From: Echinarachnius parma
Lineage: Eukaryota; Echinodermata; Echinoidea; Clypeasteroida; Echinarachniidae
Assembly: GCA_037951105.1 (NCBI GenBank)
Contig: JBAMJV010002091.1
Span: 1 to 64,000 of the forward strand
Length of the DNA: 64,000 bases
Reading direction: 5' to 3'
The notes below the pieces were generated by a model. That model ran no database searches, was not told where the DNA came from, and saw only the letters and a list, made by a program, of their open reading frames with translations. A program made the translations under genes and the position numbers. This document shows, in pieces, positions 1 through 64,000 of the stretch (position 1 is its first letter; each line of letters starts with the position of its first letter).

Positions 1-298
1 CGACAAGACTCATCACAATAATATGCTGATTCTACGCCTGTGTTTTGACCATCAATATAACTTTATCGTTTCGACGCACATAAATATGAATGGTTTATAT
101 ATTTATGTCTTCTATTATGAACAATTGGGTTTAATTATGACCAGTTGAGTTGAATTAGTACCTAGTTTGTCTAGGACCTACATGTATGTGATGTAACATT
201 TACCTTACACCGCGACTAATAATAAGTACGGCTAATGAATGAATTATTCAAAAGTAGTATGGTAGAAAAAAAGGATTCGGATAATAAGATGATTACCA

Positions 299-420
299 AA
301 ACAAACAAACAAACAAACAAACAAACAAACAAACAAACAAACAAACAAACAAACAAACCAACAAGCAAACAAACAAGCAAACAACTAATCAAGCAAACAA
401 ACAAAAAACAGGCCAACAAT
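299..420. repeat. (CAAA)n microsatellite
   Basis: About 15 near-perfect AAAC/ACAA tetranucleotide repeats, decaying into AAGC variants on the right. Open frames through it on both strands are low complexity and not genes. Confidence 0.95.
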
Positions 421-502
421 TAAACAAACATAAAAAACGCCAGTATGTCTACATCTACCATAGATTGTAACAGTGACACAGGTAAGGGGGCCTATTGTCC
501 CA

Positions 503-995
503 GGGGTGTTTCACAACCATTCAAAGTTGAACTTAACTCTAAGTTGGACCTAAATATTATGGAAAGCCGGTAGTTTCTTTGTAAAATTGTTGAAACAGTT
601 CCTGAAAATGCACACAGTTTGATAAACTTGATAAGTTTGATAAGTTATTTTTGTTATTATCAAGGAGCCTTGAAATAATGTATATACACTTTTTATGAAA
701 TTGTTGAAAGTTTCAAATACTTGCATTTTTTGTTTTGCTTATGAATATGTTCGATTTCGAGGCTACAAATGGCTTTCCATAATTGTTAAATCCAACTTAA
801 AGGGTACCACCACCCAAAAATAATATTCTTAAAAATGAAAGGTAAAATTTTTAGTAGTCCATTCCACCAAGTTCAGAAAATATGTGTTGAGCATCTATTT
901 AATATCATACAACGGTACCAAAACATATAGTTATTTGTTGTTATTTGCCTGGTGGTCCCCTTTAAGTTCAACTTTGAGTCTTTGTGGAACACCCC
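503..995. mobile_element. MITE family A copy 1 (GTTTCACAAAG type), with nested insertion
   Basis: Ends in inverted repeats GGGGTGTTTCACAA.. and ..TTGTGGAACACCCC, with the family's inner blocks AAGTTGAACTTAACTCTAAG and GGAAAGC.. / ..GCTTTCCAT. The right arm is split by another element at 801-961. At least eight copies of this ~300-bp family are in the window. Confidence 0.85.
801..961. mobile_element. 161-bp MITE with TTAA target duplication
   Basis: Starts AGGGTACCACCACC and ends GGTGGTCCCCT, flanked by TTAA at 797-800 and 962-965. TTAA duplication is the piggyBac hallmark. It sits inside the right arm of a family A MITE, which confirms both boundaries. A second, partial copy in the other orientation is at 55361. 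Confidence 0.85.
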
Positions 996-1126
996 AAGGC
1001 CCTCTAGTCATAATGGTGTTTGATTGGTTGACATCTATTGATTGTTCACATTATTGCTGTATTTGTATACTCTTTGTGTTGTGTGAAGAAAAAATCCAAC
1101 TATTAGAGGATAGGATTAGTATATTA

Positions 1127-1880
1127 GAAAACTAATATACTTTTATTACATTTATTACTATTATTATCATCATCATCATCATCATAGTCGCCATTTTCAT
1201 CATCATCACCATCACCATCATCATCATCATCATCAAAGTCGCCATTATCATCATCGCCACCATCACCATCATCATCATCATCATCGCCATTACCATCACT
1301 GTCATCATTATCATCACCATCGCCATCATCATCACCATCACCGTCATCATCATCATCACCATCATCACCATCACCATCACCATCATCATCATCATCACCA
1401 TCATCACCAGCATCACCATCATCACCATCATCATCATGGTCCTTATTATAACATCTTTTAGGAAAATACATTTTTTCTATACAATTTTCTTTGTGCTCTC
1501 TCCTCAAATAACAAGAAAACAAAATATACTGTAATAAATAAACTCCAACGCCCCAATATACTCCACATTCAACTCACACGCCTCAGAGAAATGAGATTGA
1601 GTGAAGTACAGAGGCGTGTGAGTTGAATGTGTGAGTATATTGGGGCATTGGAGTTTTATGTCTACAGTATATTTTGTTTTTTTGACTTGAGGAGAGAGCA
1701 CAAAGAAAATTGAATAGAAAACAATTATTTTTGCCTAAAAGATGTTATAATAATGAGGATGATGGTGGTGATGGTGATGGTGATGATGATGATGATGGTG
1801 ATAATGATGATGATGATGATGGTGATAATGATGATGATGATGATGATGAAACTCTATTGGTACAATGTAGGTGCCCTATA
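1127..1880. repeat. Large foldback (inverted repeat) with microsatellite arms
   Basis: The arms around a centre near 1600 pair over at least 160 bp: 1440-1595 matches the reverse complement of 1605-1765 (shared CTTTGTGCTCTCTCCTCAA, ACAAAATATACTGTA and ACTCACACGCCTC). Outside these, (CAT)n at 1160-1440 and (GAT)n at 1755-1850 extend the symmetry. The Asp-rich reading frames here are products of the microsatellite. Confidence 0.8.
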
Positions 1881-1919
1881 TTGTCATTATTACCTTATGT
1901 GGTCAATAATATTGTTTAA

Positions 1920-2365
1920 AAAAAAGCTTTGTCTTCTCTCTTTAGTCATTAAACAATAAATAATCTCCGCAAAACACGCAAATACACACACATCCCCATG
2001 CCTATACATCCCTAATTTAACAACAAGCTCCACATTTGAAACAAGAACAAATGAAACACTGTTATCAGTCATCATCAAGCTTTTACGGTTACGACATGTG
2101 TCTCCTGCTTTTTCCTTTGTAAGAAACTTGCTAAACATACATAAGATATCCATTCTCCCCCTTATTTCTTATTTTATATTATGTAGATTATGTTTCCACG
2201 TTGAATTGGCACCAATCAACATATTTGTTTTGCTTGTATTTCAATTAGAAACATATTTTGTCAAACTTACTCATTATATATATTTGTATGATGTTTCTTT
2301 GTATTGATGTGAAAAAGTGGAAATAAAATAAACAAACAAAAGGCATCATAATTTGCATATTATCC
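1920..2365. other. AT-rich stretch, nothing recognised
   Basis: No coding signal, inverted ends or tandem structure seen between the foldback and the likely end of the SLCO4-like transcript. Confidence 0.5.
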
Positions 2366-5010
2366 TTTATTATTCTATGTTTGAAACATATATTGCATCA
2401 CAGTTAATACAAACATTAATATATAACATTATTTTGTCAGTACACCACGTTTACCAGTTATTTTGTGACAAATCTATTTAAAAAGTGGCAAGGCACCCAA
2501 TAACTTGCTATAAATAGGACTCGAAATAAGCACTAGCCAGCCCCCCCCCCCCCCCCCTGGTATTCAGTAAAGCAACATCTAAATGTTATATTTGAAAATA
2601 CTATGACATCAAACTTTTGGTACGATATTCAGTTGATGAACTGATTGAATCCCAATTTTAGCTAAGTAATTTACTTCGCCTATTTCGCCAAATTCAACTG
2701 CTTTAATGGAATTTTATATTGGCCCAGACTCAGACTGAGTCATTATTTTGTTCTGAGCCACACACCCCCAAATTGCTACATTGACGTTGCTCAACTTCGC
2801 AACCAATAAACAATTTGATGTTCAGTATGATTTTAATTTTATTCAGGCCATACAATCTTGATATCAGGCCATAAGAGAGTGGGAGCAATCAATGTAACTT
2901 GCAATTAACGGGGCAGCAGAAAATAAACCTAATTTCGAGCCCTTTGGTTATTCATTGTTGGCAAAATGTTTAGGTTCCTGAAACCATATCGTGCAATAAT
3001 AGTTTGGTCACAACGTTGAATACAATTTGAATACAAATGAAGAAAAGGATTAAATACACAGAAATAAAATCAATAGTTGTTATAAAGAGAAAATGTACTT
3101 GGGGAAATTAGGTATACGAATTTGATTGACACATCTGAAACATAATTTTATTTGGAATACAAGTACACATTAGATACAAAAGGTACATGTATTTCACGTT
3201 TCAAAAAATGTATTTAATATTTTCAAAATTGTCTCTATGCAATCCTGGATGCCATTATCTGATTTGGAAGACATTTTGTTTTTCACCCAATGTTTTCTTG
3301 TGAAGACAAGATATGAGAACAATTATTTAATTATCTTGAAATTGTATTACATTTCTTCTTTATTTACGCCCTTATAGTCCAATCAAACAATTTTAAATGC
3401 ATTCAATAATTTATTATAATATTTCTCTGCATAATAATAATTCTTTCTGCAGCAAAAGCTTGGGGTAGATGAAAAGATTTAGGTATATTTCATATTTAAA
3501 TATCTGACAAATTTCACAATAAATCCTAGTAAATGTCTGTCAATACCATTGAAATAAAACACATAAATAGCAATAACTTTACAATTTGTACATAAATTAT
3601 AGGTTTATACGTTAAAGTATATAATACAGGTTGATATATAAATAAATACTTTGTAATTGATTCAGAAAATGATACAAACACAAATTAAACAAATTATACA
3701 TAATCAGATTATAAACATAAGTTCAAATTATTGACAAATTTAGGCAAAGAAATCTTAATTAATTTTCCCAAAATATACAAATAGTCGCGTAATCTCTAAA
3801 AAGATTGTATTTCAATTTGTTTCATCTATTGTTCGTTTTTTAACAATAAATTTCATTGGAGGAATGAGACTCCCACAAACAGGCATGAATACACAATGGA
3901 AATACATTTTCAAAAAGTAAGAATGACAGCATAATCATCCAAATTATTCATCTGCCCTGAATCAACAACTTTATCATTTTAATTATTTATCTGCCTGAAT
4001 GAAAGTCCTTTTTAATTTTTTTTGTTTGCCTTTTGTGAATATGATGAAAAAGCTTTTATGCATCTAATTTGTGCCTATTCGGATACTTCACCGTTTATTA
4101 TTAGAAATACAAGACATGAAATGTAAATAGAGGAATAATAATAAATACATGTCAATTGTGAATACCAATTGGTTCTTATGTAGAAACATGGGCAATACTT
4201 AATTTTTTTGAGACCCCATCTTAATGCTGAATTTTAATGACTCCTATTTCTCCCAAATTAAATTAACATAAACCAAGGAAGAAAGATTTATGTCAGCACG
4301 TTTAATACTTTTTTTGGGGGGTATTACATGCAATCTACACAGACCACAGCCCAAGTATTACAGGGACCAATCGTGAACGTTTCCAATTATTAAAAGCTAT
4401 GAACTAATTTCTTCTTGTGAATGAGTGTTCTAATCTCCTTAACCAATATACATCGATGAACCATGGATAACAAATGAAGTGAAAAGTTAACTCCAGTTTA
4501 AATATGCAAAACTGAACATTTTTGTCATGATATTATATACATAATATAATCCCAGTACTAAGTCTCTCTTTAAATTGATGCTTTCTGGTTGTTTTTGGTC
4601 CAATACTGAATACAAGAACTGAATAAAAAGCAAATTAAACTTTTTTTTTTCAAAGCTGCACAAAAATACAAAGTTCAATACTTTTTTTTCAAAATATACT
4701 TTTGATTTGCATCCGTAAGATAAGTTTCAGACGGAATTCCGTTCAATGACAACAATAAAATCATGTTGTCAAGTCATCGATTCGGAAGACTATTTTGACT
4801 TGGAACATGTTAAAATGTTACTTCACATAACATTACAAGCTTAAAAATGTACCTTCACATAAACGTTATAAAGTTACAAATGTACACTATTGCCACAAGA
4901 CTGTATCTTGCTCGATACTTTTAAGTACAATACAATTATTAAACAACGATAGAAATAGAAATAGCAGTACTCCCTCTGTAGTTTAAAACATTACATGCTG
5001 AGTAACGGTG
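2366..5010 (-). other. Probable long 3' UTR of the SLCO4-like gene
   Basis: 2.6 kb of AT-rich sequence directly after the stop codon. It has no MITE and no tandem array, in sharp contrast to the introns and the sequence left of 2300. AATAAA reads on the minus strand at 2371-2366, with T/G-rich sequence (TTTTGTTTGTTTATTTT) about 25-40 bases further on, a classic poly(A) site layout. Other AATAAA sites exist (for example 4098-4093), so the true end is an inference. A run of C's at about 2540-2557 is the only simple repeat. Confidence 0.4.
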
Positions 5011-5378
5011 TCACACAGTCGTTTGCTTCCCCAAACTATGCAGGTCTTCGCTACTCGTCTGTGGCGAGACCGAAACTCTGTAGATTGGTCGACCGTTCGC
5101 GATCACCGTGCTGTTTTCCGTATGCATCCCTTCCGCGTACCGCGCCGCGACTTTCGGTGAGCCGACCGGTGGCGCGGGCGGCGGCGTGTACGAGTAGAGG
5201 GCCCCCGCAAAGAATATGAGCGAGAAGACTTTGACGCATGCCGCGAGGATTAGCATGGACTTGCTGAAGGCTTCGTTGTTATAGAGCCAGCACGTGCCCA
5301 CACCGTCGCAGGATGGTTCCCAGAGTAAGCACGCCTTGTCGATGATTGCGCCAAATACCACAGGGCCAGGGACTGTGC
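5011..5378 (-). CDS. SLCO4A1-like: SLCO4-like coding exon 9 (residues 642-763, TM11-TM12 and C-tail)
   Basis: Terminal coding exon, acceptor CCTTCTTACAG, stop TGA at 5013-5011. It reads GTVPGPVVFGAIIDKACLLW (a strongly conserved OATP block), a short loop with paired cysteines (665, 671), TM12 (about 682-703), and a 60-residue cytosolic tail. The tail starts with a proline run (YTPPPAPP, 705-712) and ends KQTTV, a class I PDZ-binding motif (S/T-x-hydrophobic). Confidence 0.95.
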
Positions 5379-8300
5379 CTGTAAGAAGGAGAAAGAAATA
5401 TATAAACCATCTCATGAGCATCTTGGAACTATTATATGAACATGGATATCACTTTTAGTGGTTCTTAGAGACAGGATAAAATATACTTTTTATATAATTT
5501 TTTAATCAAAACATTCATATAACAATTCAGATTTAATAAATTCTTACTGCAGATGAAATTCTTTATCCCGAAGTTAAACAGGCAATGATCATAGTGAATT
5601 GAAAAGCTTTAAATGATATGTTAGCCTGGTCTATCAAGCTTTAACATTTCCAGATGCCATATTTTCTGCATGCATTGGATTGTTACAATTACATTTAAAC
5701 ATCATAATTTTAGTAGGATCAATTGTCAAATTAGACTACACTTTGTTATTCTGAATATTTAGATAATAAATGTAAAAGAATGCTGAAAACTGCTTATCCG
5801 CTATGAAGGCAAGTGTAATAAAATGAGTCAAAGTAAGTGCTGAGCTATCGAATCTAGCAGGTCCTTTGTCTGGGCTGAAATGACAAGTACATTACTGTTA
5901 CATGAAGCTAAATACTACATAAAACAGATGGGAGAGAGCTGGAACAGGTACAAGCTAGGATGGACAAGAACAAAAGAGGGGCCATCCAGAGGCGGGCACT
6001 GAAGAGTGGACAGGAACAAAAGAAGTGCACTGATATTTAATATATTTATAAATACTTACCAAGAGCTCTGTATAGTAATGACTGCAGACCCAGAGCGAAT
6101 GACCTTTGACTGTGGGGAACACATCTGGAGGAAAAAGAGATATATTTTCAGTGAATGTTAACATGACTGATGAGAGAAATAAAGTGCATTTGTATAATAC
6201 ATAACAGACAAAATTGGGAAATAATATAAGGAAAACAAAACGCTGGAATTTTCGCTTGCTGTTTCTGATAAGTGCAGAATTCCTGTCACTTTTAGTTGTA
6301 TATTTCCTCTTATAATAATATCGCTAGTGATATTCGTTTGTCTCGCAATGTATGGTCAAACTAGGAATCTAAAAGATCATGACGTTTTGTGTGCCGCTGC
6401 AACACTTTGTCAAATGATATAATCTAATGTAGACAATCGGTTTTTATGCTCTACCGTGGCTCCAAACGCAAAATCTTGCATAAGCGAGCACGTTCCTAAT
6501 AGGTCAACAACGGGCCGCGTCGATTGGCCGGTGCACACAGGTACTCAACCAATCAACGGGACACTGGTTCGGCCCGCCTGCCGAACCAGCGTACGATACG
6601 TCGCCATGACACTACCCCGACCAACCGGCCCCCACCGGCTGATTTCAACCCACGGTAGAACCGAGCCACCTTCTTGCTACAAGCTCATATCTATGTATCA
6701 ATTTCAGGGCAGGGCGCCCGTATGTTCAATCAATAATAGTAAATATACTATCCATTGCGGATATAGTATCAGAAATAATATCGCTAGTGATATTCGTTTG
6801 TCTCGCAATGTATGGTCAAACTAAGAATCTAAAAGATCATGATGTTTCGTGTGCCGCTGCAACACTTTGTCAAATGATATAATCTAATGTAGACAATCGG
6901 TTTTTATGCTCTACCGTGGCTCCAAACGCACAATCTCGCATAAGCGAGCACGTTCCTAATACAATGTAGGTCAACAACGGGCCGCGTCGATTGGCCGGTG
7001 CACACAGGTACTCAACCAATCAACTGTTTTGACCAACCCCCGGAGGCTGCCATGTTTGGGTAAGATTTGTGAATTCCGACATTGATACTAGATCCCTTTA
7101 ATATGGAAGGGTATTTATTGTTTTCATACCTGAGAGTTGCAGTGGTGGATGGTACAACCGCCAGAATGGTGAAGAACTCGATGAGAAAGAGGAGCGCCAG
7201 AAAGACTGTGCTCTGACTGCATGAGGAATCACACTTTCCAAGCATAGCCATCGGTTCCTCAAATGTGAAGTTGTCTGGGATCGTTATACAGCTGCAGTTG
7301 CCATAACCCTGGATTAGTAGAGAACAATTAGAGAATAAAGCATGTGCACAATGTTCTATTCACGAACATCATTACAAAAATCACCACCACCAGTACCATC
7401 ATAACAATTACTATCATCACCATCCTCCAACTCATACTCCTCCAATCTCCTTTTTTCCATAATTCTTCAAATTATACCCTTCTTACTCTAATTTGTTCTC
7501 CTCTTCTGCCTCATTACCTTCCCTTTACGTTTTCTGCTCCCGCCACTGCTGCCACCGTCGCCGTCACCACCACCACCACCACCTAAATAATAATCATCAC
7601 CACTACCATCATTATTATCCTCTTCATTCTCCTGATTCCTCTTCCTCCACATCATCTTCATCGTCACCATCACAACCATCATCATGAATTTTATCCCGAC
7701 CTCTTCCCCCAGCCCCTGCCGTCCTAACCACCATCATCACCACCATCACTACCATTACGAACATCATCACTACAATCATCCTCATTCTCTTTATCCTCCT
7801 CCTCCTCCCCTGTATTCATCTTCCTCCACATCCTCTCCATCATCATCATCGTCTTTGTCATCGTCATTGTCATCATCATCGTCTTAATCATGGTCATTAC
7901 CATCATCATCACCACTACCTCCGACATCCTCTTCTCCATTACCACCACCTCCATTACAACCACCATTACTACATTGTATTACTACCATCATCACCATCAT
8001 TATCACCACCACCAACATCCTCTTCTCCATCATGTACCACCACTGCTATTACTACCATTCTCCTTATTCTATTCCTCCTCCTATTCATCATCGTCATCAT
8101 CATTATCATCATCATCGTCATAACCCCCATCATCCTCATTATCATCATCATCATCGTGATCTCCATCTCCATCATCATCATCGTCATCACCATCATTATT
8201 ATCACCACTACCATTAGTACTATCCTCCTAATTCTCTTCCTCCAGTTCACATCATCTGCATCATCATAATCACAACCATCACCATCATCACCAACATCCT

Positions 8301-11300
8301 TTTCTCCATCACCACCACCACTACTATAACTACCATCATTCCCATCCTCCTTATTCTATTCCTCCTCCTATTCATCTACTTCTTCATCATCATCATCATC
8401 AAAAACCACCACCTCCATCACCATGACGTCATTCATCATCACTTGGCTACTCACCTCTACTCCCCAGCTGTCCACACACCCTGCGTGGCAGGCTGAGTAG
8501 TAGATGACATTGTCGACGCCGCAGACCGGCTGAAACATGTTGTTGCAGTAGCAGTCACCATTACACGAATGGTTGAGCTCTGACGGTCTCGATGTGATGT
8601 CAAGATCACTGAAATTAGAAAATGAAGTAAAGACAAATATCACTAAAAAGTATTTAGCTTTGGTGTTTTTATCACTCTGGTATGACAGTTTCTAGGAGGC
8701 TAATTTGGAGCCCAGAAGACTTTATACGGGATTGTACAGTTGACCATGAGGCCCACCATGTCTGGGTTGGGGTAGCTGATGAATGTCAAATTGCCCTAAA
8801 AACTTGTTTCTACTATTAAAATTAACTCGCTACAAGCAAGTTGGGTATACAATGAACTTTAAAATGTGCTTGTAAAGCAGTAAGAGCTTTTAATTATAAA
8901 ATGAACTGGGTTATTATTTATTATCTATCATAATAGGAAGCTTTGACTTACATGTTTGTGTAGTCGACCGTGATGCCCGCCATTTCCGGGTTGGGGCAGC
9001 TGATGAGGAATGCTCCGAGAAGGAAGAAGGATATCGTGAGGACGAATAGACACCAGCGGATCATTCCCTGAAACTTGAGGTCGAAGCGTTTGACCACGTA
9101 CCCGCCGATGACAGAACCGAAAACCGCTGCCGGGATCACAGTGAAACCTAAAGGCAACATCAAAACAATAACAAATTAGCAATGATAAAAGAGTTGAAAG
9201 CAAACTGATATGTCAGACTTGACAATGACGACAATGAGACACCAGTGGATCATACTTGAGGTTGAAGCGTTTGACCACGTACCCGCCGATGACAGAACCG
9301 AAAACTGCTGCCGGGATCACGGTGAAACCTGTATTAGAGATAATAACAATACAAATCAAGGATATTGGCATTATTGAGGCATGAAGCAGGATATATTATT
9401 GAGGACAACCAGACATCAGCGGATCATTCCCTGAAAGTTGAGGTTGAAGCATGTGACCCTTTACCCGCCGATGACTGTGCTGAAAACCGCTGGCAAGATT
9501 ACCATAAAACCTGAAGGGAAAAACATCAGAAGACTAAACAAATTAGCAGCAATTATTAAAAAAAGAGTTGAAAGATCAAAATGAAATATAAATATGAACG
9601 ATATCACAAAGAAATATAAAAAGATCATGCCCTTGAACTTAAGGTTGAAGAGTTTCATAATGTTACTGTTGATGACCGAACTGAAGACCACTGCAGGAAT
9701 AACTGTGAAGCATGAAACAGTAGCAAAATATTTTTATATCAATGATTTCATGGGAAATAAACTTTTTTCACACATTTTCAAGAAGGCAGAAAGTGATTAA
9801 AACAAAACCCCCCCAGATTTTCATATCAATGTTCTTTGATGTACTGTAGTTGGTTAAAGCTGCAAAAAGAGGGAATTTCCAATAGGCCTGATGGGATATT
9901 GCTGGATCAAAGTATGACTGAGGCATGTGACCTTTTTTACTCGTTTAGCCAGCATATTATAAACCAACATTCCAATTACAAATATTCATGTAATTCCCCA
10001 GTAAGCCTTTTGAAATCCCCCTCATTTGAAACATCTGTCCAAATTTATCATGAGTGAACAGTTATCAGTCTCAAGAGGACGGGTGAGTACAGGCCAATGT
10101 ACATGTATACATAGAAATGTCACATTTCACTCTTTGGGGATGAATTGGTTTACGCATAACATGCATACCGTATAGCCCCCTGCTGAATATGGGCCATACA
10201 GCCATTATTTATGAACCCGTTGCTTACTGGAACCTGGGGGGTGTTTCACAAAGATCCTAAGTTGAACTTAACTCTAAGTTGGACTTATCTATTATGGAAA
10301 GCCATGTGTAGCCTTAGAATAAATTATATTCAAAACCAAGAATGCAAGTATTTTAGACTGTCATAAATTTTACATAAAAAACATGGAATCTCCTTGATAA
10401 TAGAAAATATTAATGATTTAAATCAACATTTTATGCCTTTGAAAAAGGACTTTTTAAAACAATTTTTCAAAGAAACTAATGGCTTTCCATACTTTTAAAG
10501 TCCAACTTAGAGATAAGTTCAACTTAGGATCTTTGTGAAACACCCCCCTGATGGGCTATGTACAAACTCTATGGGGATTCCAGAAACTCAAAGGGAACGG
10601 GTAAAATGTGCAAGGATCGAGGGACCAGTTGATTCTTCTCATTTAAATGGAGTAGATCTGCATTTGATTCCTATCTATTCATTCATTCATTCCCCTGAAC
10701 TACAGCCACGGATAGTTCTAGGGGAGAAGACTATCCATGAAATAACTTTCAGCAGATTTTTACGCCAGCATTTTTACGCATACATACATTATTTATGTAT
10801 TTTCTTATCAAATGTGAATACCCCATTGAAGAATGGTCTAGAAATATTCTAGAGCTGAGGTACATGTATATTGAAAATGAGTGTTATGCCAAAATAACAT
10901 TGTCTTGAATGACTTATCACTATAAAATGGGGAATAAAAACAATTTGAATGAAGCAGGAATTCAGACCAATCTGAAAAACAAACCCATAAAGCTAGCACC
11001 AAAGGACCTCTTCTTGGAAACATAAACCCACTAACACCTGCAAGTCATCTATCATCACTGCTTAATGTTTTGTTAGTTTTTGTTAGCTGCATGACTTTTT
11101 CCTGTTTTCGCAGACAAGTGAAATATTGAACTTTTATGATTTATAACCCGTTCCCTTCCAGATTCTGGAATCCCCATAGACTTTGTATAGACACCCGATT
11201 CCCACAGGGCAAAAAATAAATTCTATTAAATTTCAATTCTTACTGAAATACAAAGAGATACATTGGGTTACAAAGACAATGAATCTGATGAGAAAATAAA

Positions 11301-14300
11301 CCCATTAAGGATTAGTCCCCAAAATATTTCAGTCTGGGGTCCAAGTATCAACATTTAAATCATATTCAACTGGATACCAAAGTACACCAGGGAAGGGTGT
11401 TTCACAAAGATTCTAAGTTGAACTGAACTCTAATTTGGACCTAAATTATGGAAAGCCATTAGTAACATTTAGGAAACTGTTCTAGTAAAAGGCATTAATT
11501 TAGATATAAATCATTAATATTTTGCATTATCAAGGAGCCTCCAAGTTATTAATGCAATTTTTTTGGGAAGTCTTTAATACATATTTGCATTTTCTTGCTT
11601 TTGAATATGATTTAGTCCAAGGCTACAAATGGCTTTCCATAATTGTTAGCTCCAACATAGCATCTTTGTGAAACACTCCCATGTGCTCTGTAGTTACACT
11701 CACCGACGAGCAAAGCAGCCCAACTGGATGAAAGACTGAACTGGGACTCCAAGAATTTTGGAGCGAATACTGCGAAGCCCGCCAGAAGAAACCACTCCGT
11801 GATGGCCGCGCCGCAGATGCACATGAACGGGACGTTGCGTACCAGCGCCATGATGGCTCGTGGGAAGTCGCGCAGGCTGTTCCCGAAACCGGATCTGACC
11901 TCGAACTCTGCGCCGTTGTGCGCCTCGTTGACACGGTACTTGGCAAGTCTCTGCTGACCTGTTTGACAAGAAAAGGAACAACGTTACCTTAACTGGAATG
12001 ATGATGGTGAGTGCCAGGTAGGCAATGAGGATAACCGTTTAAGGTTAAATTATTACCTCTGATCTTAGATATTTGACTTGCTCAATGATTTGACTCATGA
12101 CATTTGAACTTTGACCTCTATCTGGAAGTGATTTATGGATCAATGCAAGAAATGGGATGATGATGCTGAGTGCCAAGAAGGCAGCGAGGATTACACATTA
12201 TTCATAATTATTTCTTTTAATTTAAGGTTCATGTATTACTTATGACCTTTGTCATATGACCTCACCATCATTAGACCTTTAAACTTTGACCTCTTATCTG
12301 GAAGTGCTTTAGGGAGTACAATAAATGGAATGATGATGCTGAGTGCCAAGAAGCCTTTTTGAAGAAGGCAGCAAATATAAATAATGACCTCTTCCTGTTT
12401 AAGTTTTAATAAGACAGTGCTCCTGACTTTTGGCATATAACCTTACAAATCATTTGACCTATGAACCTTGACCTCTTACCTGGAAGTGCTTTAATAGGGA
12501 ATGCAAGAAATGGAATGATGATGCTGAGTGCCAGGAAGACTGTGAGGATTAACAATAATCTTTTCCTGTTTAAGTTTTAATTACTGCTTTGAATATATTA
12601 GTAATTATTACATCATGCAAATTATTTTGACCTTTGACCTCTTACCTGGAAGTGCTTTAGGGAATGCAAGAAATGGAATGATGATGCTGAGCGCCAGGAA
12701 GGCTGTGAGGATAAAGCCCATCCACCACGCTCCAACAAAGAGGGGGCTTTCTGAATCCAGACCAAGGCTGCAGCAAAAAAAAAGAAAAAGAAAACACAAA
12801 ATAATCAATTAACCTCATGAAGTTCTGGACAAATTAATTGTATACAGAGAGAGAGAGAGAGAAAGAAATCGGACACTGATAAGATAACAATATATACGAA
12901 AAGATAGTATAAGGATGAAAGGATAAAACCCATCCACCAGGCTCTAACAAAGAGGGCACTTTCTGGATCCAAACCGAGGCTGTAAAGGAGACAAACTGGG
13001 AGATATAATAATAGAATAATATTCATATACTAGTACCGTAGTTCTAAAATGTAAAGTTTGACACTGTTAAAATAAGAATATCAAAGCGTATCCACCACAC
13101 TCAAAGAGAGGATACAAAGGTAGAAAAAAACCCACAAAATTATTTTAAAAGTTCTGAACAAATTAAGAATTTAAGAAGAAGAGTTACTAGAAAAGAGGGT
13201 AATATTATGAAGAAAGTATATTGGGATTATTATTTAATTACATGAAAATTTGACATATCCTGCATATTTATTTCACACATACATGTACAAAAAAGGCAAA
13301 ATATATAGCCAATCGAAACCATAATAGTCTAGATAAAAATGATATCAAGATTGTAGGTGAATTATTACTTGCGATCACCAACACAACAGGAAATTTGAAT
13401 TTCCAAGCAAATACAATAGACAGACTTTCGATGTCTGGGTCAGTGGGTACAAAATGCTTACAACAAAATACTGTTTGGGTGCAAACAAATCCTAAATACA
13501 ACTATTTCCTGTTTTGGCGCCCTCTATCATCTGAAATCATGAGAGTTTGTTTTATTTCTCTCCTGAATCCCTTCTTGTTCTCTTTTATCATTAGAGCTAC
13601 AGTCAATTCTTGTTATGAAGAACACTGACAGAAGGCAGCAATTTTCCTGGTCCGAATAATTTTCTTCATAATATCTTAATTTCATTATTTTGCAACACTT
13701 AATGTGACAAAAATGTTCATTGCTGGCCCCTTTTGTCTCAAAAGATTCTTTCACAGTTCAATCATTTCTATTCAGGGATGCCAGTGAGCTCCAAGGCAAG
13801 AGCCTGAAGAGGGAATCACAATACCAGATTTTAGTGCAAAAGTACTAAATTAAAGAGCCTGAAATTCTAAGAGAACAGGGCCCGAATGCAAAATTTTGCC
13901 TGAAAACTTCTATCATTATTTCATTCAATAGTGTTGAGTTTGCATGTCCCCAGTCAAACTCAAAAGATGCATCCCCTCCCCCCCTCCCCCTGGAGTAAAC
14001 AAAGACAAATTCCTCTACTTTTTTTCCAGATTCATTTCAGATCGGTTACTGTCAACTCTCATAAATGTAAACAACAGTTAACAGAGATATTCTACGGCGT
14101 GGAAAAAGATTTTCGCTAATTTCATCTTCGTCGGGCACAAATCCCACAAAGAACTATTTCAAATTAATTTCCCATCCACGAACAGAGCGAATATCAATCA
14201 CCGAAGTGTTAATAGCGAGCGCAGAAATTCGCTCCAGAAAATCGAGAAAAGGGGACTGTTTTAATCATCAAGGATGGGTGTGAGTGGTTTGAAGGGGAAC

Positions 14301-17300
14301 AAATTTGCAATTAGTTTCTCGATGATCCCAGATGTATTCCTGTTAATAGCCGAAAGTATGAGTAAATCAGAACAACTGTCACTTTGCTAATTCTTTAATT
14401 GTGTCAGCTGGGTAGCATGGGAATTTTCTTCCCTTTCGCTAAATGAAATTTCAGCTAATAAAAGAGAAACTATCAGTGACTTAATGGTCATTTTGTGGTG
14501 TAAGGTAACATATATGTGACCTTACACCACAAAATGACCAATATCAAGTTGGGAAACTGATTGTGCTGATTTTCACATGACATTTAATAAAAAGAAGTCA
14601 TCACCTTTGAAATGGTATATAATTTGTCATATTCGGAATAAGCAAACCCTCTAAAAATGAGCACCAAAGACTTGGAACATAGCTGAAGCAACTTTAGTTC
14701 ATAATATTTTCATCGCTAGTAATGTCAATCCATATGTGGACATTTCTAATAATACATCTTCACAAATTTTTTTCTCGAGACTTGCCCCATAATTTGTGAT
14801 GATTGATGAGAATTTAAAATATCTTAGTCATAACATTTTGATCCAAAAGTTAAACAATTCAAATCATCCTAATAATCTTCACAAATCAATAAATTCTTCT
14901 TGTGCCCTAACCACATTAATTCTAGATGATTGATGAGAAAATCTCTTGGCTGATAACATTTTTCAACCAATTTGTTTTCTTCTTTTTTTCCCCACATGTA
15001 GATGGAAATTCCTAATCATCCAAATATATCTTTCTAGTCGACCTAACCTGATAATTGTAAATGATTGATGGGCAAAGTCTGTGCTCTCTGATAATATTTG
15101 TTCTTCAGAAAGGATGTTTTTCCTCAAGGTGGACATTTGTAAATGAGTTCTAACTACCCCAGTGTCAGGGGAAGTGCATCTTTCCTTTTTCCTAATTCTC
15201 TCACTAACTTATCAGTTCCCCTAGGCCTAACTGATGGAATATCATCTTAAATTTGGAATTGAACCGGAGACTCAAACTAGGTAGTACTCCTTTGGTGGTA
15301 TTATACATGATTCAAGATTCAATATACAGTCAAACCTGTGTATACTGACCACCCAAGGGGAAAAAGTTGCCACTAGGCTATCAACAGGTTCCATAACTCT
15401 GCTTTCCACTGCAGGGGATTACTCTCAGTGGCCACTGTAGACAGATTGGCCGCTATAGACAGGTGGGTGCTAAGACAGGTTTGACAGCATATAGGCATTT
15501 CACAACTGTTCTAAAGTATGTCAAGACTTTCATCTTATGATGGAATCTTTACTTAGATTTTTAAGAAGATCTCCGACTTCACTAACTTCATAAATATGCC
15601 TAATTTGTGGAATCCCATCTTGAAATTTCGGAGCTGAACCGAGAACTAAAATTGATTTGGCCAACTTTATTTTGTCTTTGATAATGAACATCCTCATGGA
15701 TTATGATATGCTTCATGTATATGTTTCCCTTATATAGGGTGAAACTGGTACCAATTTAGATATGACTGGGCCTTTGGGGTAGGAGTGTAGATCATGGGCG
15801 TCGATACTTACGTAATACCTATTCATCAGGGGGGATGAATGAATAGATCATCCCCCCCTGATGAATGGGTATCAATGACAGATCAACGCCCATGGTGTAG
15901 ATCAAAGAGTCTTTACTATAGTCCCAATTCTTCTGACATTGCCTACCATTCGCAAGCTATTCTGTCATACATCTAGATTTGAAAAGTCAAACCTGGTCCT
16001 TAAAGTATAAGTACGACTGGGCTAGGGTTAGGGTTAGGGTTAGGGTTAGTATAAGTATGACTGGGCCTTTGGGCAGGAGTATACAGGAGTGTGGAGATCA
16101 AAGACTCATTACTATAGTGCCAATGGCTCCTCCAGATGTGCGTGACACTAATTGGCCATGTAGCGTGTGGCTCTCTAGTGATGAGTATGACAATCGTTCG
16201 CCTTGAACCCGGAGGAGTTCCCATGCCTCGTCAGGTTACCAGTTACTGCTCGACACGCATCACACACACACACACTCACAAGTCAATGCTTCCACATCAA
16301 AAATACAACGAGTTAGAATCTCTTTCATCTTTAAGCATTTGTGTTGCCTGCAGCCAGTGCGTCCACGTCAATTACTTTTTATTTACTACATAAATCCCTT
16401 TCTTTGAGCATTCCTGCAGCCAACGTGTCAACATCAATATCACTTCCTTTTAAGTCATTATAAGCTAAAATACCTTTCATCTACAAGCATTTGGTTTCAC
16501 TGCAACCAATGCTTCTACATCCATTGCTTTAATTTACTACAAGCTACAATCCAATTCATGTTTAAACACGATAGTATTTTCCACTGCCACTTGTGGTGGC
16601 TCTTCTATTTTTTAATATCTCGGCCAAAAGTAAGCAACACAATGCTAGAAATAAGCCAGGTAATAGAAACAGGTTCAACTATCCTCTTCTTTTTCTCCTT
16701 CTTCTTCTTCTTCATATTGAGCTGTCTCCTTCAATTCTGAGGATTCTTTTTTGTCAACATTTTGGTCAAATAATGCCTGAATATTAAGTAACGACCCCTG
16801 AAATCACAAGAGTTCTTTTTCAAATTTGGGGAGTGCTATAGCCTATAGAACAGGAAGCATTTGTGACATACACTGGGTTATCATACTGGGATATTTATTC
16901 TAGTGTGGAAGCACTGGACGCGATGAAAAGTCACCTGTGCATCGAGATGTGCATCAGGGTATTAAGCTACGAGGGTTCATCAACATGCAAATGAACTTTT
17001 CTTCATTTAGATCTTTTGGGTCAGAGGCTACTGGTGGGCAAGGTTTGGGGTGGAGGCCGGGAGGGGCGGGCGATAACCCCCCTCTATCTACATGTATATA
17101 CTACATCATAAATCACACCACTACAAGTCTAGTCCAAGTACAGTACATTTCCCCGATATACACAATAGTGTGTTGATTAACCTGTTCAGGACTGGTTAGG
17201 TCAAATGAACACTCGGGTTGGGGTCTATGTTGAATATATTGTTATACCAAAATCAAGTACCGGTAGTTCTAAAATTGGAACATTAATTTAACTTTACTTG

Positions 17301-20300
17301 TCCAAAATGTAGAACCAAATACTACAGACTTTTTAATGTTTTTCTTTGGTAGGGTTCACCAGATTAAAGTTTTGAGCCACTACAATTGAAGATGGAAGCT
17401 TTGACTTTACTTGCCCATTTGGGTATATAATGGAGAGAACAAAAATCTTAGCATTGACCTATTGTCATATTTTCAACAATAATTTGAATATATACATGCA
17501 TGATGTTTACACTTACGTATACAATGCAACCGTACAATACAATGGGCATGGTCAAGTACTCTATTATGCATGCATGCACAGCAATGGCATCCAAGCAGTG
17601 GCTTCAAAGCAAGCGCTTGGCATGTTAGGGTTAATAAGGCAGAGGGAACCGGAGACAGAGGGAAGAAGAGAGAGGAAGAGAGGGGGGATGAGAGAATAGA
17701 AACCACATGGCACGGCCTTGGGTCTAAAGGCTAACTGCATCATCACAACCTTCTTTCACGGCTCCGGGTAGATGAAACATATTGGAACTTGTTCGTTCAA
17801 TGCCAAATCATTCTCTTTTTAGTACAGAATTGTCACTTATAATAATTTGAACATAAATGCATTGTCATATTGCTGGGGAAAAAAAGTTTAAAGGACCTAC
17901 AGAATACAACGTATGTTGACACTTGGGCAATTCCATAAATATGTCAACCAGGAGACCAACTTTTCAAAATGATCAAATTAAACTAAGTGAAACATCATAT
18001 TAAAGTTAAATGTATGAACTTTCAGAAAACAGTAGTTAAATATATTTTTACCCAAGGTCAAGGTCACAAGATCCTTTCAAAGTGAGGAAAAGAATTGATA
18101 CTTTCTTATCACTATGATGATGAATAATTAATTTTACTAAATATTTACATTATAAAAGGTGATGACAAATCATTGACAGTGATAGATTTGAAGATAATAA
18201 CCTAGTGAACAACAAATCTGAAGTAGAATTGAATTTGGCTCTTTTAATTATTTTTTATTGTAAATCAATGTCGACATTCTTTTGGTCGTGTACGTCCGTA
18301 ACGAAAAAACACATTATTTCAATTTTTCATGAAGACGAACAATTCAATAAAAATGAAAATGTTAATGCAAAGCAAGCACAAGACCCTCAACTAAAATAGT
18401 ACATTAGAGTTCTCCAATCAACACTAATTAAGTAATTATTTGATATACAAATGTGTACGTCCGTAACGTACGTCCGTAACGGAATCCACCCCCTCTTTGA
18501 CATTTCATGTGTTAATTCTACAACGCTCATAGGTATCGCTGTGCAGCTTCATGAGTTTTTTCATTGAAATATTACGCAACTTTTGAGACCAAATTTGCAA
18601 CGAACAGGTATACCGTTGCAAAGTCATGTGACCTTTTGTAAGTGAATGTCAGCTAAGAAATCCCAAATTTTGTGATTTGTGTACAAATCCTATGGAAATT
18701 AGGTAATTATAAGATTCACTTATAAACCCTTCATTTTTTTCCATTCTAATCATTGCCATTATTTAATTTTAGTCTAAAATTGATTGGACCATGGTCAATA
18801 ATCAATTTCATCGAAAAAAAAAATAAAAATAGAAAGTTGAAAAAACAATGAAATACATAAGAAATTCACAAAACAAGGAAATACAAAGAAACCATTATGG
18901 CTCTGGCAATTTTTTATGTTGGAAAATTATTAATTACCTACAGTATGTCAAAAAAGAATGTTTATGCATAAAACTAGTATACTTTCCAAGAAATAATTTG
19001 TGACCCATAGACTTTGCACTTGTACGTCCGTAACGGACACTTTGTACGTCCGTAACTGTACGTCCGTAACAAAGAAGCAGTCTAATTAATTCTTAATTAG
19101 AAGTGGAAATAAATTTTTTTTTTTGGTGATTCTCATCATTTGACATCTAAATGAAATGATAATGTATCATTTCAATGGAATGTATCTCACAATTCACAGA
19201 GTTTTACATTTTAAATTCAAATGTCAGAAAAATCACTTTCTCTGCGTACGTCCGTAACGGTGATGTTTTCAATTATTTCAAGGTCATAATGCTGATAATA
19301 TTGCATGCAAGTTTGCAATAATTGAACCCTCACTGAATGTCATACATATAGCACACTAGACCTCTTGAGTAATTCCCACACTGACTGGAATAGCTTATTA
19401 AAGTGTCTGAAATGTACGTCCGTAATTATGGAATTGCCCACTTATTCCATAGTTGATGACTTGAAACATAGGTATGCCGAAGAAAAATCCATGAAAATAA
19501 ACACAGTAGTGATTTAAGACTAGTTTCCTGATGCCAAATCTTACCTAGCAGCCAATTTACGCCCCACCCACATTTAGCGTCCGGAATAGGCAGCGTGATC
19601 GACGTGCGATTGACAATTCATTTGCTTACGTCATGACGCGTCATCTACAGAATTTAGTTCATTAGTCCGGTCTTTAGATGACGTCACATTTTGGCGATTT
19701 AAAAGGGGCGTTCCCAGGACAATAAGATATTTACTAATTACCCCAAAATTGATTGATTTCATGAGAAATGAATGCTAAATTCTTTTTCTTTGGGAAAAAT
19801 TACTTATAGAGAGCCGAATTGTGAAAATTAGGCCATCTAGACGCTGTAGTTCCTTTAACTGAAATTCAAATGGTTTGAATAATTGTTACATGCCAACATT
19901 ATTTTCTTACATCAACAGAATGAGTTGTCACTTATAATTGTAATCATGGAGCTAAAAATGTAACCATAGTTACATTAAACAAAAACAAACAATCTCACAA
20001 AGGAGCATGTCGACTTTAAGACAAATCATTAGTTTTGATACCTGCATAGAACATCACCAAATTGCCCCCCATCCACTGCAACCCCCCCCCCCCTCCTCCC
20101 GCCCATGTCAGCATTGGTTATCCGTTAACTGTGCGTGTTTTTGTTGGGTTTTTTTTTTTGTTGTTGGGGGGGGGGGGGGGGGGGGGTGAGTTACAGCCAA
20201 AACCCAAGTGCATGGTGGATTCACTCTTTAGTAGGTTAGATTCGTTTAAAAAGTTTAGTTTAAAGTGAGCAAGACAAAATAGTATATTAAGAAGATGTTG

Positions 20301-23300
20301 CAATGGTTTATTCACCCCAAATGAATGAACAAAAGGCTTTAAACAATGTACATCAATTCAAGACTAGGTTAAACATTAACAAAACTTTGTTTTCATAACC
20401 CGTGGCTTAGTCTTGTCAAAGCTTTTATCCTGAAAACTTTTGATTCAATCTTTTTGCTTATCATTTGAAAGTTCATTGTTCTTCAATGACAGTAGGAGCA
20501 AGAATAAGAATTGAACACATTTTAGATAGTTGAAAAACTCACAATGTATCACCCCCCGGTACTCAGTTAATAATTCACCAATTTTAAAACAATTCAAATT
20601 TTCACAACCAAACTGTGTTGTGTTTTTTTGTTTCTCAAACCTGATTTCTCTTACTGACTTATGAGCTGCATCTTCTTTTCTGAGAAATTTAAATAAACTG
20701 TTGGTTGTTCAAACTTACTCTCACATTACAGCATTTGGTTAATGATTTACTATATCTAAACTAAATGATTAAGTTTCCCTTTTTCAAACTGATTTTTGCA
20801 TTTTTTTCTTATGAAAAGTGACAGCCAAGTATGTCTCAGCTTTTGTTATGAGATAATCAGATCAATTGTTGGTTGTTGCAACTCACCCAGTCACCCTATC
20901 ACCATAGCAATTGGCTAATAATTTACAAACTTAGACATTTTTAATATTTCCTTTTTCAAACTGAATTCAATATGTTCATGAATACAGACGACCAAGTCCG
21001 TCCCTGTGTTTGTTGTTAACATTCTTTGGTTGTTATAACTAACAACTTTTGAGTCTTGCAATCGATTTAAGCACAAATTTAATGATTTATTATCTTTAAA
21101 CTTATTTAAATTTTTTTTTTATCTCAGACTAAATTAAATAATCATTATCTTTTTCACACTGATTTCAGCTATTTATTTCCATGAAGTCTCATAACCAAGC
21201 CAACCCAAGCTATAGTCTCACTTTTAAGTTAGTAATTAATAAAGTAACTGCTTTAAAATATTAATTTTCTCTATCGGGATTCAATGTTTTCTTTCTCAAA
21301 CTAATATTTAATTTTTTTATTATTATTTTTTAAAATAATTTCTACTTGTTACTTTCATGGAAACTGACAGCCCAGTCTGCTCCAGGTTTTGTCCTAAGAA
21401 AGTTCTAACCATTGTTTAGTTGTTAAAAACTGAACCTCTCAGACTTGCTGATGACACAAAGTTAATAATTTACCAACATTAAACCTCAAAGTCTTTCTTC
21501 TCTCAAACTTACAATGAATAAGTTTATTTTCTCGAAATGATTTCTATTTTTTCACTTTCATGTAAACTGACAGCCGGGTCCGCTCCAGCTTTTGTTTCCA
21601 GTAGCGCCACCTTCCGGGCGTCACCTCACATTTCTGGTTGGGTTTTCACCATGACGATCCGTGATTGAAAGCGACTAATTAAAAGGGCTAGGATCGGCAT
21701 GAAAGTACAATTCACCCCAGGGGTGGTCAAGGCAGGTTCCTCTTTAGATTATCAAAAAAGGAACCTTTCAATATGCAGATTTAGAATTAGAAATGCTGAA
21801 AAGCTATTTTTAAGCATATACATGTACAGTCAAACCTGTCCTAGCGGCCACCTGTCTATAGCAGCCAACCTGCCTATAGTGGCTACCAAGGGTGTTCCCC
21901 TGCAGAGGAAAATAGTGTTGTGGAACCGGTCTATAAAGGTCACCTGTCTACAGTGGCCACTTTTCTTGTTTCCCTTGGGTGGTCACTATACACAGGTTTA
22001 ACTGTAATTACATACATGTACTTGGCAGAAAATATCACTAAATGAAAGGCTACCTAAAAAAATAGAAATCACACCTGTGTGGTCAATCATCTTTCTTTTC
22101 TGATTATAGACCAGGAATCTTTTAACCCTGTGACTACAGGAACCGGGTGGGCTATGTACAAAGTCTATGGGGATTTCATAAACTCGTAGGGAATGGGTTA
22201 ACTTGTTGCTTACAGGAACCGGGTGGGCTATGTACAAAGTCTATGGGGATTTTTTAAATCTCAAAGCGAAAGGGTTAACCAACAAGGCTAAATTAGCAGA
22301 AAATATCTCAGAATGAATGGGCTAATGAAAGTAAGTGTTGCCCAAGGGTGGCAAAACATGTCCCTCTTCGAATTAAGAACCGGGGAACCTGTTAATCCAG
22401 AGATTTATCAAACATAACTATTCAGACCACAGTTTCTTCTACTAATTAACACCACGTTTTCAATGACATGATTCTCATCAGCTTGAAATCACCTTTAGAT
22501 TGCCTGAGGAAGAGTTGTTTAGAACCATTAATGTGGTATAAGTATAACAAAAGAGTCTGATATCATCACTATGGTTCTTTAACCCGTTGCTTACAGGAAC
22601 CGGGTGGGCTATGTACAAAGTCTATGGGGATTTAGAATCTCGAAGGCAACAGGTTAATACATGTACATGTATACCATCCTAAATGCACATTTCTTTCACA
22701 ATGTATTTTATTTACTTACAATCTATATTTTGTCCTAAAAATGACTTTTGACTGATCCTAATTTGAAACTAGAGGTGAGGGAGTACTTTTTTGGGGGGGA
22801 ATCACCCATATGTTGAGATTTATGGTAGGAGGAAAAGGGGGGTTAACTAGGGGGAAGGGCCAAAGGGAATAATTCCGATTCCCGACGAAAACGGTGACGA
22901 ACCACGATGAACCATGCGTGCACTCACAGAGGGCAGAATAAAATGAGAACAATATGTGAGTTTCGTGACCGGATTAAAATGTTTTACAGAAACCACCAGA
23001 CAGCAGGCGAAATGAGTGAAATAGGCTTTGAAATGGACATTACAGTGGTCTCTGCTTCATGGAGTAACATTATTTAATACAGGGGTACTCTAGTTTAAAC
23101 GATGAGATTCGACCAAACATTATTATGGAAATGTTCTACACTTAATGGTGACTCATGTTAAGTGGCTATTAATAAATCCTCGAAAACATTCCCAATTCAC
23201 CTGACTAACGATCTGGGTCTCACAATTATCTGAAGTAACAATTTTACAGTAGACACAGTGCATATAATGAAATGTAATAGGCAATTCCACTACTAATATG

Positions 23301-26300
23301 TATGCACTATAATATATGAAACCGGGGGGGTGGGGGGGTTGAACTTAAAAATATGGTAAGCCATGGGGGGGGGGGGGGGGGGGGGGGGGGTTGAACTTTA
23401 AAATATGGTAAGCCATTTGTAGCCTTGGAATTTTAAAATATCAAAATAAAAAGGCGAGTATTTTAGACTTTCATAAATTTTACATCAAAAACATGAAATC
23501 CTCTTGATAATAGAAAATATCAATGATTTGAATCAACATTTATGCCTTTTAAAAGAAATTTACAAAATTGTTTCAAAGAAACTAACAGCTTTCCATAGTT
23601 TCTAAGGGGTCAGACAGTACATTGTACTTTGAGGGGGATCAGACAGATGTCAAGATTTTAAAGAGGAAATGGGGGGTTAACTGGGGGAAGAGCCAAAGGG
23701 AATAATTCCGATCACTGACGAACCGTGGATACCACTAGGTACAACCTGTCAATGAACAATAGAACACAGAGGGCTCAACTAAATGAGAACAATATTTAAA
23801 TTTGGTGAGCGGATTAGAATTGGTGAGTGGACAAAGTTCAACTATGGCTGACATATATAACTCCTTACTCCAACTAAATTATTGTAATGAACCATGAAAT
23901 CGAACAATATTTCCATTATATCTACAACTGATCTTCATTGAAATCTGGGTGTCAGGGTCCAGAGTGAACTTTTAAGGTAATCGGACAGATGTCAAGATTT
24001 ATACCAAGAGGAAATGGGGGGTTAAGTGAGGGAAGAGCCAAAGGGAATAATTCTGATTACTGGTGAACCATGAAAACTACTTGGTAGATCTCTAGATGAA
24101 CCATGCCCAAACACAGGGCAAAAGAAAATGAGAAAAATATGTGAAATTCTTATAAAATTAAGTTCGTTTTTTGTTGTTTAATTTGTCTAGCCCATTGACT
24201 ATTGCCATTGCTATGTGTTACTGGAGGTGAGGTATGATTGTATCTAATTTTTAATGCAAATCCCTCTGCTTATAATGAGATCCGGGCAAAAGACATCTTG
24301 ACACTCCAGTGTAAGGTGTTTTTAAAGGTGCTATCCACATAGTTGTCACTATACAGACAAACCTGTCCATCTAAGGGAGACACAAAAAGTGACCACTTTA
24401 GGGAGGTGGCCCTTATGCAGGTTGATATTGACTGCTATGGAGAGGTGGCAACTAACACAGGTTTGACTGGACATTTTGACTGACTTTTTGATCCTGGACA
24501 GGGCTAAAGAGACGACACTGATGAGACCCCCCCCCCCCCAAGTCTATGACTACGAGAATGATTTTGATGGGGCTATAACAATTGGTTCGGCTGTCACGTT
24601 TGGCACCATGGCCCTATAGACCCCTAGTGGATTTGTAACCATAAACATTGAAGGATTGGAACCAGCTTGTTGCACTTTATGGGACATGGGACCATGCATG
24701 TCAACTGAGTGAACAACACTAACATCATCCAGATGGATGAATATGTGTCTCTCATCCCCCTCCCCTCCTTACAAGAGACAGCAAACAGCTCAAATCATTC
24801 CCCTTTTGTATGGATCTCTGAGGAGCATTCTCTTACTTCAGGAAACTGAAAACCTTACAATGTTTCAGGTCATGGGACCATGAATGTCAAGGTTGACACC
24901 CCTAAACATCATCCAGATAGAAGAATATGTGTCTCTCATCCCCCTCCCCTCCTTACAAGAGACAGCAAACAGCTCAAACCATTCCCCCTTTGTATGGTTC
25001 TGGGAGCATTTTCTTACTTCAGTAAACTGAAAACCTTACAATGTTTCAGGTCATGGGACCATCAATGTCAGATAAGTTGACAACATTAACATCATCCAGA
25101 TGGAAGAATATGTGTCTCTCACCCCCTCCCCTCCTTACAAAAGACAGCAAACAGCTCAAACCATTCACACATTGTATGGTTCTGGGAGCATTTTCTTACT
25201 TCAGTAAACTGAAAACCTTACAATGTTTCAGGTCATGGGACCATCAATGTCAGATAAGTTGACAATATTAACATCATCCAGATGGAAGAATATGTGTCTC
25301 TCACCCCCTCCCCTCCTTACAAAAGACAGCAAACAGCTCAAACCATTCACACATTGTATGGTTCTGGGAGCATTTTCTTACTTCAGTAAACTGAAAACCT
25401 TACAATGTTTCAGGTCATGGGACCATCAATGTCAGATAAGTTGACAATATTAACATCATCCAGATGGATGAATCTTTGTCTCTCATACCCTCCCTCCTTA
25501 CAACACACAGTGAATAGCAAAAACCATTCCCCTTTTGTATGGTTCTGGGAGCATTCTCTTACTTCAGTAAACCTTACAATGTTTCAGGTCATGGGACCAT
25601 CATCAATGTCAATGTTGACAAAACTAACTTCATCCAGATGGATGAATCTTTGTCTCTCATCCCCTCCCTCCTTGCAAGACACAACAAACAGCTATTAAAA
25701 CCATTCCCCTTTTGTATGGTTCTGGGAGCATTCTCTTACTTCAGTAAACTGAAAACCTTGCAATGTTTCAGGTCATGGGACCGTCAATGTCAATGTTGAC
25801 AACACTAAAATCATCCAGATGGATGAATCTTTGTCTATAGTATACCACCATCCCCCAATCCCCAAAGGAGTAAAGTATGAAAACCAAACTCCAAAATGTA
25901 TTATAAATCATACTTTTTTCTTCTTCTTCCAATCAAGTACAACTAAAACCCTCCATGGGTCCTGGGATCAATGTCAAATATGTTGACAAAAGTAATGTTA
26001 TCCATATGGATAAGTTTTGTCTATACCACCACCCCCCCCCCCCCCCCCCCCCCCACAATCCCCAAAGGCAAAGAAGAAAAGTATGGAAACCAAACACCCA
26101 AAATTATAAATCATCCCTTTTTTGTCTTCCATTCAAGTACAACTGAAACCCTACATTATATCATATGGGTCCTGGGATTATCAAAGTCAACTATGTTGAC
26201 AACAGTAATGTCAACCATATGTTATCAAAGGTTTCACAATGCACTGATGTATCATACGTGATGAAATGTTTCATGCTCCAAAAGAAAGAAAAAAAATGTT

Positions 26301-29300
26301 TCAATGGAAAGGAAAACAAGACCAAGTGGAGGCATTTCAAGTCTAGTAGTTGGAATGATGCATGAGTAAGACATATCCCAATGTATGGTTGTTGGTTGTT
26401 CAAAATCCAAGGATTCACAATGTGTTTTTGTTGTTGAAACCTTAATGAGTCTCCTTCTAGATGTTGCCATTCCCAAAGTGTTTATAAATACAGAACCCAA
26501 ACTGTTGTATTGAAGTTGAAAATACATACAATTGTATGTTGACAACCATGATAATAGTCATGTTGTGAATGTTTCACAATCCAGGGCTGCCCCATGATGG
26601 ATATATATACTACTCAAAAAAAGTTAAGGATCACTTTTCCAAGCAATGAGTGAGGTCTAGTTCTTTATTTTTTTGTTTGTCTAGATGGTGTTCTCATTGG
26701 AGTAAAAAAAAAATGATGCAAGAGACATTATGCAACAACTGAACCACATGTGAAATTGATTGCAATTGTGTTTGAGGTCATTCAGGAGTAAAATATCTCA
26801 TATAAAAAGTATACACAAAAAGAAAAGTGATCCTTAACTTTTTTTGAGTAGTGTATATTGAATGTTCTTATGACTTACCACACGAACCCTAAATAATGAC
26901 TGTTTCACGGTCCAATAATATAGAGCAAATGTTGAATGTTTCATACAAAATGTAATTATAAAGGGAAAGATAAAACACAAAAATTGAAGTGCAGTAACCG
27001 GCATGATTTATGAGTTTATGAGTAAGACAAAACCAGGCAGCCTGTATCAAAATTGTGTTTTCCTGTACTGTCAAGCTTTAATTTTTGACACTTTATAAGT
27101 TGTGACAATGATCTTGCTTCTAAATTATAACTTGTATTCTGTAACCAAATAAATACTAACTTCTAATAAACTGTCTTTGATTTCTACAGTATATATAATC
27201 TAATATCAAACATGGAAAATAATCTCTGGGCATTTCCAGCACAAAATGTGACTCAAATGTTCATTTATTTTTTATTTTTTATCAAATGTTCTGTTTGAAC
27301 TAAGAAGAGAGGGACTAGGACTTTCACATCTGAATACATAATTCAGCTCCAGCAAGTATAATGTTTGATTCCCTGCACAACATTCTTATTCTTGATACAT
27401 TTGTTAAACATCAAATCACGTCATATGTCACGTCGTGTCATGTTACATTACGTCACATCACATCACATTATGTCACTATGTCGCGTCACATCACATCAAA
27501 TTACATCACATTTTAATTTATCACACAGCAAATAAGAGCAAGTCGAATAATGCCCCAAATTCAGTTCACATTTTTATGTCAAGTCGCATAAAGTCAAATC
27601 AAGTCAATGGCATTAGAATTCCAGTCATACGTCAAATAAAAATAATAAAGACAAAACTTGCCATGAAGTCATTGGCATATTTATTCTAGCCCCAAATCGC
27701 AAGATCAAATTAAAACCTGGCAATTGTTTTCTAACGCATCACACCCCATGTCCAAGTTGGCAGATCATCGTGTCGTCACAAATCTCAGAAATCTCAAATT
27801 CCACATTTAACACATTATTCCTCAGGGGAAATTCGCAATAACATTATGCGTTGGCGGGAGTCTCACGCGTGCAAAAAAAGTAAATTGCTAACACATGATT
27901 CGCATACCGAACGCATTAAACTGACAGAAATTTACGTCTCTCTCGATAATAAATTATCAAATCACGGAACTTGACACATAATATTCCAAAATCACAATTC
28001 ATATTACATATATGTTTGGGGTTATCCACCATCTAACCAAAGAAAGTAAAAACAAAAACAAAAAGAGGAAGAGGTTAATGGTCATGGGCACAGACAATGT
28101 AGATCTAATGACGATAACCTTGAGGATAGTCTCTTTAAAGACTTATCCTTAAAACTTAGAATCATTAGTAACTGTTCCATTTATTTGTTTCGTTTTCTAT
28201 CATGAAAGTCGGTCTTCTTTTTTTATGACATGAGCATTTTAAATGATTAGAAATGTGCACCTCTATTAATTAGCTAAATGAAATATACTTGATGGGAAGA
28301 CGTGAAAGATTAATAATTAGTTAGATATAGTGAAGTACAACGCCTCAGTGGAAATGGGAGTTATTTAAGTAGCCTGGATGAGAGGCTAGGCAAGGAGTTC
28401 TTGGCATCTCATTGAACCCCTCACCCCGCCACCCTCTTCCTTTAAGGCTTTGAACGGTTCCCTTTCCTCACAACAATTATCACAGTCCTAGGTAATTATG
28501 CAGCCCATCTTCTCCTTATCCAATATTAACCCATTCAGGTCCTGAAAAGACTTGGGCTCCCAAACAGTATACTAGCCCATGACGTTGGACTTCCAGAGTT
28601 ATAACCTGTGAAACTCTATTGCGCAAGTGTGGTGTTCTTAGAACAATTTTGTTGTTGTTCTTGTTTTAATTAACTTGCTCAGGGCTGGTACTAAAACACT
28701 TCAGCCATGGTCCATGGACAATGAATGTTACACCAAAGATGTTAGTCTTGAATGGGATAATATGTTACCATAATAACGAAGCTAATAAATCCTAAATATC
28801 AAACAGAAGTTACAGCAACCCTGACCTATCAACAGGAAAAAGTCTGAGACATAACTCTTTACAAAACCCCTTTAAATCGTTATCGGACTTTCCTCATTAT
28901 GATACCATCAGACATGAGGGTTTTCAAACAGAAGCTAAAGCTTCCCTGACCTATCAACAGGAAAAGTTTGAAGTGACTACAAAACACAAAGACCCCTTTA
29001 AATCGTTTTTTCGACTTATCTATTACATTACCATCAGACGTGGGATTCATTGCTACGGCAGGTCATTCAAACAGAAGTAAAAACTACCCTGACCCTATCA
29101 ACAGAAAAAGACAGAGACATGTATATATTTCACAAAAGCCTGAAAATCCCTTTAAATCGTTTTGGGACTTTTTCTAATTACAATTCCACCAGACCCAAGG
29201 ATGCCTCGCTACTGCAGGTCATTCAAACAGAAGTTAAAGCTTCCCTGACCTATCACCAGGAAAAGACTGAAGCCTGAACACCGCTATAAATCATATTCGG

Positions 29301-32300
29301 ACTTTTCTAATTACGATTCTACCAGACGCGAGAGTGCATTGCCGACTGCAGATCATTCAAACAGAAGATAAAGCTTTCCAAAGACCTGAACACCTCTTTA
29401 AATTGTTTTCGGACTTTTCTAATTATGACTCCACCAGACGCGAGGATGCCTCCTCGCTACTGCAGGTCATCACACTCTCACGATCAACGACTGTGAGGCG
29501 GCAGAAATAGAGCACGGCCAGATAATTAAGACGGGATTGCCGACCAGAAATGGCAACTAGACGTTTCCCTATCGCAATGCTCGATCTACAAAGTGTTACG
29601 CCCTGTGCATTTAAGTTCCTACACTTTGAAATTCTTTATCACGATATTCATTTAAAATACAACTTGAAATATAAAATTGTACAATGTTCTTGTCCAGTCA
29701 CTTTCAAACAAATGACAGAAAAGGGATGAGAAATGGCAACTAGACGTTTCCCTATCACAACGTTCGATCTACATAGTAAGCGTTACGCCCTGTGCATTGA
29801 CTTCTACATTTCTCAACATTCTGAAATTCTTTACTCGCCATGATGCTCTTGAAATACAATTTTTGTCTGTGCCCATTAACTTTCAAACAACTTATGCCCT
29901 GTGGATTTAACCCCTTGACAACGGGAACCGGGTGGGTTGTGTACAAAGTCTATGGAGATTTCAGAAACTCGTAGGGAACGGGTTAAGCTTCTTGTAAAAT
30001 CTAAAATACCTGACTTATCACAAACTTCATCTACAATACAACTTCAAATCTATAATGTAAGAAGTCCTTGCCCATGGATACACTTTCAAACAAATGACCG
30101 AATTAAGACCAGAAATGGGAACAAGATGTTTCCTTATCGCAATGTTCAATCTACATTGCAATCGTTTTGCCCTGCATATACAATTTTGATCCTTCGTAGC
30201 ATATCAATTTCTACAATCTAATATTCTGTACTTGTTAAATATTTTCTTCGACTTTATACAATTTAAAAATGTCCTTGCCAATACAATGTCACACAAATGA
30301 CCTAATAATATACAAGAAATGGCGCCTAGACATTTCCTTAATATCAGTATCGCACTGTGCAATCTGCATTGGAAGTGTTATATGCACTGTGCACTTATCA
30401 CACCATGGAGTATTACACCCAACTATAGCAGCTAGCTAGCCAACCTGCCTATAATGTGCATAGAAAATTATGTTATAGAACCCGTCTATAGTGGCCACTT
30501 CTCTAGTTTCCATTATTAAAGTGGTCCATACATAAAAACCCATCTGTACTCAAGACTTTTACTCAAAGGGATCCACAATGGTCGTTTTACCAAATTCGAA
30601 ACAATCATATTATAAAGGGACGAGTCGAAATCAAGCTGGCGGCATCTTTTTGAAATCCTGATCTACTCAAGAATCAAACTTGATTGGTTAACAAGAAACA
30701 AAGCCCAACCCCCTCTTACTGCAAATTGTCCATGACTCTCGGACATAATCAGCCTTGCAGTGAGATTTTAGGATCCATGACGTTTGTTGTCCATGACCTG
30801 TTGGAATAGTAAGGGGTGATGAATTTGTACTTTCTACTGCCGATAGATCGGAAAAACAATTTGGCAAAGTCCATCAAAATGAGGGGCCTGTTTTATTGCT
30901 AGTTGTTTACGACCTCAGGTAACACAGCCGTAGCTACTAAGGGGCCAGGGGGCATGTAGTTGCGCCCAGGTGCCCCCCCCCCCCCCCCCAAATGACCCCA
31001 CCCAAAATAATGTAATTTTAGGTTAATATCATGTTCAGGTTAATATCATGTTCAGTCACCTAAATGTATGAAGACCTTTTTGTCTTTGTGGTTTTGCTTG
31101 TTAGGCAAAAAAACAACTTGTGCCCCCACATGAAAAAGTTAGGCTCCCCTGGTGCCCCCCCCCCCCCCTCAAAAAAAGGGAAAATCCTAGCTACCCCACT
31201 GATAGGTAGGGTACTTTGTAGTTGGCTGCTTTCTCAAAGAGCACCGATAAGGACAATCCCATTTCCGATCAAGGGAATCTGATTTCCGATATAAACACCA
31301 TCCAATTTCAATCTTGTTTATAGCTGGTATAGTGCATTCACACCTGACTTGACACTTTTCAAGCCTGTGCAAATTTAAAAGGCAAAGAGGTCTGGTAGAA
31401 CTGATTTTTGCGACAAAAACGTGTATGTTATTATTGAAATCTACTATTTATTCATTTACTTATTTACTTATTCATATATCTTTTTATTTATTCATATATG
31501 GATTTATTTATTTAACCATGATGCTTGCAGTATGTGTTTGTGACAATCTCACAGAAATGTATTATCGTAATAATCTACTTAAGAAGAATATTGACAAGAT
31601 AACATGCTGGAGCAATGTAGTGTCTAGTCATGATATAAAAGATTTCGCCTGCACAATTAGACAGAATTTGTCAAGATACATCAATACCAAAGGTCTTACA
31701 GGTTTGCATCAAGAGGAGGTCTAAAGGGGAAAGAAATGTCTCATCTTTGCAATGATTGAGATCAAGTCAAAAAGGGAAAGAGCCACCCAAGTTTGCTGGT
31801 AATTTCTTTGTTTCGAACATGCATCGAGCAACCAGTGGTTAACTGCATGTACATGTAGTTATTGAAATGCCAAAATACAATCATTTTTAATATATATATA
31901 TACCAGATGAAAAAGGAAATGGAAAGGTCTCATCATTGCACTTGAAGAAAGCAAAAAATGGAACAGAAAGGTCTTTACCATCTGCCATTTAATCCATGAC
32001 ACAAGGACCAGCTTGGCCCAGAGCCATGAAAAGGACATTGACCTATTCACAACATCATATTGCCATGGTTACTGCATGTTACTGTACATAACATGGTGAT
32101 AATGTTTGTCCCTCTGTTCACACAACAAGTTTGTCAAGGCTCACATGACTGTGCATGGTTGTTTTCTGGAAAAATAATCAATCAGCCAGTGCATGGGCGT
32201 CAACAGCTTCTCCAAAGAGGGGGGGGGGGGGGGGGACATTGCTAGGGTGTGGGAGGGGGTGTCCCCCTTCCACAGTAGGGAGCTTTTGTATTTTGGGGCG

Positions 32301-35300
32301 TGAAATTGTGCAATTTGGTGCATACCCGAGACAGAAATTTCACATAATATGTAGTGCAAACTATGGAATCAAACATACATAATGTATGCATATAAGAAAA
32401 AGTGAGGGGGACATTCCCCTCCACTTTCAAATGTGGGGGGGGGGGGGGACATGTCCCCCCCCCCCTCGTCCCCCCCCCCCCGCCTGTTGACGCCCATGAG
32501 CTTTGTGCCTCTAAGGTGAGGAGCAGGGCTGTCTCTACAACACCAGATTCAGATCTATAGACTCTGGAGATTCAGGCAGGACATATTGGGGGAGAAAAGG
32601 TCTTGGGAGTGGAAGGAATAGGATCTTATCTTTATCATGTGACACTAACCGCACTGATGCAAAGCCAAGAAAATGTTATAATTTCATGTACAAAACAGAT
32701 TCAAAGGTTGCGAAATATGACATTTTTCCTGTGTAAAGTAAAAGTTAGCTATCCCATGACTTTTGAAAGAAATTCCTCTAGATCGTGATGAATGAATTAT
32801 ACAAAGTCAAAACTTGCTTGTTTGTTCATGAATTTTTGTTAAGGTTTTCTAATTATTCTTCTCACGCATCTTCTTTCAACGGAGATAACTGTTTAATAAC
32901 CAATATTTTAGGCGATCAAATCTATAAATATCACTCAGGCTCACCTCCATAAGCTGGGACATGCATACACCCTTAGTCCCATGTGGACATGGAGTTATGA
33001 GTTGATCGATCCAAGACAAACACCAGGTAGCACCTAGGAATGGGGTCATACTAACAGCAATCTTTACACCTGGGACTACATGAGTCAACTAGTGAGGGTC
33101 AATGACTCATATCATATACTTATTTACAATATCATTTTTCATAAATGATTGACAGAGCCAACCTTTTCTCCCACCTCCCCAAAGCATGAGCTTCATGCTG
33201 GGTCCGGGTAAAGGTCTATCTTTTGTCCTGTGTGGATCGAATACAAATATAGAATAGATCTAATAGACAAAACCAAAAAAGGACCCAAAATTGGGGTAAT
33301 AATACCAACAACAATCCTTACACCTGGGACTACATGAGTCAATGACTGAGGGTCAATGATTCACTATCACTGGTTTATCTGCACATTTTATTTAATGCGA
33401 TGCACTCTTTGATTGACAGGGCCAACCTTTTAATTATCCCATCGTACTATTGTTGGCTACAGCTAGGGGATGTTCTCTGTCTTAACTGAATTTTGAAAGA
33501 GTAGATCTTAGACAAACAAAGGTTAGCCCAATACCAACAGCTATCGATCTCTATACCTTGGGCTACATGAGTCAAGAACTCAGGGTCTTCAATTCACTTA
33601 TCTCCTTTTTTTTCTGATATGAGTATGATTAGCCCAGCCGACGTTTTTATGCCATCTCCCGAACGCTTGGGTCTTGGGGATGTTCTTTGCTCCTGTGTCA
33701 CGGTGGATTCAAATACAGAGTCAATCTAAGGCACCATCATGCATGAGTAAGATCATCCTGACAGCAATCCTTACACCTGGGACTACATGAGTCAATGACT
33801 GAGGGTCGTTGATTCACTATCATGGTATCACTGACTTATATCTACATATTTTATTCAATATGATTTTATCCCATCTTCCCATCCCATGGCTCCAGGGATT
33901 GTTCTTAGTCTTAATTTAGTTGATTTTGAAAGAGTAGATCTAAGACAAACAAAAGGTTAGCCCAAGAATGAGGTCATACCAACAGCTATCTCTATACCTT
34001 GGACTACATGATTCAAGAACTCACGGTCAATGATTCACTTACTATCAATTGATTATCTCCCTTTTTTCTGATATGAGTATGCTGATCACAGCCAACGTTT
34101 TTTATACCATCTCTCCAACGCTTGGGTTTCTTGGGTCCTGGGGAAGTTATTTGCTCATGTGTCACGGTGGATTCCAATATAGAGTCGATCTCCGGCAACA
34201 TCATGCATGAGTAAGATCATCCCGACAGCAATGCCTACACCTGGGACTACATGAGTCAATGACTGAGGGTCATTGATTCACTGTCAAGTATGCACTGACT
34301 TATCTACATATTTGTTTTAATATGATGCTCTTTGATTGACAGGGCCAACGTTTTATCACATCTCCCCAAAACATGGGCTTTGTGGGTCCAGGGGAAGGGG
34401 ATGGTCGTGGTCATATGTGGATTCAGTAAGAGTAGATCTAAGACAAACAGAAGGTTAGCCCAAGAATAAGGTCATACTAACAACCATCCCTATACATGGG
34501 ACTACATCAAGTACATGATTCAACAACTCACAGTCAATGATTCACTTTACTATCGATTGATTATCTCCTTTTTTTGGTCCTGAGTTGATCTATCAGATCA
34601 TAGAGTAGATATAAGACAAACCACAGGTAGGATCAAGAATAAGGTCATACTAACAGCTATCTCTATACCTGGGACTACATGAATCAACAACCTACGGCCA
34701 ATTATTCACTACAAGTCACTATCATAGCATTATTTACACTTTTAAAAATGTATCATGTTGTTCCATGATTGTCACAGCGATCCTATTTTATCCAGATCGA
34801 GTAGATCTCTGAAGACAAACCACAGGTAGGACCTAGGAATAAGGTCATACTAACAACAATCACTACATCTGGGACTATATACATGAGTCGACAACTGAGG
34901 TTCAATGATTCACTATCACTGGTTTATCTACACATTTTATTTCATTATAGTGATGTTTGATTGACAGGGCCAATTCCTTTCATCCCATCTCTGCGTGGAT
35001 TCAAAGTAAATCTAAAGACACTAAACAGGTAGGACACTGGAATAAGGTCATACTCACAGCAATCTCTAACATCTGGGACTACATGAATTGACGACTGAGG
35101 GTCAATGATTCAGTGTCACATTTCTATACTCATCAGCGGTGGCCAACCATCTTTACCCACCTTCGAAAATAGAACATTCTAATATTTTGGCTTTGTGTGC
35201 TGATTTTGTGTCAATTAAATACCCCCATCTATCAGCGATGTCATGCTTTAGCAAGTCAATTAAGAGTTACAAACGTTAGTACTTTAGTTTAAAGACGAAT

Positions 35301-38300
35301 TCATTTGTTAAGATTTATTTTACATAGGGGAAATAATTTTGTATAAAATGGTCAGGTTATAAATTAGCTAAGAGTAACATGAGAATATTTATTATTATAA
35401 ATACAGAATTAATTTAAAAAGCACTGCTATGTGTAAATTATTCATAACTGACCAGTTAGACTAATAAAACAAATTCTCAAATCAAATTGAGGATTACAGG
35501 TGAGATTACTAATATAGAATTACAGTTCCTTATTTTTGCAAGTCTTTGTTTTATGTTTGTTGCTGCGGCAACAGTAATGCAGTTATTCGAGGTGTTAATT
35601 AACTAATGCAATCACCCGTTTGATTTGGACGATGCTTGAGCCATAACCAATTATCACCTACAGGTCTATCATGATCTTGGCAGCTTTGCTAAATTGGCAG
35701 CACCTGAATTACTCAGCAAATTACGTTCTCGGCAACAACGTGCAATATTAGTTTTGTGGGGTATATAAATCACCTGGTAAGGGATCTGTTCCATTTAGGA
35801 CATAATTCATATTCATGTAGGCACACTAAATTATGAGCAGTTAATTTATGACCCCGTTATAAGCTTGGAAGTCTTGCTAAATTGGCAACTCTTGAATTAC
35901 ACAGCAACTTGCACTTAAAACATATGTTATTGTGGGATGTTAATTGAATTTAAAAAAATCAATCTGGCCTAATTTACAACATACTTTCAGTTCAGAGATA
36001 CTAAATTATAAGTGCTCAGTTAATTTATAACCAATAAGTGACAGCTTTTTATAATTTGGCAACGCTTGAATTACAAAGTTATTTTCTCACTCTATAACAA
36101 TATTAGTTGTTAATTCAATTAAGGAATCTGTTCAGTTCATGCACACCTAACTTTAACTGAGCGTTCATTATCATTTTAGGTCACGATCCTTGCAGATTTG
36201 CTAAATTGGCAACTCTTTTGATTACTCAGCACTAACTTCAGTCTTATAATATCCCCATCAATGTTGTCGCAAAACATTTGTTACTGTGGTGAAATAAATT
36301 AAATTAACAAATCTGTTCAGTTAGTCCAAGCTTCAAGTTCACAAACACTTAATTTTCACGGAGCGTTCATGATCATTTAGGTCACGATCCTTGCAGATCT
36401 GCCAAATTGGCAACACATGGATTATACAGCACTTATTAGAGTGTAATATCCCCAGCAATGTTGCCACAAAACATTTCTCATTATGAGGATGATAATTCAA
36501 TTAATGAATCAGCTCAGCTAGTGAAGACCATGCAAGTTCATGCACGCTCAACTTTCACTGATCGGTCATGATCATTTAGGTCATGCTCTTGGCAGCCTTG
36601 CTAAATTGGCAGCACTTGAATTACGCAGCAATATACCCTCGGCTCTACTGATAATTAATGTTAAATCCCTGGCAATGTTGCTGCCAGCAGAGGCTAATCT
36701 TATTGCCCAACTGTTGATGATTCTTGAAAAACGAGCAAACACGGAAGCCGTTAATTGGCAGAAAATGAGTTAATTGAGTTTGCGGACGTAATGGCCATAA
36801 ATAGAAGAAGTTCATGCGATCATGGTCATAGATGAAATGCATTAATACCTTATCCCAAATATAAACAAACACGTAAAACATTCAAAGTCAATCAATGGCC
36901 ATTTTTTTGTTTAACTCGTCATTAACAAACTATCATAATTATAAATGTTTTTATAAAGTCAAATGTTATTAGTTTTGTTGTCTTACTAGATTCTACGCAA
37001 TATGAAGTCAAGCGCATGTTTGTGACACAACTACCGAAGTGTAATGACACAGATATTAAATTGCCATGGGGATCGATGCTTCTAAACAATGTCAGGCAAG
37101 CCCTTTAGCTGTGACCAGGCTGTTGCTATGAAGAGAATTGATCATTCAGATCTAACGTGGTATCAAAAGCCCTAACTAAAGGCAAGTTCCCTAACTATAA
37201 CAAAATCATTTGATTATTTATGTTACTTTGGTACAGCTACAAAGAGGGATAATTTCCAAGAGAAAAATGTTGGCTACCAAGCGATGAACAAGCACATTTT
37301 CAGGTTCATGGATTTTTAGTACCTATGCCAATTGAACTACAACTCCAGGGCCGAAATATGTCAGAACGTGGGTTCCAGCCAAGATAAAATTCCCGGGAGG
37401 GTATTCAGACTAAATTAGGCCTAAAACCATGAAGACTATAACATTAGCCTATAAACCATGAAGTTGTCACTTCATCTTAGGACTAAAACAGACGACTTTA
37501 CAACTTGATTTGTATTACGGTAGCTGACATGATACTTGGTTTAAATAATATTTTTCACCCTATCTTTAACAAATAATTCATTATGACAGATACTGAGCCA
37601 TAACTTTCTAAACCTTACAGTACACTCAACTGACAAATTGACTTCCAAGTGTATCAATACATTAAATAAATGCACTGCCATCTCAGTAGATAGATTAGTT
37701 GGTATTAAGACCAGATTAAAAGTCATACCATTCAACCATAAATTGATCTAATTTGCATTATCAATCAAAGAAAACTTTCCACGAAATATGAGCCAACTAT
37801 TAAACAAGATTGACCTACGAAACTGAGACCGTCATACCTCAGTGACATGGTTACCATGGCATTTATAATAAAGAATACCTGAACTAGGATATTTCTTATT
37901 ACTTTTCCATCTTTAATTATGAAATATCCAAAATTGTTGTGCTATGCCGGTAGATCGACAAGACTGACGTACACAACTGAGACTAATATGTCTAATGTGG
38001 ATTTCAGAATCTTAAAAGGAAAGGGTTAATACTAAAGAATACCTGAAGTCCAGGGGGGTGTTTCACAAAGATCCTAAGTTGAACTTAACTCTAAGTTGGA
38101 CTTAAATATTATGGAAAGCCATTAGTTTCTTTGAAAAAAAATGTAAAAGTCCTTTTAAAAGGCACAAAATGTTGTTTCAAATCGCTAATATTTTTCTATT
38201 ATCAAGGAGCTTTCATGTTCTTGATGCAACATTTATGAAAATTCTTGTTTTTAGCTTTGGAATATGTTTTATTCCAAGGCTACTAATGGCTTTACATAAT

Positions 38301-41300
38301 ATTTAAGTCCAACTTAAAGTTAAGTTCAACTTAGGATCTTTGTGAAACACCCCCCTGGGGGTGTATTCTGAAAACGATTTTATTGTATCTATGTCATATC
38401 TACGTCCCTAAAATATTACACTGTACTTTTAATAAGGAATAGCAATTTGCTAAAATATATTTTAGTGACGTAGATATGACGTAGATACAATACATTTTAA
38501 CTTCAGAATACACCCCCTGAACTTAGGATATTTCTTATTATTTGTCTTTAATTAGGCCCAAAAAAAAAATTTGTTGGACTGGAGTAACGGGCAACCAAAA
38601 ATTAGGGTAGGTAGGTGGGTTTTTTTTTTTTTTTTTTTTGCCAGGATTCGCACAAATACACAAAAACACACATACATGTATAACACACACATAACACATA
38701 TCGCAATTGGAAAAAGAAAACAAAATCAGAAAAAACCCTTTAGGGTCGGCGGTATTTTTAGGGTCGGGCGGGTTACGCCAATCCAACAATTTATTTTTCA
38801 TGGCCTTACGCAAGATTTACACTCATTGTGCAATATGCCAAGACTGACAAGATTGACAAGACTGACCTATAAAACCGAGACTGTTTGACCATCAAGAAAA
38901 CCTAAACTAGGATATTTCTTATTATTTGTCTCATAACTTGTCAGTATATTAATTAATTTATTCTTATTTGCCAGTCAGTAACTACAAACAAAATAAAAGC
39001 TTGTTGTACAATGCCAGCTCACATGTATTGACAAGACTGACCTATAAAACTGAGACTGTTTCACCGCAGCGACATGGTTACCATAGCAACGGAGGTATCA
39101 CCAGCAAGGCAGGGACTTCCTGTAACAGGTATAGATTACGTAGATTTGGCACACTTAGGCGAGACTTGGAACTCTTGGTTGTTTTCTTGGGCTAATCCAG
39201 GTGTGAAAGATAACACAATTTTGCAGAAAAACTCCACAGCAGGGTCTTATCATCCAAAACCACTAATTATGCACCATTGTTGAAAAAGTGTGTCTCCAGT
39301 GATCCTGCTCTTCTAGAGAAGAGATTTAATTTTACACCAGTAAAATTGTACTTTTATTTGATAGTGAGGGTCCTTCTCGTAAAAGTTACCTTAAATTCAA
39401 AGCGATTGAAAGTTAAATAAATAAATGCCAGGTGATGGAATATGGCTTAGGTACCAAAAACCCCATGTCCCCAAGACAAAATCGTTCAGTTTTTCCAGTT
39501 TTGTAGAAATATAAGAGTACAAAGGAGCAAAACAAGTGCGGTTTCACGACAGCAGCACAGTAATCTATGAAACATAATCAAAGTTTTAATGATCCCACTT
39601 CATTTAAAATTTTGATGGCCATTGGAAATGTGTCGCCAAATCTAGTGAAACATACGTTACCGTCATCTTACTAAATAAAGAGATATGCTTAGATGCTGAC
39701 ATCTGTACAGTTATCTTATTTTTCTAATGATGAGAACATGGCATACAAGTAAAAACATGTTTAAAAGTCAAGACACAAACGAAATGTGACTGGGAATATA
39801 AGAAAGAGACGGGATAAAAAGGTAGAGTTAAGAGGTGTAACATACGTTACCACAAATTTTAAATATAGGTAACCACTATGATGTAAATGATTATACTGGA
39901 GTTCAGGCCAATGAAGTAGATTGATATTACGCAGAAATGAAAATTAAGTTCAGCTAAATGTTGCTTATTCAACCAATTGAAGGTCACGAAAAATTTATGA
40001 GATGTAACATACGTTACCATGCGTAAAAAAATGTGTGTAGGATATACTTAATAACTATCTAAATTGGTCGCAAACTTGTTTACGCCATCTATATGTGGTT
40101 CAGGGTGAGCTTAGCAATCATTTTCAAGGCCAAAATTGTATTCAAACAACACTAATGTAACATACGTTACCATTTTGAAACATACGTTACGGCCAAATCA
40201 CATATCTTTGGGAATCGTTAACGGACGCCTGACTAGATGCGATGTTCACAAATATGTTTTAATGGTTTTATTAACACTTTGTTGTTTATTTTCATGATTG
40301 TAACCTTCAGTTACCAACTTTGAAACTAACTAGCCATCATGTGAAATGTTAGTGGTAACGTATGTTACACCTTTTTATCAAAATGAAGCACACAATTCTT
40401 GCACAGTAACATTACGTGCTAATTTTCTCGGAGTATATACTACCAAGTATGCACTTTAGATTGGCATTAAAATCAAACGTTTGGCAAGAACTTTATTTTT
40501 GACATTTTCTGACTATTCAGTTGTACATAATTAGTGGTTTTGAGCCTTATTCTCACACAGGATAGCACAGGTCTTGCGTGCTTTCCTTGACTAATCCATA
40601 ATATTGCGAAAGATAACACAATTTTGCAGAAAAACTCCACAGCAGGGACTTATTCTCACACAGGATAGCACAGGTCTTGCGTGCTTTCCTTGACTAATCC
40701 ATAATATTGCGAAAGATAACACAATTTTGCAGAAAAACTCCACAGCAGGGACTTATTCTCACACAGGATAGCACAGGTCTTGCGTGCTTTCCTTGACTAA
40801 TCCATAATATTGCGAAAGATAACACAATTTTGCAGAAAAACAATGTCATGGGGTAAATTTGTCTTCATAGCACGTATGATCTTACACCCCCTTCTCCTCA
40901 TTATTTCAATTATTAGCAAATTTGGCAGTGTGTTGTTTTTTTTATTAAAAGGTTTTCTTAGTTTTTTGCAGAGTCAGGTAGTACTTGGGTGTTTTTCTCC
41001 ACTAACCTAGGTGCGAAAGATAACACAATTTATCCCCGAAACAAAAATATGGGCTCAAACCAATCAGTCATCAGATAGCCTCATTCTCAATATTACAACT
41101 AGAGTATAGATTTCTTAGTTTTTCATTGAATATCAGAGGGCTAGGTGTTTTCCTTGAGTAATCCATAATAATGTGAAAGATAACACAATTTTGCAGAAAA
41201 ACATCAACATGGGCCAAATTTGTCTTCATAACACGTATGATCTTTCACATTATCATCTCTAGTCTTCAACATTTCAACAAGAAGGCTGGCAGTGAATTTG

Positions 41301-44300
41301 TTAATAAAAAGGATTAAAAGGATAGCAGTGTTATGCAGGGTCAGGCAAGGCTATGCTGTTTTCCTGGGCTAATCCAGGTATAAAATATAACACAATTTAG
41401 CCAAGAAAACAACCTGGCTTAAAGACTCTGCCAACGTAATTAGTTGACTACTATGGAGATCTGAGTAAGCCTTTATTATCTACTATTATCTTCTTTTTTA
41501 AAGGGTGCTAGTTAAGGTCAATACCCTAGCAGAAACAAGGTGAAATCAACTTCTTGTATATATATTTGAAATTAAAAGAAGAAGAATTGTTGACAGGTGA
41601 TAACTATAATCACCATCCCCCAGGTGTACACCCCTACAAAAATGATTTATGGCATCAGTAATTGCCCGCTATCATTTCATGAAGAATGTTGGCACGCAAA
41701 GCAATATACATCAACAAAAAAGCAATTCCAAAGTGATTCTACAAAGGATGCACAACAATATTTTAAAAATGCACCCCCAACAAAACAAAAAAGCTATATA
41801 TATTTCAGAGTAAAGTATCTGTAAGCCCCAAAATGATTTTTATTTTTGTTGCCACCAACGATCACATTTCATACCCCAATTCAAATGAAAAATGTGTACG
41901 ATGAATAATAACATCAACAGAAAAGCAATATTCCTAAACAATAATTTGGATTTTATTTGTCACTGACATTTCTGATCCTGAGAGCTACTAAGTATGTGCA
42001 TGGAAATGTCCACATTTGTTATAAAAATTTAAAAAAACCCCAAACAAGCCATGAATAATAAAGGTTTGGATTATTTCACATCAATGCATAAAATCATCTG
42101 CCTCATCAATTTCATCGCCACTGAATAAAAACTAAATAATTTATGTCTATTTTGTCTATTTTTTTTAATCACTTGTACCTTATCAAAGACGTCTGTGTTT
42201 TGAAGAAAGCAAGCTATGAATGACAACTGTTTTGAATTATTTCACCTGAGAGCATACATATAATCATCTGTCTCATAAATTTCATCAACAATCAATAAAA
42301 CATAAAACATTTCATTCCTTTTATTGGACTTTAAAAAATCATAAATATGCAATAATCATATTTCACACCCAGATAGTTGTCTGTATTGTGCAGAAGAGCA
42401 TCAAATTATGCAGAAAATCGCTTTGTGAAAGAACATAATTATAAGCCTTGTCAATTTTATCACCATCGCTAAAATAAAATATGAAATATGTGAATATGTA
42501 TTGGAACCAACACCTGCACTTCATATTCTTTGAGGTACCGCCTTACCATAGAAAAGACCAGATATTTCTTCATTCATTATCAAAAGGAGGCAATTGACAT
42601 GATTTTTGCTTTGAATTGGAGGTATCTTGAAAGGAATTTCTTCATGAAAAGGAGACAAAAGTCAAACACTAATCTCCTCCCTCTTTATGACTCTCTTGTA
42701 CCCCCTTCACAATAGCATCTTTTCTAATTTCTATGAACAGATTTTCTTGTATACAATTTCCGTATAAAAGAAGGCAACATGAAAGGGATTTCGTAACCAA
42801 AGGAGACGAGCGTAAAACACATCTCCGCCCTGTGTATGAACTTCTTTCGTGTCTTTTTATCACTTTTTGTTTGTGAGGGGATTTGCTTTATTACATTGCT
42901 TGGGGACATTTAAAAACTCACAAAAATTTCCATACAAAAAGAAGGCAACTTGAAAGGGATTTCGTGATAAAAAAGGGAAAAGAGTCAAATACATGTACAT
43001 AACTCCTCCCTTCTATGAACGTCTATTGTGCACTCTTTATAGATTATCAAATTATATTTCTATGAGCAGATTTGCATTATTACATGTATATTCACTGAAG
43101 ACATCTAAGAGTCAAAGCTATTTTTTTAACAAAAAGGAGGCAACTTAAAAAGATTTTTCGTGATCACGCAATTCCTCCCCTACTTACAGACTTCTTTGTA
43201 CACCTTTTCTAATTGCTATGAGCAGATTTTCTTTATGCTTGTGGCAGGCGCGCCGATTCCATCCGAAACACAATGCATTGGGGGGGCAGAGCATTGTTCT
43301 CAAACAATGCTCGCCCCCCCAATGCATTGTGTTTTCGGATGGAATCGGCGCCGGTGGCTTGTGGACATTTGAAATACACAACAATTTCTGTATAAAAAAA
43401 GAGATGATTTGAAAGGGATTCCGTGATAAAAAAGAACCAACTGTCAAACTCAAAACTCCTCCCCGTTATGTATGCATTTCCATCAAGCAGCCATCGTACT
43501 TTAACTGTGAAAGGATTTACTAAACAATAATCTTTTCAAAGTCAACAACCTCTAAATTGCATATCTTAATTCTAAAAAGGAGGTAGCTCAAAAAGATTTG
43601 CTAAGTCAAAACTGCTTTAGAAGTCAGAAACATTTATCACATATTTCTTTTCAAAAAGAGCAAACTTATAAGAATTTACATGGTAGTCAAACACAAAGCT
43701 CCTTTTCTGTTAGTGATTTGCTTAACTGCATTGCTGTCAGATTAAAAAACATTTATCACATATTTCTTTTCAAAAAGAGCCATCTCAAAAGAATTTACAC
43801 AGTAGTCTAAACACAAAGCTCCTTTTCTATTAGGGGATTTGCTTAACTGCATAGCTGTCAGATTCAAAAACATTTATTGCATATTTCTTTTCGAAAACGG
43901 GGCAATTCAAAAGAAAATAGAGAACAATCGAACACAAAACACGTGCCCCAAGTTGAATGTAGTTTCTATTAAGCAGACATTAGCCCTTTTTTGTCAATAG
44001 AATTGCTAATCTGATCATATTGTTTGTGAAGTCAACAACGTATCAAATAAATCGAAATGTCAATGACATCTAGAAATTCAGAAAAAGGTAAGGACTTATA
44101 AAGTTAAGACATCTGCAAATCGTGGCTCAAGGGGGAAAACAATATTGTATAATTTAATTTAGTTTCTACAAAGAACTTGAAGAATACTTAAGACTGTAAA
44201 GAAAAGGACATAGATTTGAGAGGTGAAGAAAAGAAGGTGTCAGAGCATTGGACTGCAATGCTAAAAGATGTTGATCAGTACCTAATGTATATGGTACCTA

Positions 44301-47300
44301 TCATGGTAGCTCGGCTAAAGCCAAGGTAATATTGCTCGGAGCTTTGGGACTTTGGTGATAAAGTGCTATATAAAAATTCCTGTAAAATGAAACCAAGGAA
44401 AAACAGAAAACATGTACATACCTTTCATGATCAACCCCAAGGTCTGTGTAGATGCTGAGGCACATGCCTCCCAAGAGGTAGCCAAACGCTGGCCCAAGGA
44501 GCGACGCCCCATTGAAGATACCTTTTAACAGAAGACAAATAGAAATTTAAGAATAAGATAGGAGAAAAAGAAACAACACTTATACATGTAAATATGTTTA
44601 TCAGTTAAACAAACACATTTTCAGTTCATTTTGCATTTAGGTTATTTAATTTCAATAGGTGTAGTTTGCAAGGGCACATGCTTCCAAACAGGTAGCCGAA
44701 TGCTGGCCCAAGGAGCAGAGCCCCATTGAAGATATGTACCTACAGTACATGACACAAAAAGAGAAATTGAAGAATAATATGTAATGAGACAAAGAAAGAA
44801 TACTAATGAATAGGACTATCAATCAAACAAACAAATGTTTTGTTCTATTTTAATATGAGGATATTAATTGTACACTGTATGTAGCTGTAGACACATGCCA
44901 GACAGCAGATAGCCAAATGCTGGGCCAAGGAGCATTGCTCCATCGAATATACCTAAAAGATGCATTAAACTAGAGAAGATTCAAGACATTGTTATACGAT
45001 TATAAAGGAAAGAACACTAATAAATATGACTAGCAATCAAACACACACAGTTTCTTAATTTTTTTGTTGGCATATGGAGAAATTAATCTCATTTTCCCCC
45101 CATTCCCTTTCAACTTCTGCAATCCCCATAGACTTTGTACATAGCCCACCAAGTTCCCGTAGGCAAAGGGTTTAATCCAACCATTTGATTCCTCTCTAAT
45201 GATCCTGCAAGTTATGTCAACTATTCCACTGGACCAATTAGAGACTGACCCACTCCAGACTGACCCACTCCATCCCCAACATCCACTGCCATCCTGTGTC
45301 CTGGGAGTGTTTCACAAAGATTCTAAGTGGAACCGAACTCTAAGTTGGACTGAACAATTATGGAAAGCTATTTATTTGTAGCATTGGAATAACAAATGTA
45401 TAAATGCAAAACAATACAAGTATGTGAAACATCCAACAAAAATTATTCAATAACTTCAAGGCTCCTTGATAATAACAAATATTACTGACTTCAATAACAA
45501 ATGTATGCCTTTTAAAATAACTGTTCCAACAATTTTACAAAGATACGAACAGCTTTCCATAAAAGTTAGGTCAAACTTAGAGTTACTGACCCCATCCTAC
45601 ATCAACACATAGTCAACATGTTCTTTTCTCTCTATCTACCATCTCTTTCTTCAACATTATTCCACCCCCCTCCCCTCCATGCGCATTCCTCCCTTGACCC
45701 AATGATATGGTTCCTTGCTAATGATCTTTCAAGACCTGTCAACTATTCCTTAGCTGATGGTTTCAGTCTTGACCAGTTGGGGCCTAAGCTACAGAAGGGC
45801 GCTAAGAATGTGCAAAGGAGGGCATAGCTAGAATTAGTTTAAAGGGACAAATAAAGACTTTACCTGTTCCCTACTAGATATTGCAATTCCTATAGAGTTT
45901 ATACAGGACCCAACAGTTTCCTGCAGGCAATTTGTCAATCTTCCATGGTAGGGGGAAGGGGAAGGTGGAAAACAGTCTAAACATTAATTAGTGATTCCTC
46001 GTTTAATATTAGAAAGGGTAGCTGGGGGATGGGGGAGAGACAGGGATTGCCCCCCCCCCCCCTCGAAGCTATGCCACTGTAAGAATGCACAGCTAGTTTT
46101 CCTACATTTGTATTGAATTTCCAGTTCATACAGCTAACACTTGACATTTTAGCTTACATATCACGGTCAGCATGTCAGGGGTTAACATACAAATTAGAGC
46201 CTAACCTACTGGGATACAAACGTTACATTGTACGTAACCCTAGATGTTCTTGACATTACAATTAGGACCTAGATATTAAATTTGCATCATGAATGAGAAT
46301 CTCTTTTCAAGAATGTTTTTGACATCTGTGTGTCTCTTCGTTTCTGCTTTGTGTATAACCTTTAACATGCCCTACAAAGGCTACGTAGCTATCAAACTTC
46401 ATAGCAAAACCTATTACTTTGAGCTTAACACAAACGTCACATTGTGTGCTGTGCAACGCTATGTTCATGACTGACGTGACATCATCAAATAGATGCGAGA
46501 TGACAGCATCAGGTACATCTCTCTTTTCAAGAATGTTTTGACATCTGTGTATGTTGGTTTTTGTATTGTCAGTAACCTACATGCATAACCTTCATACTTC
46601 ATACACATCTACAGTAACTCCACTTATTATACCAAAATTAATGTCCTCCTGTTCGTCAACTTACAACTGTTAACTAGACCTACGGGATACAAATGTCGCA
46701 TTGATGGCACCCCTGCCTCCATGACATTATGATAACAAGCTGAATCAGGCATAAGGTAGCTCTCTTTTCAATGACTGTCTTCTGATATCCCTGTCTGTAC
46801 TGTCTGTATAACCTGTATTGAAACCTGAACTAAAGTTACTGAAGTCTTTCTATTTGTTAACTTCACTAAATGTACCAGTGGGAGTTTTTAATATTTCTGC
46901 AAGCAGGGAATTTTGTTTTGATTCATACTGTCTGTCACCTGTACCATAGCCATAGGGTAGATCTCTTTTCAATGAATGTCTTCTGATATCTGTGTTTGTT
47001 GACTTTGGTACTGTCTACATCTATAACCTGTATTGAAACCTGAACCCCACTCTTAACAAAAGGTAATTTTCTTTTGATTCATATTGTCTGTTACCTGTTA
47101 GGGTATTTTCAATTAGTGTCTTCTGATATCTGTGTTTGTTGACTTTGGTACTGTCTGTGTCCTATAACTTGTAACCTCCTTACGTCATGTAACCTCCTTA
47201 CGTCATGTGTCCTACATGTCAACAGGGCTCAACACTAGCACTTGCCCTATTTCCCAGGGCAAGTACAAATTGATGTTGGGCAAGTAAAGTTTCATAAATG

Positions 47301-50300
47301 GCCTCGTTTGGTTGCCCGATTGGGCAATTGGTCAACTATGATGGAAAATGTAATTCCTTATGTGCAAATACATCTAGAGTAAGCGGTCTCAATAAAGTAA
47401 ATTTTCTGTCAGGGCAAGTAAAATGGGAAAAGTTATGATTTTACTTGCCCAAACGAGCCAGTAAAGAAAAAAGTTAGTGTGGAGGCTTGATGTCACACAT
47501 GTCAAAATCCACACTACTAACAGAGTTTAGTGTCCTTCAACTTGTTAACCTAGCGCCTGGCCTTAGGGGATACAAATGTCACATTGTCAACACCCCAATG
47601 TTCATGACATTATGATGAGAGCATTTAAGGTAGATCTCTTTTCAATGAATGTCTTCTGATATGTGTGTTTGTTGACCTTGGTACCGTCTGCAACCCATAA
47701 CCTGCAACCTCCTGATGTGTCGTGTCCTACTTGTCAAACCTGAACCCCACACTAACTAAAGTTACTAACAAAAGTTACTGACGTCATTTTACTAGTTAAC
47801 AAGTCTTAGGACGCTGCCATATGTGGCCGAGAGCACGATCATGACCCAGGACCAGCCTTAGCTTCACTGATCTTTAGATATGCTTGTGTAATTCTTTAAG
47901 GTTGAATGAGTAAGCCCGGATGTGTGCTCTGCTACGTTTTGTTGATTTGTATGTTATTCTAGCATATTGACATCGATGAGTTAGAGCCAATGATGCTAAT
48001 TACCATGGTAAATGTCGCTGGTCCATATTCGGGCTCTTGGGCCATGCATGGAATACAAGCATTATATTTTCAGCACCCCTATGTTCATGACATTATGATC
48101 AGAAGCTAGAGAATAGCATCATGTAGATCCTTGGAATGTTTTTGGTTTGTTTTCGTATTGCCTGTAACCCCATACATATAACCTTCAAACATGTCCTACA
48201 CGTCAAAACCTTTATCAGTATGTATAAAGTTAAGTGTCCTGCTATTAGTTAACTTACAACTTCAGACCTGCCCTATGGATATAAACGTCACATTGTCAGT
48301 ACCCGCGTTCATGATGTTATGATTCGTAGCTAGATGATAGCATCAGGTAGATACATTTCAAAGGAACATTTTGATATCTGTGTTTGTTTGCTTTGGTAGG
48401 CCTACTGTCTGTAAGTCTGTAACCGATCACCTGTATAAACCTTGTTACGTGTCCCACATATCGGTCTGATTTTTAACTTACAAAGGAGAACGCAGCCCAC
48501 TGGGATACAAACGTCACATTGTGGCCTATATTCATGACATCATGGTTAGTACTAGTAGCTGGATGCTAGATAGATCTGTTTCAAGAATGATTTGAGATTG
48601 ATGTTTGTTGGGTTATATCTTTCCCATGGTTAACCTTTTAAAGTGTCATGTTGGACAAAATCAGTGTTTGGTAGTCTGATGGCCAAATGATAATCATTTG
48701 GGTTTGATTTATATAGCGCCTAATATGTAACATGAATGAGGGTGTGTAATATTAAAGCATGAGTGCACTATAAAGTAGCACCTGCTGGAATACTCCCCAG
48801 GGAGTGGAGAGAGTGCACAATAAAGTGCGGAAGTGTATCCAATGGTCAAGTTATAAATGATAATAATGTTAGATGCAGGTCCCTCTGGGAGAACAGAGCA
48901 AAAGGGCACAGAAGAGGCTATTAAACCTGGATAAATAAGGACTACAAAAATAAAACCAGCATCATCCCTAAGCAAATTACACTATTATTACCTCAGACAT
49001 AGGACATAATGCCAGCCTGCACATGCTGTGTCCATCTCCACTCCCTGGGGAACATTCCTTCCAGGTGGCTCATGGGCATTGAAAAGATTGTTCATACAAA
49101 GTCTTTCACCACCTACTGGGTCCCTACTTTAATATAACCATCTAGAGACATGGATTTTCCGCGATCGCGGAAAATCGCGGAAAATCGCGGAATTGACCAT
49201 TTGAAACGGAAAATGAGTTCTCAAACGGAAAATCGCGGAAAACCTCTTTTTCCTCAAAAATTCATATTTTGTAGTAGAAAACTATCAGAAGAAAACAAAT
49301 GACAAAAAAGTACAAGAAAGACGATGTCGAATGCAACTTACAACGACAAGAAATCCGCTCTAGCGCGCGGTGCGGCGAGTACGATCGACTAGACTAGCTA
49401 CCCCGGCGCGCCCCGCACAGTCACGCAGCTGCTTTGTGTCACCCGTACGTGTATCACACTACACACATACTGTACGTAATACCAAAGATGGTAGAGCGCC
49501 TCAACGATTCTCAAACGTTGACATCGAGTCCGCCCTCTATCGGCAATTATGCGCGATCGCGCACACGTGTATAACAATACTTCCGCGTTCCTTCCGGGGT
49601 ATACTACGGCTTTGGTAATGGTACGGAATTCGATTACGACACGACGTCGCACGCTGATAGTGATAGGTATGAAAGCTTGAAGTTGAAGCGAGAGAAAATC
49701 GGTAAGTTTTCACAATAAATACCTATATTATTGAATAGCCTAACTACTCTCTGGCCTGTCGTAAGTCATTTCTGATATCAGGCATGACACATTCCCCCAA
49801 ATTTGGATGATTTGTGGGTGAAAATAATGATTTTACCATACTCATTGAATTTTGTATACGTTTGATGGTAAACGGAATTTGCAGTTTTTCACATGTACAA
49901 AGTCTATGGCAAAACGGAATTTCCGTTTTTCAGGCAGGCAAAAACGGAATTCCCGATTTTGTGAAACGGAAAAGGCCTTTTTTTGAAACGGAAAATCCGT
50001 GTCCCTAACCATCTACAAATGCAATGTGCAAACACTATTTGTTTTCAAACTCAAGATCCCATGATTGGAGAGCGCTCTTCCAATCTTGCTATTAGATCCA
50101 TTTCAAATAATATTTTGATACTGCCGTTTGTTAGTTCTGTGCTACCTTTTGTACATGCCTGTGTATACCTACTGTACGTGGCAGAAGATATGTTGTTTTG
50201 AAATAGATTCAACTGTGCCATACATATTTTTTTTATATGTCTGTAAGCAGGTACGTTTGTTTGTATTCATTGTCTGTTAATCTGTTACCCGTGACCTTCT

Positions 50301-53300
50301 CATGTGTTACACGTTATCATAGATGTATTTCAAATAACATTTTGATAATTTAATTTGTCTGTTTTTAAGAGGGTGTATTTGTTTTCTTCAATATCGTCTG
50401 TTACCTGTAACCTTCTTCAGCGTCAATACATCTGTTTTCAAGATTGGTACAAGGTTTGCTTTCCAATCATGGGATCAGGGGCGTGTTTCACAAAGATCCT
50501 AAGTTGAACTTAACTCTTAAGTTGGACTTAAATAGTATGGTAAGCCATTTGTAGCCTTGGAACAAAATATACTAAAAAGCAAAAATGCAAGTATTTTAGA
50601 CTTTTCATAAATTTTACATGAAGAACATGAAATCTCATTGATAATAGACAAGTATTTATGAACTGAAACAACCTTTAATGCCTTTTAAAAGGACTTTTAG
50701 AATTTGTTTTCAAATACACTAATGGCTTTCCATACTTTTTAAGTCCAACTTAGAGTTAAAATCAGGATCTTTGTGAAACACCCCCCTAAGTGTTTGTCTT
50801 TCAGCAAGCTGCTCTCTACCCAGGTGTATAAATGGGGACCTGGTAGGAGGAGAAAGCCTTTATGTGAAAGATCCCATGAGCCACTTGGAAGGAATGCTCC
50901 TTAGGGAGTGGAGAGGTGCACACAGCGCGTATGGGCCTGCATTGTATCATATGACCAGGGTATTGATAGTGTATTAGCACTTGAAAATTAAACTCATTCA
51001 TATGTATGGCACTAAATAGAGAAATAGCTATTGTGAGGGGGGGGGGGGGGGCAAGTGCCCCTATTAATAGTTAAAACTATATATTGGTAACAACTTTCAA
51101 AGGTAAGAAAAACAAAGAATGTGCCAACGCCCTATATAAATCAAACATACATTATCATACAATGTATATTGTTTGTAACCTTAGTGATCTGTAAAACTTT
51201 TTTCTTCAAATTTTAACCAGTATGTTCACATCTACTGATGTGAGGTGTTACAAACAATCTATATTTATCTCTAATCTCTGAGTCTGTGGCGTCTAATTCA
51301 TGAATGCGCTCTATCACAGGAAAACTGTTTGCCAAGTCCATCACACATAATTATGTTTGAAGGCACAGCAACATTTATTTATGAGATGATCTTGGAGCTG
51401 TATGTATACAACTCTATGGCGATGATACCCTCATCGAAAGACTCGGAGCGCAAGCAATTACTAGGATCCTATACGTGCACCGATCTTATCTTCTTACATG
51501 TTTTTAACCTGATCAAGATCCAGTTTAATTTTGAAGTAACATTAATTATCCATAGCCCCGAACCCAAGGTAGGCATTTTCTGGACCAGCCCTGAATGTAC
51601 ATTTTGAACTATCATAATATTTCAGTAAATTTGTATACAGTGAAATCAGAAATACAACTTATACTGTATGTCAGGTAACCATTTCATAAGTAGTTAAAAG
51701 AAAAGTATATGTTACATCTTTGACATCATGGAGCAGGACAGATCGACTCGTCATGCTATTTTAAGTACATTACGTTCATTACAAATAGTCTACATTTGGA
51801 ACTGCACATAGTTTAAAAAGGGGATATTTTATTGAGTAAATGCCCTGTCATGACATGTCTGTGTGACACACACATGTATACATACAGACAGACAGACAGA
51901 AATAAACACACACACAAACACACTGCATACCCATCACACAACATCAATTAAAAGTCTTCTAAAAACGTACAAGTTGAATCATCAGCACTGGCTGATGTGT
52001 GTGACAAATGTACTGACATAATACACGTTCTCTCAAATCCAATCAAACTGCTCTAAATAGGCACCGGTTGAATCATCCGCACACGCAACTGGTTGATCCA
52101 GTGGATTTAGATCTTAGTGCAGAAGCCTGACCTGATTAGATAACATGGATATTAGTAATATTAAGTCAAGTTCGGTTTTAGGAAGTTTTCTGGAACTTTT
52201 GCTTCATTGACAAGTTTAAGCCATTCCCTCCCTGGATATTTGTAATCACATTTCCCGTACAGAAATCTTAACCCATTGACTACGGGAACCGAGTGGGTTG
52301 TGTACAAAGTCTATGGAGATTTCAGAATATCGTAGTCAACGGGTTAAGTGCGTCAAAAAACTAGCGGCTGGCTTCAGCTAGCTTGCAACTAGCTAGTGGA
52401 TGCTAAAATTGTGAGTGTGTAGCAGTTTTTAAGCATGTCAGTTAGCGTGCAGGGATAGTTTGCAAGCTTAATTTCAGCAGAGATAGCCTTTTAAGCTAGC
52501 CGCAAGCTAGTCGCTGGCTTGTGACACGCTTAGATTTCTGTAGGGGTCTAACCAAGTTGGGTTATGTCGCGGACATCAGCTAGGTTGTAAATGCATGTTA
52601 TACTAACATCAAGTCCTCTTCAATTGGTTTACTCAAGAATTAGAATGAATTTTGGAGCTGTATCACCTGAAGCATGGTGGCTTAGCGGTTAGAGTCAACT
52701 TAACAGCAATCAGTGCCGCTACCCTTCATCAGACAAGACCAACCCAAAATAATATGCAAGGGGCCAACATTACACAGGGGGTACGTGTGGAATGGGGGGA
52801 GGGGGAGAGAAGTGAGAGAGGGGAGACAGAGAGGGGGAGGGGGTGGGGTGATGCGCCTCCAGAAAGGCCAGGCCCTGTCACCTTAGGGTCAGTCTAGCAG
52901 CAATCAGTGTCTCAACCAATCAGCAGACCACTCCTTCATGTCAACTGGACAAACATCAGACCCAATCTGATGACCCATCTATCAACTTGGACTTACATTC
53001 GGACTTGCATACCCCCTGGACCCCAGTTACACAAACATTTTAGCTTGATCTGACTGCAACACTTCGAGTTATAGTTCTATGGCTCCATTGCAGAAATAGA
53101 TACAATCGATTGTAAGTTACAATTAATTGTATTAGTCAGATCATGTGTTCTGAATGCGCTAATCTGATTGGTTGAAACACGCAAAATCTCTGACTTTCAA
53201 TCAATTGTAACTTGTAAATTGTAACAATCGATTGAATCTCTTTCTGCAATGGGGCCCAGATATCATAGCACATACCCTGACCCATCTATCAACTTAAACC

Positions 53301-56300
53301 TCCTCTTGGACTTGCATACCCCCCGGACCCCAGTTGCACAAAATGTTGATCTGAATATTACAGCAATAGTACTTGTAGTACCATATATTTTAACACATAC
53401 TGTGTCAGTATGTTTTATAAGTCACAAACCCTCCATGAACTTGGTAAGTACTGGAAGAATGGAGGAACATTTCATTTTAGACCAAGACTTGAAGGCCAAC
53501 TTTGAGAACTTTGGGGTCCCATCCATCGTGCCAAAAGGGCACTCGATAAGATCCATGGTCCAAGATCTCATGATATGTTGAAGGATACAGAACTGTCTCT
53601 AGACCAATCAGCATTAAGTATTTGTGGACTTTTCAGCATAAATGGTGACTTTGAGATAGTTGGCCCTTGGGACTGCTTACATGACAATTTTGTAAAACTT
53701 AACTTTGAATCTGCTACTGTTTTAGGAATGAAGTACAGATTATTCATACATGTATCATTTGCGAACTTAACAATAAATCAGTTTTTACTAGTTTAAGTGA
53801 TGTTTATTTCTGATTTTCCGACCCAGTAGATCAATACAATCATTACACCCCACTGTCATACAATAAATATCTAACCTCTTGAACTATTTTTTTACGAGCA
53901 AGGTTAATTTCACAGCCTTTTAAGTTTTGACAAAGGATCACTTAGGACCATTTGTACTTCAAACAGCCATAAAGAATTTCAATACAACGGCTATTTGTCA
54001 TAGATTATAATGCTCTAAAGAAATGAAATAAAATAGTTGGTACAATGGTTTGATGAAGAGAATATTTTACACAAGAACTACTTTTCATAAAGTGAATAGT
54101 TTGAAGAAAGGAAAACATTTCATTCAAGCATTCATCTAAATTGATTGGCAAGGCCAAACTGTTTATAATTCCCACTTACTTCTCTTACAGTAATTCATCT
54201 CACAATTTGTCAAGTTTTTGAATGATAGATTCTGTATTTTTTTGGACAAAAAAAAATACCCACACAAACATATTTGTCACGGTGTAAAACACAACACTGG
54301 CAAAGAATTGTTGGAGCATTGTGTGAGCTGGGGGTCATATCATTGTTCATCATTAGGAATTGAGGAATTTCACAAATTTGAAAATAATTTGCATTGTGAA
54401 AAATTCTTCATAGGAATATTTCCCATACATGTGAAATTTAGTGATTTTGTTTCTTTTAGCACTAATAAAAAAATAAACAGCTGGATTTCGATTTTTGTTT
54501 AAATAAAATAAATATAAACTTGTGCATAGGGTAAACATTTATGTAAATCAAGAAATGTTTTAATTGTATTATAACTGTACTAAATATATCTGGCAATTTA
54601 TCATTGTTTGATTGATTGATTCGTTTTGCTCCCACAATGCCCACACAAATATTTGTGTCACTGTGTGAAATAAAACACAGGTATAGAATTGTTGGAGCAT
54701 CGTGTGAAATGGGGGTCATCGTTACTCAAATAGAATGGAGGAATTTCATCAATTTGAAAATCGTTGAATCATTACAAATTCTCATAGAAATATTTGCTTT
54801 TCATAATTATGTTAAATTTATTGATGGTGTTGTTTGTTTCTTGAAAACCTGAATGAATGATCCGCACTGCCGCTTTTTTCTTAATAGAAAATTAATATGG
54901 ACTACATTGGGAATTCAGAGTATCAAATCACAATAAATGTCAATCAAGAGAGAATTTTTTGTTCACAGGTCTACGACTATAAAGAATATATATATATTTC
55001 ACACTTTGGCTCTTTTGAATGGTAGATTTCTCTAAACGATGCCCAGACAAATATTTTGTTCATGGTGTTAAACAAAACAATGGCATAGATTTCTGTTATT
55101 GAGACATTATCATTGATAGAATACAGGAGAATATTTAAAATACCACATCACTTTTGATTCTAAGTTATTTAGAGTTCAAAAGAAAGAGACTACAGCATGA
55201 AATACATGTTCACCAGGGGCACATTTCAGGAAAGGGTCTTAAGTTAAGACCGTCTTTGCTATTATACTTCCAACCTTGTCCTTTGTTAACGGAACAAACG
55301 CCATCTGTATGTCCGTAGATCAGTCAAATTCATGTGACAGTTACGAAAGTTCTAACTTAAAGGGGACCACCAGACAAAAAACAACACAATTATATGTTTT
55401 GGTACCGTTGTGTGATATCAAATAGATACCCAACATTTTGCAATGGGTTGTGTCATTCATAAGCAATACAATTAATTACCACCACCTACAGAACCATTAT
55501 TATTTCATGGTTCCATACGCACCAATTCTATATTCATATAAAATGCAGTTTTAATACAGAACTACGGTAAGCATTGATAACAACATTATTAAATATAGCC
55601 AATAATATAACATATTTTTTTCATTTCAATTATTCTACCTCTGCAATTTTTCATAGTTAGAAAAAAGATGAAATTTTAGCATTATACACTAAATGTCAAC
55701 GCAAGAGTGCAAAGTTAACTAAGCAGAACAAAATCGCCAAATACATGTATAACAAATATCGCTTTAAAAACTTGTATTCCTTGAAACAAAACAAAACAGT
55801 TTCTAAACTGCACAATTTCTCGAGACGCTCTTTACTGGGGCAGGAAAGCCACCAAATGTAACCACAAATTCTGCTGCACTTTTTATATACTCAATAAGAA
55901 GTTTAGTTTCGATATGGTACATTTAAAGTTGTATTTTTAGCCGGAAAAGATTGGGTTACAATGCGTTCAGTCACAGGATGTAGTTCGTACGTGCCTTGTC
56001 TCCAGGAAATTCACAAAATCACAATTGATTGAAAAAGGGTGAGAAATTTGTGGTTAGATAAAAAAATTTACTTTACGCCCGTGATGTGGCTGACTAAAGG
56101 GCACCCTTTCATACGTGTGTGGAAAAAAACAACAACAAGTTGATGTACTTTCTCCGTTTCAAAACAGCCAGGGTAATCACGTGAACCCGGTTGTCAACTG
56201 GCTTTCGAAACCTTGCACTTCCACAAGCTTTTCTTTTTGTTTTCAAGTTTTTTTATTCATAAACTTTATTTATACAATGACAGTCAGTAAGAAATGTAGC

Positions 56301-59019
56301 TTTCGAACCAAGCAGCTTCTTCATCAGGGTGAAAATGAACCTTGCACTTCCACAAGCTTTCTTTTTTATTTAAGTTTATTCATTCAAACTTTATAAATAC
56401 AATGTACAATGAGAGTCAGTCAGTAAGGACCATAGCTTTCGAATCTAGCAGCTTCTACATCAGGGTGAAAAGGACTTAGAAAGACACATAACGAAAGCTA
56501 ATATAAATCATGAAAGCACATTGGTGATGCTTGCATTAAATTTTTTTGACCAGTGTCAAATTGTCCTTATCTGAACTTTTGTAGCATGCAAGCAATCGTT
56601 TGAACAAATTGTTTTAAATATCTTTCTCAGAAAAATTATTACATAAGTGCGATGATTATGTGAAACCACAAGATTCTGTGGCTAGGTTGATGACTGTAGG
56701 ACAGCAAAAGATGCATTTTATACTCTCCTAAGCTGGAAATTATAATGAAGAAATCCATTTAATTACTCAATAAAAAAGCTCTGAATTCTGGACAAGTGTG
56801 TCATATATATGCAACATAACCTCTTTCCTACTAGGTTATGCGATCTCCATAGAGTTAGTACAGGGCCCACCACATTCCCATAGGCAATGAGTTATAACAC
56901 ACGAATGTCACAATACCCATCACGCCTAACCGCGTAAGACAGCGCAACAACGGACAACAAAGAATTATCCATGGCGATTCGTGGCAGAACAACTGACGTT
57001 CGGGTAATTGGGGGTAATTTGAAGACGACTCCCGAAGATAAGGGGGCAAATTGTTCGGTGGAAGGGCCAATTTCCCGTCCCCCTGGCCAACCTCTTTGTC
57101 ATAAAGTTCCTTCCCCATCGCTCATAAAAGTCTCCAGTCCTGAACAAAATAAATTGCTGCCACGAACCACATAATTTGAAGCCTGTGAACGGTATAATTT
57201 GTAGCAGGCAATAATGTGAATGAAACAAATTTGGGGTTATGAGCAATATACAATATACTAAACAATATGATTTGGAGTGTGAACAATAACGTTCGTAGCC
57301 CTGGACAACATAATTTTTTATGACATGAACGTAATATTGTTTAACACCTAAAAAGAGGATGTTGATTTTTGCCTGGGTTATGCATGAAGACCAAGTTATG
57401 TCTCAACACACCCATGGGGCAAGTTCAACTACCATTAACATCATCTTCAATATGAATTGTTGCTCTCAGATTTTTTTAACGGGATATTTACGACTGTATG
57501 CTGCTTCACTTAAGGGTGGATTCACACACAAAAATGTTTTTTTTTTTCTTCATAAAAGACTTATTGTGAAGTTATTCCCTTGCATGAAATTCTCTCATCA
57601 ATCTACGAACACTACAAAAATTATACATGAATAATATGATAATTTTATTTTATATGATAATTGTCATACTTTTCTAGTCTCACTTGTTGCAGGTAAAAAT
57701 TATCCTTCCTATATAGAGTGTTAATAAAAGAAAGGGAACAATCGCAAACATAAAATGAATTCTACATTTTAAATAGTTTTCTAACAAATAGGATCTTCAA
57801 ACATATTTAGAAACTGACAGATATGAATTTATTAAAATAAAATGAGAAAAGATAATTTTAAAGGCTTCGCCTGGAAATAAACCTGAGACCTCGGGATTGC
57901 TAGACTGGTGCTTAACAAAAAAGTAGTTATGATCAATATAATCAGGGCACATATTTATTATCTTAAAGAGAAAATAATCATCTATATCTAAATACTCGAG
58001 TGTGAAAGACTTCTCGGCCTATATTGATTTAATTCAATTCAATTCAATATTGTATTAGTCCAACTCAATGGAAAATTGCCTTGGGTTCACAATATCACAA
58101 TTTAAACAAAATTAATCAAGATTCATATAATAAAAACATCTGGATATCAACATTATTGAACAGCATGTCCAGATTTTTCTGAATCCGACAAACTGCCGAG
58201 TGTGAAAGATCCCCTAAAACGCAGACAGGGGTGCACTGCATAGGGGTCACTAACCGAAAGGATTCTGGTCCACCCCAATTTCCATACTTCCAAAAGGTTT
58301 GCCAGCCATCTCTCGTCAAACTTGTCTAGATACTCTGTCTGTCCACTCTTGAAACTGACCTGGGGGTGCTTCACAAAGTTTCAAAGTTGAATTTAACTCT
58401 AAGTTGGACCTAACAAGTATGGAGAGCCATTTGTAGCCTTGAAATGAAACATATTAAAAAGCAAAACAATTAAAGTATTTGAAACTTCCAACAAAAATGT
58501 ACATCAATTATGTCAAGGCTCCTTTTAATAAAATAACCAAATTACCTGATTTTAACAAACTTGTTCCTAAAGGACCGTTTCAAAAATGTTACAAAGAAAC
58601 AAAGGGCTTTCCATAATAGTTCGGTCCAACTTAGAGTCAAGTTCAAATTTGAATCTTTGTGAAACACCCCCTGGTCCACCCAATTTCTGTACAAGTTTCC
58701 AAAAGGTTTCCCAGCCATCTCTCATCAAACTTGTCTAGATGGACCGGTACTCTGTCTGTCCACTCTTTAAACCGACCTGGCATCCACTTCACAAAATGTG
58801 CAATTCATCAAATCATCGCAGATCGATGGACTACCAATACTCTATGATGATTGGCCCACAAGCATATTTAGACAAATTTAAACGTTGTTTGTGTGCGATG
58901 AGTCCCATACTGCCAGGTTCAGACATCTTTATAACAAGACATCACTTTAATATGTTCAAACCTTACAATTCATGTTATATACCAGTACTTTATTTGCAGA
59001 AAACAATAGATAATGATTG

Positions 59020-59062
<43 letters not shown>

Positions 59063-62060: not shown

Positions 62061-62819
62061 TGTTAAAGATCCAAGTGGGTATCAAACTGCAGGCTTAATT
62101 CAAGTGATTTTATCCAATGGAAAAGAAGGTTTAGTTCATGGTAGTTTAAAAAAGTATAAACACAGTTAAAGATTCAAAAATACTGCAGGCTTTCAGCAAT
62201 TATAATCCAATGGAACAGTCCGTTTGCGTCATAATAACATTAAAACATCTATAGACATGGTCGAAGATCCAAGAACACTGCAGACATTAAGTTATATCCA
62301 AGATAGAAGCACAAGCCTTATGTCGTCAATACCAGACGTGTATCACAAACAAAAACACAAACACAAGTGAAGAGCAGAAGTGCTGACTCCACCATCAGTA
62401 TGTCAGTACAACATCAAACAACATACTGTCACACGAGCGCTCGCAAAGGGCCGTACCGTTTCGCTTGCAGTCCCCTAGCGTGAATGAAGCTGCTCCAAAT
62501 GACTTCACCAGCCCCTTACTATTAACACATGGCGTGGGCTCGAGTGCCGATCGACCGATGATTCGTATGCCGGGCTAATCTGCTGAGCGCACGGCGGCGA
62601 TGACGCTCGCTCGAGAGTAATTTTTTTCCTTCTTGTCAAGGCGTCTGCAAGTGTAATCAGTCAGATCTAGCTAGAGGTAGACCGCGGGCTAATCGTCAGA
62701 GATCAATTAGGAATGTCCCGTGAGGAGGGCTGCTCGCTTGAACGGGCAGAAATCGCTGCACAGCCACGGGGCAAGGGCAAGGGAAGAGACCTGAGCTGTA
62801 TAGATACAGAGTTTACTAC

Positions 62820-63130
62820 AACACAAACAAGCTCCGAGCACCACTAGGGAAATTTAGAACGTAAGATGCTCTAAATATTTCCTGGGTTGCAAACAAGCTT
62901 AGTCAACCGCAAGGGGAAATGTTGAATGCTAGATGTTATGAATACTTTCTGCTAAATGTTTACTTGCGAGCTCAAAGTTGAAAACAAGTCTGATGCACTA
63001 CAAGGCAAATCGAGAATGCTCCGAATACTTGCTGCTAAATGTTTACAATCGATACAGGGTTGAAGCACCGTGGGGCACATCTAAAATCTGAGATGCTCTG
63101 AATACTTTCCTGCTTTTGAAAAAACAGCTC
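62820..63130. repeat. Diverged tandem repeat, ~115-bp unit, about 3 copies
   Basis: Each unit carries a CAAG/G(A/G)AAxTxxAGAATGCT block followed by a GAATACTTxCTGCTAAATG block (near 62880-62960, 62990-63040 and 63070-63110). It lies upstream of the SLCO4-like gene; any regulatory role is unknown. Confidence 0.6.
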
Positions 63131-63535
63131 CGCGTATCATCAATTCCTTGTCCTCAGGTAGAGCAGGCCCCACATCAATATCAGTCAAGCGGGATTAAAG
63201 GGCTGGTATGCACTTAACTCTCTAAATACCAAGCGATGACAAACGCATTGAGTTAACACACGTTAAATCCACCCCCTTTGGTAGTGACAAGGTTAAGCCC
63301 TGCAATCACAGCGCAAAATCTGATCAGCGAACGTGAAACGAGATCACCCACACGGCTGTATTGATGTCTCTCTGATATTTTCTCTGCCGGTGGGTAACAA
63401 GCAGCTAATTGACGCACAGACCGCAAAATGACACTTGAAGTTGATACGCGATAGCGGGGATGTATGTACCTGTGCTTGCAGCTGCACAGGTAAACGAATG
63501 CGGACTGTTGTTATCGATTGCAACACAGTTATGCT

Positions 63536-63650
63536 AAATACAATATTTGTTGCGGCACAGTTACGCTCAGAATCGGATCATTTGTTCCATAGACACAAGG
63601 TATGCTAAATACAATATTTGTCCTGGCACAGTTACGCTAAAAGTCTGACC
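63536..63650. repeat. Short tandem duplication, ~70-bp unit
   Basis: GCTAAATACAATATTTGT and GGCACAGTTACGCT recur at about 63533-63568 and 63603-63640 with few differences; two copies. Confidence 0.65.
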
Positions 63651-64000
63651 GCTTCTTCCAAAGACATCAGATACAAGTAGGTCTCTTGGTGTCTCGACGA
63701 CGCCAAACAATGTGGTTGGGAATAAGACACAGGTAAGCTTAGTACAGTAAACAAGTGGCACCTAGCTATAATGCTTTCATCCCGTTTTATCCACCACAGC
63801 TTTGCTTCTTAAGCCCGGATTGCAATCGACTTTGTGCGACGCCAGCCGAACACTATGAATCAGATGGAAGCCACGAACGTGCCGGCACCAAAACAAAGAA
63901 CGCTGAAGAATGGCTCACTGTCACGCTGCAATGCAAAACAGACGACCGACAGCCGATGCTACGATGGCAAACAGTTGGTTAACAAGTTTAACGCTCTCAA

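Follow-up and report, generated by a model that had tools for sequence, protein, structure and literature searches.

The window, that is, the whole analysed stretch of 64,000 nucleotides of Echinarachnius parma DNA, contains at 17925..19439 a gene-less copy of a cut-and-paste DNA transposon. A first, sequence-only reading had described 14-bp inverted ends at this place, a possible ACTT duplication and eight 13-mers in one orientation, which were confined to the right three quarters of the element and of which one was fused with the right end. All these features were recovered: both inverted repeats are exact, the ACTT stands on both sides, and the first 365 bp of the element are free of 13-mers. 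The parts of the element are listed below (position, strand, feature).

17921..17924, no strand: left target-site duplication ACTT, seen in the window and by read-through of the joined flanks with one ACTT
17925..19439, +: non-autonomous DNA transposon, 1515 bp, with the same ends in all 15 copies whose two ends were read
17925..17938, +: left terminal inverted repeat GGGCAATTCCATAA, exact, 14 bp
17925..18480, +: left end region, common to a 5279-bp transposase-bearing copy (79% identity); its right limit is that of 13-mer 3, the innermost on the left
18290..18302, +: 13-mer 1, exact
18455..18467, +: 13-mer 2, exact
18468..18480, +: 13-mer 3, exact, head-to-tail with 13-mer 2
18481..19016, +: filler, 536 bp, unmatched by blastn in the 5279-bp copy, free of 13-mers
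19017..19439, +: right end region, common to the 5279-bp copy (85% identity); its left limit lies 5 bp ahead of 13-mer 4, the innermost on the right
19022..19034, +: 13-mer 4, exact
19044..19056, +: 13-mer 5, exact
19058..19070, +: 13-mer 6, exact
19246..19258, +: 13-mer 7, exact
19414..19426, +: 13-mer 8, ending in T; shares one base with the right inverted repeat
19426..19439, -: right terminal inverted repeat GGGCAATTCCATAA, exact, 14 bp
19440..19443, no strand: right target-site duplication ACTT, seen in the window and by read-through of the joined flanks

All eight 13-mers thus lie on the + strand, seven of them exact. Three form a left array, 366-556 bp from the left tip (span 191 bp), and five form a right array that extends over ~405 bp and ends near the right tip. 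The 13-mer is a near-palindrome, GTACG TCC GTAAC. Two pairs stand head-to-tail or one base apart, while most units are dispersed.

With up to two mismatches, the 13-mer was found nine times in the window, compared to a mean of 0.32 and a maximum of 3 in 100 shuffles. The ninth match (at 48411) is located outside the element. In the whole genome, 141+183 exact occurrences of the 13-mer were counted; a background of such occurrences exists, because the reversed control is also found 35+40 times. Nor is a recurring 10-mer in 4.5 kb rare by itself in this repeat-rich genome, as the top 10-mer count in 18 control chunks ranged from 2 to 10. The 13-mers are distinguished by their position, their conservation and their link to the ends, rather than by their recurrence. 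An ordinary satellite unrelated to the ends, the possibility that the sequence-only reading had set against its own proposal, is excluded: the motifs are dispersed, they go with the end regions, and the filler has none. The inverted repeat GGGCAATTCCATAA has eight further matches in the window, all with three mismatches, which is the chance level (10 found, 8.79 expected). An Rfam scan of the window gave nothing at gathering scores.

Copies and insertion sites in the genome

The search covered the 1.2 Gb assembly (14790 contigs). Exact matches to the 18-base right tip number 48, compared to none for its reversed control. When the whole element was used as query, 46 matches were obtained from the best 40 of 2051 candidates, which were scored; 26 of these matches, the window included, cover element positions 1-1515 at 90-100% identity. 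Pairs of ends and clusters of the 13-mer, both of which the sequence-only reading had proposed to look for, recur in the genome. In 15 copies (the window and 14 loci) both ends were read, and their boundaries are identical; differing boundaries were the other outcome that the sequence-only reading had set against its proposal.

The 4-bp duplication, which had been seen as possible at one site, recurs at the other insertions. Perfect duplications flank 14 of the 15 copies, corresponding to 13 of 14 distinct insertions; two loci (L011 and L021) have common flanks and represent the same AGAT insertion. The duplications comprise 11 different sequences: ACTT, AAAT, TATG, AGAT (twice), AGTA, ATAT (twice), AATT, AGCT (twice), ATTT, AATA and GTAT. 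Only L020, also read at both ends, is without a matching duplication. The flanks of the window element, joined with one ACTT, gave 40 scored matches (of 1555 candidates) and all 40 continue across the join (98-100% identity); in 39, the query and genome segments are equally long, hence without net gap. As the joined flanks match through the join, the element was inserted in another abundant repeat, of which the uninterrupted form is present. Judged from these genome sequences, the element has been mobile. Of its host repeat (17888-17924 and 19444-19569), the genome contains no fewer than 40 copies (98-100% identity).

When two mismatches were allowed, the right-end junction CGTCCGTAATTATGGAATTGCCC was found at 280 genome sites (control: 0): 46 without mismatch, 8 with one and 226 with two. 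The two-mismatch sites point to a larger, putative sister family. A gapped pattern retaining the motif core did not recover these two-mismatch right ends (>200).

The gene-bearing relative and the conservation of the motifs

A full-length relative with a transposase-like gene, which had been named as a check, is present on contig C2632 (L013, 3147-8425). This copy, 5279 bp long, shares its ends with the window element and is flanked by an ATAT duplication. Its eight 13-mers stand at matching places, in the same layout as in the window element, and an uninterrupted 697-aa frame lies between the two arrays. For the 697-aa protein, this copy is the only full-length match among 64 places scored. 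Three aspartates, D360, D442 and D483, are invariant in six aligned sister proteins, with the spacing D78-83D36-41D and in VDFxEN-, SDG- and HGKGxxDGxGG-like contexts. They form an apparent, putative catalytic triad, picked from six invariant acidic residues, as E363, E372 and D407 are likewise invariant. In two overlapping fragments on C428, dN/dS amounts to 0.215 (91 codons) and 0.242 (59 codons). A comparison of the transposase with Pfam, NCBIfam, PDB, IMG/VR and prokaryote genomes yielded no credible relative and a few sub-threshold matches only, and the six sister proteins have no Pfam match above cut-off.

The window element aligns to the 5279-bp copy in two main blocks, element positions 1-556 (79%) and 1093-1515 (85%). 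Three further matches are weak and correspond to second copies of sequence that carries motifs or belongs to the ends. A run of identity listed at 1066-1092 is an artefact of the gap between the two blocks and was disregarded. The first block runs exactly to the end of 13-mer 3, the innermost on the left, and the second sets in 5 bp ahead of 13-mer 4, the innermost on the right. As the homology stops at the innermost motifs, the gene-less form kept the stretches from tip to innermost motif.

Within these stretches, 1 of 103 motif positions is substituted relative to the 5279-bp copy, compared to 173 of 848 other end positions (Fisher p 9e-9); none of 20000 random placements was as conserved. 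The same can be observed among 14 other copies, although these were chosen by the presence of the 13-mer, with a possible bias toward motif conservation: substitutions amount to 11/1430 in motifs, 516/11463 in the other end sequence, 1/350 in tips and 261/7388 in the filler. Fifteen of 15 contigs up to C2632 from the element-DNA search are also in the 13-mer list. This reduces the bias of choice without removing it, since that search scored 40 of 2051 candidates and motif-less decayed copies may escape. In the gene-less copies, the ends minus motifs and tips are 4.5% substituted, compared to 3.5% for the filler, and are thus not better kept. By these counts, it is the motifs and tips that are kept selectively, and not the remainder of the ends. 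The CpGs of the motifs are kept in 232 of 253 cells, compared to 82 of 124 elsewhere in the element. From all sums L021 was left out, being the same insertion as L011, and from the 14-copy sum L013 as well; L024 contributes a right end only, and L014 is without both tips.

Gapped positions are distributed differently (motifs 86/1430, other ends 63/11463, filler 185/7388). Whole 13-mer units are missing in L010, L011, L015, L019 and L024 and part of one in L022, while L012 contains one extra unit and L020 one inverted 13-mer. Whole units are thus lost more easily than the rest of the end sequence, and none of the internal sites seems indispensable on its own.

Sister families, classification and proposed recognition of the ends

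Several families in the same genome are related to the 697-aa protein: C1699 (41%), C3306 (37%), a family with an 843-aa frame (~28%) and one with frames up to 894 aa (~29%, the 893 family). Five sister families have an uninterrupted transposase frame. Repeated 10-mers were counted in the flanks of the transposase genes without choosing a word beforehand. Four copies each were found of GTAACACCGGGAC in C1699, GTAACGGAATTAC in C3306 and AACATACGTTAC in the 893 family. In the 843 family, CAGATACGTTAC occurs nine times exactly in a joined C5374 stretch, plus once further downstream in L033; three two-mismatch matches were not counted, and two of the motifs lie within a 416-bp tandem duplication and are not independent. 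C3628 has three copies of GTAACACCCGTAAC under a looser count. No array was found in the flanks examined of C8225 (L044, L051) and C7241 (L047). Overall, the eight families inspected, the window family included, comprise five with a clear array, one with a weak array (C3628) and two without.

All family words contain GTWAC, as do ~1.9% of random 13-mers. The closest pairs of words are those of the window family (P0001) and C3306, of C1699 and C3628, and of 843 and 893, each alike at 10 positions. The 843 and 893 proteins are also the closest of their branch (36%). A co-divergence of word and transposase is suggested by these pairs but not established, because the P0001 word is nearest to that of C3306 while its protein is slightly nearer to C1699 (39%, compared to 35% for C3306). 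One direction of the motifs is not a general rule either, as L020 has an inverted 13-mer and the sister families mix orientations.

In the 843 family, the left end lies near L058:88 and the first motif ~396 bp inside, close to the 366 bp of the window element. Eleven of 13 loci (L031-L043) are without stops in the match, and the copies are 98-99.9% alike among the matches listed, suggesting that this family was recently active. A tRNA-Gly gene is predicted at L059 223-296, in a ~380-bp insert near the right end of a copy of this family on C5374.

The sequence-only reading did not recognise the family. By its ends, duplication, length and aspartates, it now most likely belongs to the Sola superfamily, and presumably to the group Sola2, which we assign from features of Sola2 transposases together with the AT-rich 4-bp duplications. 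Other superfamilies with 4-bp duplications are Chapaev, Ginger and Academ; for their transposase types the six sister proteins were compared through Pfam, where none has a match above its cut-off. piggyBac, Kolobok and Sola3 use a TTAA target site and are excluded, none of the 11 target sequences read being TTAA. hAT and P elements, with their 8-bp duplication, are excluded by the 4-bp duplications. hAT elements (Ac/Ds, Tgf2) resemble the window element in their subterminal repeats, which are bound by the transposase; the transposases themselves were compared only through the absence of a Pfam match.

Sola elements are described as having a DDD transposase, duplications of 4 bp, inverted repeats no shorter than 11 bp and a length of mostly 2-9 kb (PMC10741241). 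For Sola2, another report gives inverted repeats of 12-21 bp and AT-rich 4-bp duplications (PMC3627910). In the window family, the duplication is 4 bp long in 14 of 15 copies and at the joined flanks (40 of 40 scored), the inverted repeat measures 14 bp, and the gene-bearing copy has 5279 bp. The conserved aspartates of the sister proteins are compatible with a Sola DDD transposase, with E363, E372 and D407 invariant too. In the literature searched, mostly without subscription papers, no description of a subterminal motif array in Sola was found, nor anything on how Sola transposases recognise their ends; the three mentions of 'subterminal' sequences in PMC3627910 are about Helitrons. As a novelty for Sola, the array is therefore provisional.

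Arrays of this kind are known from other systems. In PMC2613891, CACTA elements (En/Spm, Tgmt*) are described with a short motif repeated in asymmetric subterminal arrays, which lie within short inverted ends; the motif differs between families, and the arrays are protein-bound cis-determinants of excision. The window family shares the asymmetric arrays within short inverted ends and the family-specific word. However, CACTA elements have CACTA tips, a 3-bp duplication, direct and inverted motifs and a separate TNPA-like protein (PMC2613891), while the window element has GGG tips, a 4-bp duplication and motifs in one orientation. CACTA (En/Spm) is excluded by the GGGCAA tips and the 4-bp duplications. 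Tn7-like elements, according to PMC13370975, have transposase sites that differ in number and spacing between the ends, for ordered end pairing, and the two ends of the window element differ in the same way. Tn7-like elements are, however, bacterial, use several transposition proteins and have 20-bp TnsB sites in the I-F3 element (PMC13370975), whereas here the left array starts 366 bp inside the tip, the right one covers ~405 bp and the genome is of eukaryotic size. A Tn7-like element with a TnsB-type transposase is excluded, as there was no Pfam or NCBIfam match above cut-off.

We consider it probable that the element is a non-autonomous Sola-type derivative and that its 13-mers are subterminal recognition sites for its transposase. 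An asymmetric transposase-binding array had already been suggested; the recurring end pairs, the gene-bearing relative and the recurring duplication support it, while binding by the transposase itself is inferred. The transposase with the apparent D-D-D active site, encoded by the 5279-bp copy, would cut at the 14-bp ends and insert the element with a 4-bp duplication. The 13-mer GTACGTCCGTAAC is its putative recognition word, and several transposase subunits would bind the 13-mers at each end. The left end would be distinguished from the right because the sites differ in number (three versus five) and in spacing, so that the asymmetry of the arrays may serve end recognition. Subsequently, the assembled complex would bring the two tips together, pairing the three-site left end with the five-site right end. 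The gene-less copy would have retained the stretches from tip to innermost site and lost the gene. As the word is near-palindromic, both of its directions could be bound by a dimer, and this would be in keeping with the mixed orientation in the sister families. Such a mechanism would most likely parallel the end pairing of Tn7-like elements (PMC13370975) and the use of CACTA subterminal repeats via TNPA (PMC2613891).

It is unlikely that the 13-mers instead bind a host transcription factor, as parts of a promoter, enhancer or insulator that were kept since expressed copies spread. Short CpG-containing near-palindromes do resemble ordinary factor sites, and in the 5279-bp copy the left cluster precedes the open frame. 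However, the gene-less copies retain the motifs at both ends, five motifs lie downstream of the gene with one joined to the inverted repeat, and the homology between the two forms stops at the innermost motif. The motifs have moreover diverged in the sister families, as would be expected of a co-evolving transposase and not of one host factor. A second element-encoded DNA-binding protein could also read the array, with the transposase reading the tips only. The En/Spm subterminal repeats are so described in PMC2613891, and spliced or small genes are possible in the 5279-bp copy; the transposase is, however, its only long frame, the longest frame that does not overlap it having 100 aa from stop to stop, and we regard this alternative as improbable. 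That the repeats are a functionless by-product of tandem expansion or gene conversion would agree with the close spacing of two pairs and the varying unit number, but is very improbable given that most units are dispersed, stand at the same places in copies ~20% diverged around them, show one changed base in 103 and are missing from the filler.

A wider rule can also be formulated: Sola-type transposases may read a family-specific end code, consisting of asymmetric dispersed arrays of a bipartite 12-14 bp GTWAC-based site, with site and transposase co-diverging. We put this forward tentatively, as a rule that could well hold but that we would not yet presume. It would be a eukaryotic single-protein counterpart of Tn7-style asymmetric end pairing, and minimal ends would be naturally marked where gene-less copies stop matching the gene-bearing copy. 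The gene-less copies suggest candidate minimal ends of 556 and 423 bp. As one genome has several families, each with its own word, the specificity of the sites is testable by swapping sites and proteins.

A second element in the window

The count of repeated 10-mers on the control chunks of the window also brought up a second transposon of the same kind, with the word of the 893 family.

39247-39250 and 40547-40550, both sides: TTAT duplication
39251..40546, +: second transposon, 1296 bp, with inverted ends, a 4-bp duplication and a AACATACGTTAC array
39649+, 39839+, 40006+, 40159+, 40179+ and 40355-: AACATACGTTAC array, span 39649-40366

A scan of the window for GTWAC-containing 10-mers that occur at least four times in 2 kb returned only the two elements. 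The inverted repeat of the second element is CAAAACCACTAATTATG. On contig C1708, AATT stands on both sides of intact GGCTCAAAACC tips; no clear duplication was found for the C738 copy. The right tip of the window copy is intact, and its first four left bases are CATC, differing from the tip on C1708, which we take as a presumably altered tip. Of the 39 other candidates scored, 24 match over a single stretch from close to the left bound to close to the right one. With up to one mismatch, 138 occurrences of the 21-base tip were counted in the genome (control: 0). The inverted repeat is also found paired ~3.8 kb apart, at C506:58911-62717, C588:304483-308227 and C908:136680-140486; these pairs appear to delimit a longer sister element.
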